The notes under the pieces: generated by a model
The model's input: only the letters and a program-made list of their open reading frames with translations
What the model was told of the DNA's origin: nothing
Database searches by the model: none
Assembly (NCBI RefSeq): GCF_944388365.1
Contig: NZ_CALXIN010000007.1
Location: forward strand, 1-56,043
Direction: 5' to 3'
Length of the DNA stretch: 56,043 nt
Source of the DNA: an uncultured Negativibacillus sp.
GTDB lineage: Bacteria > Bacillota > Clostridia > Oscillospirales > Ruminococcaceae
Shown here: positions 1 to 56,043 of the stretch, piece by piece
Layout: each line of letters begins with the position of its first letter
Position numbering within the stretch: position 1 is the first letter of the stretch
Made by a program: the position numbers and the translations under genes

Positions 1-31
1 TGCCGTATAACCAATTTTCGAGGAAAGGAGA

Positions 32-286
32 ATGAATAAAACCACCCCTTTCGAGATGGTTTTATTATACGTGAGTTTATGTTACCTGCCAGGCATCTTT
101 CATGCAGTGGTGCTGTTTTTGCTGGCGGCAGCAATTTGTCTGCTGGTGAAGATGCCACTGGTACAAGGAGCGGCAATTTTGTTTGCAATCATCGGAAGTG
201 CTGCGGGTGGAGTGCTTACCCGCGTAGGAATCCGTTATTTCGATCTGAAAAAGAGAATGACAGTTCAGATTCCAACGCTTCGATGA
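32..286 (+). CDS. small two-helix membrane protein, unknown function
   Basis: This is an 84-residue hydrophobic protein with two predicted membrane helices (about residues 8-40 and 45-66) and a short basic tail. A purine-rich AGGAAAGGAG lies directly before the ATG, so translation is plausible. It sits 19 bases before the next membrane protein gene on the same strand and probably shares its transcript, whose promoter would be upstream of the window. I do not recognise a family. It could be a small subunit or partner of the zinc-ribbon membrane protein that follows. Confidence 0.6.
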   Translation: MNKTTPFEMVLLYVSLCYLPGIFHAVVLFLLAAAICLLVKMPLVQGAAILFAIIGSAAGGVLTRVGIRYFDLKKRMTVQIPTLR

Positions 287-305
287 ACAGAAAGGAAGGA
301 TTTTG

Positions 306-1115
306 ATGGCAGCATTTGTGATCTTATTGGTTTTGTTGGTAATAACAGCCTTTGTTTTTACGGGAATCATTGCGCTTTGGGTTTATCGTGATGCTAAAGA
401 ACGGGGAGATCGGGGATGGATGTGGGTATCCATCATCCTTCTGTCCTCTCCTATTCTGGGCGGATTGTTATATCTGATTGCACGCAGAGAGGAGCGTTAT
501 CCCTGTCGTTTTTGTGGGTGGATGATCAACAAAACAGCCAACTACTGTGAACACTGTGGGAAACAATTTCCCGTCTGTGAGCCAGGCAGCGGTTATTTGG
601 AGGACCTTCCGCTCAACGAAAGAAAGAACGACAGCAAACGAAGGAACAGAAATCGTCGTTTTTTAATGGCGATGATCCTCAGTGCGGTTATGATGGCGGC
701 AAGTTTGGTTGGGTTAATTGTCGTAGCGGTCAATAGCGGAGATGCAGACATCGGAATTGATTGGAACACAGGATGGGTTATGATGAAAACAGAGAGTACC
801 TGGGACAATGTGTGGACCTTTCGCTATAACAAGGCAAGTGAAGGTTACCACGTCGACTCCCGACTGAAGGTGGAAAACCCGCAGACGCAACAGCTGGCAG
901 TTGATCTCAGCTTTGGTGAAGGTCAGGAAATGCTGATGAAAATCAGCCAGCAGCGAGAAGATGGACAGACCATAGAACAGGAGGTTTATCTGGACAGCAG
1001 CAGTCAAACCAGATATTTTGATCTCGATCAGTTTAAAGATGGTAAAATCAAGATTTCTATTTATAACAATGGAGTTTCCGATGTGAGCGGAAAGGTGACC
1101 GTATTAGATAAATAA
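306..1115 (+). CDS. zinc-ribbon membrane protein with PLDc_N-like N-terminus
   Basis: The protein has 269 residues. Two N-terminal helices (about 2-25 and 38-59) flank a short WVYRDAKERG segment, as in cardiolipin-synthase-like N-terminal (PLDc_N) membrane domains. A cytoplasmic zinc ribbon follows (C67-x2-C70, C81-x2-C84), then a third helix near residues 118-142 and an outward-facing domain of about 120 residues. A TTG lies one codon upstream, but ATG 306 has better spacing from the AGGAAGGA ribosome site. The architecture (ribbon, helix, outer domain) recurs in the protein at 35126-37108 and suggests an envelope sensor or scaffold; the function is unknown. A strong terminator follows. Confidence 0.6.
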   Translation: MAAFVILLVLLVITAFVFTGIIALWVYRDAKERGDRGWMWVSIILLSSPILGGLLYLIARREERYPCRFCGWMINKTANYCEHCGKQFPVCEPGSGYLEDLPLNERKNDSKRRNRNRRFLMAMILSAVMMAASLVGLIVVAVNSGDADIGIDWNTGWVMMKTESTWDNVWTFRYNKASEGYHVDSRLKVENPQTQQLAVDLSFGEGQEMLMKISQQREDGQTIEQEVYLDSSSQTRYFDLDQFKDGKIKISIYNNGVSDVSGKVTVLDK

Positions 1116-1128
1116 AGTAGGAAAGATG

Positions 1129-1173
1129 AAAAAGAAGAAAGCGTCGTGATTTTTCTGACGCTTTCTTCTTTTT
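1129..1173 (+). terminator. intrinsic terminator after the zinc-ribbon membrane gene
   Basis: A hairpin with a 17-base left arm (1129-1145) and a matching right arm (1157-1173) around an 11-base loop, ending in a run of six T, separates the first two genes from the padR operon. Confidence 0.85.
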
Positions 1174-1187
1174 TGAATTATACTATA

Positions 1188-1220
1188 TTGACAATCTATA
1201 TTATATAAAATATAATATAG
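1188..1220 (+). promoter_or_regulatory. consensus sigma-A promoter with embedded PadR operator palindrome
   Basis: TTGACA (1188-1193) and TATAAT (1211-1216) are separated by exactly 17 bases. A perfect inverted repeat with 11-bp arms and a 3-base centre (1196-1206 / 1210-1220) fills the spacer and covers the -10 box. A dimer bound there would block RNA polymerase. The first gene of the operon is a PadR regulator, so negative autoregulation is the simplest reading. This is inferred from position and symmetry. Confidence 0.8.
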
Positions 1221-1250
1221 ACAAATCAATAATATAAAGGAGGGGAGGAA

Positions 1251-1568
1251 ATGGGATTTCAGTTAGGCTCTGTGTTGCTGGACGCCTGCGTGCTGGCGGT
1301 TGTCATGAAGGAAGATACCTATGGTTACAAGCTGACACAGGAGGTTAAGCAGATTATGGATGTATCTGAATCCACCTTGTATCCGGTGCTGCGCAGGCTG
1401 CAGAAGGATGGGTTTTTGACCACCTATGACCAGCCCTTTCAGGGACGCAATCGAAGATACTATTCGGTGACTCCCCAGGGAAGAGAACAGTTTTTGCAGT
1501 TCTATGAGCAATGGAAGCATTTCCGAGAGAAGATTGATGATATCATGGATGGAGGGATCAACGGATGA
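1251..1568 (+). CDS. PadR family transcriptional regulator
   Basis: This is a 105-residue winged-helix repressor of the short PadR-s2 type. Typical features are the opening LLDACVLAVVMKEDTYGYKL, the recognition-helix segment VSESTLYPVLRRLQKDG (about residues 38-54) and the wing GRNRRYYSVTPQG (about 65-77), ending in a short dimerisation helix. The ATG follows AAGGAGGGGAGG. Its stop overlaps the start of the HAAS gene (ATGA), so the two are translationally coupled. The operator in its promoter implies that it represses its own three-gene operon. The family often senses envelope or antimicrobial stress together with HAAS and DUF4097 proteins. Confidence 0.92.
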   Translation: MGFQLGSVLLDACVLAVVMKEDTYGYKLTQEVKQIMDVSESTLYPVLRRLQKDGFLTTYDQPFQGRNRRYYSVTPQGREQFLQFYEQWKHFREKIDDIMDGGING

Positions 1569-2104
1569 GCAAAGAGGAATATATCAGCGAACTGCGGGCA
1601 CGAATTGCCCATCTGCCGCGCGAAGAGAGAGAAGCGGCAATGAGCTATTATGTGGAATATCTGGAGGATGCGGGCGACAAGAGCATGGAGGAAATCATCG
1701 CAGAGCTGGGAACTCCACAGCAGGTAGCGGAGCGAATTATCGCTGACTATGTGCAGAGCAGCCATGGCAGCGGAGAAGGACAGGTATCCAAAGGATGTCT
1801 GGTGGGCTTGGTGGCGGTGCTGTCCAGTCCGTTGTGGTTTCCGCTGTTGATTGCAGCGGGAGCGGTTGTTTTTGCTCTGTTGCTGACCGTTCTGGTCTTA
1901 TTGATCGTATTCGGAGTTGTCGGTATCTTTCTGGTGGGACTTGGTATTTGGGCGATCTTTCTGCATGCAGCCACAGGACTGAATATGATCGGCGGAGGAT
2001 TGATTCTGCTGGCACTGATGATGTTGATGGTATCGCTGTTTGCAGCGATGGGAAGCGGTGCTCGGACACTGTGGAACATCCTGCGCCGTCGCCGCAGTGT
2101 ATAG
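1565..2104 (+). CDS. HAAS/DUF1700 domain membrane protein
   Basis: The protein has 179 residues. Its N-terminal helical domain of about 60 residues contains the hallmark LRARIAHLPREEREAAMSYY and YLEDAG motifs of the HAAS (DUF1700) family. A long hydrophobic block of three or four membrane helices follows (about residues 78-170) with a basic end. It overlaps padR by four bases and precedes the DUF4097 gene by 15. HAAS proteins are thought to transmit signals between PadR regulators and the membrane; the direct ligand is unknown. Confidence 0.85.
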   Translation: MSKEEYISELRARIAHLPREEREAAMSYYVEYLEDAGDKSMEEIIAELGTPQQVAERIIADYVQSSHGSGEGQVSKGCLVGLVAVLSSPLWFPLLIAAGAVVFALLLTVLVLLIVFGVVGIFLVGLGIWAIFLHAATGLNMIGGGLILLALMMLMVSLFAAMGSGARTLWNILRRRRSV

Positions 2105-2119
2105 AAAGGAGGAAGCATC

Positions 2120-3025
2120 ATGAAAAGCTGGATGAAAGGAATGCTGGCTGCTTCAGGAGCTTTGCTGATGATGGGCGTTGCTTTGACTGTGACCGGTCAG
2201 CTGATGGGCGCCAAAAGTCTGGAATACCACAACGGAGAGTGGCATCTGAACGACAACAAGAACGCCTCTTTGTTCTTGGAATGGAATGACGAACAGGCTC
2301 CTCGATCCAAGACGGAAAAGGAATTTTCGTTGGAAGGGGAGACGATTGAGTCCATTAAAACAGAGGATGATGTTACAGCAAATCTGGTGATCCGACAGGG
2401 CAATGCGTGGGAAATCTCTTATGATCTGGATTATCCTGAGCAGTTTTCCTATCAGCTAAAGGGAAAGGAACTAAAGATTGACTATCAGCAGCCGTCCAAT
2501 TCGTCGCTGGATGGAGCGGAGGAACAGGTGATTACCATCACAGTTCCAAAGGATGCTCAGCTCAAGGAAATCGACGTTGCTTTGTCCGTGGGAAATATAG
2601 AGATGGATGATCTTATCTGTCAAAAGGTGGAGGCAGAGTGTTCTTTGGGAAACAACACCGTCAACAATCTCCAGGCAGAAGAAATAGAACTGAGCAACAG
2701 TCTGGGAAACATTACCACCCAAAACCTGACAGTGGAGAAGGAAGCAAAGTTCAGCGCATCGACCGGAAATATTGATGCAGACGGAACCTTCCATGGAAAT
2801 GTGGAGGTGTCGGTGGATTTGGGAAATGCCCGACTGATCGTGCGCGGAGCTTCACGGAACGACTACGAACTGGAAGCCAGCAGCGACATGGGAAATTTGG
2901 TGATTGACGGCGACAAAATGGACGGAGAGATGATGGGCGCCGATTTCCAGCTGGAAAATGGCCAGAATCGCAAGATTCAGATAGACAGCAGCGTGGGCGA
3001 CGTAGAAATCACATTTGAACAGTAA
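2120..3025 (+). CDS. DUF4097 beta-repeat envelope protein
   Basis: The protein has 301 residues. A membrane-anchor/signal segment (about residues 4-27) is followed by a beta-solenoid-like region with the repeated pattern 'S-x-G-N-I/V' (for example VGNIEMDD, LGNNTVNN, LGNITTQN, TGNIDADG, VGDVEITF), which is diagnostic of DUF4097 (putative adhesin/YvlB-like) proteins. It is the last gene of the padR operon, with AAAGGAGGAAG before its ATG, and ends at a bidirectional terminator. The likely location is the outer face of the membrane. Homologues belong to cell-envelope stress modules. Confidence 0.85.
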   Translation: MKSWMKGMLAASGALLMMGVALTVTGQLMGAKSLEYHNGEWHLNDNKNASLFLEWNDEQAPRSKTEKEFSLEGETIESIKTEDDVTANLVIRQGNAWEISYDLDYPEQFSYQLKGKELKIDYQQPSNSSLDGAEEQVITITVPKDAQLKEIDVALSVGNIEMDDLICQKVEAECSLGNNTVNNLQAEEIELSNSLGNITTQNLTVEKEAKFSASTGNIDADGTFHGNVEVSVDLGNARLIVRGASRNDYELEASSDMGNLVIDGDKMDGEMMGADFQLENGQNRKIQIDSSVGDVEITFEQ

Positions 3026-3026
3026 A

Positions 3027-3063
3027 AAAACGAGGATGCTTTTTAGGAAAGCATCCTCGTTTT
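3027..3063. terminator. bidirectional terminator between convergent genes
   Basis: A 16-bp perfect stem (3027-3042 / 3048-3063) with a 5-base loop and T-runs on both strands serves the padR operon on the plus strand and the hutD-like gene on the minus strand. Confidence 0.85.
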
Positions 3064-3074
3064 GATGTATCGGG

Positions 3075-3659
3075 TTATTGTGGCGGAAGTGTGATCCGCA
3101 CGCAGATCAAACGGCAGAGAGAGGTATCGAAGTTTTCCAGTGTCAGGATTCCCTCGCCGGAGATGACTGCCAGCGAACCGGTGGTCACCGACAGGGACTG
3201 TCCTTCGCCAAAGCATTGGCAGCTTCCCTCGGCAGCATAAAGCAGCAGCAGGCTGGCAGTGTTGCAGAAGGTATGGCTGCGGGAAGGCGAGAGGTCGACC
3301 ACAGACAGACTGCCGTCGGTACCATGCTGGAGCATGAGGTTAAAGTCGGTGGCCTGTCCATCGCTGGAAGTGTTCCAGCCGCCGTCGAAGGTGTCCTGCT
3401 GATAGGGGAGAAGATGACATTCTCCATGTTCTCCATAGTGCAGCTGGAGCTGGCCTTTCAGCACCATGATGATCCGCTTGATATTTGGCAGCAAGGTAAA
3501 ATCCGAGTGCTCACACTCGACGGTGGCACTGCTGACGCGGAACAGAAAGTCCCGCTTTCCATAGTCGGCAGTGGTTGGGTAGATATACAGCTGTGTGGTT
3601 TTACCGCCGGACCAGCGTGAAACAGAAAAATCCTTTGGAGAAATCAAAGCAAGTTCCAA
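3075..3659 (-). CDS. HutD family protein (cupin-fold, Ves-like)
   Basis: The protein has 194 residues. Typical HutD/Ves features are the start SRWSGGKTTQLYIYP, the FRVSSATVECEHSDFTLLP block, a 'GxWxTS' style DGGWNTSSDG loop and an acidic FNLML segment. The start is TTG, supported by AAAGGGTG seven bases upstream. The fold is a double cupin barrel; HutD proteins accompany histidine-utilisation genes and their exact role is unsettled. No hutH, hutU or hutI lies nearby, so it is an orphan copy. It follows the lipoprotein gene by about 33 bases and is probably co-transcribed with it. Confidence 0.8.
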   Translation of the reverse strand: MELALISPKDFSVSRWSGGKTTQLYIYPTTADYGKRDFLFRVSSATVECEHSDFTLLPNIKRIIMVLKGQLQLHYGEHGECHLLPYQQDTFDGGWNTSSDGQATDFNLMLQHGTDGSLSVVDLSPSRSHTFCNTASLLLLYAAEGSCQCFGEGQSLSVTTGSLAVISGEGILTLENFDTSLCRLICVRITLPPQ

Positions 3660-3692
3660 AACAAATCACCCTTTCGTTTGATGTGCAGCACT

Positions 3693-5033
3693 TTATGCAG
3701 CCTGGATACAGCTGTTCAGACAGCCACTGAGCAGAGAATAGTCCTCCTGCGGGAGAACGTACTGTGTGGAACCAATACTGAAGGTCATATAGCTTTCTGG
3801 AATGCCTGGCAGATAGCCGCTGCTCATCACATTGAGGACAACCTCCTCGCCCTCGGTATAGCCGAAAGTGAGGGTCAACGTGCGGGAGCCACTGGCTGCC
3901 AACACCTGAGTGGAGGCAGATCCCTGCACCTCCTGGGCCTCTCCCAGCAGATCCAGCAGATATTCCAGCGCGGTGGTGCCTTCATATTCCTTTTGCAGAT
4001 CAATCTGTCGCTGTGCTCCATCGGAGGAGAAGAGGAGGCGTTCCGGCGCTTCCAGCTGCGGAGATGTATCCTCGACCGGAAGATCGACCGATACGACCTG
4101 GTCACAGCTGTCGTTTAGGACACCGATCTGTCGGATACCATCCAAGGTCAGCTGGGTATCGCTGACCTTCTGGAAGGTGTAGCGGTAGACCGGTTCGCCA
4201 GCCAGCTCATCCTGATAGTTTTCAGCGGTCAGTTCGACACTGCTGCCGTCGGCGCGCAGATAGGTCAGCGGCTTTTCCGGATCGCTTCCCTCGGTGAGCA
4301 GAAGATCGACGGTGACGGTATCCTCGCCATCGGTATGGTCGACCAACATTGGCCAGATATTGGAGTCGGTCTTTTCTCCTTTATGGGCGAACACGCCTTC
4401 GCGTGCATAGTAGTAATAGTTGGGACAGAGATCCTGGAAGGAAAGCAGACGGCCGTCGCCAAACAAGCGGGCATAGACCGCGGTGACATCCTCCTGGTAG
4501 TAAAACTCGCGGAGGTCACGTCCTTCCTCCAGTTCGTTTTGCAGCAGATGGACTAGCGCATGGTTGGGATACTGTGAACTGATGGCGGTGAGGTTGCCGT
4601 CCTCGTCAAGCTCAAATTCGACCGATAATTCAATGGCCGGCGTATGCTCCAGCGCGATGCGCAGCAAAGCATTGGTGGGAGCATGTTCGATGCCATCGAA
4701 GGTTGTGGGCACTGTGAGATCAGCCGTTACATTTTGGACCTGTTCGATGAGCATATAGGCGGTATCATCCATCTCCATCAGATATTGGGAAGGGAGGGAT
4801 TCCAAATCCCAGTCCTGCCAGTGGGAGACAAACACACCCTCGCTTTCCAGCTCGGTAGGGATCAGCGAGGTATCGACAGTATTCTCTTGGTCATTTTTGG
4901 TGGAAGAACCGATGGTGACAGATGGTGTTTCAGCAGAGGATGATTCATCGGAAGAGCCGATGGTCAGTTGGCTGCATCCGCTCATCATCATCGACAAAGC
5001 AATGAGCGCAGCAGCAAAGCGTAGTTTTTTCAT
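3693..5033 (-). CDS. secreted lipoprotein of unknown function
   Basis: The protein has 446 residues. A classical lipoprotein signal peptide (MKK..., hydrophobic core, MSGC lipobox) places the lipidated cysteine at residue 20. A Ser/Thr/Glu-rich linker (21-55) leads into a large extracytoplasmic part without clear repeats. The last ~100 residues (from about RLLFSSDGAQRQIDL to the QVLAASGSRTLTL and SGYLPG stretches) have a GerM-like flavour, but this is weak. GAGGAG lies eight bases before the ATG. It is followed by the HutD-like gene. I cannot assign a function beyond a surface lipoprotein. Confidence 0.65.
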   Translation of the reverse strand: MKKLRFAAALIALSMMMSGCSQLTIGSSDESSSAETPSVTIGSSTKNDQENTVDTSLIPTELESEGVFVSHWQDWDLESLPSQYLMEMDDTAYMLIEQVQNVTADLTVPTTFDGIEHAPTNALLRIALEHTPAIELSVEFELDEDGNLTAISSQYPNHALVHLLQNELEEGRDLREFYYQEDVTAVYARLFGDGRLLSFQDLCPNYYYYAREGVFAHKGEKTDSNIWPMLVDHTDGEDTVTVDLLLTEGSDPEKPLTYLRADGSSVELTAENYQDELAGEPVYRYTFQKVSDTQLTLDGIRQIGVLNDSCDQVVSVDLPVEDTSPQLEAPERLLFSSDGAQRQIDLQKEYEGTTALEYLLDLLGEAQEVQGSASTQVLAASGSRTLTLTFGYTEGEEVVLNVMSSGYLPGIPESYMTFSIGSTQYVLPQEDYSLLSGCLNSCIQAA

Positions 5034-5421
5034 TTTCCAAACTCCTCTTTTATCAATGGAGACCCGATGTAAAAAAATAGGGGGTTCTGTTATCCTTTAT
5101 CTTATCATTATTCGCAGATTCGTACAAGGCGAAAGCTGTAAATATTCGGCATGTGTCATGATTTTATCTGCTCTTTTTGCCGAAGATAGAAAGAAAAGAG
5201 TGGTTTTTGCAGCTTTTTGCTGCTATAATTATATAGGAAGATATTTGAATAAATCCGCTCAGAAAAAGCCATACTGTTGCTGGCAGAAAGGTGTATCTGG
5301 CGCTTGTTTTTTCTTGCTCAGGAGGTCTTTGTAAAAAGTGCACAGAAATGCGCCGCTTCATTCTTTAAAATGAACGAAATGTTAGAATCGAAGAATTCTG
5401 TAAAAAGATTGAAAAAACCTC
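5034..5421. other. gene-free AT-rich stretch
   Basis: No convincing coding region was found between the divergent lipoprotein gene and the S10 operon promoter. The stretch should hold the lipoprotein promoter on the minus strand. A TATAAT-like box near 5223 lacks a good -35 element. Confidence 0.5.
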
Positions 5422-5453
5422 TTGAAATTTGGGTACTTGTGTTGTATTATAAT
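5422..5453 (+). promoter_or_regulatory. promoter of the S10-spc-alpha ribosomal operon
   Basis: TTGAAA at 5422-5427 is followed after 17 bases by TATTAT (5445-5450), overlapping TATAAT at 5448-5453. It is the last good promoter before rpsJ and gives a leader of about 355 nt. Confidence 0.6.
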
Positions 5454-5457
5454 TAAG

Positions 5458-5813
5458 CGTGACTGCACAAGATATGCGTTGAAGCGGGAGGTTGCTATCC
5501 ATAGAGATAGGGAATTTCCGCCGAGTATGTCCGATTTTAAACCGGGCGGCTTTATAACACGGAAGTGATTCCGATCGTGACGATGGTGTCAAAACCATGA
5601 CTGTCTAAAGTCCCGGGTAAAGCTGCGTAATGCAGTTTGCCCGATTTTTTATTTGGAAAGTCAGGAAACACGCGGGAGCGTGTTCAACACGATTGAGAGA
5701 ACAACAGGTGTTGGCAAGGGGGTTTTTCACCGAACCTTGTGGAAGGTCAGTGAGAAACGAAACTGCCGAAAGACGTCGTCCCACTCAAGAAAAAGCTTTA
5801 AGGAGGCGATGAT
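5458..5813 (+). promoter_or_regulatory. long structured leader of the S10 operon
   Basis: This untranslated leader of about 355 nt contains several hairpins, among them one at about 5489-5522 (GCGG...CCGC arms), the terminator at 5614-5650 and a tetraloop hairpin at about 5669-5687 (ACACGC/GCGTGT). The placement of an intrinsic terminator inside a ribosomal-protein leader suggests premature-termination control, perhaps by an operon protein such as L4. No known leader motif was recognised and no convincing open frame lies in it. Confidence 0.6.
5614..5650 (+). terminator. attenuator-type terminator inside the S10 leader
   Basis: A 12-bp stem with one bulged A (5614-5626 / 5632-5643) and a 5-base loop is followed by T6. 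It lies about 190 nt after the promoter and 163 nt before rpsJ, so it can only act as a conditional terminator of the operon. Confidence 0.7.
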
Positions 5814-6125
5814 GTGGCAGTCAAAGAAAAAATCAGAATCAGACTGAAGGGTTTCGATTATCAGTTGGTAGACTCTTCCGCAGCAAAAATCGTTGAGGTA
5901 GTAACAAGAACAGGTGCCAGAGTTTCCGGTCCTATTCCGCTCCCAACCGAGAAAGAAATCGTCACAATTCTGCGTGCTGTTCATAAGGACAAAGATTCCC
6001 GTGAGCAGTTTGAGATGAGAACCCACAAAAGACTCATTGACGTACTGAGACCTACACAGAAAACAGTAGAGGCTCTCAAGGGTCTTGAGCTCCCTGCAGG
6101 CGTAGAAATCGAAGTAAAACTTTAA
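5814..6125 (+). CDS. rpsJ: 30S ribosomal protein S10
   Basis: The protein has 103 residues. [20 protein letters not shown] at the N-terminus, the GPIPLPT loop and [12 protein letters not shown] are diagnostic of S10, which sits in the 30S head and doubles as NusE in antitermination. The GTG start follows AAGGAGG. It is the first gene of the operon, behind the long leader. An unusually wide 138-base gap separates it from rplC. Confidence 0.98.
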
Positions 6126-6263
6126 TCAAAAGTTTTCCACTGAAATTTAGGAAAACCGAAAATCCAGGTTTTCCGGCGACTTTGTGAAAGCAAAGAACGC
6201 TTGTCTGCAAAGGTAATGTTGACGGCAAAGCCGCCAACCAATAACCAATAGGAGGTATATACA
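6126..6263 (+). promoter_or_regulatory. 138-nt intercistronic region with two hairpins (rpsJ-rplC)
   Basis: Two stem-loops lie here: an 8-bp perfect stem GGAAAACC/GGTTTTCC near 6152-6177 and a GTTG.CGGC/GCCG.CAAC stem near 6220-6240, just before the rplC ribosome site. There is no T-run. RNA processing or translational control of L3 is possible but not shown. Confidence 0.4.
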
Positions 6264-6899
6264 ATGCAAAAATGCATCGTAGGCAAAAAGCTGGGTATGA
6301 CACAGCTTTTTGACGAGAATGGAAAATTCATTCCCGTAACAGTAATTGAAGCTGGTCCTTGTGTCGTCGTTCAGAAAAAGACAATCGAAAACGACGGTTA
6401 CGAAGCCGTGCAGATCGGTTTTGGCGAGGTCACAAGCAAACACGTAAACAAACCTCTTCAGGGCCACTTCGCTAAGAGCGACGTTGCTATGAAGAAAGTG
6501 CTCAAAGAGTTCAGACTCGATGACTGCGCTGCACTGAATGTCGGCGACCTCATCAAAGCTGACGTCTTTGCAAACGGCGACAAAGTAGACGTTTGCGGCA
6601 TTTCTAAAGGTAAAGGTTACGCCGGCACAATTAAACGTTACGGCAACCACAGACTCAAAGAGACCCACGGTAGCGGTCCTGTTGCAAGACATGCAGGTTC
6701 CAATGGTGCTTGTTCCGATCCATCCCGCGTATTCAAGGGCAAACGCCTGCCAGGTCACATGGGTGCTGAAAAGGTTACAGTTCAGAACCTCGAAATCGTT
6801 AAAGTTGACGTTGAGAACAATCTTATCGCAATCAAGGGTGCTATTCCAGGCGCTAAAAACGGCGTTGTATACATCACTGACAGCGTTAAGATGGCTTAA
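6264..6899 (+). CDS. rplC: 50S ribosomal protein L3
   Basis: The protein has 211 residues. [20 protein letters not shown], the [13 protein letters not shown] loop and the [17 protein letters not shown] stretch are signature L3 segments; the central loop reaches towards the peptidyl-transferase centre. AGGAGG precedes the ATG. The stop is 17 bases before rplD. Confidence 0.98.
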
Positions 6900-6916
6900 G
6901 GAAAGGAGGAAACACG

Positions 6917-7540
6917 ATGCCACAGGTTACTGTATTTGATATGACCGGCAAGAGCGTTGGCGAAATGACCCTCTCCGATGCCATCTTCGGAATCGAACCA
7001 AACACATCTGTTATGCACGCTGCAGTAGTTAACTACCTTGCAAATCAGCGTCAGGGCACCCAGTCCACTCTGACCCGTTCTGAGGTTTCCGGCGGCGGCC
7101 GCAAACCATGGAAACAGAAGGGCACTGGCCGTGCAAGACAGGGTTCCACAAGAGCTCCACAGTGGACACACGGCGGTATCGCTCTCGGTCCGAAGCCAAG
7201 AGATTACAGCTACGTGCTGCCAAAGAAAGTTAAGAGACTTGCTCTGAAATCCGCATTCTCCGCAAAAGTTGCTGACAACAGCCTGATCGTTGTTGATAAC
7301 ATTGCAGTAGAGGATTACAAAACCAAGACTGTTGCACAGATGCTTTCCAATCTGGGCGCAGATAAAAAAGCACTGATCGTTATGCCAGAAGTTGATGCAA
7401 AACTCATCAAGAGCGCTGCAAACATCCCAGGTGTAAAAACTGCTCTGGTAAACACCATCAATGTATATGACATTCTTAACTGCGACAAATTCATCGTTGC
7501 TAAGAGCGCACTCGAAAAGATTGAGGAGGTGTACGCATAA
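6917..7540 (+). CDS. rplD: 50S ribosomal protein L4
   Basis: The protein has 207 residues. The exit-tunnel loop with [20 protein letters not shown] (about residues 52-71) and the following GGIALGP identify L4. It binds 23S rRNA domain I and is the autogenous regulator of the S10 operon in enterobacteria, which makes it the prime candidate ligand for the leader at 5458-5813. Its last codon region overlaps the rplW start by one base. Confidence 0.98.
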
Positions 7541-7833
7541 TGAAAACTGCACACGATATTATCCTGAAGCCGGTTATCACCGAGGCTAGCATGCAGGGCA
7601 TCGCAGAGAAAAAGTACACCTTCAAGGTTGCAAAAGATGCAAACAAGATCGAAATCGCAAAAGCAGTTGCAGAACTGTTTGGCGTAAAAGTTGCCAAGGT
7701 TAACACCATGAACGTTAACGGCAGATACAGACGCCAGGGCGCAAGCGCAGGTTACACCGCTGACTGGAAGAAAGCAATCGTAACCCTGACCGAAGACTCC
7801 AAGACCATCGAGTTCTTCGATTCTATGATGTAA
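7540..7833 (+). CDS. rplW: 50S ribosomal protein L23
   Basis: The protein has 97 residues. DIILKPVITE, KYTFKVAKDANKIEIAKAVA and the NTMNVNGRYRR extension identify L23, the tunnel-exit protein that docks trigger factor and SRP. It overlaps the rplD stop by one base, which implies translational coupling. Confidence 0.97.
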   Translation: MKTAHDIILKPVITEASMQGIAEKKYTFKVAKDANKIEIAKAVAELFGVKVAKVNTMNVNGRYRRQGASAGYTADWKKAIVTLTEDSKTIEFFDSMM

Positions 7834-7909
7834 TCGCCCGAAGGAACAAGTTCCTTCCAAGTATGGGATCTGACTCAGTCCCGCAAAAATTCATGAGGAG
7901 AGTGAAACC

Positions 7910-8743
7910 ATGGCTATTAAAAAATATAAGCCAACGACAGCTGCAAGACGTCAGATGACTACAACTGACTATTCTGAACTGTCCAAGGTTGCTCCTGAAA
8001 GAAGCCTTCTGGCTCCACTGAAAAAAAATTCAGGACGTAACAGCTACGGTAGAATCACTGTTCGCCATCGTGGTGGCGGTAACAGAAGAAAATACCGTAT
8101 CATCGACTTCAAACGTAATAAAGTAGATATGCCTGCAACCGTACTCACCCTGGAGTACGATCCAAACCGTTCCGCTCACATCGCTCTGGTTCAGTACGAG
8201 GACGGCGAGAAGAGATACATCCTCGCTCCTAACGGCCTGAAAGTTGGCGACGTAATCGAGTCCGGTGCACATGCAGACATCAAGACCGGCAACGCACTGC
8301 CTCTGGCAAACATTCCGGTTGGTACCTTCATCCACAACGTTGAGCTCTACCCAGGCAAAGGCGCACAGCTTGCTCGTGCAGCTGGTATCATGGCTCAGCT
8401 GATGGCTAAAGAAGGCAACCTCGCTCTGATCAGACTTCCATCCGGTGAGCTGAGAAACGTTCCAGTAAACTGCATGGCAACTGTTGGTCAGGTAGGTAAC
8501 ATCGATCACGAAAACGTATCTATCGGTAAAGCTGGCCGTAAACGCCACATGGGTTGGAGACCTACCGTTCGCGGTTCCGTTATGAACCCATGCGACCATC
8601 CACACGGTGGTGGTGAAGGTAAATCCCCAGTTGGCCGTCCAGGCCCTGTTACTCCTTGGGGCAAACCTGCTCTTGGCTATAAGACCAGAAAGAAGAGCAA
8701 CCGCTCCGACAAGTACATTGTCAAACGCCGCAACGACAAGTAA
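7910..8743 (+). CDS. rplB: 50S ribosomal protein L2
   Basis: The protein has 277 residues. The [20 protein letters not shown] motif and the C-terminal catalytic-core-proximal segment [13 protein letters not shown] with its conserved histidine identify L2. The 76-base gap after rplW contains a perfect GAAGGAAC/GTTCCTTC hairpin and a GGGA/TCCC hairpin without a T-run. GAGGAGAG precedes the ATG. Confidence 0.98.
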
Positions 8744-8767
8744 TGCAGGCTGAAAGGAGACGCACTA

Positions 8768-9040
8768 ATGGGTAGAAGTATTAAAAAGGGACCTTTTGTA
8801 CAGCCTGTACTGCTCAAAAGGGTAAAGGAAATGAACGCTGCTGGTGAAAAGAGAGTGCTCAAAACCTGGAGCCGTTCGTCCACTATTTTCCCTGATTTCG
8901 TTGGACACACATTTGCAGTTCATGACGGTCGCAAACATGTTCCGGTTTATGTAACCGAGGATATGGTTGGACACAAGCTGGGAGAATTCGCTCCTACAAG
9001 AACCTATAGAGGCCACGCTGGCGCTAAAAAGACTAAGTAA
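8768..9040 (+). CDS. rpsS: 30S ribosomal protein S19
   Basis: The protein has 90 residues. [19 protein letters not shown], the [20 protein letters not shown] block and [14 protein letters not shown] are diagnostic S19 sequence; S19 contacts the tRNA anticodon region and S13 in the 30S head. AAAGGAGACGC precedes the ATG. Confidence 0.98.
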
Positions 9041-9065
9041 GCAAAGGCCGAGAGGAGGAAAACAA

Positions 9066-9401
9066 ATGGAAGCAAGGGCTTACCTGAAATATGCCCGTAT
9101 TGCACCACGTAAAGTGCAGATCGTGCTTGATCTGATCAGAAACAAGCCGACAAAATTGGCTTTGGCTATTCTGAAGCACACTCCAAAGGCCGCATGCGAG
9201 CCAGTTGAGAAGCTTCTGAAATCTGCAATCGCAAACGCTGAGCACAACCATGACATGGATGTCAACAACCTCTATGTTGCAGAGTGCTACGTTGGCGAAG
9301 GCCCGATCCTGAAGAGAGTTAGACCAAGAGCACAGGGCAGAGCATTTAGAGTATTCAAGAGAACTTCGAACATCACGATCGTTCTCAAAGAGAAGGAATA
9401 G
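9066..9401 (+). CDS. rplV: 50S ribosomal protein L22
   Basis: The protein has 111 residues. [30 protein letters not shown] and the tunnel-loop [10 protein letters not shown] identify L22. An in-frame start farther upstream would lie inside rpsS; ATG 9066 follows GAGAGGAGG and gives the normal family length. Confidence 0.97.
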
Positions 9402-9420
9402 CCAAAGGAGGAGGTAAACT

Positions 9421-10107
9421 ATGGGACAAAAGGTTAATCCACACGGCCTTCGTGTCGGTGTCATCAAAGATTGGGATTCCCGCTGGTTTGCTAAGGACGA
9501 CGCTTTTGGCGATATCCTGGTTGAGGACTACAAACTGCGTAAGTTCCTGAAAAACAGCCTGCAGCTGGCAGGCGTACCACGCATCGAGATCGAGCGTGAC
9601 GCAACCAAAGTAAGAATCCACATCCACTGTGCAAAACCAGGTATGGTTATCGGTAAAGGCGGAGCTGAGATCGAAAAGCTGCGCGCACAGTGCGAAAAGA
9701 TCATCAACAAAGATAAAGAGGTACCTGTTAAGGTATTTGTTAACATTGTTGAAGTTAAACAGCCAGATAAAGACGCACAGCTGGTTGCTGAGAACATCGC
9801 TTCTCAGTTGGAGAGACGTATCTCTTTCCGTCGTGCAATGAAACAGTGCATCGGCCGTACCATGAAGCTGGGTGCACAGGGTATCAAAGTTCAGGTTTCC
9901 GGCCGTCTGGGCGGAGCTGAAATCGCTAGAAGCGAGCATTACCATGAAGGAACCATTCCGCTGCAGACACTGCGTGCTGACATCGACTATGGTTTCGCAG
10001 AAGCAAACACCACTTACGGCAAAATCGGCGTTAAAGTCTGGATTTACGCTGGAGAAGTTCTCCAGGCAGTAAAAAGACAGCCTCGTAAGGAAGGAGGCAA
10101 AAACTAA
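9421..10107 (+). CDS. rpsC: 30S ribosomal protein S3
   Basis: The protein has 228 residues. The start [20 protein letters not shown], the KH domain with [14 protein letters not shown] (GxxG loop) and the C-terminal [12 protein letters not shown]...GVKVWIY identify S3, part of the mRNA entry channel and helicase. Its stop overlaps the rplP start by one base. Confidence 0.98.
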
Positions 10108-10535
10108 TGCTTCTCCCGAAAAGAGTTAAATACCGCAGACAGCACAGAGGCCGCATGAAAGGTGCTGCTCACAAGGGTAACTATGTTTCCTACGGTGATT
10201 TCGGCCTGCAGGCTCTGGAGCCATCCTGGATCACTTCCAACCAGATCGAGGCAGCTCGTATCGCAATGACCCGTTACATCAAACGTGGCGGTCAGGTTTG
10301 GATCAAGATCTTCCCACATAAACCAATCACAGAAAAACCTGCTGAAACTCGAATGGGTTCCGGTAAAGGTAGCCCAGAATACTGGGTTGCAGTTGTTAAG
10401 CCAGGCACAGTAATGTTTGAGATCGGAGGCGTATCCGAAGAGCTCGCTCGTGAAGCTATGCGTTTGGCAATGTACAAACTGCCAGTTAAGTGCAAATTCA
10501 TCAAGAGAGAAGAAGCAAAGGAGTGTGAAAAGTAA
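10107..10535 (+). CDS. rplP: 50S ribosomal protein L16
   Basis: The protein has 142 residues. [19 protein letters not shown], the [20 protein letters not shown] helix-strand and the [19 protein letters not shown] loop are classic L16, which organises the A-site side of the large subunit. It is coupled by one-base overlaps on both sides. Confidence 0.98.
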
Positions 10536-10735
10536 TGAAAGCTGTTGAGATCAGAAAAATGTCTGAAGAAGCTCTTTCTGCAAAGCTCGTAGATCTGAAA
10601 GCTGAGCTTTTCCACCTTCGCTTCCAGCACGCAATTAACCAGCTTGAGAATCCGAAGAGAATTAAGGCAGTCAAAAAAGACATTGCCAGAATTTCCACGA
10701 TTATCAAGGAAAATGCAATGAAGAACGTGCAGTAA
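10535..10735 (+). CDS. rpmC: 50S ribosomal protein L29
   Basis: The protein has 66 residues forming the usual two-helix hairpin: IRKMSEEALSAKLVDLKAEL, then FQHAINQLENPKRIKAVKKD and IARI. It binds near the tunnel exit next to L23. It starts on the last base of rplP. Confidence 0.96.
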   Translation: MKAVEIRKMSEEALSAKLVDLKAELFHLRFQHAINQLENPKRIKAVKKDIARISTIIKENAMKNVQ

Positions 10736-10756
10736 TTCTTGGAAGGAGGACGCAAG

Positions 10757-11014
10757 GTGGACGAAAGAAACCTTAGAAAAACAAGGGTCGGCACCGTTGT
10801 CAGCAACAAGATGGACAAAACAGTCGTTGTTGCAATCAAAGATAACGTTAAACACCCTCTTTACAACAAGATCATGAAACGTACCATTACATTCAAAGCA
10901 CATGACGAAGAAAACGCATGCGGCATTGGCGACAAGGTACAGGTTATGGAGACACGCCCTCTGTCCAAAGACAAACATTGGAGAGTTGTCGAAATAATCG
11001 AGAAAGCAAAATAG
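10757..11014 (+). CDS. rpsQ: 30S ribosomal protein S17
   Basis: The protein has 85 residues. [20 protein letters not shown], the [19 protein letters not shown] loop and the [13 protein letters not shown] end identify S17, an OB-fold 16S rRNA binder. The GTG at 10757 is six bases after AAGGAGGA; the in-frame TTG at 10739 would put the ribosome site inside the gene, so it was rejected. Confidence 0.96.
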
Positions 11015-11086
11015 TCTAGAGACTGTCTTGCAAGTGTTATCTGATAGAATATTTGATTCAGTACAACCGAAAGGAGGGGACGCACT

Positions 11087-11455
11087 GTGATACAGATGCA
11101 GACCTATCTGAAAGTTGCCGACAATACCGGAGCTAAAGAACTCATGTGCATCCGCGTTCTGGGTGGTTCCAGACGTAGATATGCAAACATCGGCGATGTC
11201 GTTGTTGCTTCCGTTAAAAAAGCTGCTCCAGGCGGTATGGTTAAAAAAGGCGACGTTGTTAAAGCAGTTATCGTTCGTTCCGTGAAAGGTGTAAGACGTG
11301 AAGACGGCACTTACATCCGCTTTGACGAGAACGCAGCTGTTATTGTTAAAGAAGATAAAAATCCAAGGGGCACACGTATTTTTGGCCCAGTGGCGAGAGA
11401 ACTGAGAGATAAAGATTACCTCAAGATTCTCAGCCTCGCCCCAGAGGTTCTGTAG
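11087..11455 (+). CDS. rplN: 50S ribosomal protein L14
   Basis: The protein has 122 residues, the standard length. [20 protein letters not shown], the [16 protein letters not shown] segment and the C-terminal [22 protein letters not shown] are diagnostic. The GTG start follows AAAGGAGGGG. The 72-base gap after rpsQ is the second longest in this half of the operon. Confidence 0.98.
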
Positions 11456-11470
11456 GAGGTGCTCAGAGAG

Positions 11471-11785
11471 ATGAACGTACACGTTAAAACAGGTGATACC
11501 GTTGTTATCCTGTCCGGTAAAGACAAGGATAAAAAAGGTAAAGTTTTGGCGGTAAGCCCAAAAGAAGGTAAAGTCATCGTCGAAGGCTGCAACATGATCA
11601 AAAAGCATGTAAAACCTCGTCGTATGGGCGAGCAGGGCGGTATCGTTGACGCTGAAGGCGCAATGTATTCCTCCAAAGTAATGCTCGTTTGCCCGAAATG
11701 CGGCAAACCAACCAGAGTTGCTCACAAGATCCAGGCTGACGGTGCAAAGGCTCGCCTTTGCAAACATTGTGGCGAAACATTCTAA
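11471..11785 (+). CDS. rplX: 50S ribosomal protein L24 with C-terminal zinc ribbon
   Basis: The protein has 104 residues. The N-terminal KOW domain ([20 protein letters not shown]) and the [20 protein letters not shown] region identify L24, an assembly initiator. Two CxxC pairs (C74/C77 and C97/C100) form the zinc-ribbon extension common in Clostridia. ATG 11471 is 11 bases after AGGAGG; an earlier GTG would overlap the ribosome site. Confidence 0.95.
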
Positions 11786-11800
11786 TTAGGAGGAGAAAAC

Positions 11801-12340
11801 ATGGCAGAGCTTAAAGATACCTATGTTAAAGATATAGCCCCAGCTTTGTTCAAAAAGTTTGGCTATAAAAGCGTCATGCAGATTCCTAAGCTGGATAAGG
11901 TAGTCGTAAACGTTGGCTGTGGCGAGGCTAGAGACAACCATAAGATTATCGATGCAATCATGACAGACCTGGCTACCATCACTGGCCAGAAAGCTGTTCC
12001 TTGCGCAGCAAAGAAATCCGTTGCGAACTTCAAACTTCGTGAAGGCATGGTCATCGGCGCAAAAGTAACACTCAGAGGCGACATTATGTACGAGTTTGTT
12101 GACAGACTCTTCAACGTTGCTCTCCCTCGTGTAAGAGACTTCAGAGGAATCAATCCAAACGGTTTTGACGGCCGCGGCAACTACAGCCTGGGTCTGAAAG
12201 AACAGTTGATCTTCCCTGAGATCGAGTACGACAAAATCGATAAGGTTCGCGGTATGGACATTGCGTTCGTAACAACTGCGAAAACCGACGAGGAATCCCG
12301 TGAGCTGCTCAAGATGATGGGCGCTCCGTTCGCGAAGTAA
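11801..12340 (+). CDS. rplE: 50S ribosomal protein L5
   Basis: The protein has 179 residues. [35 protein letters not shown], the [17 protein letters not shown] block and [20 protein letters not shown] identify L5, which binds 5S rRNA and contacts P-site tRNA. AGGAGGAG precedes the ATG. Confidence 0.98.
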
Positions 12341-12355
12341 GGAGGAAAAGGTTCA

Positions 12356-12541
12356 GTGGCTAAAACATCGAAAAAAGTAAGTCAGGCAAGAACACCTAAA
12401 TTCTCTACTCGCGCGTATAATAGATGTAAAATCTGCGGCAGACCACACGCATATCTTCGCAAATTCGGCATTTGCAGAATTTGCTTCAGAGAGCTGGCAT
12501 ACAAAGGCCAGATCCCTGGCGTGAAAAAGGCGAGCTGGTAA
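12356..12541 (+). CDS. rpsZ: 30S ribosomal protein S14 type Z (zinc form)
   Basis: The protein has 61 residues, the short zinc-binding form. [20 protein letters not shown] supplies the CxxC...CxxC ligands, and the C-terminal [11 protein letters not shown] is typical. The start is GTG after AAGGAGG. No zinc-independent paralogue is visible in the window. Confidence 0.97.
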
Positions 12542-12565
12542 GCACGAGCAAAGGAGGTTGACGTC

Positions 12566-12964
12566 ATGCAAATTACAGATAAAATCGCTGATATGCTGAC
12601 TCGTATCAGAAACGCAAACGCAGCGAAACATGACACGGTTGATGTACCATCTTCCAACATGAAAAAAGCAATTGCACAGATTCTCCTGGATGAAGGATAC
12701 ATCAAAAGCTTCCAGATTGTAGATGATGGTAAACAGGGTATCATTAGAATTACTCTTAAATACGGTCTGGGCAAAGAGCCTGTCATCACAGGCCTGCGTA
12801 GAGTATCCAAACCGGGACTGCGCATTTACACCAGCTGCAAGGAAATGCCTAAAGTTATGAATGGCATGGGTATCGCAATCATGTCCACACCAAAGGGCAT
12901 CATGACCGACAGACAGGCTCGCGTTGAGAATGTCGGCGGCGAAGTCCTTGCATTTGTTTGGTAA
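12566..12964 (+). CDS. rpsH: 30S ribosomal protein S8
   Basis: The protein has 132 residues. [20 protein letters not shown], the [17 protein letters not shown] helix and the end [21 protein letters not shown] are S8 hallmarks. S8 is the spc-operon autoregulator in enterobacteria. AAAGGAGG precedes the ATG. Confidence 0.98.
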
Positions 12965-12978
12965 GGAGGTGCACAAGA

Positions 12979-13521
12979 ATGTCTCGAATTGGTAGAAAAC
13001 CAGTGGTAATTCCTGCAGGTGTTGAGGTAACCCTCGACGGACACACCCTGACTGTAAAAGGTCCAAAGGGCACCCTGACAAGAACATTCCACAACAGAAT
13101 GAGCATCGCAGTTGAGAACAACGAAATCGTTGTTACAAGACCAAGCGACGATAAAGAAGACAAGAGCATCCACGGCCTTACAAGAACACTGATCCACAAC
13201 ATGGTAGAAGGTGTTACAAACGGCTTCAAGAAAGAGCTGGAAATCAACGGTGTTGGTTACAGAGCTTCCAAAGAAGGCAAAAACCTCGTTATGATTCTTG
13301 GTTACTCCCATAAAGTAATTATGCCGGAGATCGAAGGTATCAGCATTGAGGTTCCAGGTCCTAACAAGATCATCGTTAGCGGTCCGGACAAACAGGTCGT
13401 AGGTCAGTTTGCAGCTAAAGTTCGTGAAAAACGTAAACCAGAGCCATACAAGGGCAAAGGTATCAAATATGTTGACGAAGTTATCATCCGCAAGGAAGGT
13501 AAAGCTGGTAAAGGTAAATAA
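12979..13521 (+). CDS. rplF: 50S ribosomal protein L6
   Basis: The protein has 180 residues. [20 protein letters not shown] at the start, the duplicated beta domain, and the C-terminal [19 protein letters not shown] signature identify L6, near the factor-binding site. ATG 12979 follows AAGGAGGTG; starts farther upstream would overlap rpsH. Confidence 0.97.
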
Positions 13522-13540
13522 TTAAAGGGAGTGAATCGAA

Positions 13541-13900
13541 ATGGTGAAAAAGCTTGATAGCAATGCTGCTCGACTCAAGAGACACAAAAGAGTCAGAGCA
13601 AAAATCAGTGGCACACCTGAGCGTCCACGCCTCAACGTATTCCGCTCCGCAAAACATATCTATGCCCAGATTATTGACGATGTTAGTGGTACCACTCTGG
13701 TAAGCGCATCTTCGATGGATAAAGGTTTTGAAGGTTTTGGCGGTAACAAGGAAGCAGCTAGCAAAGTTGGCAAAAACATTGCAAGCAAAGCTCTCGAGAA
13801 GGGTATTTCCGAGGTTGTTTTTGACCGCAGCGGTTACATCTATCATGGCCGTGTAAAAGAGCTGGCTGAAGCAGCCCGTGAGGGCGGCCTCAAATTCTAA
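13541..13900 (+). CDS. rplR: 50S ribosomal protein L18
   Basis: The protein has 119 residues. [36 protein letters not shown] and the [20 protein letters not shown] end are diagnostic of the 5S-rRNA-binding L18. AAAGGGAGTG precedes the ATG. Confidence 0.98.
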
Positions 13901-13915
13901 CGAGGAGGGATACTT

Positions 13916-14416
13916 TTGACTCGCATTGACGCTTCTACACTCGAACTGAGTGAAAGAGTAGTAGCTATCAACCGTGTTGCTAAGACGGTTAAAGGCGGCC
14001 GTGTCATGAAGTTCGCAGCGCTGGTAGTTGTCGGCGACGGCAACGGCATCGTTGGCTTTGGCACAGGCAAGTCTGCAGAGGTACCGGACGCTATCAGAAA
14101 AGGTATCGAAGACGCAAAGAAAAACCTGATCAAGGTTGCGCTCAAAGGCACAACCATTCCGCATGAGGTTATCGGAGAGTTCGGCGCAGGCCGCGTTCTG
14201 ATGAAACCAGCACCAGAAGGTACCGGCGTTATCGCTGGCGGTCCTGTTCGTGCTGTACTTGAGACTGTTGGTATCAAAGACATCCGTACAAAATGTCTGC
14301 GTTCCAACAACCCAACCAACGTAGTAAACGCAACCGTTCAGGGACTTGCTTCTCTGAGAAACGCAGAAGAGGTTGCTGCTATCCGCGGTAAAACAGTAAA
14401 AGAAATTCTTGGATAG
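13916..14416 (+). CDS. rpsE: 30S ribosomal protein S5
   Basis: The protein has 166 residues. The [20 protein letters not shown] block (decoding-fidelity region), [20 protein letters not shown] and [12 protein letters not shown] identify S5. The TTG start, eight bases after GAGGAGG, gives the normal N-terminus. Confidence 0.97.
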
Positions 14417-14430
14417 GGGAGGAAGCAACC

Positions 14431-14610
14431 ATGGCAAACCTGAAAATCAAACTGGTTCGTGGCTTCCAGGGCCGCAAGGATGACCAGATTGCTACCGCTC
14501 GTTCCCTTGGACTGAGAAAGATCGGTAACGAGGTTATCCAGCCAGATAATGCAGCTACCAAAGGCAAAATCAACAAGATTTCCCACCTGGTAGAGGTAAC
14601 CGAAGCTTAA
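14431..14610 (+). CDS. rpmD: 50S ribosomal protein L30
   Basis: The protein has 59 residues. It reads [20 protein letters not shown], continues with [14 protein letters not shown] and ends in [12 protein letters not shown], the expected L30 fold and length. GGGGAGGAAG precedes the ATG. It lies exactly at the spc-operon position between rpsE and rplO. Confidence 0.96.
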
Positions 14611-14632
14611 CAAAGAGGAGGTGCAGCGAACA

Positions 14633-15073
14633 ATGAAATTGCACGAACTTTCTCCGGCTCCCGGCTCTACCAAAAAAGCTTACCGTGTAGGCAGAGGTGC
14701 GGGTTCCGGTAATGGTAAAACAGCAGGTAAAGGACACAAGGGCCAGAAGGCTCGTTCCGGCGGCGGCGTAAGACCAGGCTTTGAAGGCGGTCAGATGCCA
14801 CTCCAGAGACGTATTCCTAAGAGAGGCTTCAACAACATCTTCGCAAAACAGTTTGCTATCGTAAACGTAGGCGATCTGGAAAACTTCGAAAACGATACTG
14901 TCGTTACCGAAGAACTCCTCGTTGAGACCGGCCTGGTTAAAAAAGCACTTGACGGTGTCAAGGTATTGGGCAACGGCGAGCTGAGCAAGAAGCTCACAGT
15001 GAATGTAACAGCATTCTCCGCTTCTGCCAAAGAAAAGATTGAAAAGGCAGGCGGAAAGGCCGAGGTGATCTAG
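14633..15073 (+). CDS. rplO: 50S ribosomal protein L15
   Basis: The protein has 146 residues. [20 protein letters not shown], the glycine-rich [20 protein letters not shown] and [18 protein letters not shown] segments identify L15. ATG 14633 follows GAGGAGGTG. One base separates its stop from the secY start. Confidence 0.98.
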
Positions 15074-15074
15074 G

Positions 15075-16394
15075 ATGCTTGAAACCCTCAAAAATGCCTG
15101 GAAACTGCCTGACTTAAGAAAAAGAATCTCCTTTACACTGTTGATTCTTCTGATCTTCCGGTTTGGTGCGGCTCTGCCGGTACCATTCCTGGATGCATCT
15201 GTTATGCAGGGCTTTGGTGATGGAAACCTGTTGGGATTTGTCAACCTGCTGACCGGTGGTGCGTTCCAGAACGCAACTCTGTTTGCACTGTCCATCTCCC
15301 CATACATCACCTCCAGCATCGTAATTCAGCTGCTGGCTGTTGCGATTCCGGCACTTGAGCAGCTCTCCAAAGAGGGCGCAGAGGGCCGAAAGAGACTGAA
15401 TAAGATCACAAGATATGTAACGATTGCGCTGGCTTTGCTCCAGTCCTTTGGATACTACAACATCCTGGGCAGCAACGGTGCGATCATGGACGGCGGCAAC
15501 GCCTTTGGCAATGCCATCATCTTTTTGACCATCATCTCCATGTTTACAGCAGGTTCGATGATCTGCGTATGGCTGGGTGAGCAGATTGATGATAAAGGAA
15601 TCGGCAACGGTATTTCGATGATCCTGTTTGCAGGTATCGTTTCCCGCGGCGGTTCGGTCGTCGCAGTAATGTGGCAGTATCTGCTTCTCGGCTATGAATC
15701 CATCAAAGCTGGAAGCACCTTTGACGGTCTGCGTTACTTGATTGGTATTCCACTTCTGGTTGTCATTTTTGTAGTTCTGGTTGCATTCATCGTTCTGATG
15801 ACCAAAGCAGAGCGCAGAATTCCGATTCAGTATGCAAAACGTGTTGTTGGCCGTAAAATGTACGGTGGCCAGTCCAGCTACATTCCGGTAAACGTAAACA
15901 TGTCCGGCGTTATGCCAATCATCTTTGCAAGCTCCCTGATGGCAATCCCTGGTACGATTGCAGCGTTCATTCAGCCAGAGGAAGGTTCTTTCTGGGAGAG
16001 CTTCTTGAAGATCTTTAACTACAACAGTGGTTTTTACGCATTTTTGTATTTCATCCTGATCATTGCTTTTGCATATTTCTATGTTGCGATCCAGTACAAC
16101 CCAGTTGAAATGGCGAACAACCTCAGAAAGAACAACGGCGCAATCCCAGGTATTCGTCCTGGTAAATCGACTTCAGACTTTATCGCACGAATCATTTCCA
16201 AAGTTACCCTGATGGGTGCTCTGTTCTGTGCGGTAGTTGCAATCCTTCCGATCGGTCTTGCAGCTCTGACCAACATTCAGGGCGTATCGCTCGGAGGTAC
16301 CACCATCATCATTATCGTTGGTGTTGCACTGGATACAGTAAAACAGCTGGAATCCGAAATGATGATGCGTCACTATAAAGGTTTCCTGGAATAA
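15075..16394 (+). CDS. secY: preprotein translocase subunit SecY
   Basis: The protein has 439 residues with ten membrane helices. Typical pieces are RKRISFTLLILLIFRFGAAL, the plug-proximal NLLTGGAFQNATLFALSISP, the cytoplasmic TKAERRIPIQYAKRVVGRKM loop that contacts SecA and the ribosome, and the basic ADNLR-like MANNLRKNNGAIPGIRPGK stretch. It is the channel of the Sec translocon. It starts one base after rplO. Confidence 0.98.
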   Translation: MLETLKNAWKLPDLRKRISFTLLILLIFRFGAALPVPFLDASVMQGFGDGNLLGFVNLLTGGAFQNATLFALSISPYITSSIVIQLLAVAIPALEQLSKEGAEGRKRLNKITRYVTIALALLQSFGYYNILGSNGAIMDGGNAFGNAIIFLTIISMFTAGSMICVWLGEQIDDKGIGNGISMILFAGIVSRGGSVVAVMWQYLLLGYESIKAGSTFDGLRYLIGIPLLVVIFVVLVAFIVLMTKAERRIPIQYAKRVVGRKMYGGQSSYIPVNVNMSGVMPIIFASSLMAIPGTIAAFIQPEEGSFWESFLKIFNYNSGFYAFLYFILIIAFAYFYVAIQYNPVEMANNLRKNNGAIPGIRPGKSTSDFIARIISKVTLMGALFCAVVAILPIGLAALTNIQGVSLGGTTIIIIVGVALDTVKQLESEMMMRHYKGFLE

Positions 16395-16421
16395 TTGTTT
16401 CCAGAAAGGAGATCTGTTTTT

Positions 16422-17072
16422 ATGAACATTATACTTCTCGGAGCGCCAGGTGCCGGTAAAGGCACACAGGCAGAAAAAATCTGTGAGTATTGTCATATTC
16501 CTCAGATCAGCACCGGTAACATCATCCGTGCAGCGATGAAAAACGGAACAGAGGCCGGCAAAAAGGCACAGGAGTTTGTTCACGCAGGACAGCTGGTGCC
16601 AGACGCAGTAGTGATCGAAATGGTGAACGAACGTCTGAAACAGGATGATTGCAAAAACGGTTTTATTCTCGACGGTTTTCCAAGAACCGTGCCGCAGGCA
16701 CAGGCGCTCAAGGAAATGGGAGTCGAGATTGATCATGTAATTGACATCGAAGTTCCTGATGAGACGATCATGCAGAGACTGACCGGCAGACGTGTGTGCA
16801 GCGAGTGCGGCGCAACCTATCACATGGTTTACAATCCACCAAAGGTGGAAGGTGTCTGTGATAAATGCGGCCACGAGCTGATCATCCGCAAGGATGACCA
16901 TCCGGACACCGTCAAAGACAGACTGCAGGTTTACCACGAACAGACCGAACCACTCAAAGGCTTCTATGAAAAACTTGGTCTTTTGTATATGATCGAGGGC
17001 ACCAAGCCAGTTGAGCAGGTAACCAAAGATACCCTCAATGCATTAGGAGTCAAGTCTGCTTTGGAGGGTTAA
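16422..17072 (+). CDS. adk: adenylate kinase (zinc LID type)
   Basis: The protein has 216 residues. The P-loop GAPGAGKGT is at residues 7-15, the NMP-binding ISTGNIIRAA follows, and DGFPRT (84-89) is conserved. The LID carries four cysteines (C126, C129, C146, C149), the structural zinc site of Gram-positive long-form enzymes. It interconverts ATP+AMP and 2 ADP. ATG 16422 follows AGAAAGGAGA; the longer frame would start inside the secY end. Confidence 0.97.
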   Translation: MNIILLGAPGAGKGTQAEKICEYCHIPQISTGNIIRAAMKNGTEAGKKAQEFVHAGQLVPDAVVIEMVNERLKQDDCKNGFILDGFPRTVPQAQALKEMGVEIDHVIDIEVPDETIMQRLTGRRVCSECGATYHMVYNPPKVEGVCDKCGHELIIRKDDHPDTVKDRLQVYHEQTEPLKGFYEKLGLLYMIEGTKPVEQVTKDTLNALGVKSALEG

Positions 17073-17077
17073 ACCCA

Positions 17078-17818
17078 ATGGTTGTACTCAAAACAAGCAA
17101 AGAATTATCCGATATGAAACTTTCCTGCAAGATCAGTGCTCAGGCTCTGAGGCTTGCGGGCGAGTTGATTAAACCGGGAGTGTCCACAGCTTATGTGGAT
17201 CAGATGCTTCATGAGTTTATTGTTTCTCAGGGAGCGAAGCCAACCTTTCTGGGATACGGCGGTTTTCCGGCGTCATCCTGCATCTCGATAAACGACGAGG
17301 TAATCCACGGGATTCCTTCGGGCAGGATCATCCAGGAAGGCGATATTGTCAGCGTCGATGTCGGTGCTGCAATCAATGGCTATACCGGAGACAATGCGGC
17401 AACCTTTGCCGCAGGTACAGTTTCCGAAGAAGCACAGAAAATTATGGATGTGACAAAGGAGTGCCTGTACCGCGCCATCGAAGCCGCACAACCAGGAAAC
17501 CGGCTGGGCGACATTGGATTCGCGGTAGAATCCTATGCCAAGAGCTTCGGCTTTGCAGTGGTTCGGGATTATGTGGGACACGGCGTCGGCAGAAAGCTGC
17601 ATGAATCGCCGTCGATACCAAACTATGGCACACCAGGACGTGGACTGAAACTTCTGCCAGGCATGACGTTGGCTATTGAGCCGATGATCAATGCAAAGGG
17701 CAGCGCGGTTGTGGTTAAAAAAGATGGAACAGTGTTGACACGAAGCGGCAGCCTTTCGGCGCACTTTGAACACACCATTGCAATCACCGCTTCCGGACCG
17801 GTCATCATGACCGAATAG
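17078..17818 (+). CDS. map: type I methionine aminopeptidase
   Basis: The protein has 246 residues. The five metal ligands of the pita-bread fold are visible (D94, D105, H168, E201, E231), together with the catalytic H77 in DEVIHGIP and the GHGVGRKLHE motif. It removes the initiator Met from new proteins. GGAGGG precedes the ATG five bases after adk. Its stop overlaps the ribosome site of the KOW gene. Confidence 0.97.
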   Translation: MVVLKTSKELSDMKLSCKISAQALRLAGELIKPGVSTAYVDQMLHEFIVSQGAKPTFLGYGGFPASSCISINDEVIHGIPSGRIIQEGDIVSVDVGAAINGYTGDNAATFAAGTVSEEAQKIMDVTKECLYRAIEAAQPGNRLGDIGFAVESYAKSFGFAVVRDYVGHGVGRKLHESPSIPNYGTPGRGLKLLPGMTLAIEPMINAKGSAVVVKKDGTVLTRSGSLSAHFEHTIAITASGPVIMTE

Positions 17819-17826
17819 GAGGAACG

Positions 17827-18078
17827 ATGATACAAAAGGGTTCCATTGTCCGGCCGATTGCCGGAAAAGACCAGGACCGATTTTTTGTGGTCATCCAAAC
17901 CGAAGGGGAATGGGCTTATCTTTCCGACGGCAGAAAGCGAACGCTTTCCCACCTGAAGAAGAAAAAGCACCGGCACCTGGAGGTGACCGGCCAGGAATTG
18001 GATCTGTCTGCGGTCACTACAAACAAACAACTCAGAAAAGCTTTGACCAGTTTAGGATTTTGCCGGATCGTCCGGTAA
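17827..18078 (+). CDS. KOW domain RNA-binding protein
   Basis: The protein has 83 residues. The N-terminal KGSIVRPIAGKDQDRFFVVI stretch is a KOW/L14e-type RNA-binding segment. A basic linker (KKKKHRHL) and a C-terminal helix pair follow. Proteins of this kind lie between map and infA in many Clostridia and are annotated only as RNA-binding or ribosomal-L14e-like; the role is unknown. AGGAGG overlaps the map stop codon, so the two are coupled. Confidence 0.8.
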   Translation: MIQKGSIVRPIAGKDQDRFFVVIQTEGEWAYLSDGRKRTLSHLKKKKHRHLEVTGQELDLSAVTTNKQLRKALTSLGFCRIVR

Positions 18079-18102
18079 AATATTCAGAAGGAGGTTTTTT
18101 AC

Positions 18103-18321
18103 TTGTCCAAGGAAGACGTAATCGAAATTGAAGGCAAAGTATTGGAAGCTTTGCCAAACGCTCAATTTAAAGTTGAGTTGCCAAATGGCCACGTGATTCT
18201 GGCACACATTTCCGGCAAACTGAGAATGAACTTCATCAGAATTCTGCCAGGAGACAAGGTTACCGTGGAGATGTCTCCATACGACCTGCAGAAAGGCCGT
18301 ATCACCTGGCGTTCCAAATAA
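18103..18321 (+). CDS. infA: translation initiation factor IF-1
   Basis: The protein has 72 residues, the exact family length. [40 protein letters not shown] and the end [14 protein letters not shown] identify the OB-fold factor that blocks the A site during initiation. The TTG start follows AAGGAGG. Confidence 0.98.
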
Positions 18322-18392
18322 ATCCAAGTAAAAGTAAGGGTAGAAGCACTTTTGAAGAACAAAAGAGCTTCATGACAAGGAGGTAGTTTCAA

Positions 18393-18506
18393 ATGAAAGT
18401 AAGACCTTCCGTTAAACCCATGTGCGAAAAATGCAAAATCATCAAACGCAAAGGACGCATTATGGTAATTTGCAGCAACCCGAAGCATAAACAGCGTCAG
18501 GGCTAA
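18393..18506 (+). CDS. rpmJ: 50S ribosomal protein L36 (zinc form)
   Basis: The protein has 37 residues. [20 protein letters not shown] followed by [17 protein letters not shown] carries the C-x2-C...C...H zinc ligands of type-I L36. CAAGGAGG precedes the ATG. It occupies its usual place between infA and rpsM. Confidence 0.97.
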
Positions 18507-18568
18507 TCAAAAAGAATTTTAGCTCTTTGGGATATGCAAGACCTATATAATGGAGGTGCAACAAAAGT

Positions 18569-18937
18569 ATGGCTCGTATAGCTGGTGTAGACCTGCCTCG
18601 CGAGAAGCGGATCGAAATTGGACTTACCTATATCTATGGTATCGGCAGAAAGTCCGCAAACGACATCCTGGCAGCAACAGGCGTTAACCCTGATATCAGA
18701 GTTAAGGACATGGACGAGGATGACGTTACAAAGCTGAGAGATTACATTGATAAACATTTTGTTGTTGAGGGTGACCTTCGTCGTGACGTTGCACTCGACA
18801 TCAAGAGATTGATCGAAATTGGATGCTACAGAGGCGTTCGTCATAGAAAAGGTCTGCCTGTAAGAGGACAGAGAACCAAGACCAACGCTCGTACAAGAAA
18901 AGGTCCAAAGAAGACAATCGCTAACAAGAAGAAATAA
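18569..18937 (+). CDS. rpsM: 30S ribosomal protein S13
   Basis: The protein has 122 residues. [20 protein letters not shown], the [11 protein letters not shown]hH motif and the basic tail [20 protein letters not shown] identify S13, which bridges the subunits and touches P-site tRNA. TGGAGGTG precedes the ATG. Confidence 0.98.
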
Positions 18938-18955
18938 GGGGAGGGATATTGAGAA

Positions 18956-19360
18956 ATGGCTAAAGCTAACAATGCAAAAAAAGCTGCCACACCAAGACGT
19001 CGTGAGCGTAAGAATATTGAACGCGGTGCTGCTCATATCCAGTCTACTTTTAACAATACCATTGTTACTATCACAGACACACAGGGCAACGCAATCTCCT
19101 GGGCAAGCGCAGGCGGTCTGGGCTTCAGAGGTTCCAGAAAATCCACCCCGTTTGCTGCACAGACAGCCGCTGAAACAGCTGCAAAAGCTGCTATGATTCA
19201 CGGACTCAAATCTGTTGAAGTATTCGTTAAAGGACCAGGTTCCGGACGTGAGGCTGCGATCCGTGCACTGCAGGCAGCAGGTCTTGAAGTTAACATGATC
19301 AAAGATGTTACTCCAATTCCGCACAACGGTTGCCGTCCACCTAAGAGAAGACGCGTGTAA
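18956..19360 (+). CDS. rpsK: 30S ribosomal protein S11
   Basis: The protein has 134 residues. [40 protein letters not shown] and the C-terminal [18 protein letters not shown] are diagnostic of S11 on the platform. GGGGAGGG precedes the ATG. Confidence 0.98.
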
Positions 19361-19383
19361 TCTGATTAGGGAGGTACAAGAAT

Positions 19384-20010
19384 ATGGCAAGATATACAGG
19401 TGCGGTCTGCAAACTCTGCCGTCGTGAAGGACAGAAACTGTTCCTGAAAGGTGAGAGATGCTATTCTGACAAATGCGCTCTGTCCCGCAGAAGCTATGCT
19501 CCGGGCCAGCACGGTCAGAACCGCAAGAAAGTTTCCGAGTACGGAGTTCAGCTCCGCGCAAAACAGAAAACAAGACGTTTCTACGGTGTTCTTGAAGGTC
19601 AGTTTGCTAAATACTTCGAGATGGCTGAAAAACAGCAGGGCGTAGCTGGTGAAAACCTGCTCAGAATCCTGGAAAGCCGTCTGGACAACGTTGTATACAG
19701 AGCAGGCCTTGCATCTTCCAGAGCTGAAGCAAGACAGCTGGTTCGTCACGGTCACTTCACCGTTAACGGCCACAAAGCAAACATTCCTTCCATCCTGCTG
19801 AAAGCTGGCGACGTTGTTGCTCTGACCGAAGGCAGCAAAGCTTCTGACAAATTCAAAGCCATCATGGAAGTCAATGGTTCCCGTCCGGTTCCACAGTGGC
19901 TGGATATGGATAAAGACAACAGCGTGGTTAAAATTGTTAACCTTCCAAATCGCGAAGATATCGATCTCGATGTTGAAGAACATCTCATCGTTGAGTTGTA
20001 CTCCAAATAA
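19384..20010 (+). CDS. rpsD: 30S ribosomal protein S4 (zinc-binding form)
   Basis: The protein has 208 residues. The N-terminus carries a zinc site ([20 protein letters not shown] followed by DKC), then YAPGQHGQ, and an S4 domain with [21 protein letters not shown]4 nucleates 16S rRNA assembly. It sits inside the alpha operon as in Clostridia, unlike the detached gene of Bacillus. Confidence 0.98.
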
Positions 20011-20156
20011 TAGGTGCATCCTCTGTTTTTCAAACAGTGTGTCCTATTCTGGCGGTGTGTTTACAAACTGCCGGCAGACAGGGAGAACGATTTTATATCA
20101 GCATGGGAACGCGAAAAGAACGGCAGCTTAATGCTTGCCATTGAAGGAGGGTTATA

Positions 20157-21155
20157 ATGGTAAAGATAATTGAACCAAAGATTGAGACCGCAGAACTTAA
20201 ATCTGATGGAACATACGGCAGATTTGTGGTAGAACCGCTTGACAGAGGTTTTGGTACAACTTTAGGCAACAGCCTGAGACGTGTGTTGCTCTCCTCGCTT
20301 CCTGGTGTTGCAGTAACATCAATTAAAATTGATGGTGTGCAACACGAATTCTCAACTATTGAGGGCGTAAAAGAGGACGTCACCGAGATTGTCCTCAACA
20401 TCAAAGGTTTAACTGCAAAACTTTACTGTGAGGGACCGAAGCTCGTCTACATCAATGCAGAGGGCGAAGGAGAAGTCACTGCAGGATCGATTCAGTGCGA
20501 CTCTGATGTCGAGATCCTGGACCCAAGCATGCACATTGCAACACTGGGACCAAACGCAGTTCTTCGCATGGAAATTGTTCTGGACAAGGGTCAGGGTTAT
20601 GTCTCTGCCGAAAAGAACAAACAGATTGCAAAGGACAAGAACAGTGACAAGTCGATGCAGGACAAAACCCAGCTCGACAAAATGTCCCTGAACAAGATCT
20701 ACATCGACAGCATTTACACTCCAGTTTTGAAGGTAAACTACACTGTCGAGAACACACGTGTTGAGCAGATTACCGACTATGATAAACTGACGCTGGAAGT
20801 TTGGACAGACGGCACTATCTCTGCAAAAGAAGCTGTCAGCCTTTCGGCTAAGATCCTCAATAGACAACTCAATCACTTCGTCGATCTTTCCGAAGAAGTG
20901 AGCAACACGGAAATCATGGACACCCAGGAAGATACCGGCAAGGAAAAAGTCCTGGAAATGACCATCGAGGAACTCGACCTCTCCGTGCGTGCGTTTAACT
21001 GCCTCAAACGTGCAGGCGTAAACACTGTAAGCGATTTGATCAACAAATCACAGGATGAAATGATGAAGGTCAGAAACCTGGGTAAAAAGTCTCTGGAAGA
21101 AGTTCTTGCGAAACTCGATTCCCTTGGATTCAGCCTTACCAAAAACGACGAATAG
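20157..21155 (+). CDS. rpoA: RNA polymerase subunit alpha
   Basis: The protein has 332 residues. The N-terminal dimerisation domain shows [20 protein letters not shown]; the C-terminal DNA- and activator-binding domain (about 265-327) shows [20 protein letters not shown] and the helix-hairpin-helix [12 protein letters not shown]. Oddly, residues 156-182, between AEKNK and IDSIYTPV, form a charged 27-residue segment where B. subtilis has about 10. A 146-base gap after rpsD precedes it, with AAGGAGGG before the ATG. Confidence 0.98.
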
Positions 21156-21197
21156 TTGAGATACATTCCATAATCCATTAAAAAGGAGTGAATTTGG

Positions 21198-21539
21198 ATG
21201 CCAGGCACCAGAAAACTCGGCAGAGCCACTGCTAGCAGAACGGCTATGCTCAGAGCGATGGTAACTTTCCTGCTGGAAAACGGCAAGATTGAGACCACAG
21301 TTACAAGAGCAAAAGAAGTCAAGGCAATGACTGAAAAGATCATCACTAAGGCAAAACAGAACGATCTGCATTCCAAGCGTCAGGTTTATTCTTACGTTAC
21401 AAAGGAAACCGTCGCAAAGAAAGTCTTTGATGATATTGCTCCAAAATATGCAGAGAGAAACGGCGGTTACTGCCGTATCATCAAGATCGGTCCTCGCCGC
21501 GGTGACGCAGCTGAGATGGCAATCATCGAACTGATCTAA
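21198..21539 (+). CDS. rplQ: 50S ribosomal protein L17
   Basis: The protein has 113 residues. [36 protein letters not shown] and the end [20 protein letters not shown] identify L17. It is the last gene of the superoperon. The ECF-transporter genes (ecfA, ecfT) and truA that often follow it in Firmicutes are absent here. Confidence 0.98.
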
Positions 21540-21547
21540 GTTCCTTT

Positions 21548-21625
21548 TAACCTTATTAAAAAGGTTATCACCGGATATATCGATATAACCGGTCCAGGAA
21601 AGAAGGGCAATTCTTTCCTGGATAA
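21548..21625 (+). other. hairpin cluster at the 3' end of the ribosomal operon
   Basis: Three adjacent stem-loops follow rplQ: AACCTT/AAGGTT near 21549-21566, an ACCGG/CCGGT stem near 21570-21593 and a perfect 11-bp stem at 21594-21604 / 21611-21621. None has a T-run, so they look like an mRNA 3'-end or processing structure rather than a textbook terminator. Confidence 0.5.
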
Positions 21626-21674
21626 AGGGGTCTTGCCTGACGGCTGTCTGCATTGGACGCCTGAATTGAACCCC

Positions 21675-21704
21675 TTGACAACAGTCATTCATCTGTGCTA
21701 TCAT
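21675..21704 (+). promoter_or_regulatory. sigma-A promoter of a small candidate RNA
   Basis: TTGACA (21675-21680), an 18-base spacer and TATCAT (21699-21704). No gene starts downstream before the terminator at 21799, so it should drive a short transcript. Confidence 0.65.
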
Positions 21705-21710
21705 GTACAG

Positions 21711-21836
21711 GTAACAATACACCGCTCTTTTCGGGAAGAATCAGTTGTGATCAGACCGATTCGCGAGTGGACGCACTCACCTGGTAAAGGGTGGTGGGGA
21801 AAAGACCTTCGGGACGCCGAAGGTCTTTTCTTTTTG
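21711..21836 (+). ncRNA. candidate structured small RNA of about 125 nt
   Basis: The stretch from the promoter at 21675 to the strong terminator ending at 21836 holds no credible frame with a ribosome site. It can fold with a closing stem of CAGGT near 21708 with ACCTG near 21779, an inner GAATC/GATTC hairpin (about 21739-21763) and a GAGTG-GACG-CACTC hairpin (about 21767-21780). The terminator loop is also GACG. It matches no RNA family I know (not SRP, 6S, tmRNA or RNase P). Function unknown. Confidence 0.5.
21799..21836 (+). terminator. strong terminator of the candidate small RNA
   Basis: A 14-bp perfect stem (21799-21812 / 21817-21830) with a GACG loop is followed by T5. Confidence 0.85.
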
Positions 21837-21842
21837 TATCAC

Positions 21843-21877
21843 AAAAATCCCAGCACAAAACTGTGCTGGGATTTTTT
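21843..21877. terminator. bidirectional terminator before the nitroreductase
   Basis: A 14-bp stem AAAAATCCCAGCAC with its complement and a 6-base loop has T-runs on both strands. It serves mainly the minus-strand nitroreductase gene that ends at 21895. Confidence 0.8.
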
Positions 21878-21894
21878 ACTTAGTTTAGGATGTT

Positions 21895-22698
21895 TTATTT
21901 TTGAGGTATCTTTGGATTGAGCAGACGTCCATCCCACTGCTTCATAGCGACACGGGTGGAGCGGGCCATCTCCTTGCTGAACACAGCGCCGGTTTTGCGC
22001 GCATAAAATGCCTGAGCAAAATTGTCGGCACCGTAGGGATTGTCCGGCTGGAAGGTGGCTGCTTGTTCGGCGTACATGGCGCGGTATTCCTCGTCGGTGA
22101 GGTGTTTGTATTTCTCGTCGAAGACGATGTACTGCCGGTCAAAACGTTTTCTGGGCTTGCGCAGGTGGTTTTCACGGTAGTATCCCAGACAGAGCATGCC
22201 GATTGGGAAAGCCCAATCCGGCAGGTCGAACAGTTCGCGGTGAACCTCGTAATTTTCGATGATATCCCCAATATAACAGGAGCCTATGCCCAGCGACTCG
22301 GCAGCGATGACAGCATTTTGCGCAGCAATCATTGTGTCCTCAATGGCCAGCAGCAGATCGGACTCCTGTGGAGCTTCAAACGAAAGTCCTTTGCGGTCGC
22401 AGTATTCTCCGACGCCCTCCAGACGATAATAGTCAAACCAACGCTGGTGGTCTGCAAGAAAAACAAGGATGACAGGAGCAGTGGCGATAAAAGCCTGATG
22501 ATCACAGGTCTGGGAGAGAATCTTCTTGGTGTTCTCATCGCGTACAACAATAACCGAATAAAGCATCTGGTTGCCGGCGGTAGGAGCGCGCATCATCGCA
22601 TGGAGGATGGTGTCCAGCACCTCCTGCGGGATAGGCCGATCATCATAAACGCGCAGCGATACGCGGTTGTTCATCAGTTCCAAAGTAGGATTGGTCAT
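21895..22698 (-). CDS. nitroreductase family flavoprotein (NfsA/FRase-like)
   Basis: The protein has 267 residues. The FMN-binding SLRVYDDRPI start, APTAGNQMLYSVIVV, the GSCYIGDI helix cap and LCLGYYRENHLRKPRKRFDR near the C-terminus fit the longer NfsA/SnrA-type nitroreductases, which reduce nitro compounds or quinones with NAD(P)H. GTGAGG precedes the ATG. It follows the antiporter-gene promoter region only distantly and looks monocistronic. The substrate cannot be told from sequence. Confidence 0.85.
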   Translation of the reverse strand: MTNPTLELMNNRVSLRVYDDRPIPQEVLDTILHAMMRAPTAGNQMLYSVIVVRDENTKKILSQTCDHQAFIATAPVILVFLADHQRWFDYYRLEGVGEYCDRKGLSFEAPQESDLLLAIEDTMIAAQNAVIAAESLGIGSCYIGDIIENYEVHRELFDLPDWAFPIGMLCLGYYRENHLRKPRKRFDRQYIVFDEKYKHLTDEEYRAMYAEQAATFQPDNPYGADNFAQAFYARKTGAVFSKEMARSTRVAMKQWDGRLLNPKIPQK

Positions 22699-22846
22699 GG
22701 CAAAAGCCTCACTTTCGTAATGGAATACTTTCAGTATAGCTGTTTTATATCAGCGTTGTAAAGTGACATTCTCCACAAGGAAAGGTTGACTTTTTGCAGC
22801 AATCAAAAAGGAAGGCGTCCGGTATTTACCGGACGCCTTCCTTCGG

Positions 22847-24025
22847 TTATTTTTTGCTCATTACCAACGGTTGTGCAAGGTCGATCATCAATGCGCCCAA
22901 CGGTGCTGTCAGCAGGATTGCTACGACCGCCACGCTGAGAACGATGTTGCCGCAGGCAAGACCTGCACTCAACGGCAGAGAGCCGATCGCGGCCTGTACG
23001 GTGGCTTTGGGAGTATAGGCAAGCATACAGAACAAACGTTCCCGTCCGGTAAAATGGGTGCCCAGCAGGGACAGAAAGACGCCGAACATGCGGAATACCA
23101 GCACGCCCAACAGCAGGACAATAGCTTTGACACCCACCTGTGCAGCATACTGAATGTCTACCGCTGCACCCACCAAAACAAAGAGGAGCAGCTCTGCAGC
23201 GACCCACAGCTTTGAATACTTGGAGGACAGTCGCACAGCGACTTCTCTGCGGCAGCGCTGCAGGCTGATTCCCATACTCATTACTGCCAGCAGGCCGGAA
23301 AAACCGATGATGCCGGTCATTTGATCCTCCAAAGTGACCAGCAGGAAGGAGATGCTCAGGATGATGACCACCTTGGCGCTGTCGCGGATATGGAAGCGCT
23401 TGAAGAAGTTTGCCAATGCAACGCCGCACAGAATACCGCCTGCCAGTCCCAGCACCATAGAGGTAGGAATGCGCAGCAGGTCGACGGCGGCAAAGCTGCC
23501 GCTCTGAACCAGTCCCAGCAGTGAGGTAAACAGGATGATGACATAGACATCATCCGCCGATGCTCCTGCCATGATGAGTTGTGGGATGCCCTGTGCAGTA
23601 CCGCGGCCGTTTTCCATCATTTGCAGCATTTTAGGAACAACGACCGCCGGCGATACCGCAGCAACTACGGTTCCAAGGATGCCGGCTTCCAGTAAACTCA
23701 GTCCTAACAGCGGAGGCGCCAGCAGCAACATTCCGATAATTTCCATTGACGCAGGAAGAAAGCACATCAAAAAGGCAGGACGTCCTACCTTTTTCAGGTC
23801 CTCCAGATTGAGGTTGAGGCCGGCGCGGGTCAAGATAATGATGAGTGCGATTTTGCGCAGATCCGCAGAGATGGACAGGATGGAAGGGTCCAGCAGATTG
23901 AGCACCGAAGGACCCAGCAGAATACCGGTAATGAGCATTCCCAATAGCGGCGGCAGATGCAGCCGCTGGAAGATAGATCCCAGCAGCATGGCACACAGAA
24001 AGATAAGGGCAAGACTGAACAACAT
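22847..24025 (-). CDS. cation:proton antiporter (CPA2-like, PF00999)
   Basis: The protein has 392 residues with about 11-12 membrane helices. PPLLGMLITGILLGPSVLNL is the typical helix 1-2 region, and GASADDVYVIILF carries the Asp-Asp pair of electrogenic CPA2 exchangers such as NapA; VVAAVSPAVVVPKML is also conserved. The ATG at 24025 is eight bases after AAAGGAG; a longer in-frame start would lie in the leader terminator. There is no C-terminal TrkA-N domain, so it is a bare exchanger for Na+, K+ or Li+. Expression probably depends on the leader at 24032-24171. Confidence 0.85.
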   Translation of the reverse strand: MLFSLALIFLCAMLLGSIFQRLHLPPLLGMLITGILLGPSVLNLLDPSILSISADLRKIALIIILTRAGLNLNLEDLKKVGRPAFLMCFLPASMEIIGMLLLAPPLLGLSLLEAGILGTVVAAVSPAVVVPKMLQMMENGRGTAQGIPQLIMAGASADDVYVIILFTSLLGLVQSGSFAAVDLLRIPTSMVLGLAGGILCGVALANFFKRFHIRDSAKVVIILSISFLLVTLEDQMTGIIGFSGLLAVMSMGISLQRCRREVAVRLSSKYSKLWVAAELLLFVLVGAAVDIQYAAQVGVKAIVLLLGVLVFRMFGVFLSLLGTHFTGRERLFCMLAYTPKATVQAAIGSLPLSAGLACGNIVLSVAVVAILLTAPLGALMIDLAQPLVMSKK

Positions 24026-24031
24026 AAACAT

Positions 24032-24171
24032 ATCTCCTTTGTTTTTGATTTTCGCAGAGGAGGGCAAATAAAAAAGGCTGACCCTTCTGCGATGTGTCAT
24101 CACAGAAGTCATCAGCCTGTCGATAATGTTTCAACATTTGGCGGTTTGAAAGTGGAAAAACCACCTTCACG
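24032..24171 (-). promoter_or_regulatory. terminator-bearing leader of the antiporter gene, candidate ion riboswitch
   Basis: On the minus strand a leader of about 140 nt begins near 24171. It can form a GAAGGTGG/CCACTTTC hairpin, a GGTGGTTT/AAACCGCC alternative to it, a small AATGTT/AACATT hairpin, and then the terminator at 24066-24118. The stretch AAACCGCC...GGCTGATGACTTCTG resembles the 3' half of fluoride (crcB) riboswitches, and the terminator's 5' arm reuses it as in that class. The conserved 5' half (GATG...TTC) is not visible. Na+ or Li+ sensing classes are alternatives. Confidence 0.45.
24066..24118 (-). terminator. conditional terminator in the antiporter leader
   Basis: Read on the minus strand, AGGCTGA..ACTTCTG pairs with CAGAAG..TCAGCCT around a 12-base loop and is followed by TTTTTTATTT. 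It lies between promoter and coding start. Confidence 0.75.
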
Positions 24172-24177
24172 GATGCT

Positions 24178-24206
24178 ATCATACCACAGCTTTTAGTATT
24201 TTGCAA
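24178..24206 (-). promoter_or_regulatory. promoter of the antiporter leader
   Basis: On the minus strand TTGCAA (24206-24201), a 17-base spacer and TATGAT (24183-24178). Confidence 0.65.
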
Positions 24207-24576
24207 GAGCAATCACGACCCCAAATATAAAGTATACACTTTTATATTTCAAATAAAAGACCGATTTTTGAAAGTAATCCGGTGGTGAAAAGGTCAAAAA
24301 CGATGAGTACAGCAGATAAACGGAGCGGTTTTACAGTAAAAAAGATATACTTTAAGGAAATTTATATAGGTTTTGCACGAAAAAATATACAGATATTTAA
24401 AATATATTACAAAAAACAGTGTAAAAACGGAAAAGATATAAAAAAATATAGCGGATACTTTGATTTTTGTGATAGAATAAAAATACTTAACAAAGAATGA
24501 CTGCGTAAAGGATTCTGTTTCTATTTTCCGGCGGTCGAGCAAAAACAGTATCATAAGAGTGAAGGAGTGTTGTCTT
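24207..24576. other. AT-rich intergenic region between divergent antiporter and iadA
   Basis: No gene was found. It must contain the iadA promoter; a TAGAAT-like box near 24474 is a weak candidate without a clear -35 partner. Confidence 0.4.
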
Positions 24577-25722
24577 GTGCTTTTAATCAAGCAGACGGAG
24601 GTATATGCACCGGAATATCTGGGCGTGAAGGACGTATTGGTGTGCGGCAGTAAAATTGAGGCGATTGAAGATCATATTGACCTGAATCTGCCATCCTGTA
24701 AGGTGATTGATGCCAATGGTAAAAAACTGACACCAGGAATTATTGATCCTCATGTACACATCACGGGAGGCGGCGGCGAAGGCAGCTTCCACACCCAGGT
24801 GCCTCCGGTAGCGCTGTCCGAGCTGATCGGCGGCGGTGTCACCACCGTTGTTGGTCTGCTGGGAACCGATGGAATTACCCGCAGTGTCGAGAATCTGATT
24901 GCAAGGACCAAGGCACTGAAGGAGGAAGGAATCAGTGTATACGCCTGTACAGGTTCTTATGGTTATCCAAGTGTGACACTGACAGGCGATGTCAAAAAAG
25001 ATATCATCTTTGTTGACGAGATTATCGGCGTCAAGCTGGCGATGTCTGACCATCGCGCACCAAATGTCACCGTCGATGAGCTGATTCGACTGGGAAGTGA
25101 TGCGCGTGTTGCAGGTATGATTTCCGGCAAGTGCGGCATGGTGGTGCTGCACATGGGAGGCGCACCACAGGCGCTGCGTCTGGTTCGTGAGGCACTGGAT
25201 CGCACGGCTATTCCGATTAAAACATTCCACCCAACACATGTGACACGCTGCCACAAGCTGTTGGAGGAAGCGTTTGCCTTTGCAAATCAGGGTGGTTATA
25301 TCGACATGACCTGCGGCACCAGAGGAGCTGGTTCTCCGGCAATCTGTGTCATGGAGGCAAAACAGCGCGGTGTGGCGATGGATCGCATCACCTTCAGCTC
25401 GGATGGAATGGGCAGCTGGTCCAATTATGACCAGGAGGGCAATTTGGTGGAGATAGGCTATTCCTCCGTTGATACCGTCTACCGCGAATTTAAGGTGCTG
25501 GTAAAAACCTATCAGATGCCGATGGAAGAAGCGCTGCGCTTTGCAACCATCAACACAGCTCATTCGCTGGAACTGTATCCGAAAAAAGGCTGCGTCCGTG
25601 TAGGTTCCGACGCAGACCTGCTTTTGATGGAGAACGACCTGTCGCTGCACAGCGTCATCGCCAACGGAAATCTGATGATGGAAAACCATCAGATTTTAAA
25701 GAAAGGAACATACGAAAAGTAA
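24577..25722 (+). CDS. iadA: beta-aspartyl-peptidase (isoaspartyl dipeptidase)
   Basis: The protein has 381 residues of the amidohydrolase superfamily. The first metal pair is H59-x-H61 in GIIDPHVHITGG; the bridging carbamylated lysine is expected in EIIGVKLAMSDHRAP; histidines in FHPTHVTRCHK and the catalytic Asp in FSSDGMGSW complete the binuclear zinc site. It cleaves isoAsp-X dipeptides from damaged proteins. GTG 24577, nine bases after AAGGAG, was preferred over the upstream GTG because the ribosome site would otherwise be inside the gene. Confidence 0.9.
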   Translation: MLLIKQTEVYAPEYLGVKDVLVCGSKIEAIEDHIDLNLPSCKVIDANGKKLTPGIIDPHVHITGGGGEGSFHTQVPPVALSELIGGGVTTVVGLLGTDGITRSVENLIARTKALKEEGISVYACTGSYGYPSVTLTGDVKKDIIFVDEIIGVKLAMSDHRAPNVTVDELIRLGSDARVAGMISGKCGMVVLHMGGAPQALRLVREALDRTAIPIKTFHPTHVTRCHKLLEEAFAFANQGGYIDMTCGTRGAGSPAICVMEAKQRGVAMDRITFSSDGMGSWSNYDQEGNLVEIGYSSVDTVYREFKVLVKTYQMPMEEALRFATINTAHSLELYPKKGCVRVGSDADLLLMENDLSLHSVIANGNLMMENHQILKKGTYEK

Positions 25723-26073
25723 TTTTTACAATATAAATTACAAATAGACAAAATTACCCACTGAGTGACAAGGAACTTTGCAAAGGATACGAAGAAATTG
25801 TCATAACCAGGGGTAATTTTTTGCACAGATTTTACTTAAAAAGAGCAGACAGATGACAGCGTGTGTGATAAAATAAAGGTGGAAGCAGAGAAAACAGAGA
25901 GCATCGACATTGCCTTGCTCAGGTGCAGCTTTTTCGGTTTGCTGTGCGCGATGTCTGTGATGTATTTCTCAGCCGATACCGTAGGTACAATCCAGTGACA
26001 TAAAAGCGTTCGTCCCGTTTTTGGAAGCAAACGGAGAAGGGCGCTCTGTAATATCGAAAGGAGCGTTTTGATC
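25723..26073. other. gene-free region after iadA
   Basis: Complementary AAAATTACCC (near 25753) and GGGGTAATTTTTT (near 25810) could terminate iadA through a long loop. The remainder (about 25830-26050) has modest hairpins and no convincing gene or known RNA motif. Confidence 0.4.
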
Positions 26074-26271
26074 ATGATCCCATGCAGAAAAACCTGTGCC
26101 GATTATTGCGAAGGCTGCCACAAAACCTGTCCGAGATGGAAAGCATTTTTGGAAAAGAGCAGCATTGAGCGACGGGAGAAAAAAGCGTATCTTGCTTATT
26201 ACAGCGAATTATGTGGAACGATTGCGCGCCAGTGCCGCGCATCCTCTCCTTTTGTACCGCACAGGATTTAA
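26074..26271 (+). CDS. small cysteine-rich protein
   Basis: The protein has 65 residues. The N-terminal half carries five cysteines in the pattern C-x3-C-x3-C-x2-C-x3-C (MIPCRKTCADYCEGCHKTCP), suited to binding a metal. Basic, helix-prone sequence follows with two more cysteines. Short proteins with this CRKxC...CxxC look are scattered in Clostridia genomes without known function. AAAGGAG lies ten bases before the ATG. A perfect 19-bp hairpin follows the stop. Confidence 0.55.
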   Translation: MIPCRKTCADYCEGCHKTCPRWKAFLEKSSIERREKKAYLAYYSELCGTIARQCRASSPFVPHRI

Positions 26272-26294
26272 GCTGTACATAAAAATGACATACA

Positions 26295-26336
26295 CCAAAA
26301 GCAAAGAGGCGGCACTTGCCGCCTCTTTGCTTTTGG
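26295..26336. terminator. bidirectional terminator, 19-bp perfect stem
   Basis: The left arm 26295-26313 and right arm 26318-26336 enclose an ACTT loop. T4 follows the GC-rich core on either strand. It separates the Cys-rich gene from the minus-strand membrane gene. Confidence 0.7.
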
Positions 26337-26381
26337 AAGTCTTGGGTGAATATGTTTGGTTTCAAAATGAAGGAGAATACA

Positions 26382-26714
26382 TTAAAACAAGAACAGTTTT
26401 ACGATGCCCAAAGCAACACCGACCGAGGCCAGAACCTGGGAGTTAAACTTTGCGTTGACCGATTTTCCAACAACGTGGACACAGATAGCGATGATGCTCA
26501 AGAATCCGATGCCCCAGGAGATGATCTGACCGGCAACCTGATTCATTGGGAGGCTGGATGCATTCAGAAAGGCAATCAGCATGCCCAACAGGGAAACAAC
26601 ATAGAACAGAACTTCCTTGACCTTGGGACCTTTTGCCAGGAACAGGAAGGCGATCGAGAGACCGCTGATAACAGTGATGGTGATAAAGGTGATCATTAAA
26701 ATGCCTAATGCCAT
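26382..26714 (-). CDS. small four-helix membrane protein
   Basis: The protein has 110 residues, almost entirely hydrophobic, with four predicted helices and a short basic loop AKGPKVKEV after the first. GAGAGGA precedes the ATG by eight bases. It lies 86 bases downstream of the histidine kinase gene on the same strand and may be read from that transcript or its own promoter. No family is recognised. Confidence 0.6.
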   Translation of the reverse strand: MALGILMITFITITVISGLSIAFLFLAKGPKVKEVLFYVVSLLGMLIAFLNASSLPMNQVAGQIISWGIGFLSIIAICVHVVGKSVNAKFNSQVLASVGVALGIVKLFLF

Positions 26715-26800
26715 AAAAAATTCCTCTCTTTCGATATACTTTCAATTCACACTTTTTTGATGGGGTGTTTGCTTTGTTGTCTTTATCTTATCGCAGGAAT

Positions 26801-27901
26801 CTAAATATTTTCTGCAGAAGATTCTGAAGAATTCTGAAGATCGGTGGAAGATTCCAAAGCAACAGGAGGATTTGGCGTCAGACGGACGGTGATGCAGAAG
26901 ATTCCGTCTGCTTCTTCGGTGTGAATACCTCCATGATAGCGGTGTGCCAGCAAAGCGATGCTGCGCAGTCCAATCCGAGTGCTGTCGACCTGACGGGAAG
27001 GATCGGGAGGCAGGATATGATTTTGCTGACGGATCATCAATACCTGGTCATCAAACTGAGCCTGGATTTGCACAGGAAAGGCAGGGTCTGCATATTTGAG
27101 AATGTTGGAGGAGAGATTTTCAAAGATGCGCTGTACATCCTGTACGTTCATCTGAGCGGAAAATTCAGGGAGCTGCTGGGTGTCGATCTGCAACTGAAAA
27201 TGGTCCTCCAAATCGGCTTCCATCTCCTCCAGCAGCTGCTGCAGAAACAGGCGGCCATCGGGTAAAAACTGGGTGTCCTGCTGTGCAGGAGAGAGCAACA
27301 GACCGATCAGCACACGAATCTGTTCTGATTTGTCGCGGATGATGTGCAGATAATCGTCGGTCTGTGTCCGATCCAGCGCAGGGTGTTCCAGCAAAAACTG
27401 GGTATAGGAGATGACCGAAGTCAGCGGATTTTTGATGTCATGGGACAGTCCGCGGATCAGCTCATCCTTTTCCTGCTGCATCTGCTCTTCCACCTGCCGG
27501 AGGTAGAGGATGGAGGCGGAAAGCTTGTTGATACTTTCGGCAAGCTCGGTCAGCTCATCATTTCCCTCGACAGGAATCTGTACTTCCAATCCATCCTCGC
27601 GAAGCTGCTGAACACCGCGGATGATGGTGATAATATAAATCAGCTTTTGTCCCACAAAGAAAAAGAACAGCGCCGAAAAAATGACCATTGAAGCAATCAG
27701 ACACAGATTGCGCAGCCAGGTGTAGAAAATGGTGATGTGCAGATCATTCAGCGAAACACCACGGGCAATCAGACGGGAATTTAAGATCGCGCAGGAGGTA
27801 TAATAGAGGAATCCATAGCTGAATACAGCGATGAGAAAGGAGAGAAAAAACAGTCCCAGGATTTCCAGCGAGAGCTTTCGATGGGAGGAATTAGTCAACA
27901 T
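26801..27901 (-). CDS. HAMP-type sensor histidine kinase
   Basis: The protein has 366 residues. Two membrane helices (about 10-33 and 65-90) enclose a very short outer loop of about 30 residues. A HAMP domain (about 90-140) and the H-box GLSHDIKNPLTSVISYTQ with phospho-acceptor H154 follow. The ATPase domain has an N-box (FENLSSNILKYAD) and GLRSIALLAHRYHGG, but no recognisable DxGxG G1 motif. The short outer loop suggests membrane-intrinsic sensing, as in VanS-like kinases. It overlaps the response-regulator gene by 11 bases. Confidence 0.9.
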   Translation of the reverse strand: MLTNSSHRKLSLEILGLFFLSFLIAVFSYGFLYYTSCAILNSRLIARGVSLNDLHITIFYTWLRNLCLIASMVIFSALFFFFVGQKLIYIITIIRGVQQLREDGLEVQIPVEGNDELTELAESINKLSASILYLRQVEEQMQQEKDELIRGLSHDIKNPLTSVISYTQFLLEHPALDRTQTDDYLHIIRDKSEQIRVLIGLLLSPAQQDTQFLPDGRLFLQQLLEEMEADLEDHFQLQIDTQQLPEFSAQMNVQDVQRIFENLSSNILKYADPAFPVQIQAQFDDQVLMIRQQNHILPPDPSRQVDSTRIGLRSIALLAHRYHGGIHTEEADGIFCITVRLTPNPPVALESSTDLQNSSESSAENI

Positions 27902-28586
27902 AATACCCCTTTCCCCATGCGGTTTTGATATATTTAGGGTTTTTGGTGGAGTCCCCCAGCTTTTTGCGCAGGTTTTTGATATGAACCATCACGGTGGAAT
28001 CGCCGACGACATTGTCGTTCCAGATGCTGTGATAGATGTTTTCAATCGAGAAAATTTTCTTGCGGTGGGACAAGAACAGCTCCAGAATACAATACTCGGT
28101 GTGCGTCAAGACAATGACCTCTCCGTTGCGGGAGACGGTCTGACTGTCTGGATCGAGGGTCAGATCGCCCAGCGTCATCACCGAGGAGGAAGGCTCTACC
28201 GTCTGCGGATGGTACTGCTGGCTGCGTCGAAGCAATGCTTTGACCCGCATCAACAGCTCTGCATTGGAGAACGGTTTGGTGATATAGTCGTCAGCGCCGG
28301 CAGCAAAGCCCATCGCCTTGTCCGACTCGCCGGCATAGGCGGTCAGAAAGATCATTGGAGCAAAAGAAAATTCCCGCAGCTTTGCGCCCAGCGAAAAACC
28401 GGACATTCCAGGCATATTGACATCGAGGATGAACAGATCAAAGCTGTTGTCTGCACATTCCAGTGCCTGATGTCCGTCCGAAGCGGTAACGACCTGGTAT
28501 CCTTCGCCGCCGAGCAGCAATGTCAGAATATCACGAATTTCCTTTTCATCGTCTACCACCAAGATTTTGTTTTTTTTCTCAGCCAT
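27891..28586 (-). CDS. OmpR/PhoB family response regulator
   Basis: The protein has 231 residues. The receiver domain holds the acidic pair D12/D13, phospho-acceptor D55 in FILDVNMPG and K104 in DDYITKPFS. The C-terminal winged helix (about 135-231) ends in VMVHIKNLRKKLG...GKGYYVD. GGAGG lies before ATG 28586; a longer in-frame start has no ribosome site. It pairs with the kinase that overlaps its end; the target genes are unknown. Confidence 0.93.
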   Translation of the reverse strand: MAEKKNKILVVDDEKEIRDILTLLLGGEGYQVVTASDGHQALECADNSFDLFILDVNMPGMSGFSLGAKLREFSFAPMIFLTAYAGESDKAMGFAAGADDYITKPFSNAELLMRVKALLRRSQQYHPQTVEPSSSVMTLGDLTLDPDSQTVSRNGEVIVLTHTEYCILELFLSHRKKIFSIENIYHSIWNDNVVGDSTVMVHIKNLRKKLGDSTKNPKYIKTAWGKGYYVD

Positions 28587-28687
28587 AACATACCTCCTGC
28601 GATATACAAACAAGTTTCTGTAAACATTTTAACATATCTGGGAAGGGGATACCATGAAGAAAGGCAAATGTTTTAAAAAGAAACAAA

Positions 28688-28733
28688 AAATAATACGGTC
28701 ACAGAGAAATCTTTCTCTGTGACCGTATTATTT
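28688..28733 (-). terminator. terminator of the mutT gene
   Basis: A 22-bp nearly loopless palindrome (28688-28709 / 28712-28733) is followed on the minus strand by T6. Its start overlaps the mutT stop codon. Confidence 0.8.
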
Positions 28734-29121
28734 AATGAGCAAATTGTTTTAGCTTCTGCAAAATTTCCACATCGGCAGGGCAGAATGGGTACTGGTCAAT
28801 TTCCTCGGTGGTGATCCACCGCAGGTTGTTGTGTTCCAGTTTCTGCACCGTTCCTTCGATGATGCGGGCATGAAACAGCATCAGATGGACCGTCAGGTCA
28901 GGGTAGACGTGGGTCAATTCGGTGAACAGTTCACCGACCTCGATGGTGATGCCAAGTTCCTCCTGACATTCGCGGACGAGTGCCTGCTGGGGTGTTTCTC
29001 CTGCTTCCACCTTGCCGCCGACAAACTCCCACAGAAGTCCGCGCGCCTTATGTGCCGGACGCTGACAGATTAAAAAGCGTTCGCCCTGCCAGATCAGGGC
29101 AGCGACGACCTGAGCAGTCAT
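28732..29121 (-). CDS. MutT-type NUDIX hydrolase (8-oxo-dGTP diphosphatase-like)
   Basis: The protein has 129 residues. The NUDIX box G-x5-E-x7-REVxEELG is complete in GGKVEAGETPQQALVRECQE followed by ELGI. The WEFVGGK entry, LICQRPAHKARG and the C-terminal PFCPADVEILQKL are typical of MutT/YvcI-type house-cleaning enzymes. AGGAGG precedes a GTG-ATG pair; ATG 29121 was chosen. The minus-strand nitroreductase gene lies just upstream and may share its transcript. Confidence 0.88.
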   Translation of the reverse strand: MTAQVVAALIWQGERFLICQRPAHKARGLLWEFVGGKVEAGETPQQALVRECQEELGITIEVGELFTELTHVYPDLTVHLMLFHARIIEGTVQKLEHNNLRWITTEEIDQYPFCPADVEILQKLKQFAH

Positions 29122-29147
29122 CACAGAACACCTCCTGTGAAGAAAAA

Positions 29148-29678
29148 TTAGCCGATGTAGGTCATGATTTCGTCAACAGCTTTGCGGCGTTTCGGACGGA
29201 GCTGGTCGTTGGCAGCATAGCCCACTGCCAGCACCAGACGGATGTTTTTGTCTGCCGGCAGGCCGAGGGTTTCATGCAGCTTTTCCGAGTCGAAGGCGCC
29301 CATGATGCAGGTGGACAGTCCCTGCTGGGTAGCGGCAAAGCACAGGTGAGCGGTAGCAATGCCGATATCCATCTGTGCATATTTCTGATTTGGCTCTGGA
29401 CGGCCGATCAGATAAGCGGGTTCCTCGCAGATTACGATAAAGGCAGGGCATTTTTCGGTAAACTGGTTGATACCGGAAGCCTGAATGCTGTGGGCAACCT
29501 CAGGAGATTTCTGTGGGTCGTTGACGACAATAAAGCTCCATGGCTGGGAATTGCAGGCAGACGGAGCTAGTCCGGCAGCCTCAATGCAGTTGACCAGCTG
29601 TTCTTTGGTAGGACGCTTGTCAGGATTATAGTTGCGGCAGCTTTCACGCTGTTTTACAAGATCAAAAAAGTCAGACAT
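29148..29678 (-). CDS. nitroreductase family protein
   Basis: The protein has 176 residues. RESCRNYNPDKRPT, the FMN-binding APSACNSQPWSFIVV and MDIGIATAHLCFAATQQGLS, and a late LVLAVGYAANDQLRPKRRK identify a compact single-domain nitroreductase. AAAGGAG precedes the ATG. It diverges from the XRE-cupin gene across 193 bases that contain a dyad on the regulator's promoter, which makes co-regulation plausible. Confidence 0.85.
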   Translation of the reverse strand: MSDFFDLVKQRESCRNYNPDKRPTKEQLVNCIEAAGLAPSACNSQPWSFIVVNDPQKSPEVAHSIQASGINQFTEKCPAFIVICEEPAYLIGRPEPNQKYAQMDIGIATAHLCFAATQQGLSTCIMGAFDSEKLHETLGLPADKNIRLVLAVGYAANDQLRPKRRKAVDEIMTYIG

Positions 29679-29794
29679 AATCGAAAACTCCTTTCTGATA
29701 AGAAAAAAATCTTTCCGACCTTATTTTAATACTTTCCAGACAGAATGTCCAATTTCTTTTTTGGATGGAAAAGCAAAAGACTTCCATTTTCCAT

Positions 29795-29825
29795 ACTTGT
29801 CAAAGACAAGTTTTTCTTCTATAAT
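29795..29825 (+). promoter_or_regulatory. XRE-cupin promoter with operator dyad on the -35 box
   Basis: TTGTCA (29797-29802), 17 bases and TATAAT (29820-29825). The perfect inverted repeat ACTTGTC-AAA-GACAAGT (29795-29811) covers the -35 element and is a good autoregulatory operator for the XRE protein encoded just downstream. Confidence 0.75.
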
Positions 29826-29871
29826 AAAGCAATAAAGTATGTGAGCAAAGATGAGGAAGGATGTTTTGGGT

Positions 29872-30435
29872 ATGAAGATTGATGATATTGATCGAGTAGG
29901 AAATCGCATCAAGGATATTCGAAAGAAAAAATCGCTGACGATTACCGAACTTTCCAAATATACAGGTTTATCTGTCGGCTATCTGAGCAATATTGAAAGG
30001 AATCAGACAAGTCCGACGCTGCGCAACCTTGCGACCATCTGTAATGCGCTGGATATTTCGATGTCCGATATTATCACCGAAAGTGCGGATGAGCGGATCG
30101 TTGTGAGAAAAGAGGACTGGGTAGTTCGAGAGTATCCGGAGTATCAGCAGACGATCAACTTTATAGATTTTGGAAATGCCAATGGAGAGTTTCAGCTGGT
30201 ACTGATGCAGCCTGGAAAAACACAGAAGGTATCCGAGGGAGTGCATCCCTATCCAGAGATGGGAATGGTTTTGAAAGGTGAACTGACAGTTATCATTGAT
30301 GGTACAGAATATGTTCTGCACGAAGGTGACTCCATCCGTATCAAGCCGCATAACTTCCATACCATGCGCAACCATGGTAAAGAGGTGTGCGAGAGTCTGT
30401 GGTATATTCGCCATTCGGCGACCCGCGAAGGATAA
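29872..30435 (+). CDS. XRE family regulator with C-terminal cupin domain
   Basis: The protein has 187 residues. An N-terminal helix-turn-helix (about 8-62) shows LTITELSKYTGLSVGYLSNI and TSPTLRNLATICNALDIS. A single cupin barrel (about 95-180) shows GEFQLVLMQPG, HPYPEMGMVLKGELTV and GDSIRIKPHNFHTMRN. Such regulators sense small metabolites in the barrel and control catabolic or stress genes. ATG 29872 has GAGGAAGG 11 bases upstream; ATG 29851 is possible but lacks a ribosome site. Confidence 0.88.
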   Translation: MKIDDIDRVGNRIKDIRKKKSLTITELSKYTGLSVGYLSNIERNQTSPTLRNLATICNALDISMSDIITESADERIVVRKEDWVVREYPEYQQTINFIDFGNANGEFQLVLMQPGKTQKVSEGVHPYPEMGMVLKGELTVIIDGTEYVLHEGDSIRIKPHNFHTMRNHGKEVCESLWYIRHSATREG

Positions 30436-30452
30436 ACAGACAGCAAAAAGCT

Positions 30453-30491
30453 CTATCAAAACAGCCTGCATATTGCAGGCTGTTTTGATAG
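30453..30491. terminator. bidirectional terminator between XRE-cupin and GNAT genes
   Basis: An 18-bp perfect stem with a 3-base loop (30453-30470 / 30474-30491) has T-rich flanks on both strands. Confidence 0.8.
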
Positions 30492-30495
30492 GGCT

Positions 30496-31017
30496 TTATT
30501 TTGATTCCAGATAAAAATTGAAGCTGTCGATCACCCCATAGATCGGGTGTTTCATCGCTTTATGTGTGATACCTTCCTGTACAAATCCTAATTTTTCAAG
30601 AAGGTGAATCGATGGCTGATTATAAGGATAAGCGCTGGCAACAAGCATCTGTGTGCCATTTGCAAAGCAGTCCTCTATCACACAATGCAGAGCTTCGGTG
30701 GCGTAGCCCTGACAACGAAAATGCGGATTGATGACGTATCCCAATTCTACGGCAGGAACGGCGCGTTCAGCTTCCATCAGGTGAATAGTGCCGATGACCT
30801 TACCTCTGTCGCGCAAGACAATCATCCAGCGACCCTCATCCTCTGCAAATTTATCCATCAGCTTTTGATATTTTTCGTCCATAGCTGCGAATGGTTCATA
30901 GCCGCCATCATCATAGCAGGTGTCTCGGTCAGAAAGAAATTCAAACAAATCGGTACTGTCCGCTGATGAAAATGGCCGCAAAAGCAGCCGTGGCGTTTGA
31001 AGGGTATATTGTGGCAT
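30496..31017 (-). CDS. GNAT family N-acetyltransferase (RimJ/RimL type)
   Basis: The protein has 173 residues. The start TLQTPRLLLRPFSSADSTDL, the acetyl-CoA-binding ELGYVINPHFRCQGYATEAL and NQPSIHLLEKLGFVQEG are hallmarks of RimJ/RimL-like acetyltransferases. The acceptor may be a protein N-terminus, an antibiotic or a metabolite and cannot be read from sequence. AAAGGAAG precedes the ATG. Confidence 0.88.
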   Translation of the reverse strand: MPQYTLQTPRLLLRPFSSADSTDLFEFLSDRDTCYDDGGYEPFAAMDEKYQKLMDKFAEDEGRWMIVLRDRGKVIGTIHLMEAERAVPAVELGYVINPHFRCQGYATEALHCVIEDCFANGTQMLVASAYPYNQPSIHLLEKLGFVQEGITHKAMKHPIYGVIDSFNFYLESK

Positions 31018-31160
31018 CTGTTATACTTCCTTTCCGGATAAATTGAGGGAAGTATAGCACATCAGGATAAGAATGTCAAAAATTTATTTCTGATAAAAAG
31101 GATGGAAGGAACAATTTTAGTTCGATTAAAAATGAGATTATATTTTAGCAAGATGAAATA

Positions 31161-31209
31161 TTTACAAGACAGGATTTTGATGTTACAATCAAATTGAAAA
31201 AACTTTCAA
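31161..31209 (+). promoter_or_regulatory. promoter of the second XRE-cupin gene
   Basis: TTTACA (31161-31166), 17 bases and TACAAT (31184-31189). The short dyad TTGAAA-N4-TTTCAA (31194-31209) lies over the expected transcription start and could be an operator; with 6-bp arms this is only suggestive. Confidence 0.55.
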
Positions 31210-31229
31210 AACAATGAGGAGGACGCTGG

Positions 31230-31778
31230 ATGAATCAGGCCAAGGCCATTGGGACCAAGATCAAAGAAGAACGACTGAGAAGAAAAATGACCCTGAAACA
31301 GCTCAGCGAAGAAGTAGGATTATCGATTGGCTACCTGTCACAGGTGGAGCGCGGCTACGGCACACTGAGTCTGAATGCGCTGGAAAAACTGTCCAAAGTG
31401 CTGGAAGTAGAGATGACCGACTTTTTTGAGGATGCCAGCAAAGAGAACAGCGGCTATGTTGTCTATGGATATCAGAGAGAAAAGATGCAAATTTCTCACC
31501 AGACGGTACATTATTCGATGAGCAACCAGATAGGTTCTCTTTCGATGAGACCGATGATGTATGAGCTGTATCCTGAGCAGGAGCATCAGGAAGAACAGAT
31601 TTTCTGCCACGAGGAGGAAGAGGTGCTGTATATGGTGGAAGGAAGCTGCATCATCTGGGTATCGGGACAGGAATATTTTCTCAACCCAGGAGACTGTGTG
31701 CATATTCCTCCGCATGCACAGCATAAGTGGAGAAATAATACAACCAAAATTGCAAAATTACTGGGTGTTTATTGTTAA
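31230..31778 (+). CDS. XRE family regulator with C-terminal cupin domain
   Basis: The protein has 182 residues. The helix-turn-helix (about 9-63) reads MTLKQLSEEVGLSIGYLSQV followed by ERGYGTLSLNALEKLSKVL. The cupin (about 105-180) carries H-E-E-E-x-LYMVEGSCIIW and FLNPGDCVHIPPHAQHKWRN, with histidines placed to bind a metal or ligand. GAGGAGG precedes the ATG. Unlike the regulator at 29872, its barrel keeps the metal-type HxE...H pattern. Targets are unknown; the pcp gene begins 250 bases downstream. Confidence 0.88.
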   Translation: MNQAKAIGTKIKEERLRRKMTLKQLSEEVGLSIGYLSQVERGYGTLSLNALEKLSKVLEVEMTDFFEDASKENSGYVVYGYQREKMQISHQTVHYSMSNQIGSLSMRPMMYELYPEQEHQEEQIFCHEEEEVLYMVEGSCIIWVSGQEYFLNPGDCVHIPPHAQHKWRNNTTKIAKLLGVYC

Positions 31779-31909
31779 GGGGCTGTTTCAATATTCTGAA
31801 AAACAGGCATACTAAAGTAGATGGCAGCAGATTGTCTAAAAAAATCGATGCATAATAATGAATATTGAATTAATAAAACTCAACAATCGGAAAATTGACA
31901 TAAAAAACA

Positions 31910-31938
31910 TTGACGGCTACCAAATGTTTTGTTAAGAT
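31910..31938 (+). promoter_or_regulatory. promoter of pcp
   Basis: TTGACG (31910-31915), 17 bases and TAAGAT (31933-31938), giving a leader of about 85 nt before the pcp ATG. A TTTTTTACC...GG stretch follows without a clear hairpin. Confidence 0.55.
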
Positions 31939-32028
31939 AAAGCTGAGGGATTTTTTACCTCAAAAATGATATATATAACTGATGTGATAAAACCAGGGTA
32001 GTATAAATTTTCAAGGGGGGTTTTTCTT

Positions 32029-32676
32029 ATGAAAATCTTGGTTACAGGTTTTGACCCATTTGGCGGAGAAAAAGTAAATCCTGCTTATGAGGCAGTCAAA
32101 CTGCTGCCGGATACCATTGCTGGTGCGCAGATTATCAAAATTGAAATTCCAACCGTTTTTGCAAGAAGTGGCCCAACTGTAGAAGCAGCAATCAAAGAGC
32201 ACAATCCTGACGTTGTTATCAACGTTGGACAGGCTGGCGGTCGCTCCTGCGTTACCATCGAGCGCGTTGCTATCAATCTGGCAGAAGCAAGAATTCCTGA
32301 TAACGACGGCGAGTCTCCAATGAACCAGCCTCTGCAGGCTGACGGTGAGCCGGCATACTTTGCTACCATTCCGGTCAATGCCATCGTAGAAAATGTACGC
32401 AGCCATGGTCTGCCATGCTTTATGTCCTACACCGCAGGCACCTATGTATGCAACTGCGTTATGTACAATGTTCTGTACATGGCAGCAAAGAGATATCCAA
32501 ACATCCGCGCTGGTTTTATCCATGTACCATATGCTTGCGAGCAGGTTGTTGGTAAACCAAACGGCACACCATCCATGTCTCTGGAAAACATCGCAAAGAG
32601 CCTGGAGTATGCGATCGAAGCAGTTGTCAACAACAAAGAGGACGTTGCAGGCGCTGGCGCAGGCACAACTCACTAA
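32029..32676 (+). CDS. pcp: pyroglutamyl-peptidase I
   Basis: The protein has 215 residues. The catalytic triad is in place: E78 in the TIERVAIN motif, C143 in [10 protein letters not shown] and H165 in GFIHVPY. The start [20 protein letters not shown] and INVGQAGGR are also diagnostic. The cysteine peptidase removes N-terminal pyroglutamate from peptides. A GGGGGG-rich ribosome site precedes the ATG. A strong terminator follows, so it is monocistronic. Confidence 0.96.
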
Positions 32677-32695
32677 GCTTTATAACACTGATTAT

Positions 32696-32732
32696 AAAAA
32701 AATCCCATCCGCTTTGCGGATGGGATTTTTTT
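32696..32732. terminator. bidirectional terminator after pcp
   Basis: A 17-bp perfect stem with a TTT loop (32696-32712 / 32716-32732) has T-runs on both strands. It is shared with the minus-strand dehydrogenase. Confidence 0.88.
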
Positions 32733-32745
32733 ATGCTGTAAATAA

Positions 32746-33702
32746 TCAGCAGACAACATTTTGCGGATGACCTTCCTGGAAAGCACGGATGTTTTGTTCA
32801 ACGATCTCCATGCAGCGTCTTCTGGCCTGCAGAGGAGCCCAGGCAATATGCGGAGTAACCAGACAATGTGATTGCTCGATCAACGGAGAACCATGTACCG
32901 GTGGTTCCTCCGAGAGGACATCGATGGCAGCGTAAGCAACCTTGCCGCTTGCAAGCGCATTGGCGAGATCCATATCGTTGATGATCTTGCCGCGGGAGGT
33001 ATTGATGATGATGACATTTTGCTTCATCTTCGCAATCGTCTTTTTGCAGATCAGATTTTCGGTTTCCTCGTTGAGCGGACAATGCAGACTGATGACATCC
33101 GACTCAGCCAGCAGCTGTTCGAGGGAAACCCCGTGGAGGTGTTCGCTTTCCAGTTCCGGATGCGGATGTTTGCTCCAGTACAGCACATTCATGCCAAAGG
33201 CATTGGCAACACGTGCTACGCTCTGACCGATGCGTCCCATGCCGATGATGCCCATGGTCAGGCCGGACAGCTCAAAGATAGGATATTTGCGGTAGGTAAA
33301 GTCTGCGGTCCGCTGCCATTCTCCGGCTTTGACCGACTGCGCATGCTCCGAAATGTGGTTGGCGATGGCGAGCAGCATTGCAAATACATGCTGTGTGACC
33401 GATTCGGTCGCATAGGATGGTACATTGCAGACAGTGATGCCTTTTTCGCGGGCAGCCTCAATATCAATCGTATTATAGCCGGTAGCGGTGACGCAGATCA
33501 GTTTCAAATTAGGACAGGCGTCCATCGTTTCACGGGAAATCGGGCATTTGTTGACCAGAACGATCTCTGCATCACCGATACGGTTGACAATCCGCGCCTG
33601 TTCGGTGCGGTCATAAACAACCAGTGTTCCAAGCTCTTTGATTCCTTTCCAACTCAGGTCGCCTGGGTTGAGGGCAAATCCGTCCAAAACCAGAATCTTC
33701 AT
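32746..33702 (-). CDS. D-2-hydroxyacid dehydrogenase (glycerate dehydrogenase-like)
   Basis: The protein has 318 residues. The NAD-binding GxGxxG is GIIGMGRIG (151-159). The catalytic residues are R237 in NTSRGKIIND, E266 in DVLSEEPP and H285 in LVTPHIAWAP. The closest look is to HprA-type hydroxypyruvate/glycerate dehydrogenases, but lactate- or ketoacid-specific members cannot be excluded. ATG 33702 is preceded by AGGAGGAG; the longer frame has no ribosome site. It stands alone. Confidence 0.9.
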   Translation of the reverse strand: MKILVLDGFALNPGDLSWKGIKELGTLVVYDRTEQARIVNRIGDAEIVLVNKCPISRETMDACPNLKLICVTATGYNTIDIEAAREKGITVCNVPSYATESVTQHVFAMLLAIANHISEHAQSVKAGEWQRTADFTYRKYPIFELSGLTMGIIGMGRIGQSVARVANAFGMNVLYWSKHPHPELESEHLHGVSLEQLLAESDVISLHCPLNEETENLICKKTIAKMKQNVIIINTSRGKIINDMDLANALASGKVAYAAIDVLSEEPPVHGSPLIEQSHCLVTPHIAWAPLQARRRCMEIVEQNIRAFQEGHPQNVVC

Positions 33703-33942
33703 AGTTTCTCCTCCTCCTGAGATTGTATTTCCGCTTTTTGCGGCATTGTCTTTCATGGAGGGAAGATCAGGCACAACTGATGCTGCCGTATGAAACAGAC
33801 AATGCGGATTCGATTGCCGCAGATGGTTGAAGGGTGGGCGGAAATATCAACATTATTTACAAATATTACAAAGCTTCACAGATGTATTGTAACACAATTC
33901 AATAAGACAGACAAGTGCAGGAGAGCGAAATTTTGGCTTCAA

Positions 33943-35055
33943 TCAACAACATTCCAGCAGATCGACGATCAGGCTGTTGGAGATTAAAAAGCCCTGTGCT
34001 GTCAGGCAGAGCAAATCCCCGTCAAAGTATACCAAGCCTTGCTTTTGCAGGAAGGCGGCGCGCTTTTCCAGAGCGGAGGTATCGAGCTCAAACTGCTGGC
34101 GGAGCATGGAAAGTCGGACACCCTCGCACAGACGCAAGCGCAGCATCAAGACTTCCTCCAGATCGCCGCCGCTGCCGTCTGGAACACACAGCGACCAGAC
34201 GTTTGGCGCCGAAAGAAAGCCGGACAGGTCCCGCGGAAAGAAAAAGCGCTTTCCGTCCAGGAAAGAATGTGCCGCCGGACCGATGCCGAGGTATTGCTGG
34301 CAGCGCCAGTATTTCAGATTGTGGCGGCTTTCAAAGCCTGGCTTTGCAAAGTTGGAGATTTCATACTGTGCGTATCCATGCTGGAGCATCTGATCGACGG
34401 TATGGAGGTAGAGGTCGGCACTCTGGTCCTCATCCGGACAGATGTTTTGAATCTGCTGGCGGGCAAAGGGAGTGCCAGGTTCGATTTTGAGCAGATAGCC
34501 GGAGATATGCTGTACTCCCAAGGAGGCAAAGGTTTGGATAAAATGGTCAACCGATGCGCTTGTTTGCTGTGGAGTACCGAGCATCAGATCGACCGAAATA
34601 TTCTCAAAGCCGGCGCTCTGTGCAAGCTGGACGCTCTCGACTGCCTGTGCGAAGTTGTGGCGGCGCCCAAGACGCTGCAGTTCGCTGTCCGAGGCAGACT
34701 GTACGCCCATCGAAATGCGGTTAAATCCGCCTTGATGGAGTTTTCGCAGCGTTTCAAAGGTCATGGCAGCGGGATTTGCTTCCAGCGTGATTTCACAGTC
34801 GGAGGAGACATCGAAATGCTGGTAGACTGCCTGCAAAACAGAAAGCAGGCGTTCTCCCAGCAGCACAGGAGTGCCGCCGCCAAAGTAGATGCTGTCCACC
34901 GGTTGTCCGCCGGCGGGAGCATCAGCGATCGCACGGATCAGCTGGGAAACATATTGATTGACAAGCTCCTCATCGTAGGGAAGGGAATAAAAATCACAGT
35001 AGGGACATTTGGAAAGGCAGAAGGGAATGTGAAGATAGATGCCGAGCGGATACAT
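33943..35055 (-). CDS. hemW: radical SAM heme chaperone HemW
   Basis: The protein has 370 residues. The radical-SAM cluster motif is C13-x3-C17-x2-C20 within LHIPFCLSKCPYCDFYSL. GGGTPVLL, the TLEANPAAMTFETLRKLHQG block and RISMGVQSASDSELQRLGRR are typical of HemW, once called coproporphyrinogen III oxidase-like. Proven homologues hold heme and insert it into proteins rather than oxidise coproporphyrinogen. AAGGAGGAG precedes the ATG. Confidence 0.93.
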   Translation of the reverse strand: MYPLGIYLHIPFCLSKCPYCDFYSLPYDEELVNQYVSQLIRAIADAPAGGQPVDSIYFGGGTPVLLGERLLSVLQAVYQHFDVSSDCEITLEANPAAMTFETLRKLHQGGFNRISMGVQSASDSELQRLGRRHNFAQAVESVQLAQSAGFENISVDLMLGTPQQTSASVDHFIQTFASLGVQHISGYLLKIEPGTPFARQQIQNICPDEDQSADLYLHTVDQMLQHGYAQYEISNFAKPGFESRHNLKYWRCQQYLGIGPAAHSFLDGKRFFFPRDLSGFLSAPNVWSLCVPDGSGGDLEEVLMLRLRLCEGVRLSMLRQQFELDTSALEKRAAFLQKQGLVYFDGDLLCLTAQGFLISNSLIVDLLECC

Positions 35056-35089
35056 GTGAAAAAGCTCCTCCTTGCAGTGCTGTGTGAAA

Positions 35090-35119
35090 AAATCACCTCC
35101 CTATCCAGGGAGGTGATTT
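35090..35119 (-). terminator. terminator of the 660-residue membrane protein gene
   Basis: A 13-bp stem with an ATCC loop (35090-35102 / 35107-35119) is followed by T6 on the minus strand. Confidence 0.8.
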
Positions 35120-35125
35120 GGATGA

Positions 35126-37108
35126 TTAGTCGTTGATGTGGACGGTGGAAATGCTGTTGACATCCTCTTTGATGAGGGTGCTGTCGTTCTTTCCGTATTC
35201 CAGCAGCATCAGGTTGTACTGGGTCTGTGGCTCGCTGCTCTGCTCCTCACCGGATTCGCCGATGGTTGGCTCTGGAGTTACCTCCACCTTGACCAGATAG
35301 TACAGGCCATCGCTGGTTGCCTGTGCATCCACAACATCGGAGGAAATGCGTTTTGGATTGCTTCTGTTTTCCAGCGATTTGGAGTAGAGGCTTCCATCCT
35401 CCGAAATGAAGTAGATCAGATTACCGTCGTTGTTGATGCCGGCCAGAGTCAGGTCGCCGACATTTTCCAGTACAGTGATGTTGTCTTCATTTTCGAACTG
35501 TTTGAGGACCAGTGTCTGCTGGGTTTCCTCGACGATGTCTCCGCTGCCGGCAGTGATATATCCGACCTGAGAGCTTTCATCAGAAGCCTTATCCTCTACC
35601 GATTCATTCAGAGAGATGGTTTCTGGCTCTTCCATGCTGCCCAGGGTGTAGCGGTACAGCTCGGTTCCACGGCTCCAGTACAGATAATTGTTGGTAGCGG
35701 TGGCAAAGGTGATGTCGCTGTTGAAGGAGTAGTTGCTGACATCATAGAAGTTCTCGCAGATAACAGCGCCCTGCATGCCGCTGTCACCGATGGTAGCAGC
35801 CTCGGCAGAGGAAACACAGAGATTGCCCTGACCGTCGATGTAGTGAACCTGTCCGGCATACAGCGGCTGATCGTGTTCAAAATTGGAGGACATCTCGCTG
35901 GAAGTCATGTCACGGCCATTTTCGTTCATCCAGCCGGAGGAACGCAGCGAGGAGTCGATGAGCGAAACGACATTATCTGCTACCTTTTCGACAGGATTAG
36001 TCTGAGGACCATACAGGTAAGCGCTGCCGATTGGATTGGTTGCGTTTGCTTCCAGGTCACAGTCGGCGAGGATTGCCATTGTGCCGTCGTCATACAGAAC
36101 AGCTTCGGTGATCTTCGACGCCAGAGGTGTCAGCTCTGCGGTATCCAGGTCGGAAACACGGTAGAAGTTGACAAGGTGAGTGTCAGCATCTGCATCCATG
36201 ACAAAAACATCCTGATCGGAGATGTTAAAGATGCTGTAGCTGCTGTCCAACAGATGGAGGGTTCCATTATAGAAGTAGCCACCTGCGACAGTATTCATAT
36301 CATCGTCAAGCTGAAGCACCTGAAGCAGGCTGTCATCCGAAGAAGCTTTGACTACGACGATGTTTTCTTCACCTACAATCTCGGATACCGGTGTCAGTTC
36401 GCCGTCTTTGTAGCGGGTCTGTACCAGTTTGTCGTCCACCATTTTGTTGTAGTAGACCGAGTTATCACCATGGCAGTAGATCAGGCTGGCGTTTTCGTCC
36501 AGTACCTTTTCTTCGCCGGAAGCAGTCTTTAAGCAGAGCTTGCCTTCGGTATCCTGAACGGAGGTGACGTCCAGCGGAACATAGACGAGATCTCCGTTTT
36601 CCAGCTCACAGTAGTTCTGGTAGCCGAAGTAGGAAGCGGAGGCGGAAATCATCTGGGAAACAGTGGCGCGATTTTCTTCACCCTGTGCAGCATTGATGTA
36701 CAGATCGAGCGCTTCTCCGTTGCGGACGATGCCGACGCTGTCGTCGCTGGCATAGGAGATGGAGGTTGGATTGAAGTGATCCTCGGCGCTGACTGTTTGA
36801 GTTTGACCAAACTGGGTCATTGCATAGGCTGCAGCAGCAATGACAACGACAACCGCTGCGATGGTCCATGGCAGCCACTTGCGGGACTTTTTAGACTTAT
36901 CAGCTGCAGCGCTGCTCTTTGGAGCTTTTGGCTTTTCAGGAGAGGAAACGGTTTTATCGGTCGGCTCGGATGCTTCGGAGGATGGCTCCACCGATGTTTG
37001 TGCATCAGCCTCCGACGGCTGCACCGGCTGTCCGCAGGAAGGGCAGACGCCTTTGCTTTCTTCTAATTCAGCGGCGGAAATCTCTTTGCCGCATAAGCTA
37101 CATTTCAT
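35126..37108 (-). CDS. zinc-ribbon membrane protein with large extracytoplasmic domain
   Basis: The protein has about 660 residues. A cytoplasmic zinc ribbon (C3-x2-C6, C22-x2-C25) is followed by a Pro/Ser/Lys-rich linker (30-78) and one membrane helix (about 82-104). The outer region of about 550 residues is made of short beta-strand repeats alternating with acidic turns, such as LENGDLVYVPLD and NDGNLIYFISEDGSLYSK, which looks like a beta-propeller. The ATG at 37108 is 14 bases from AAAGG; GTG 37123 is an alternative start. Its ribbon-helix-outer-domain plan matches the protein at 306-1115. Function unknown; sensing or scaffolding at the surface is a guess. Confidence 0.65.
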   Translation of the reverse strand: MKCSLCGKEISAAELEESKGVCPSCGQPVQPSEADAQTSVEPSSEASEPTDKTVSSPEKPKAPKSSAAADKSKKSRKWLPWTIAAVVVVIAAAAYAMTQFGQTQTVSAEDHFNPTSISYASDDSVGIVRNGEALDLYINAAQGEENRATVSQMISASASYFGYQNYCELENGDLVYVPLDVTSVQDTEGKLCLKTASGEEKVLDENASLIYCHGDNSVYYNKMVDDKLVQTRYKDGELTPVSEIVGEENIVVVKASSDDSLLQVLQLDDDMNTVAGGYFYNGTLHLLDSSYSIFNISDQDVFVMDADADTHLVNFYRVSDLDTAELTPLASKITEAVLYDDGTMAILADCDLEANATNPIGSAYLYGPQTNPVEKVADNVVSLIDSSLRSSGWMNENGRDMTSSEMSSNFEHDQPLYAGQVHYIDGQGNLCVSSAEAATIGDSGMQGAVICENFYDVSNYSFNSDITFATATNNYLYWSRGTELYRYTLGSMEEPETISLNESVEDKASDESSQVGYITAGSGDIVEETQQTLVLKQFENEDNITVLENVGDLTLAGINNDGNLIYFISEDGSLYSKSLENRSNPKRISSDVVDAQATSDGLYYLVKVEVTPEPTIGESGEEQSSEPQTQYNLMLLEYGKNDSTLIKEDVNSISTVHIND

Positions 37109-37324
37109 TGGTACAGGACACACCTTTCTTTATAATCCTTTTTGCAGGAAATCTGCATACCAAGCTATTATAGCGGATATTTGTGGAAAAGGCTAGACAC
37201 GATCTATGAATTTTCTTTCAGAATAACTAAAATGTTTTGTAAAAAGAAAGCAAAGTTTCCACACGTAAACAAACAAGAATCAGCTTTTATTTTTGTGAAT
37301 AATCATGAAAGAAAGACAAGCTCA

Positions 37325-37353
37325 TTCACCTTAAGAAAAAGGTATGTTATAAT
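37325..37353 (+). promoter_or_regulatory. extended -10 promoter of the sigma-54-like gene
   Basis: TTCACC (37325-37330), 17 bases and TATAAT (37348-37353), with TG one base upstream of the -10. The leader is about 75 nt. Confidence 0.5.
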
Positions 37354-37433
37354 AAATGTAAATAAATCGAAGAATTTGCGCCTTTTATAATGAGATGGGG
37401 CGTTGTCAAACAACAATCAGAGGTGAACAAAAG

Positions 37434-38876
37434 ATGGATGCTCACAAAGAAACTGTCAGTGCAAGACAGCTGAAAATATTGAAGATGGATACACAGCGGC
37501 TCAATGAGTACCTCAATGAGGTGATGCTGGAAAATCCGGTCATCGAAATCGAAGAAAACCTGACCGGCTATACCGATGAGGACCTGCGCGCCCGCAAGGC
37601 AGCCTGGCTGGAGTCCAACGACTTTGAGGAAGGTCTGGGCTACTTTGACAAGGAGACCGAGCTGCCGGAGGTGGACGAGCCGGACTATGCGCTGCTCAAC
37701 ACCGGAGAGAGCAAGACACTGGGGGATCATCTGCGCGCTCAGCTGGCAGAACAGAAGATGGACCCGCGGGTTCGCAGTGCGGCGGAGTATCTGATCGGAT
37801 GTCTGGATGAAAACGGCTACCTGCTGGCACAGGAACAGGATCTGATCGAACAGGGATACGGTGAATCCGAATTTGAAGAAGCGCTGGCAGTCATCCATTC
37901 GCTGGAACCGCTGGGTGTTGGTGCATCCAGCCTGAAGGAATGTCTGTGTATGCAGCTGGATGAAGAGGACGAGCTGGCAAAGACACTGCTGGAGGAAATG
38001 GACCTGACCGGAAGTGTGGACGTTTTGCAGATGGTGCAGAAATCGGGCAAAACACAGCAGGAGATTGAACAGGCGATGCTGCGCATCCGTCAGCTCAATC
38101 CAAAGCCAGGTTCCCAGTACAGCAGCCACAGCCGTTCGCCTTACATCCTGCCCGATGTGGTGATGATTAAATTTGTCAACGAATATTACGTTGCACTCAA
38201 CGATTTTTCTTTCCCTGAGATTAAAATTAACGAGGAATACCAGAACATGCTTCGTCGTGCCCAGGGACCGGATCACCGTGAGGAACGGGAGTATCTGGAG
38301 GCAAAGATGGCCGATGCAAGAGCATTGCAGCAAGAAATAGATTTCCGTGGACACACACTGGTGGAGGTTACCAAGGCGCTGATTAAGATGCAGGAGCCAT
38401 TCTTCCGCTATGGCCCTCGCTATATGAAGCTGCTGCCGATTCAGGAGCTGGCAGATGCGCTGGGAATGGAGCAGGAGATCGTTTCGGCAACGATGAAAAA
38501 TAAATACCTGCAGTCTCCGTTCGGCGTCTACCCGATGAAGTTCTTCCTGGCAAGAGAACACAATCCACAGCAGGCGGGCATGGAGGCGATCCGCGAACAG
38601 CTTCAGCAGCTGATCAAAGAGGAGCATCCCGATGATCCATACAGCGATGAACAGCTGATGCAGATGATGGCGCAGGATGGCGTCTTTATGACCGAAGAGA
38701 TGATCGAGCGTCTGCGCGAGGAAATGAACATTCCAGACAGCGAGCACCGCATCTTCTACCGTCCAGGAGAAGAAGAGGACGAGTGTGACTGTGAGGATGA
38801 GGATTGCGGCTGTCACCACGACCACGAGGACTGCGGCTGTCACCATGACCATAACTGCGGCTGCCACCACGAATAA
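37434..38876 (+). CDS. divergent RpoN (sigma-54)-like protein with His/Cys-rich tail
   Basis: The protein has 480 residues. Region I is short (RQLKILKMDTQRLNEYLNEV and ENPVIEIE) and lacks the usual Gln-rich first dozen residues. The core-binding region (about 90-300) keeps LDENGYLL, LEPLGVGASSLKECL and INEEYQNML. The DNA-binding end keeps KYLQSPFGVY (357-366), but the RpoN box (normally ARRTVAKYRE) reads TEEMIERLRE at 420-429. Residues 451-480 are three repeats of C-G-C-H-H-D-H type. It still resembles RNA polymerase factor sigma-54, but promoter recognition is doubtful. ATG 37434 follows AGAGGTG. No enhancer-binding protein is nearby. Confidence 0.75.
   Translation: MDAHKETVSARQLKILKMDTQRLNEYLNEVMLENPVIEIEENLTGYTDEDLRARKAAWLESNDFEEGLGYFDKETELPEVDEPDYALLNTGESKTLGDHLRAQLAEQKMDPRVRSAAEYLIGCLDENGYLLAQEQDLIEQGYGESEFEEALAVIHSLEPLGVGASSLKECLCMQLDEEDELAKTLLEEMDLTGSVDVLQMVQKSGKTQQEIEQAMLRIRQLNPKPGSQYSSHSRSPYILPDVVMIKFVNEYYVALNDFSFPEIKINEEYQNMLRRAQGPDHREEREYLEAKMADARALQQEIDFRGHTLVEVTKALIKMQEPFFRYGPRYMKLLPIQELADALGMEQEIVSATMKNKYLQSPFGVYPMKFFLAREHNPQQAGMEAIREQLQQLIKEEHPDDPYSDEQLMQMMAQDGVFMTEEMIERLREEMNIPDSEHRIFYRPGEEEDECDCEDEDCGCHHDHEDCGCHHDHNCGCHHE
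38784..38873 (+). repeat. in-frame repeats encoding the His/Cys tail
   Basis: Three imperfect copies of a unit of about 27 bases, each containing TGCGGCTG(T/C)CACCA, encode the D-C-G-C-H-H-D-H motif. The cysteines and histidines could bind several zinc, copper or nickel ions. Confidence 0.75.
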
Positions 38877-38885
38877 AGGCATAAG

Positions 38886-38917
38886 AAAAACCCCGACTTG
38901 TTCAAGTCGGGGTTTTT
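38886..38917 (+). terminator. terminator after the sigma-54-like gene
   Basis: A 14-bp stem with a GTTC loop (38886-38899 / 38904-38917) ends in T5. The A-run on the left also allows function on the minus strand for the DUF1667 gene. Confidence 0.85.
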
Positions 38918-38929
38918 GTATGTGTACGG

Positions 38930-39286
38930 TTATTCCTGCACAACATCCGCATCCAGAACGACGTCGACCGGCAGGTCGAGCGGATGGTGCAGCAGCACCT
39001 CTCCGCGCTGCATCGGATGGTCGATGGTCTGTTTTTTAATCAGCCGGATCAGCCGGAACACCAGCTCCTTCGGGACGGTTCCGGTGGTTTTGACCGGCAC
39101 CGACGGCATCGAGGCAAAGGTGGTGGCAGCGTGGTAGGTGACAACCTTGCGTTCACCGCGCAGCTCCTCTTTGGCGTGCAGTTCGCCGCGGGCACATTTG
39201 TTGCCCGAGACGGTGATTTGCTCTCCGTCCTGTTCGACGGTGAGCAGACAGTGGTTTTTGCAGACAGGACAGGTGATTTCTACCAT
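38930..39286 (-). CDS. DUF1667 domain protein
   Basis: The protein has 118 residues. ITCPVCKNHCLLTVEQDGEQ, the SGNKCARGELHAKEE block and RKVVTYHAATTFA match DUF1667, whose four cysteines (CPxC, NxC, NxCxRG) probably bind metal or an Fe-S cluster. The family normally sits beside FAD-dependent glycerol-3-phosphate or NAD(P)/FAD oxidoreductase genes; here it has no such partner. AAAGGAG lies 11 bases before the ATG. It is on the same strand as, and just downstream of, the carboxypeptidase gene. Confidence 0.8.
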   Translation of the reverse strand: MVEITCPVCKNHCLLTVEQDGEQITVSGNKCARGELHAKEELRGERKVVTYHAATTFASMPSVPVKTTGTVPKELVFRLIRLIKKQTIDHPMQRGEVLLHHPLDLPVDVVLDADVVQE

Positions 39287-39329
39287 GGGTCCTCGCACTC
39301 CTTTGATGTTGAGATATACTGTTATGAAT

Positions 39330-40856
39330 TTACAGATAGCGTCTTCGATTGATTTTGCGGTATTTTTTGCGCCGTTTTGCACGGGAGATGGTCAGGAAAA
39401 TATACATCAGCACGAACAGCAACACAAACAAAAACAAGAATTTAAACCAGAAGCTGTGGAACATGTTGGAGATGTTGTCCATCATCACCAGCAGCGGACT
39501 TTCTTCGATATCCTCGCCGGCGATGAGGTCCACCTCTCCTAGCTCACTGCCGTATAGCATCAGCTTGAGGGTTCCTAGCTTGGTGCCCTTTTCCACCGGT
39601 GCGGTGATATAATCGTTCTCACCGATGCGCTCGCCGTCCAGATTGTAGGCGATGCGGCGGACGTTGGAAACGTCAATGTTATCGGGCAGCAGTGCAGAAA
39701 AGGTCTGTCCGCTGACCAGCTGCAGATGGTCCTTTCCATCTTTGGCAAGCCGCACATTGTTGATGCTGCTGACCTTGTCCCCTTTTTCAACGATGGTTTT
39801 GGCTTTGTAAGTATCAAATACCCAGTCATAAAACTGAGCAGTCAGGGTAAACGCCTGGTTTGGGGAAATATAATCTCCATTTTCGTCGATATACGGCGCA
39901 CCCATCATGACCAGCAGATATTCATAGCCGTCCTTTTCAGCGGTGGTAATCAGACAGCGTCCTGCCTCCTCCAGTGTACCGGTTTTGACGCCGGTAATTT
40001 CAGGGTAGTAGAAGCCGGAACCTTCGACGATCATCTTGTTGGTGCTGTCCCAGTGAAGATTGTCCTGTTTGTTGGTCGGGCCGGTGTCGTAGCTGGGAGT
40101 AGCAACAATCTCGCGGAATTTTTCGTATTGCAGCGCATACTTTGTAATTAAATACATATCGTATGCCGTTGAGTAATGGTTCTCATCAAACAAACCATTG
40201 GAGTTGACAAAATGGGTGTTGGTGCAGCCAATCTCAGCAGCCTTCTGGTTCATCATGTCGGCAAATTTTTCCAGGGAACCGCCGCCGATCTCATAGGCCA
40301 GCATGACGGCGGCTTCATTTGCCGATGGCAGCATGATGGCATACAGCAGCTGTTCGACGGTCAATGTCTCGTTGAGGGTGATGCCGCCGGTCGAAATGCC
40401 GCCGCCGTAGGAAACATTGATCTGGTAGACATAGTCCTGCAGTTCTGCGGTAAAGGTGATCTCTCGGTCCAGATCAGGGATATTTTCCAGTGTCAGGATG
40501 GCGGTCATGATCTTGGTCAGCGACGCAGGATATTTTTTAACGTCCGCATTGCAGGAATGAATCAGTGTATTGGTAGTCAGTTCCACCATGTAAACCGCCA
40601 GATTATCCATCAGCGGGTCATTTTCGTCGATAAACGGAACACTGCCCTGAGAGATATCCAGGTGCTGTGTGGTTGAATCCTGGGTCTGTTCGGTGTTTTC
40701 CGGTAGAATTGTTTGAGCTTCGGAGCTTTCTTCCTCTGTCGTCTGTTGGACGGTGGTTTCGGCTGAGAGCAGGTCGGGAGTCAGTGCGTAGGCATTCTGC
40801 CCTAAAAACGAGCCGAGCATCAGGCCGCAAAGCAATAGGGAGAGGAATCGTTTCAT
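39330..40856 (-). CDS. D-alanyl-D-alanine carboxypeptidase (PBP5/DacF type)
   Basis: The protein has 508 residues. A signal peptide (1-24) is followed by a Ser/Thr/Glu-rich linker and then the penicillin-binding motifs: S112-L-T-K115 in YPASLTKIMTA, S178-A-N180 and K291-T-G in GVKTGTLEEAG. A PBP5-C-like beta domain (about 375-450) and a C-terminal membrane helix (about 470-492) with a very basic end anchor it. It trims the terminal D-Ala of peptidoglycan stems. GAAAGGAAGG precedes the ATG. The long membrane helix, instead of an amphipathic anchor, is notable. Confidence 0.92.
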   Translation of the reverse strand: MKRFLSLLLCGLMLGSFLGQNAYALTPDLLSAETTVQQTTEEESSEAQTILPENTEQTQDSTTQHLDISQGSVPFIDENDPLMDNLAVYMVELTTNTLIHSCNADVKKYPASLTKIMTAILTLENIPDLDREITFTAELQDYVYQINVSYGGGISTGGITLNETLTVEQLLYAIMLPSANEAAVMLAYEIGGGSLEKFADMMNQKAAEIGCTNTHFVNSNGLFDENHYSTAYDMYLITKYALQYEKFREIVATPSYDTGPTNKQDNLHWDSTNKMIVEGSGFYYPEITGVKTGTLEEAGRCLITTAEKDGYEYLLVMMGAPYIDENGDYISPNQAFTLTAQFYDWVFDTYKAKTIVEKGDKVSSINNVRLAKDGKDHLQLVSGQTFSALLPDNIDVSNVRRIAYNLDGERIGENDYITAPVEKGTKLGTLKLMLYGSELGEVDLIAGEDIEESPLLVMMDNISNMFHSFWFKFLFLFVLLFVLMYIFLTISRAKRRKKYRKINRRRYL

Positions 40857-41007
40857 GCAGGACCTTCCTTTCAGTAATGATTCTATAACTGTAATATTAA
40901 AATCTACGATACCTTATTATTATAATATACCAAAAAAGATTTGTAAAATCATTTGGAGGAAAAAGCATTTTTTCAAAGCAACTTTTACCGTGAGTTCATA
41001 TTCATGC

Positions 41008-41037
41008 TTGAAAAGAAGGGGGAATCTGCGGTAAGAT
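41008..41037 (+). promoter_or_regulatory. promoter of the metallophosphoesterase gene
   Basis: TTGAAA (41008-41013), 18 bases and TAAGAT (41032-41037), followed by AGGAGGG before the gene. Confidence 0.5.
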
Positions 41038-41064
41038 AAGACAGGATGAATAGGAGGGAACAGT

Positions 41065-41730
41065 ATGATCTATCTGACAGGCGATCTGCACGGGGACCTG
41101 GAGCGCTTCAAGTCGAAAGAAATGAAGAAGCTCAAAAAGGGAGACACCCTGATCGTATGCGGAGATTTTGGATTTTTATGGGATGGTTCCAAAAAGGAAA
41201 CTTCCGTTCTGAAAAAGCTGAGCAGGCTGAAATATCAGATTTTATTTGTAGAGGGAACGCACGATAACCTGGATCTGATCGGACAATATCCGGTGGAGGA
41301 ATGGAACGGCGGCAAGGTGCGCCGCATCGCAGAGAATGTGCTCAAGCTGGAAAGAGGCAGTGTGTTTACCATAGAAGGGAAAAAACTGTTTGCCTTTGGC
41401 GGCGGAGAGAGCACCGATATGGACATCCGTGTCAGCGATGGAACCTGGTGGCCGCAGGAGCTGCCAGAGATGAGCGAGATTGATGCAGCGTGGGCAGAAC
41501 TTGCGCGCCACGACAATCAGGTGGATGTCATCATCACCCATGAATGCAGCTCGACAGTGCGTCGGTTTATCGACATGGATTCCGACCACACCAACCTGAT
41601 GATCCATTTCTTCGATCAGCTCTGCGAAAAGGAGGAGTTTAAACGCTGGTATTTTGGCTGCTATCACACCGACAAGGTGATTCCGCCGCGCTATTATGCA
41701 ATGTTTGAAAAGGTTTTGCCTTTGGAATAG
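41065..41730 (+). CDS. calcineurin-like metallophosphoesterase
   Basis: The protein has 221 residues. The metal ligands are D7 and H9 (TGDLHGD), D34 (CGDFGFLWDG) and the GTHDN motif with H66/D67, where most relatives have GNH(D/E). ITHECSS supplies the next histidine, and the usual GHxH is replaced by GCYHTDK. Cytoplasmic phosphoesterases of this small type occur in phage and Firmicute genomes; the substrate is unknown. AGGAGGG precedes the ATG. Confidence 0.82.
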   Translation: MIYLTGDLHGDLERFKSKEMKKLKKGDTLIVCGDFGFLWDGSKKETSVLKKLSRLKYQILFVEGTHDNLDLIGQYPVEEWNGGKVRRIAENVLKLERGSVFTIEGKKLFAFGGGESTDMDIRVSDGTWWPQELPEMSEIDAAWAELARHDNQVDVIITHECSSTVRRFIDMDSDHTNLMIHFFDQLCEKEEFKRWYFGCYHTDKVIPPRYYAMFEKVLPLE

Positions 41731-41735
41731 CAAAA

Positions 41736-41780
41736 GATAACAAGAAAAGGACTGCATTATGCAGTCCTTTTCTTGTTATC
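41736..41780. terminator. bidirectional terminator between convergent genes
   Basis: A 20-bp perfect stem with a 5-base loop (41736-41755 / 41761-41780) serves the metallophosphoesterase and the merR gene. Confidence 0.8.
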
Positions 41781-42542
41781 CTAGAGGGTATAGGCGTCGA
41801 TGGCCTGCTTTAAAAACAGGGTAGCTCCTGCGCCGAGCCGTTTATCATAGTAGGCAGTAAAGCGCGGGTCTGCGATGTATCCTTCGGCAAGTGCCCGATG
41901 TGCCTGTGCAGAGTAATTTTCAGCCGGCCAGAAATACAGCAGCCACTGTCGGTGCAGATCAGCGGCTTGAATCGCCTGTTCGCAACAGGGATCACCGATC
42001 TGCATGGCCTGTCTTAACAGGGAAAACATCTTTTGTTCCAGTGCCTGCTGTTCTTCCCATTGGGATTTGCTCATTGAGGCAAGGCGACGGTTGGTGTCTT
42101 CCAGCGCTTTGGCTCCGTATTTTTCGATGACTTCCTGTCCGTAGGTTTGGTTGTTTTCTTCGATGAGCTGCTTTAAGCCCTCAAATTTTTGATTGTCGCT
42201 CATGGGTATTTCCTCCTGAATCGCTCGAATGGTTTGTGTTACATTTTGAATCAGTAGATTCAACTGGTCACGCTGCTTCTGCAAAACGGTCAAATGCTGC
42301 TCGAGTGTGCGGGTGCGATCGTAGTCGGGAGCGTCGAGCAAAACAGCAATCTGCTCCAGAGAAACTCCGAGTGCCCGATAGAATAATATCTGCTGCAGAC
42401 GGTCCACCTGTGGTGCTTCATACAGACGGTAACCATTGTCAGCCGATCGCGCTGGACACAGCAGTCCGATTTGATCGTAATATCGCAGGGTACGGACGGT
42501 GACGCCGGAAAGTGCAGCAAGTTCATGGATTTTATACGGCAC
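41781..42542 (-). CDS. MerR family regulator with TipAS effector domain
   Basis: The protein has 253 residues. The winged helix shows YKIHELAALSGVTVRTLRYY and DNGYRLYE. A long dimer coiled coil (about 75-115) is followed by a C-terminal helical domain (about 130-250) of TipAS type, which in relatives such as Mta and TipA binds thiopeptides or other drugs. The GTG start follows GGGAGGTG. Its promoter has a 19-bp spacer carrying a dyad, so it probably activates itself when ligand is bound. No efflux pump is adjacent. Confidence 0.9.
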   Translation of the reverse strand: MPYKIHELAALSGVTVRTLRYYDQIGLLCPARSADNGYRLYEAPQVDRLQQILFYRALGVSLEQIAVLLDAPDYDRTRTLEQHLTVLQKQRDQLNLLIQNVTQTIRAIQEEIPMSDNQKFEGLKQLIEENNQTYGQEVIEKYGAKALEDTNRRLASMSKSQWEEQQALEQKMFSLLRQAMQIGDPCCEQAIQAADLHRQWLLYFWPAENYSAQAHRALAEGYIADPRFTAYYDKRLGAGATLFLKQAIDAYTL

Positions 42543-42561
42543 GATTTCACCTCCCGAGAAC

Positions 42562-42592
42562 AGAATAGACCATGACGCAGCGTCAATGTCAA
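42562..42592 (-). promoter_or_regulatory. MerR-type promoter, 19-bp spacer with operator dyad
   Basis: On the minus strand TTGACA (42592-42587) and TATTCT (42567-42562) are 19 bases apart, the over-long spacing that MerR proteins correct by twisting DNA. The dyad TGACGC-T-GCGTCA (42585-42573) lies inside the spacer. Confidence 0.85.
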
Positions 42593-42729
42593 GGATGATT
42601 TGATAACCATGATTTTACCATTATCATCGGTGGGGACAGCAGGCAGAAAATAGCTTGGGACGACACTTTGATGAAGGCGTTATCAAAAGCAGAGTGTCCG
42701 CGCAACCGGACACTCCGTTTTGCAAAGGC

Positions 42730-45501
42730 TTAACAGTCCAGAACGATTTCGACGCTGCTGGAACCGTTTTTCTGCTTAGTGACCTGAATCTGGCGTCCGA
42801 TGCGCTCCTTGAGCTCGGAAACGTGGGAGATGATGCCGACCAGACGGGTGCCCTGTGTCAAACTCGACAGCGCCTGAATGGCCTGGCGCAGGGATTCTTC
42901 GTCCAGCGAGCCAAAGCCTTCATCCACAAACATGGTATCCAGCTGGATGCCTCCTGCGGAGGATTGAATCTCGTCGGACAGTCCCAGCGCAAGCGACAGC
43001 GATGCCAGGAAGGATTCGCCACCGGACAGCGTTTTGACGCTTCGTTCGGTGCCGTTGTAGTGGTCAACGACATCCAGCTCCAATCCGGTCTGGCTGCGGT
43101 TGTTGTCCGCTTCGCGGCGGCGCTTGAGCTCGTACTGTCCATCGGACATCACCATAAAACGGGTATTGGCGCGGGCGATGATGCGGTCAAAAAAGGTCAT
43201 CTGCACATAGGTTTCCAGCATGATTTTTTCCTTGCCTGCAATGTTGCCGTTGGCGGTGTTGGACAAAGCCTTGACCCACTGCCAGCGGCTTTCCAGTGCC
43301 TGCAGATTCTGACTGCCGTCATTCAGGTGCTGCAATGCCGAACGGTTGGTGACAAGGCGGCTGTGGACTGCCTTCTGCTGCTGGTGCAGCTGGTCAAGCT
43401 GTGCCGTGAGAAGTTGTTTTTTCTCCTGCTGTTTATCGGCGTCGATGTCGGGAGCGTCGGCAAGCTGCGATTGGAGCTGGTCGATCTTTCCAAGCAGGGT
43501 ATTGTATTGCTGCTGTGCCTGTGTGTATTGCTGCTGAGCTGTTTCCAAAGCGGTTTGCAGTTTCTGCTTCTGGAGGGTAAACTGGGTCTGTTTTTGTTTT
43601 GCAGCGGCTTTGCTAGGATAATGCAGCTGCTCGGACAGTTGGGACAGCTGTTTTCCGGTTTCGGAAAGGGTTGCCTGCACTGCCGCAATCTGTTCCTTTA
43701 AGGAGGAAGACAGTCTCTGGGATTTTGCCAGCGCTTGTTCAGCGGCTGGAAGCTGCTGTTCCAGTGCTGCTTTGCGCTGGCGCAGCTGTGCCTGTCTGTG
43801 CAGCTGTGTGTCGAGCTGTGTCATCTGCTGATGCAGGCTGTCAAGAGCAGAGGAGGCTTGTACGGACAGATCGGGCAGCGAGTGTTCAAACAGCTGTGCA
43901 GCCAGCTGTGCGACCGTTTCCCGCTGGGATGAAAAAGCACCGTTTAGTTCGCCGGCGCGGAGGCTTGCCTGATTTGCTTCTTGCTGTGCCCGTTCACAGA
44001 CCTGTTTGCCCTGTTCGAGCTGCTCCTGTGTGGGAGCCTTGGGAGGCATCTGTGCCGGATGCGGGTGATGCAGCGAGCCACAGACCGGACAAGGCTGACC
44101 ATCGTACAGAGAGGAGGCAAGGATGCCGGCCTGTGCATCCAGAAACGCCTGGTAACCCGCCTGATAGCGTTGGTTGAGGTCAGCGCTGCGTTTGGAAGCG
44201 TGCAGATAGCGCGCCTGTGCCTGCGAGAGCTGCTGGTGCAGTGCATCGCGCCGTTTGATCGCTTCCTGAAGGGAAAGCAGGGAGGCGCGCTGGTTTTCGA
44301 GCTGTTCTTTTTCCCGTGTCAGGCGCTGATAGGTTTCGCCGGCATCGCCCAGTGTCTGCTGCTCGGCGCGCATCGAAGAGATTGAGCTTTCCAGCTTTTG
44401 CAGCTGCTGGTCGTTTTGGGTAAGCTGTGCGGTATGGAGCTTCAACTCGGATTGCAGCTGCAAAAGCTTTGCTTGCAGCTGGTCAGCCTGTTCATAGGAG
44501 GGAAGTTCCTGTTCAAGCAGGGTGAGCTGGCGGTCCAGCTGGTCGATCTGCGCCTGCTGTTCCTGCTGCTGGGAAAGCTGCTGCTGATACCGCTGCAATA
44601 GTTCCTGCTGTGTCTGTTGCTGCTGCAAGGCAAGCTGGAGAGCGTGGGAAACCTTTGCAAATTCCTGTGCTCTGCCAAGGTCGGCGTTGACCGCTGCCAG
44701 CTGTTGTTCCAACGTCTGCAGCTGCTGCTCCTGCACTTGCTGTTTCTGCTCATCCTCGGACAAAAGCTGTTTTAGCCACGAAAGACTTTCTGAAAGCGGG
44801 AGAGAATTGTTCCGTACCGCTTCCAACGAGCAATACAGCGGGGACTCCGGCGCGCACAAAATCCCGCTGAGGTATTGGCGGATGCTGTTTTGCTGTGCCT
44901 GACACTGCTGCTCGAGCTTGCCCGATTCGCTCTTTAACCGGTCCTGCAGAGTGCGATAGTATCCGGTCTGAAAGATTTCGCGGAAGATGTTCTGACGGTC
45001 CTTGGTGTCGGCGAGCAGCAGCTTTAAAAAGTCGCCCTGTGAGATCATGGCAATCTGGGAAAACTGCTCGCGGTCGATGCCCAGAATGTTTTGGATGGCG
45101 GCATTGACCTCCTTGACCTTGGTGACGAGCGTGCCATCGGGCAGCGTCAAAAGCGCGTCCGCTTTTTGCAGAGTGGTTTTGCTGCTGTCGCGCAGAGAGG
45201 GCCTCAGGTATTCGGGGTTTCGTTTGACGGTATAGCGCTTTTGCCCGTAGCAAAAGGTCAGTTCCACCTCGGTGGGAGTCTGCGGATCTGCATATTTCGA
45301 GCGCAGCATCGAAGGCTCACGGTTGTGACCACTTGCTTCTCCGTACAGCGCAAAGGTGATGGCGTCAAAGATGGTGGTCTTGCCTGCGCCGGTGTCGCCG
45401 GTAATCAGGTAAAGCCCGCTTTTTCCCAGACGTTCCAGGTCCAGTTCGACCCGCTGGGCATACGGACCGAAGGCGGAGATAATCAGTTTGATGGGTCTCA
45501 T
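42730..45501 (-). CDS. sbcC: nuclease SbcCD subunit C (SMC-like ATPase)
   Basis: The protein has 923 residues. Walker A is GDTGAGKT (35-42); long Gln-rich coiled coils (about 190-450 and 490-700) flank the zinc hook CPVC (471-474); the ABC signature KTLSGGESFLASLSLALGLS and Walker B TMFVDEGFGSLDEE are in the last 130 residues. With SbcD it opens hairpins and trims double-strand ends. It overlaps sbcD by four bases (ATGA). The coiled coil is extremely rich in glutamine, giving CTG-rich DNA. Confidence 0.95.
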   Translation of the reverse strand: MRPIKLIISAFGPYAQRVELDLERLGKSGLYLITGDTGAGKTTIFDAITFALYGEASGHNREPSMLRSKYADPQTPTEVELTFCYGQKRYTVKRNPEYLRPSLRDSSKTTLQKADALLTLPDGTLVTKVKEVNAAIQNILGIDREQFSQIAMISQGDFLKLLLADTKDRQNIFREIFQTGYYRTLQDRLKSESGKLEQQCQAQQNSIRQYLSGILCAPESPLYCSLEAVRNNSLPLSESLSWLKQLLSEDEQKQQVQEQQLQTLEQQLAAVNADLGRAQEFAKVSHALQLALQQQQTQQELLQRYQQQLSQQQEQQAQIDQLDRQLTLLEQELPSYEQADQLQAKLLQLQSELKLHTAQLTQNDQQLQKLESSISSMRAEQQTLGDAGETYQRLTREKEQLENQRASLLSLQEAIKRRDALHQQLSQAQARYLHASKRSADLNQRYQAGYQAFLDAQAGILASSLYDGQPCPVCGSLHHPHPAQMPPKAPTQEQLEQGKQVCERAQQEANQASLRAGELNGAFSSQRETVAQLAAQLFEHSLPDLSVQASSALDSLHQQMTQLDTQLHRQAQLRQRKAALEQQLPAAEQALAKSQRLSSSLKEQIAAVQATLSETGKQLSQLSEQLHYPSKAAAKQKQTQFTLQKQKLQTALETAQQQYTQAQQQYNTLLGKIDQLQSQLADAPDIDADKQQEKKQLLTAQLDQLHQQQKAVHSRLVTNRSALQHLNDGSQNLQALESRWQWVKALSNTANGNIAGKEKIMLETYVQMTFFDRIIARANTRFMVMSDGQYELKRRREADNNRSQTGLELDVVDHYNGTERSVKTLSGGESFLASLSLALGLSDEIQSSAGGIQLDTMFVDEGFGSLDEESLRQAIQALSSLTQGTRLVGIISHVSELKERIGRQIQVTKQKNGSSSVEIVLDC

Positions 45502-46634
45502 TGCTTCTCCTCCCATATCGTTTCCATCAGTTTCTGTGTGAAGGCAAGCTGCTCGTCGCTGAGCGGCTGATTGTTCTGCTTTTCGTAAAACTCACAGAAG
45601 AGCTGGAGCGGCGTTTTGGTTTCAATCTGGTGGTCTGCTTCCAGTGGGATACCGGCGCGGGTGCGGCGGTTGTCATAGTCGAGCTTCATCAGATTGGGAT
45701 AGATGACCCGCAGCTTGGCAATGGCGTCGTGGATATCCTCCTCATCGGTGAGGGTGATATGCAGATAGTCGTCGGTTGCTGTACCCAGATAGGTTTCGCG
45801 GGCAGTGAGATACTGATAGCTCCCGCGCAATTCACGCAGATCATGCAGCGGAATGAGCGGGACGGTCCGAACCTCCAGTTCTCCCTTGGAAGGCAGAGAA
45901 ACCACACTCACCGATTTGGTGTGGGAAGCCTCGGAGAAGGAATATTTCAGAGGTGTTCCGCAGTAGCGGATGGCAGGAGAGCCGATGTTCTGCGGGTTAT
46001 GAATGTGCCCGAGGGCGACATAGTCAAAGTCGGCAAAGACGGTTGCATCGACGTTGTCGCTTCCGCCGACCGAAATCTCCTCCGAATCGCAGCGCAGAGC
46101 GCCGGTGACAAACTGATGGGTCACCAACAGATTGCGCTGGGTGGTGTCGATGGACATTTGTTCCACAGCGACGCGCAGTGCATCGGTATAGGAAGCAATC
46201 TCCTTTTCAGGGAAGAAGCGGCGCAGGTGTGCCGGTTTGACAAAGGGAAGAAGGTAGATATTGACCGGACCGTTTTCGTCGGTCAGAGTGATGGGAGAAA
46301 TGCTGCCGTCATAGACAGGGGAAAGATGGATGCCGCTGCGGTCCATCAGGTGCGCACCAAAGGCGATGCGCTCAGGGGAATCGTGGTTGCCGCTGATGGC
46401 AAATACCAAAAGCTGACGGTCGGCAAGCTGGCACAAAAAGCGGTCAAACAGCTGGACGGCAGGCGCAGGGGGAATGGGCTTGTCATAGATGTCGCCGGCA
46501 ATCAGCACCGCGTCGGGATGTTCCGAGTCGATAATCTGCAGAATCTGATCGAGGATGTATTCCTGATCCTCCAGCATGGAAAAGCCGTTGAGGCGTTTGC
46601 CGAGATGCAGATCGGAAAGATGGACAAATTTCAT
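45498..46634 (-). CDS. sbcD: nuclease SbcCD subunit D (Mre11-like exonuclease)
   Basis: The protein has 378 residues. The phosphoesterase motifs are complete: SDLHLGK, AGDIYDK, SGNHDSPER, VTHQF and LGHIHNPQ. It is the nuclease partner of SbcC in repair of hairpins and stalled forks. AAAGGAGG precedes the ATG at 46634; the longer frame runs into the tRNA terminators and has no ribosome site. Confidence 0.96.
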   Translation of the reverse strand: MKFVHLSDLHLGKRLNGFSMLEDQEYILDQILQIIDSEHPDAVLIAGDIYDKPIPPAPAVQLFDRFLCQLADRQLLVFAISGNHDSPERIAFGAHLMDRSGIHLSPVYDGSISPITLTDENGPVNIYLLPFVKPAHLRRFFPEKEIASYTDALRVAVEQMSIDTTQRNLLVTHQFVTGALRCDSEEISVGGSDNVDATVFADFDYVALGHIHNPQNIGSPAIRYCGTPLKYSFSEASHTKSVSVVSLPSKGELEVRTVPLIPLHDLRELRGSYQYLTARETYLGTATDDYLHITLTDEEDIHDAIAKLRVIYPNLMKLDYDNRRTRAGIPLEADHQIETKTPLQLFCEFYEKQNNQPLSDEQLAFTQKLMETIWEEKQ

Positions 46635-46670
46635 GGAGGGTTCCTCCTTTCTTATCTCAAATGGAGTATA

Positions 46671-46709
46671 GAGAAAAAGCCCTGTGCGCAGCCGAGGGCA
46701 CAACAGGGC
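46671..46709 (-). terminator. second of two tandem terminators after tRNA-Ser
   Basis: A GCCCTGT/ACAGGGC stem (46679-46685 / 46703-46709) is followed on the minus strand by T5. It shields sbcD from tRNA transcription. Confidence 0.65.
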
Positions 46710-46748
46710 AAAAAAGAAAAAGGTCAGGGACAAAATTTTGCCCCTGAC
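46710..46748 (-). terminator. first tandem terminator after tRNA-Ser
   Basis: A GTCAGGG/CCCTGAC stem (46723-46729 / 46742-46748) with an extra CAAAA/TTTTG inner pair is followed on the minus strand by a long T-rich tract. Confidence 0.75.
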
Positions 46749-46754
46749 GCAGAC

Positions 46755-46845
46755 TGGCGGAGATGGTGGGATTCGAACCCACGTGCCTGTCTCCAGACAA
46801 AACGATTTCGAGTCGTTCTCGTTACGACCACTTCGATACATCTCC
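46755..46845 (-). tRNA. tRNA-Ser (anticodon CGA), CCA encoded
   Basis: On the minus strand the acceptor arm GGAGATG pairs with CATCTCC, followed by discriminator G and an encoded CCA. The anticodon loop is CTCGAAA in an ACGA/TCGT-type stem, giving CGA for the serine codon TCG. A long variable arm (TGTCTGGAGACAGGCA) marks a class II tRNA, and the T loop is TTCGAAT. The anticodon lies at plus-strand 46808-46810. Confidence 0.95.
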
Positions 46846-46917
46846 ATATCAAATTGTAGCCCGAAAATATGGGGCAGAAGCGGACAATGCAGCCGCCGCT
46901 TTCAATGAAGCCTTTAT

Positions 46918-46946
46918 AGTATAACAAATTTCTGTGCGATTTTCAA
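46918..46946 (-). promoter_or_regulatory. promoter of tRNA-Ser
   Basis: On the minus strand TTGAAA (46946-46941), 17 bases and TATACT (46923-46918), leaving a 5' leader of about 65 nt to be removed by RNase P. Confidence 0.75.
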
Positions 46947-47291
46947 GAGTTGAAGTAAAAAATCTTTTCCGAATGGATTCTAATTGAAAATAGGATTCTG
47001 GTTGCCTTTTGCAAACTGATTTGTGAGAAAAGGCGAGGAGACACTTGGCAAATAAAGAAAAGTAAAAGCAAATGTATAGCAAAAAAAGAACAAATTATGA
47101 ATGTTGTTTAAAATTTCACTTTCACAAGTTAAAATCTTAGTGCAAACATACTATTGCTTTTTCATGGTCGAAGAATTATAATAAAGCCCATACCAAACGC
47201 TTTAGCACATTACAGTTATCAAGCAATGCATTGTGAAATTATTATGTAGATTCGTTTTGGGTAAGTTATAAATTTATTGGAGGACAAACTT
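46947..47291. other. AT-rich intergenic region upstream of livK
   Basis: No gene was found. It contains the livK promoter near 47154-47183: TTGCTT, an 18-base spacer, TATAAT. No clear riboswitch or T-box elements were recognised. Confidence 0.5.
47154..47183 (+). promoter_or_regulatory. promoter of the liv operon
   Basis: TTGCTT (47154-47159), 18 bases and a perfect TATAAT (47178-47183), about 100 nt before the livK start. Confidence 0.55.
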
Positions 47292-48521
47292 ATGAAAAAG
47301 ATGTTAGCAGTTTTCTTGATGGCTGCAATGATCGTATCTTCGTTCAGCGGCTGTTCGGGAAATGAAACAAGCGATAGCACAAACGCTTCTAATGAAACAA
47401 CCGAAGAAACTTCTGCAGAGGCTTCCGACGAGGAAACTTCCAGCGGTGACAGCGTCACCTTTGGCGTACTGGCTCCTTTGACCGGCGATGTTTCTGTTTA
47501 TGGTATTTCCACCGCTAACGGTATCGAGATGGGCGCCAAGGATGTCAACGAGAACGGCGGCACAATGGAAAAGACCCTGAATCTGGAAGTTATGGATGAA
47601 AAGGGCGACATCGCAGAAGCAACCAACGCTTACAATGCGCTGAGAAGCAAAGATGTTGCAGCTGTCATCGGTGACGTTACCTCCAAACCGGCATTTGCAG
47701 TTGCAGAGATCGCAGCAGAAGAATATGCCGACGGCGACGGTGTACCGGTCATCACTCCTACCGGCACTTCGCTGGACATCACTCCATGTGGCGAAAATAT
47801 TTTCCGTGCCTGCTACACCGACCCATTCCAGGGTCGTGCAATGGCTACCTTTGCAGCAGAAAATCTGGGTGCAACCAAGATTGCTGTGATGTACAACACC
47901 TCGGATGACTATTCCACCGGTATTGCAAATGCATTTGTAGAGACTGCTGAAGAAAAAGGCGTTGAAATCGTAGCAAATGAAGGCTATGGCGCAGACGACA
48001 ACGATTTCAAGACCCAGCTGACCAAGATTCAGGCACTGGAACCGGATGCAATCATGGTTCCTGATTATTACAGCACAGTAGCTCTGATCGTTACCCAGGC
48101 AAGAGAGATCGGCTATGACGGCGTAATGCTCGGTGCTGACGGTTGGGACGGCGTGCTCAACGTACTGGACGACGCAAACAAGAGCGTTTTGGACAACTGC
48201 TACTTCTGCAACCACTTCTTTATCAACGATACCGATGAGAAGGTTGCAAACTTTGTAAATGAGTACAGAGAAACCTACGGCGAAGATCCAACTGCATTCT
48301 CCGCACTGGGTTACGACTCGGTACAGATTATGGATCAGGCAATCGAAGCTGCCGGAACCACCGACGCAGAAGCTGTTGTAGCTGCAATGCAGGAAATCGA
48401 GTATGACGGTGTTACCGGTCACATCACCTTTGATGAAAACGGCGACCCAATCAAAGACGTTGCAATCCTCAAGCTGGAAGGCGGAGAGGTATCGCTGGAA
48501 ACCAAACTGGCTGCAGAATAA
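47292..48521 (+). CDS. livK: branched-chain amino acid ABC transporter, substrate-binding lipoprotein
   Basis: The protein has 409 residues. The lipoprotein signal has its lipobox cysteine at residue 21 (FSGC). An acidic, Ser/Thr-rich linker (22-55) leads to the periplasmic-binding type I fold: TFGVLAPLTGDVSVYGISTA, NGIEMGAKDVNENGG, TPTGTSLDITP and a C-terminal YDGVTGHITFDENGDPIKD, typical of LivK/LivJ. It captures Leu/Ile/Val, or related amino acids, outside the cell. ATG 47292 is eight bases after GGAGG. A 147-base gap with a stem-loop separates it from livH. Confidence 0.93.
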   Translation: MKKMLAVFLMAAMIVSSFSGCSGNETSDSTNASNETTEETSAEASDEETSSGDSVTFGVLAPLTGDVSVYGISTANGIEMGAKDVNENGGTMEKTLNLEVMDEKGDIAEATNAYNALRSKDVAAVIGDVTSKPAFAVAEIAAEEYADGDGVPVITPTGTSLDITPCGENIFRACYTDPFQGRAMATFAAENLGATKIAVMYNTSDDYSTGIANAFVETAEEKGVEIVANEGYGADDNDFKTQLTKIQALEPDAIMVPDYYSTVALIVTQAREIGYDGVMLGADGWDGVLNVLDDANKSVLDNCYFCNHFFINDTDEKVANFVNEYRETYGEDPTAFSALGYDSVQIMDQAIEAAGTTDAEAVVAAMQEIEYDGVTGHITFDENGDPIKDVAILKLEGGEVSLETKLAAE

Positions 48522-48592
48522 ACTTTTTTGAAGGTTTCAGCCCTTCGGTGAAAAAATCTGGCAGATCAGAAAATTTTTACATCGGTTCAAAC

Positions 48593-48618
48593 AGGGCAGA
48601 GCGTCGAGGTTCTGCCCT
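48593..48618 (+). promoter_or_regulatory. stem-loop between livK and livH
   Basis: An 8-bp stem AGGGCAGA/TCTGCCCT (48593-48600 / 48611-48618) with a 10-base loop and only a weak T-rich tail. Partial termination or 3'-end protection that raises livK expression over the permease genes is likely. Confidence 0.5.
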
Positions 48619-48668
48619 ATTTGTTCATTATGGGTGGATGCCACAACAACAGGAAGGCAGGAGGAAAA

Positions 48669-49556
48669 ATGGATCAGGTTATCATGTTTCTTAAACAGGT
48701 CATCAATGGTGTCCAGGTAGGAAGCATCTATGCACTGGTGGCTTTGGGATATACCATGGTATATGGTATCGTCAAGCTGCTGAACTTTGCACATGGTGAT
48801 TTTATCATGGTGGGAGCATACATCTCCCTGTTTGCCATGACAGGAGCTGGCATGCCGATATGGCTAGCAGCGATTATTGCAGTGGCAGGATGTGCACTGC
48901 TGGGCGTTTTGACCGAGAAAATTGCATACAAACCGTTGAGAAATTCGCCAAAGCTTTCGGTGCTGATTACCGCGATTGCGGTCAGCCTGCTTTTGGAAAA
49001 CCTGTTTTTGCTGCTGTTTTCCTCTTCTCCAAAGCCCTATCCGAATGCAATCAACTTCCCGTCGATTGACGTAGGTCCAATCCAGGTCAGCGGCGTCACC
49101 CTGATGACTATTCTGCTGTCCGCAGTTTCGATGATTGCGCTGCAGTTGTTTGTAAAGAAGACCAGAATGGGACGTGCAATGCGCGCAGTTTCCGAGGATG
49201 CACAGGCGGCAACGCTGATGGGTGTCAGCGTCAACAAAACCATTTCGCTGACCTTTGCCATTGGCTCCGGATTGTCGGCAATCGCCGCGGTTATGTACTG
49301 CTCGGCCTATCCGATGGTAGAGCCTTACATGGGCTCGATGCTGGGCTTAAAGGCCTTTATTGCAGCGGTACTTGGCGGCATTGGTATTATCCCGGGCGCA
49401 ATGCTGGGCGGTTTTGTCATTGGTCTGATTGAAAGTCTGACAAAAGCTTATATTTCTTCGCAGCTGGCGGATGCAATGGTCTTTGGTATTCTGATCGTTG
49501 TGCTGTTGGTCAAACCGGCAGGTATCTTCGGCAAGAATGTCGGCGAAAAGGTGTAG
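48669..49556 (+). CDS. livH: branched-chain amino acid ABC transporter permease LivH
   Basis: The protein has 295 residues with about eight membrane helices. FLKQVINGVQVGSIYALVAL, GYTMVYGIVKLLNFAHGDF and the ABC-contact loop RAVSEDAQAATLMGVSVNKT identify LivH. ATG 48669 follows GGAGGAAAA. Confidence 0.94.
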   Translation: MDQVIMFLKQVINGVQVGSIYALVALGYTMVYGIVKLLNFAHGDFIMVGAYISLFAMTGAGMPIWLAAIIAVAGCALLGVLTEKIAYKPLRNSPKLSVLITAIAVSLLLENLFLLLFSSSPKPYPNAINFPSIDVGPIQVSGVTLMTILLSAVSMIALQLFVKKTRMGRAMRAVSEDAQAATLMGVSVNKTISLTFAIGSGLSAIAAVMYCSAYPMVEPYMGSMLGLKAFIAAVLGGIGIIPGAMLGGFVIGLIESLTKAYISSQLADAMVFGILIVVLLVKPAGIFGKNVGEKV

Positions 49557-49580
49557 GCAGGAATTTTTTCATAGAAAGGC

Positions 49581-50633
49581 ATGGTCATCGAGATGAAACA
49601 GACAGTGAAAGTACCGTGGAAGGCCTACATCCTCAACGCGGTGTGCGCGGTTTTGATTTTTGTGGCTCTGTCGGGAATGATCTCGGCGGAGGTAATTGAT
49701 AAATATATTCAGGGTATCATCATGCTGGTGTTTATCAACATCATCCTGGCGGTATCGCTCAATCTGACAACCGGATTTCTGGGACAGATTGCCCTGGGAC
49801 ATGCGGGCTTTATGTCGATCGGTGCATATTCCAGCGCTATCCTCACCAAATTTATCAAGGATTTGCCGGAAGGCTCCTTTCTTCAGTCGCTGCCTCCGCA
49901 GCTGATCTTTGGCGTAGCATTGCTGTTCGGCGGTCTGCTGGCAGCCGTCTTTGGTTTGCTGGTCGGTATCCCTGCTCTTCGCTTGAAGGGTGACTATCTT
50001 GCCATCATTACCCTTGGCTTTGGCGAGATTATCCGCGTTGTGATGGAAAACCTGGAAATCACCGGCGGCGCACAGGGCCTGCGCTCCATCCCAGGATATT
50101 CCACCAAATATTTTGGAATGTGCTATTGGATCACCATTCTGTCGGTGGTGTTTATGTATATGCTGGTTCGTTCCCGTCATGGCAGGGCGATTATGGCCAT
50201 CCGTGAGGACGACATCGCCTCGGAAGCAGTGGGCATTCCAAACACCTATTACAAGGTAGCAGCCTTCAGCATCGCAGCATTTTTTGCAGGCGTTGCCGGC
50301 GGCATCTATGCGCATTATCTGCGCATTCTGGGCGCAAAAACCTTTAACTTTACCCGTTCGATTGAGATCATCGTCATCGTTGTTTTGGGCGGCATGGGTT
50401 CGATCACCGGTTCGATTGTGGCAGCGATCGTGCTGACCGTTCTGCCGGAGGCACTTCGCAGCTTCTCCGATTACCGCATGCTGGCTTACTCGGTTGCGCT
50501 GATTATTGTCATGATCTTTAAACCATCGGGTCTGTTCGGACGATATGAATTCTCGCTTGCAAACATCATTGCAAAAATCTTTGGAAAGAAAACTGGCAGC
50601 AAGAAAGAAGCAGTGGAAGGAGGAGTGAAATGA
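49581..50633 (+). CDS. livM: branched-chain amino acid ABC transporter permease LivM
   Basis: The protein has 350 residues. NLTTGFLGQIALGHAGFMSI, the FGEIIRVVMENLEITGGAQG stretch and REDDIASEAVGIPNTYYKVA are LivM signatures; about nine helices. ATG 49581 is very close to AAAGG and ATG 49593 is a little far, so the exact start is open. The stop overlaps the livG start. Confidence 0.94.
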   Translation: MVIEMKQTVKVPWKAYILNAVCAVLIFVALSGMISAEVIDKYIQGIIMLVFINIILAVSLNLTTGFLGQIALGHAGFMSIGAYSSAILTKFIKDLPEGSFLQSLPPQLIFGVALLFGGLLAAVFGLLVGIPALRLKGDYLAIITLGFGEIIRVVMENLEITGGAQGLRSIPGYSTKYFGMCYWITILSVVFMYMLVRSRHGRAIMAIREDDIASEAVGIPNTYYKVAAFSIAAFFAGVAGGIYAHYLRILGAKTFNFTRSIEIIVIVVLGGMGSITGSIVAAIVLTVLPEALRSFSDYRMLAYSVALIIVMIFKPSGLFGRYEFSLANIIAKIFGKKTGSKKEAVEGGVK

Positions 50634-51400
50634 TGGAAAACAATCCGGTATTGAGAGCGGAACACCTGGGCATCGTCTTTGGCGGTCTGAAGGCGGTTTC
50701 TGATTTTGATATTTCCATCGGTGAAAACGAGCTGGTTGGACTGATCGGTCCAAACGGCGCGGGCAAAACCACCATTTTTAACCTCCTGACTGGTGTTTAC
50801 CAGCCGACCGAAGGAGTCATCTACCTCAACGGAAAGTCGATGGCGCACAAAAAGCCGCATCAGATGGTCAAGGAAGGAATCGCAAGAACCTTCCAGAATA
50901 TCCGTCTGTTTAAAGAGCTGACCGTTCTGGACAACGTCAAGGTTGCCTTTAATCAGGGCATGAAATACTCGCTGCTCAAGGCGGTATTCCGTACACCTTC
51001 CTACTGGAAGGAGGAAGCGGAGATCGACCGCAAAGCCCGCGAACTGCTGGCTGTCTTTAAGATGGAGGACATGGCGGACAGTCTGGCGGAAAACCTGCCC
51101 TATGGTCAGCAGAGAAAGCTGGAGATTGCCCGTGCACTGGCAACCAATCCGAAGATTCTGCTGCTGGACGAGCCGGCAGCCGGTATGAATCCGACCGAAA
51201 CAGCGGAGCTGATGGAGACAATCTCGACCATCCGCAAAAACTTCAACATCTCCATTTTGCTGATCGAACACGATATGAGCCTGGTCATGAGCATCTGTGA
51301 GCGCATCATTGTAATCGACTACGGACAGATCATCGCAAAGGGAACACCGCAGCAGATTGCAAAGAACGAAAAGGTCATCGGCGCATATCTGGGTGCATAG
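50630..51400 (+). CDS. livG: branched-chain amino acid ABC transporter ATPase LivG
   Basis: The protein has 256 residues. Walker A is GPNGAGKTT, the signature LPYGQQRKLEIARAL, Walker B LLLDEPAAGM, and the H-loop ILLIEHDM. The start is one of two tandem ATGs overlapping the livM stop after GGAGGAG. It forms the ATPase heterodimer with LivF. Confidence 0.95.
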   Translation: MMENNPVLRAEHLGIVFGGLKAVSDFDISIGENELVGLIGPNGAGKTTIFNLLTGVYQPTEGVIYLNGKSMAHKKPHQMVKEGIARTFQNIRLFKELTVLDNVKVAFNQGMKYSLLKAVFRTPSYWKEEAEIDRKARELLAVFKMEDMADSLAENLPYGQQRKLEIARALATNPKILLLDEPAAGMNPTETAELMETISTIRKNFNISILLIEHDMSLVMSICERIIVIDYGQIIAKGTPQQIAKNEKVIGAYLGA

Positions 51401-51427
51401 TAACGGCGCAGGAAAGGACGGGTAACC

Positions 51428-52141
51428 ATGGGAAAAATGCTGGAGGTCCAGAATCTGAACGTGCATTACGGTTCGATTCATGCGATCAAGGACATCAGCC
51501 TGGAGGTAAATGAAGGGGAGATCGTGTCGCTCATCGGCGCCAACGGTGCAGGTAAAACCACCACGCTGCACACCATCACCGGAATCAAAAAGGCAACCTC
51601 CGGTTCGATCAAGCTGTACGACCAGGATTTGACGGCAATCGAGCCGCACAAAATTATTACACTGGGAATGGCACATGTTCCAGAAGGACGGCATATCTTT
51701 GCAGAGATGACCGTCGAAGAAAATCTGGAGATGGGCGCCTTCTGGCTCAAGGGAAAGACCAATGTCTCGCAGGAGATTGAAAAGGTATATGAGCGCTTTC
51801 CACGACTCAAGGAGCGCTATCGACAGCCGGCAGGAACACTGTCCGGCGGCGAGCAGCAGATGCTGGCGATCGGCAGAGCGATCATGTCCAAACCGAAGAT
51901 TATGCTGATGGATGAGCCTTCGATGGGTCTTTCGCCGCTGCTGGTTCGGGAAATTTTCAATATCATTCAGGAACTCAACCGCAGCGGAATGACCATCCTG
52001 CTGGTAGAACAGAATGCAAAGATGGCGCTGTCCATTGCACATCGAGCTTATGTTCTGGAGACCGGAGAGATTGTCATGAAGGGCAAAGCGGAGGATATGC
52101 TGCAGGATGACAACGTCCGCAAAGCATATCTTGGTGCATAA
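51428..52141 (+). CDS. livF: branched-chain amino acid ABC transporter ATPase LivF
   Basis: The protein has 237 residues. Walker A is GANGAGKTT, HVPEGRHIFAEMTVEENLEM is specific to LivF, the signature is LSGGEQQMLAIGRA and Walker B IMLMDEPSMG. It is the last gene of the liv operon; a terminator follows 20 bases later. Confidence 0.95.
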   Translation: MGKMLEVQNLNVHYGSIHAIKDISLEVNEGEIVSLIGANGAGKTTTLHTITGIKKATSGSIKLYDQDLTAIEPHKIITLGMAHVPEGRHIFAEMTVEENLEMGAFWLKGKTNVSQEIEKVYERFPRLKERYRQPAGTLSGGEQQMLAIGRAIMSKPKIMLMDEPSMGLSPLLVREIFNIIQELNRSGMTILLVEQNAKMALSIAHRAYVLETGEIVMKGKAEDMLQDDNVRKAYLGA

Positions 52142-52160
52142 ACGGGACCTTAGATTGTAT

Positions 52161-52188
52161 AAAAAGCAGCCGTCAGGCTGCTTTTTTT
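52161..52188 (+). terminator. terminator of the liv operon
   Basis: An 11-bp stem with a GTCA loop (52161-52171 / 52176-52186) ends in T7. Confidence 0.85.
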
Positions 52189-52207
52189 GCAATAGAGGAC
52201 AGCTGGG

Positions 52208-52236
52208 TTGACAATCCAGAGGAGCTTTGCTATCAT
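52208..52236 (+). promoter_or_regulatory. promoter of cimA
   Basis: TTGACA (52208-52213), 17 bases and TATCAT (52231-52236). The leader of about 95 nt can form a TTTCCAC/GTGGAAA stem (about 52273-52308) just before the ribosome site GGAGG. Confidence 0.65.
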
Positions 52237-52338
52237 AACCAACAAAAATAGAAATTATATTTTGTAGCAATCAACTTTCCACCTTTTCAAGGGCAGAATG
52301 TGGAAAATTGACGGGTTGATGCAGGAGGCGGTACAGAG

Positions 52339-53976
52339 ATGGAGAAGCGGAAAAAAATCTGGTTGCTGGACTCCACCTTGCGGGATGGAGCACAAGGGGA
52401 GGACATCTCCTTTTCGGTTCAGGACAAGCTGAACATCGTACAAATTTTGGATCGGCTGGGAATTGACTATATTGAGGCGGGAAACCCTGGTTCCAACCCA
52501 AAGGATCTGGAATTTTTTGAACGGGTGCAGGCGCTGCACCTGAATCACGCAAAGCTGGTTGCCTTTGGAAGCACCCGCCGGAAAAATGAAGCGGTGGAGG
52601 ATGACCGCAACCTGCGTTCGCTGTTGGAGGCGCAGACGCCGGCAGTCAGCATCTTTGGCAAGAGCTGGGATTTCCACGTCACCGAAATCATCCACACCAC
52701 CTTGGAGGAAAACCTGCGGATGATCGAGGAAACGGTCGCCTTTTTAAAGCGCAACGGCAGGGAAGTAATTTTTGATGCAGAGCATTTCTTCGACGGATAC
52801 AAACATCATCCGGAGTATGCGATGCAGACCTTGTTTGCGGCAGAGCGCGGCGGTGCGGACAGCATCTGCCTGTGCGAAACAAACGGCGGCGCCTTTCCTG
52901 ATGAGGTGTATCGCATCGTCAGTGAGGTAGTCAAACAGGTTTCGGTGCCGATAGGTATCCACACCCATGACGATGGAGGAATGGCAGTTGCCAGCAGCGT
53001 CATGGCGGTAGAAGCAGGAGCAGTCTTTGTACAAGGAACACTCATTGGCTTTGGAGAGCGCTGCGGCAATGCAAATCTCTCCACCGTGCTGAGCAACTTA
53101 CAGCTCAAGCGAAACTATGAGTGTATTCCGCCGGAAAATCTGCACAAGCTGATGCAGTCCTGTCACATGATCTCCGAGGTATCCAACGTGCAGATGAATA
53201 AAAACATGCCCTATGTGGGAAAAAGCGCCTTTGCCCACAAGGGCGGAATGCACATCGACGGAGTCAATAAGGCACCATCCTCTTTTGAACATATTAACCC
53301 TGAGAGTGTGGGAAATACCCGCCGCTTCCTGATGTCCGAAGTGGCCGGACGCAGCACCCTGATCGAAAAGATTCAGCGGGTAGATGCAAAGATCTGTCGC
53401 GAAGATCCGGTTACCGCACAGATTATCGGTCAGATCAAGGAGATGGAGCATCAGGGCTACCAGTTTGAAGGAGCGGATGCAACGCTGGAAATGCTCATCC
53501 GCAAACAGCTGGGCAACTATCATCCCTTCTTCAAGGTGGAGAAATTCAAAACGATGGGCGAACAGCAGAACGGCGAGGAAAATCCATCCGCTTCCGCCAT
53601 GGTCAAGGTGGTGGTCAATGGTCAGTCCGAGATGACCGCAGCGGAGGGAAACGGTCCGGTCAACGCACTGGACAGCGCGCTCAGAAAGGCGCTGGAGCGG
53701 TTTTATCCTATTTTGCAGACGGTACACCTGACCGACTACAAGGTGCGTGTGCTTGACAGCAGGGACCGTACAGCATCGAAGGTCCGCGTATTGATTGAAT
53801 CGACCGACGGCAAGGAGTTCTGGACCACCGTCGGTGTATCGGTGGACATCATCGAAGCAAGTTTGGATGCACTGGTTGCTTCGATCGAGTACAAGCTGAT
53901 TCATTCCAGCTATTATAATGCAGACAGTTATCGGATGCAGCAAAAATATCGCGGAGATGCGGGTCGATATTGCTGA
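52339..53976 (+). CDS. cimA: citramalate synthase
   Basis: The protein has 545 residues. The DRE-TIM barrel opens with LLDSTLRDGAQGEDISFSVQ and carries IHTHDDGGMAVASSVMAVEA, then GTLIGFGERCGNANLSTVLS. The long form with the helical subdomain (AFAHKGGMHIDGVNK) and a C-terminal LeuA-type regulatory domain (about 420-530) matches CimA rather than LeuA. It condenses pyruvate with acetyl-CoA to (R)-citramalate, the threonine-independent entry to isoleucine. Its place next to the liv uptake operon fits branched-chain amino acid supply. Confidence 0.9.
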   Translation: MEKRKKIWLLDSTLRDGAQGEDISFSVQDKLNIVQILDRLGIDYIEAGNPGSNPKDLEFFERVQALHLNHAKLVAFGSTRRKNEAVEDDRNLRSLLEAQTPAVSIFGKSWDFHVTEIIHTTLEENLRMIEETVAFLKRNGREVIFDAEHFFDGYKHHPEYAMQTLFAAERGGADSICLCETNGGAFPDEVYRIVSEVVKQVSVPIGIHTHDDGGMAVASSVMAVEAGAVFVQGTLIGFGERCGNANLSTVLSNLQLKRNYECIPPENLHKLMQSCHMISEVSNVQMNKNMPYVGKSAFAHKGGMHIDGVNKAPSSFEHINPESVGNTRRFLMSEVAGRSTLIEKIQRVDAKICREDPVTAQIIGQIKEMEHQGYQFEGADATLEMLIRKQLGNYHPFFKVEKFKTMGEQQNGEENPSASAMVKVVVNGQSEMTAAEGNGPVNALDSALRKALERFYPILQTVHLTDYKVRVLDSRDRTASKVRVLIESTDGKEFWTTVGVSVDIIEASLDALVASIEYKLIHSSYYNADSYRMQQKYRGDAGRYC

Positions 53977-53992
53977 CCCCAAATTACATAAC

Positions 53993-54039
53993 CAACAACA
54001 TAAGAGCCGCTGCAATTTGCAGCGGCTCTTATGTTGTTG
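53993..54039. terminator. 47-bp perfect palindrome after cimA
   Basis: Left arm 53993-54015, single-base centre, right arm 54017-54039: a 23-bp perfect inverted repeat, 17 bases after the cimA stop. It has no proper T-run on either side, so it may be a terminator of weak type, an mRNA stabiliser or a repeat element. Confidence 0.55.
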
Positions 54040-54171
54040 TAAAGATATAAGGGCGGCACAGGATGCAAGGGCAAAGGAGTTACTGTCTGTGGAGTTGGTT
54101 GTGTTTTTTTGCAGGAAAAGGCAAATATCAGACAGAGTATGGGCAGGTGTACACAGAATTTGCGGAGGAGA

Positions 54172-54212
54172 TTGACAAACAAAATGAGTTTGCATATAAT
54201 TAACAATGTTAA
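54172..54212 (+). promoter_or_regulatory. consensus promoter of the marR operon with start-site dyad
   Basis: TTGACA (54172-54177), 17 bases and TATAAT (54195-54200), a perfect sigma-A promoter. TTAAC-AAT-GTTAA (54200-54212) begins at the last base of the -10 and covers the start site, a fitting operator for a MarR repressor. Confidence 0.75.
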
Positions 54213-54231
54213 CTATATGGGAGGGATATTG

Positions 54232-54675
54232 ATGGAGTGGACAGATATGATGTACTATCAACAACAGATTCAAAAGGTAATGCGTTCCCTGCTGCCGACG
54301 GGTAAGTCGGTATTGACTGTCAGCGAATGTGAACTTTTGGCTCATCTCTATTTTCAGCCCGAAGAAAATACACCTGTTTTACTGGGAAAAAACAGCGGCA
54401 TGAAAAAAGAAGCGGTCAGCCGCTGCCTGAAATCGCTGTATGAAAAAAATTGCATCCGCAAACAAAAACAAACAAAAGACGAGCGAAGCTACCAACTGTT
54501 TATCACAGAAACCGGCCTGGATGAATTGAGGAAGGGGTATGAAAGTATCTTGCAGCCCTTCTATGATCTGTGGCGAAGCTCCGGCGAAGATTTTGAGGCG
54601 TTCATGTACTATGCGGATAAACTTGCTGCACATATCGAAAAAGGAAAGGAAAATACCCGTGATGAGATTTTATGA
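54232..54675 (+). CDS. MarR family transcriptional regulator
   Basis: The protein has 147 residues. A winged helix (about 25-100) shows LTVSECELLAHLYFQPEENT, the recognition helix MKKEAVSRCLKSLYEKNCIR and the wing KQTKDERSYQLFITETG, flanked by dimerisation helices. ATG 54232 is six bases after GGGAGGG; the longer frame starts before the promoter and was rejected. It overlaps the start of the downstream membrane-protein frame by 14 bases, so it probably represses both. Confidence 0.88.
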   Translation: MEWTDMMYYQQQIQKVMRSLLPTGKSVLTVSECELLAHLYFQPEENTPVLLGKNSGMKKEAVSRCLKSLYEKNCIRKQKQTKDERSYQLFITETGLDELRKGYESILQPFYDLWRSSGEDFEAFMYYADKLAAHIEKGKENTRDEIL

Positions 54676-55725
54676 TGCGTTACAGATGGACCCTGCTATC
54701 CTCAAGCGAAAAATTGCTGCTTGCGATACAAAAAAGAAAAAATGTATTATTGGACTGCCATAGCAGTACGCTCCTTTTTGATTGTCGCTTTTGCCATTGT
54801 GTTTATCAGCTTGCTGTCTGGGGTGTTTGGTGCTGACAATACCCCAATGGCAGTGGCTTTGTTTTGTATGATGCTGGGCATCCGTTTTGTCAATTTCGAG
54901 TACTGTATCGGGGATTCGCTCATGACCCTGGCAGCAGTGCTGGCAATCTTAGTGCTTGCACCCAGTGCAGCGGCGGTGCTCCCACAGATATTTTTAATTC
55001 CGCTGCACTTTGCAGCCTTTTTTGCTGTGCTTTATATGACGACTCAGCGACCTGAAATGGGCAATGGAGGCTTATACAGCTTTGCTTATATCTATTTAAC
55101 AGGCAATCCGGTGGCAGGAGAGGCCTTGGTTCGCCGTGGGCTTTTGGCTCTGGTGGGTTATTTGATCTGTGGAGCAATCCTGTTTGCTAAGCATCGGGAT
55201 CAGCACAAAGCAACTCGTTTTCACAAAGTGGTACGGAAAGCCAAGCTATCTGAACCCGTCGTTCTGTGGCAGCTGCGCATGGCGCTCGGTGTGAGTCTGG
55301 TGTTAACGGCTGGGCAGGTCTTTGGTGTGGAACGATTTATGTGGATGGGATTTGCCTGTGCATCGCTGCTGTCAGAATATCCGTATCGCGGCAATACCTT
55401 CACCCGTTTTTGGCAACGAATCGTGGGTGCGGTTGCAGGTTCCGGTGTATTTTTTGTGATCTATCTTATCACGCCAGAAGCTCTGCGTCCATTGATGGGA
55501 CCGTTAGGAGGACTGTGCTTGGGCTTCTGTACGGACTACCGGTATAAGACGGCAATGAACTGTTTTGGTGCACTGATGCTGGGAACTGGAATTTATGGGC
55601 TCAAGGGTGCGGTGATCCTGCGCATTGAGGATACCCTTCTGGGAGTGACATTTGGCTTAATATTCGCAGCGATCTTCCACCAACTGGCGGCGGTCAGACT
55701 TCTGCCTGAGCTACAAAATGAGTAA
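54662..55725 (+). CDS. FUSC-like membrane protein, split by a -1 frameshift
   Basis: The first frame starts at ATG 54662 (MRFYDALQMDPAILKRKIAA), inside the marR end, and stops at TAG 54761 after 33 residues. The second frame, one base back, is open from 54721 to 55725 and gives about ten membrane helices with a middle soluble stretch (about 160-185) and GLYSFAYIYLTGNP and RRGLLALVGYLICG, as in FUSC/aromatic-acid-exporter proteins. Joined at the A AAA AAG at 54730-54736, the two give one continuous protein of 354 residues with the expected N-terminal amphipathic segment (DTKKEKMYYW at the joint). Programmed frameshifting, a real mutation or a sequencing error are all possible. Without the shift, ATG 54742 would start a 327-residue protein. 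Confidence 0.7.
54730..54736 (+). promoter_or_regulatory. A AAA AAG slippery heptamer (candidate -1 frameshift site)
   Basis: In the frame from ATG 54662 the heptamer is in exact slippage phase (ACA-AAA-AAG). A small perfect hairpin ACTGC-CATA-GCAGT lies at 54754-54767, 17 bases downstream, farther than usual for stimulators. No internal Shine-Dalgarno-like stimulator is visible just upstream. Confidence 0.5.
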
Positions 55726-55738
55726 AAGAGAAAAGTCT

Positions 55739-55791
55739 CGCACACTTTCTAAACGGGAAAAGATGGGGATTTACAGAAGGTGTGCGCAAAA
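55739..55791 (+). other. imperfect hairpin after the FUSC-like gene
   Basis: CGCACAC.TTCT (about 55739) pairs with AGAA.GTGTGCG (about 55776) around a loop of about 25 bases; no T-run follows. Confidence 0.4.
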
Positions 55792-55858
55792 GAAAATGAC
55801 GGCTGCCTCAGAGAAAAAGAATGATTCCAGGCAGTGGATCGAGATCATTTAAAAGACA

Positions 55859-55895
55859 AAAAAGGCCTTGTATCTTCATGATACAAGGCCTTTTT
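55859..55895 (+). terminator. terminator downstream of the FUSC-like gene
   Basis: A 16-bp perfect stem with a 5-base loop (55859-55874 / 55880-55895) with A-run and T-run on opposite sides, so it works on both strands. The last ~150 bases of the window hold no gene I can support. Confidence 0.8.
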
Positions 55896-56043
55896 CACGA
55901 TATCTGAGGGCTAGAGAATTTTGCCCTGAGATAATAAAATCTGTTTATCTAGGATATTTGATTGCAGCCTGTGCGGGTATGTATCCATAGAGAGCGCACA
56001 ACAGGACCATCATCTTTCTGACTATTATAATGTAAAAGCCAGA

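Follow-up and report, generated by a model that had tools for sequence, protein, structure and literature searches.

Sigma-54 is the textbook example of a transcription factor that is unable to act without an AAA+ activator. What, then, does a sigma-54 homologue do in a genus where no such activator is found and where the parts that read promoters have been rewritten? This question is raised by a gene on the forward strand of contig NZ_CALXIN010000007.1 (assembly GCF_944388365.1) from an uncultured Negativibacillus sp.; the window analysed here is the whole stretch of 56,043 nucleotides. The gene (37434..38876) codes for 480 amino acids, ends in a stop codon and is the sole sigma-54 gene found in the source genome. 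As outlined below, the genus keeps an intact sigma-54 under selection, and may thus offer a natural system for testing how sigma-54 acts on RNA polymerase in the absence of initiation.

The gene is preceded by a Shine-Dalgarno-like GAGGTG (37420..37425, forward strand, read from the sequence) upstream of the ATG at 37434, and the start residue is common to the homologue clusters P0001-P0003. A weak candidate housekeeping promoter, TTCACC-17-TATAAT (37325..37353, forward strand), matches at 10 of 12 positions and carries a TG before the second hexamer; with one site found and a mean of 1.9 in shuffled sequences, it is no evidence by itself. Downstream, a terminator-like hairpin with a T run at its end (38886..38917, forward strand) lies within a segment (38877-38925) that folds at -25.1 kcal/mol; it is absent from the output of a separate pattern scan. 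The divergent neighbour (35126-37123, reverse strand) codes for 665 amino acids with two CxxC pairs near the start, has no family match and adjoins the sigma-54 gene in three genomes of the genus (G000, G002, G003). The genes around the sigma-54 homologue gave no lead on its function.

The body of the protein resembles canonical sigma-54 (RpoN/SigL) in its domains and predicted fold, including the region I helices, the core-binding domain and the extra-long helix. Three Pfam domains score above their cut-offs. The core-binding and DNA-binding domains reach 158 and 117.9 bits, respectively; the activator-interacting domain reaches 26.8 bits (cut-off 23.8) and is truncated, covering profile positions 20-46 of 46. 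The match to NCBIfam TIGR02395 (RpoN) reaches 291.1 bits with a cut-off of 277.35, and passing this curated threshold makes the protein an annotation trap. Sigma-54 domains and the corresponding predicted fold are the only ones present, and sigma-70-type ECF domains are absent. Since the predicted structure model has a pTM of 0.47 and a mean pLDDT of 76, the relative placement of its domains was not used.

Conservation was quantified as "cells", i.e., sites conserved to at least 90% in 112 canonical proteins and scored in 13 proteins of the window's subclade (subclade A). The alignment left out the representatives P0004, P0015, P0016, P0018, P0021, P0023, P0025, P0045, P0050, P0057, P0083 and P0092 (fragments, fusions or near copies), as well as P0012 and the fragment L042. 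The region I helices (residues 10-40, 37461..37553, forward strand, as all features of the protein listed hereafter) are kept in all 52 region I cells. They are followed by region II (residues 41-90, 37554..37703), which is 0.80 identical within the subclade, and by the core-binding domain (residues 92-269, 37707..38240), which retains 223 of 234 cells, in agreement with the claim of a first-pass annotation of this DNA that the core-binding region of RpoN is preserved. The extra-long helix (residues 279-319, 38268..38390) belongs to a region with 44 of 52 cells kept and contains R305, which corresponds to R336 of enteric sigma-54 by numbering counted on the alignment. This arginine is present in all 23 tailed proteins, so they are not the known bypass form. 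The rest of the C-terminal part retains 89 of 117 cells.

The elements that contact promoter DNA have fared differently from the rest of the canonical protein. At residues 420-429 (38691..38720) the sequence TEEMIERLRE takes the place of the canonical RpoN box ARRTVAKYRE, which reads the -24 element. The first-pass annotation had read this replacement correctly for the window; it does not extend to subclade B, which accounts for three of the six genomes of the genus and keeps most of the box. In the window's subclade 20 of 91 box cells are kept, and both box arginines are replaced by Glu or Asp in 13 of 13 proteins. Three further alterations went beyond the earlier reading, namely a rewritten -12 helix, a reversed charge of the DNA-binding end and the genus-wide absence of detected activators. 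In the -12 recognition helix region (residues 347-358, 38472..38507), the canonical STVSR has become EIVSA; the longer motif (H)ESTVSR reads EQEIVSA, and the subclade has E-I/L/V-V-S-A or a sequence near it. All 13 subclade proteins have another residue in place of the arginine of this helix, and 27 of 65 cells are kept. The RpoN (-24) domain (residues 380-440, 38571..38753) is predicted to fold intact, yet its mean net charge shifts from +3.4 in canonical proteins to -3.8 in subclade B, -8.2 in a set of intermediates and -9.3 in the window's subclade. The altered box is followed by a motif of the form IPDS-E/D-HRIFY-x-P, which reads IPDSEHRIFYRP in the window (residues 433-444, 38730..38765), is conserved in the subclade and has no equivalent in the canonical proteins; it may represent a newly acquired binding site.

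The N terminus is altered as well. In canonical sigma-54 the activator ring is described as pulling the N terminus of sigma-54 into its central pore (PMC12054792). Here, the segment before the region I helices (residues 1-9) is short and poor in Leu and Gln. With start codons taken as predicted, 15 residues precede the first conserved leucine of region I in each of the 13 subclade proteins; the number ranges from 15 to 23 among 20 tailed proteins, and its median among 88 canonical proteins is 25. The mean number of Leu plus Gln in this segment is 2.5 versus 8.1. The earlier description of region I as trimmed is thereby borne out.

How widespread is this form? The source genome belongs to the genus of Negativibacillus massiliensis, where each of six genomes carries one tailed sigma-54. 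In a homologue search that scored the 7994 candidates sharing most words, the tail and the altered box occur together in 23 of the best 120 of 214 homologue clusters, some of which are near copies. Besides the window's subclade the tailed proteins comprise five intermediates (P0017, P0019, P0020, P0022, P0024), with 6 of 25 cells kept in the -12 helix and 12 of 35 in the box, and subclade B (G001, G004, G005, P0042, P0043), which has a changed -12 helix (10 of 25 cells) and a mostly kept, positively charged box (25 of 35). A draw of 297 genomes of the family yielded PF04552 matches at E<=1e-10 in 34, five from the genus and 29 from elsewhere; 263 had no such match. In 25 of those 29 other genomes rpoN was readable: both box arginines were kept in all 25, and none had a Cys/His tail. 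The unaligned rpoN genes are those of G079, G106, G168 and G198 and the second copy of G237, which had no fetched locus. Chance or assembly error as the source of the unusual features is ruled out by their recurrence in six genomes. The proposal of a repurposed factor is thus well supported, with the altered box and tail in six of six genomes of the genus and in none of the 25 readable loci elsewhere in the family. A degenerate box and tails spread over the order, together with normal promoters and activators, had been named beforehand as the pattern that would speak against repurposing; it was not found among the rpoN genes read. Sigma-54 matches did not exceed 23.2 bits in the 24 genomes searched from the order's other families, and these therefore afford no comparison across the whole order.

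The search for partners of the protein had likewise been suggested at the outset, and neither a second, canonical rpoN nor an AAA+ enhancer-binding protein turned up in the source genome. Each of the six genus genomes contains one PF04552 match. No sigma-54 activator is encoded near the gene, as noted before, and in the source genome as a whole the five matches to the activator domain PF00158 do not exceed 31 bits. They fall in ClpB, a ClpC-type Clp ATPase (one gene bearing two of the five matches, one of whose loci was scanned), YifB and an MgsA/RarA-type protein, which disposes of a hidden activator among them. In the other five genus genomes weak PF00158 matches reach at most 32.3 bits. At E<=1e-20, PF00158 is found in none of the six genus genomes, in 26 of the 29 other sigma-54-bearing genomes of the family and in none of 15 genomes lacking sigma-54; the genomes are related, so that the counts do not represent independent trials. 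How far the absence holds depends on the completeness of the drafts: three of the six fall below 95% (87, 77 and 94%), and that of N. massiliensis, also without a detected activator, is 99% complete in 8 contigs. A pattern coding for GAFTGA has no match in the six genus genomes or in two further sigma-54-bearing genomes, G184 and G229, and eight matches in four activator-bearing relatives (two for the reversed control), five of them inside PF00158 matches.

Outside the genus, three sigma-54-bearing genomes have no detected activator: G168 (with a partial sigma-54 match), G184 and G229. Since G184 and G229 possess canonical boxes, absence of an activator alone is no proof of repurposing. The G184 protein (L044; genome 96% complete) and cluster P0056 have the canonical-type box SRRTVIQYRE, a short region I start and the C-terminus AHSHSS, and perhaps mark an early step of the same loss. 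G229 (L049; 91% complete) carries a canonical rpoN, and the other searched members of its genus have an activator. In G198 the rpoN match (G198:C16:20853-21140) contains an in-frame TGA and the best activator match of the genome scores 81 bits, possibly reflecting a decaying sigma-54 system. The sigma-54 genes of two other genomes (G079:C1:3071694-3072892 and G106:C5:125662-126859) adjoin a frame of roughly 950 amino acids with an activator-type AAA+ match, probably of the LevR type.

The strict -24/-12 motif YTGGCAC-N5-TTGCW shows no clear excess in the genus, with 11 matches in six genomes and 8 matches to the reversed pattern. The corresponding numbers are 32 versus 6 in ten activator-bearing relatives, where 16 of the 32 have an activator match no more than 3 kb away, and 2 versus 3 in three genomes without sigma-54. 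These counts refer to the strict form, and a weaker or lineage-specific motif would escape such a scan.

The C-terminal tail (residues 447-480, 38772..38873) comprises 34 amino acids rich in Cys, His, Asp and Glu, including 8 Cys and 8 His, and is predicted to be disordered and to bind metal. The earlier count of three C-G-C-H-H-D-H repeats was nearly right: two are full (CGCHHDH at 458 and 467), and the third is shortened to CGCHH (475). The repeat number varies, and P0001, a 98% identical homologue, has more. In the six genus genomes the pattern C-G/D-C-x-H-D/E-H has 29 matches, compared to none for the reversed control. Ten lie in sigma-54, 18 in heavy-metal P-type ATPase clusters and one in another Cys-rich protein (G001); the ATPase label relies on translated cluster members, which represent the N-terminus, and the sequence around 8 of the 29 matches was translated. 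The tail of G003 is different, and this genome has no match. Outside sigma-54, the members of this genus thus carry the repeat almost exclusively in a Cd/Zn-type P-type ATPase. In the source genome this ATPase gave strong matches to Cd-type and heavy-metal models that stay below the cut-offs because the query was a fragment. It is mainly on account of this shared repeat that the tail is called metal-binding, and we infer that it binds metal. Heavy-metal P-type ATPases with repeat-rich N-termini are exemplified by L156 (G002:C1:1661250-1661666), L170 (G000:C34:15121-15375), L175 and L165, where many Cys/Gly/His/Asp/Glu repeats are of the same unit type as in the sigma-54 tail. In two canonical relatives the tail pattern lies within a GTPase of CobW-like appearance.

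Is the gene still in use? Of the six copies in the genus, five have a full-length open frame and one is truncated by the end of its contig. Over residues 1-440 four pairs within the genus gave dN/dS ratios of 0.07-0.13 (dN 0.14-0.17, dS 1.25-2.48), and the RpoN domain gave 0.08-0.14 (dN 0.13-0.19, dS 1.22-1.62); these Nei-Gojobori estimates from five genomes (the G004 copy being cut) are rough, as dS is near saturation. The profile of conservation has shifted at the same time. Conservation in the nearest canonical group is highest in the box (0.95) and the -12 helix (0.83); in the window's subclade the -12 helix (0.69) is among the least conserved parts, and the box, region II and the core-binding domain score 0.82, 0.80 and 0.70, respectively. 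Region II versus the core-binding domain amounts to 0.61 versus 0.58 and 0.66 versus 0.78 in two canonical groups, and hence the relative shift of region II appears to be real but modest.

Which function would fit these features? In the canonical holoenzyme, region I and the extra-long helix are reported to close the cleft, while the channels for DNA and RNA are filled by region II and the core-binding domain, and a change of R336 permits activator bypass (PMC7057263). Moreover, one account portrays sigma-54 as a protein built for the inhibition of RNA polymerase (PMC4551910). As the blocking parts are kept and the parts that find promoters or release the block are altered or were not found, the simplest inference is that the blocked polymerase itself would be the product of this factor. 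We therefore favour, with a probability of roughly 0.45, a metal-gated, sigma-54-derived factor that would block RNA polymerase and not initiate at -24/-12 promoters. The protein would bind core RNA polymerase and hold it in the blocked state of sigma-54, and the predicted metal-binding tail would act as a switch, metal turning binding on or off. Core binding, inhibition of transcription, metal binding and the role of metal as a signal are all deduced from sequence comparison. In evolutionary terms, the autoinhibitory half of sigma-54 would have been kept as the working part, promoter readers and activators discarded and a metal switch added; that a sigma factor became a stand-alone metal-gated polymerase inhibitor, and with it a new class of polymerase-blocking regulator, is a tentative proposal. 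Several findings count against inhibition. Apart from its shortened start, region I, the site of activator action, is kept; the box of subclade B is largely retained and positive, so DNA binding may persist there; and purifying selection on the RpoN domain implies that the DNA-binding end still does something.

The main rival is a working sigma factor of new promoter specificity that would need no AAA+ activator and be switched by metal through its tail, in the manner of OrbS, CorE and CorE2 from the unrelated ECF class. It is hardest to exclude for subclade B with its mostly kept box. We regard it as less likely than the polymerase block, given the acidic C-terminal domain of the window's subclade and the retention of the block-imposing region I and R336 counterpart; moreover, bypass forms are reported still to require a preformed bubble (PMC7057263). 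The occurrence of the tail repeat in a heavy-metal ATPase of the same genus would also suit a protein for metal storage or delivery, with the sigma-54 body serving as a scaffold and without any action on polymerase, but the well-kept core-binding domain would be needless for a scaffold, and such a role seems improbable. Still more doubtful is a canonical sigma-54 function with a promoter variant and an activator that lies outside PF00158 or is missing from the assemblies. Most of the protein is indeed conserved, it passes the RpoN cut-off of NCBI, and genes can be missed in draft genomes; yet six genomes agree, the nearly complete N. massiliensis among them, both DNA readers are changed, and the GAFTGA-coding pattern is absent from all six. 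Finally, a decaying gene, one of the options raised initially, would fit the many family genomes without a sigma-54 match, but is contradicted by the intact frames, the purifying selection, the conservation of the new box itself and the gain of a tail, and is very improbable.

Returning to the favoured reading of a metal-gated polymerase block, how does it relate to known systems? The tailed proteins differ from canonical sigma-54 by the rewritten RpoN box and -12 helix, the shortened segment gripped by the activator, the acidic C-terminal domain (in the window's subclade), the Cys/His tail and the lack of a detected activator in the genus. According to a 2025 survey of more than 1,400 organisms, sigma-54 and activators always occur together (PMC12316311), and Schaefer et al. 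state that no bacteria were found with rpoN and no cognate activator (PMC4551910). Francke et al. name Neisseria as the exception, with sigma-54, no activator and an inactive protein (PMC3162934), and the broken Neisseria rpoN genes are detailed elsewhere (PMC6755734). These genes (RLS and forms lacking the helix-turn-helix, HTH) likewise have altered DNA readers and no obvious activator (PMC3162934, PMC6755734). However, they are described as frameshifted, truncated or HTH-less and judged inactive, whereas the Negativibacillus frame is intact, under selection and extended.

A Cys-rich C-terminal extension that is proposed to serve as the protein's own metal sensor is also known from the ECF sigma factors OrbS, CorE and CorE2; OrbS is switched by iron, and CorE and CorE2 by copper, or by cadmium and zinc (PMC9023288). 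Yet these belong to the sigma-70 superfamily and initiate transcription, while the tailed protein is a sigma-54 with lost promoter readers. Laboratory bypass variants of sigma-54 (region I deletion, R336A) likewise concern sigma-54 without an activator (PMC4551910, PMC7057263), but there the lock is removed and the DNA readers are kept, and the tailed natural family does the reverse. Schaefer et al. further suggest that the earliest function of sigma-54 may have been a global repression of transcription (PMC4551910). In the literature searched, which left most subscription journals and preprints outside, no description of the tailed sigma-54 family was found.

The nearest canonical relatives of the tailed sigma-54 are Anaerotruncus-type proteins. 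In a tree of 53 alignment rows (without P0024, L013 and others), subclade A and the intermediates form one clade (support 100/100), and subclade B sits on a long branch next to the Anaerotruncus-type proteins, a weakly supported placement (85/64). A topology in which all tailed proteins arose once has a log-likelihood 0.56 below that of the free tree and is not rejected (p-AU 0.485). Should subclade B prove to be the sister group, the part of the box that it retains would suggest a stepwise order, in which activator loss and acquisition of the tail would have preceded the full loss of -24 reading.
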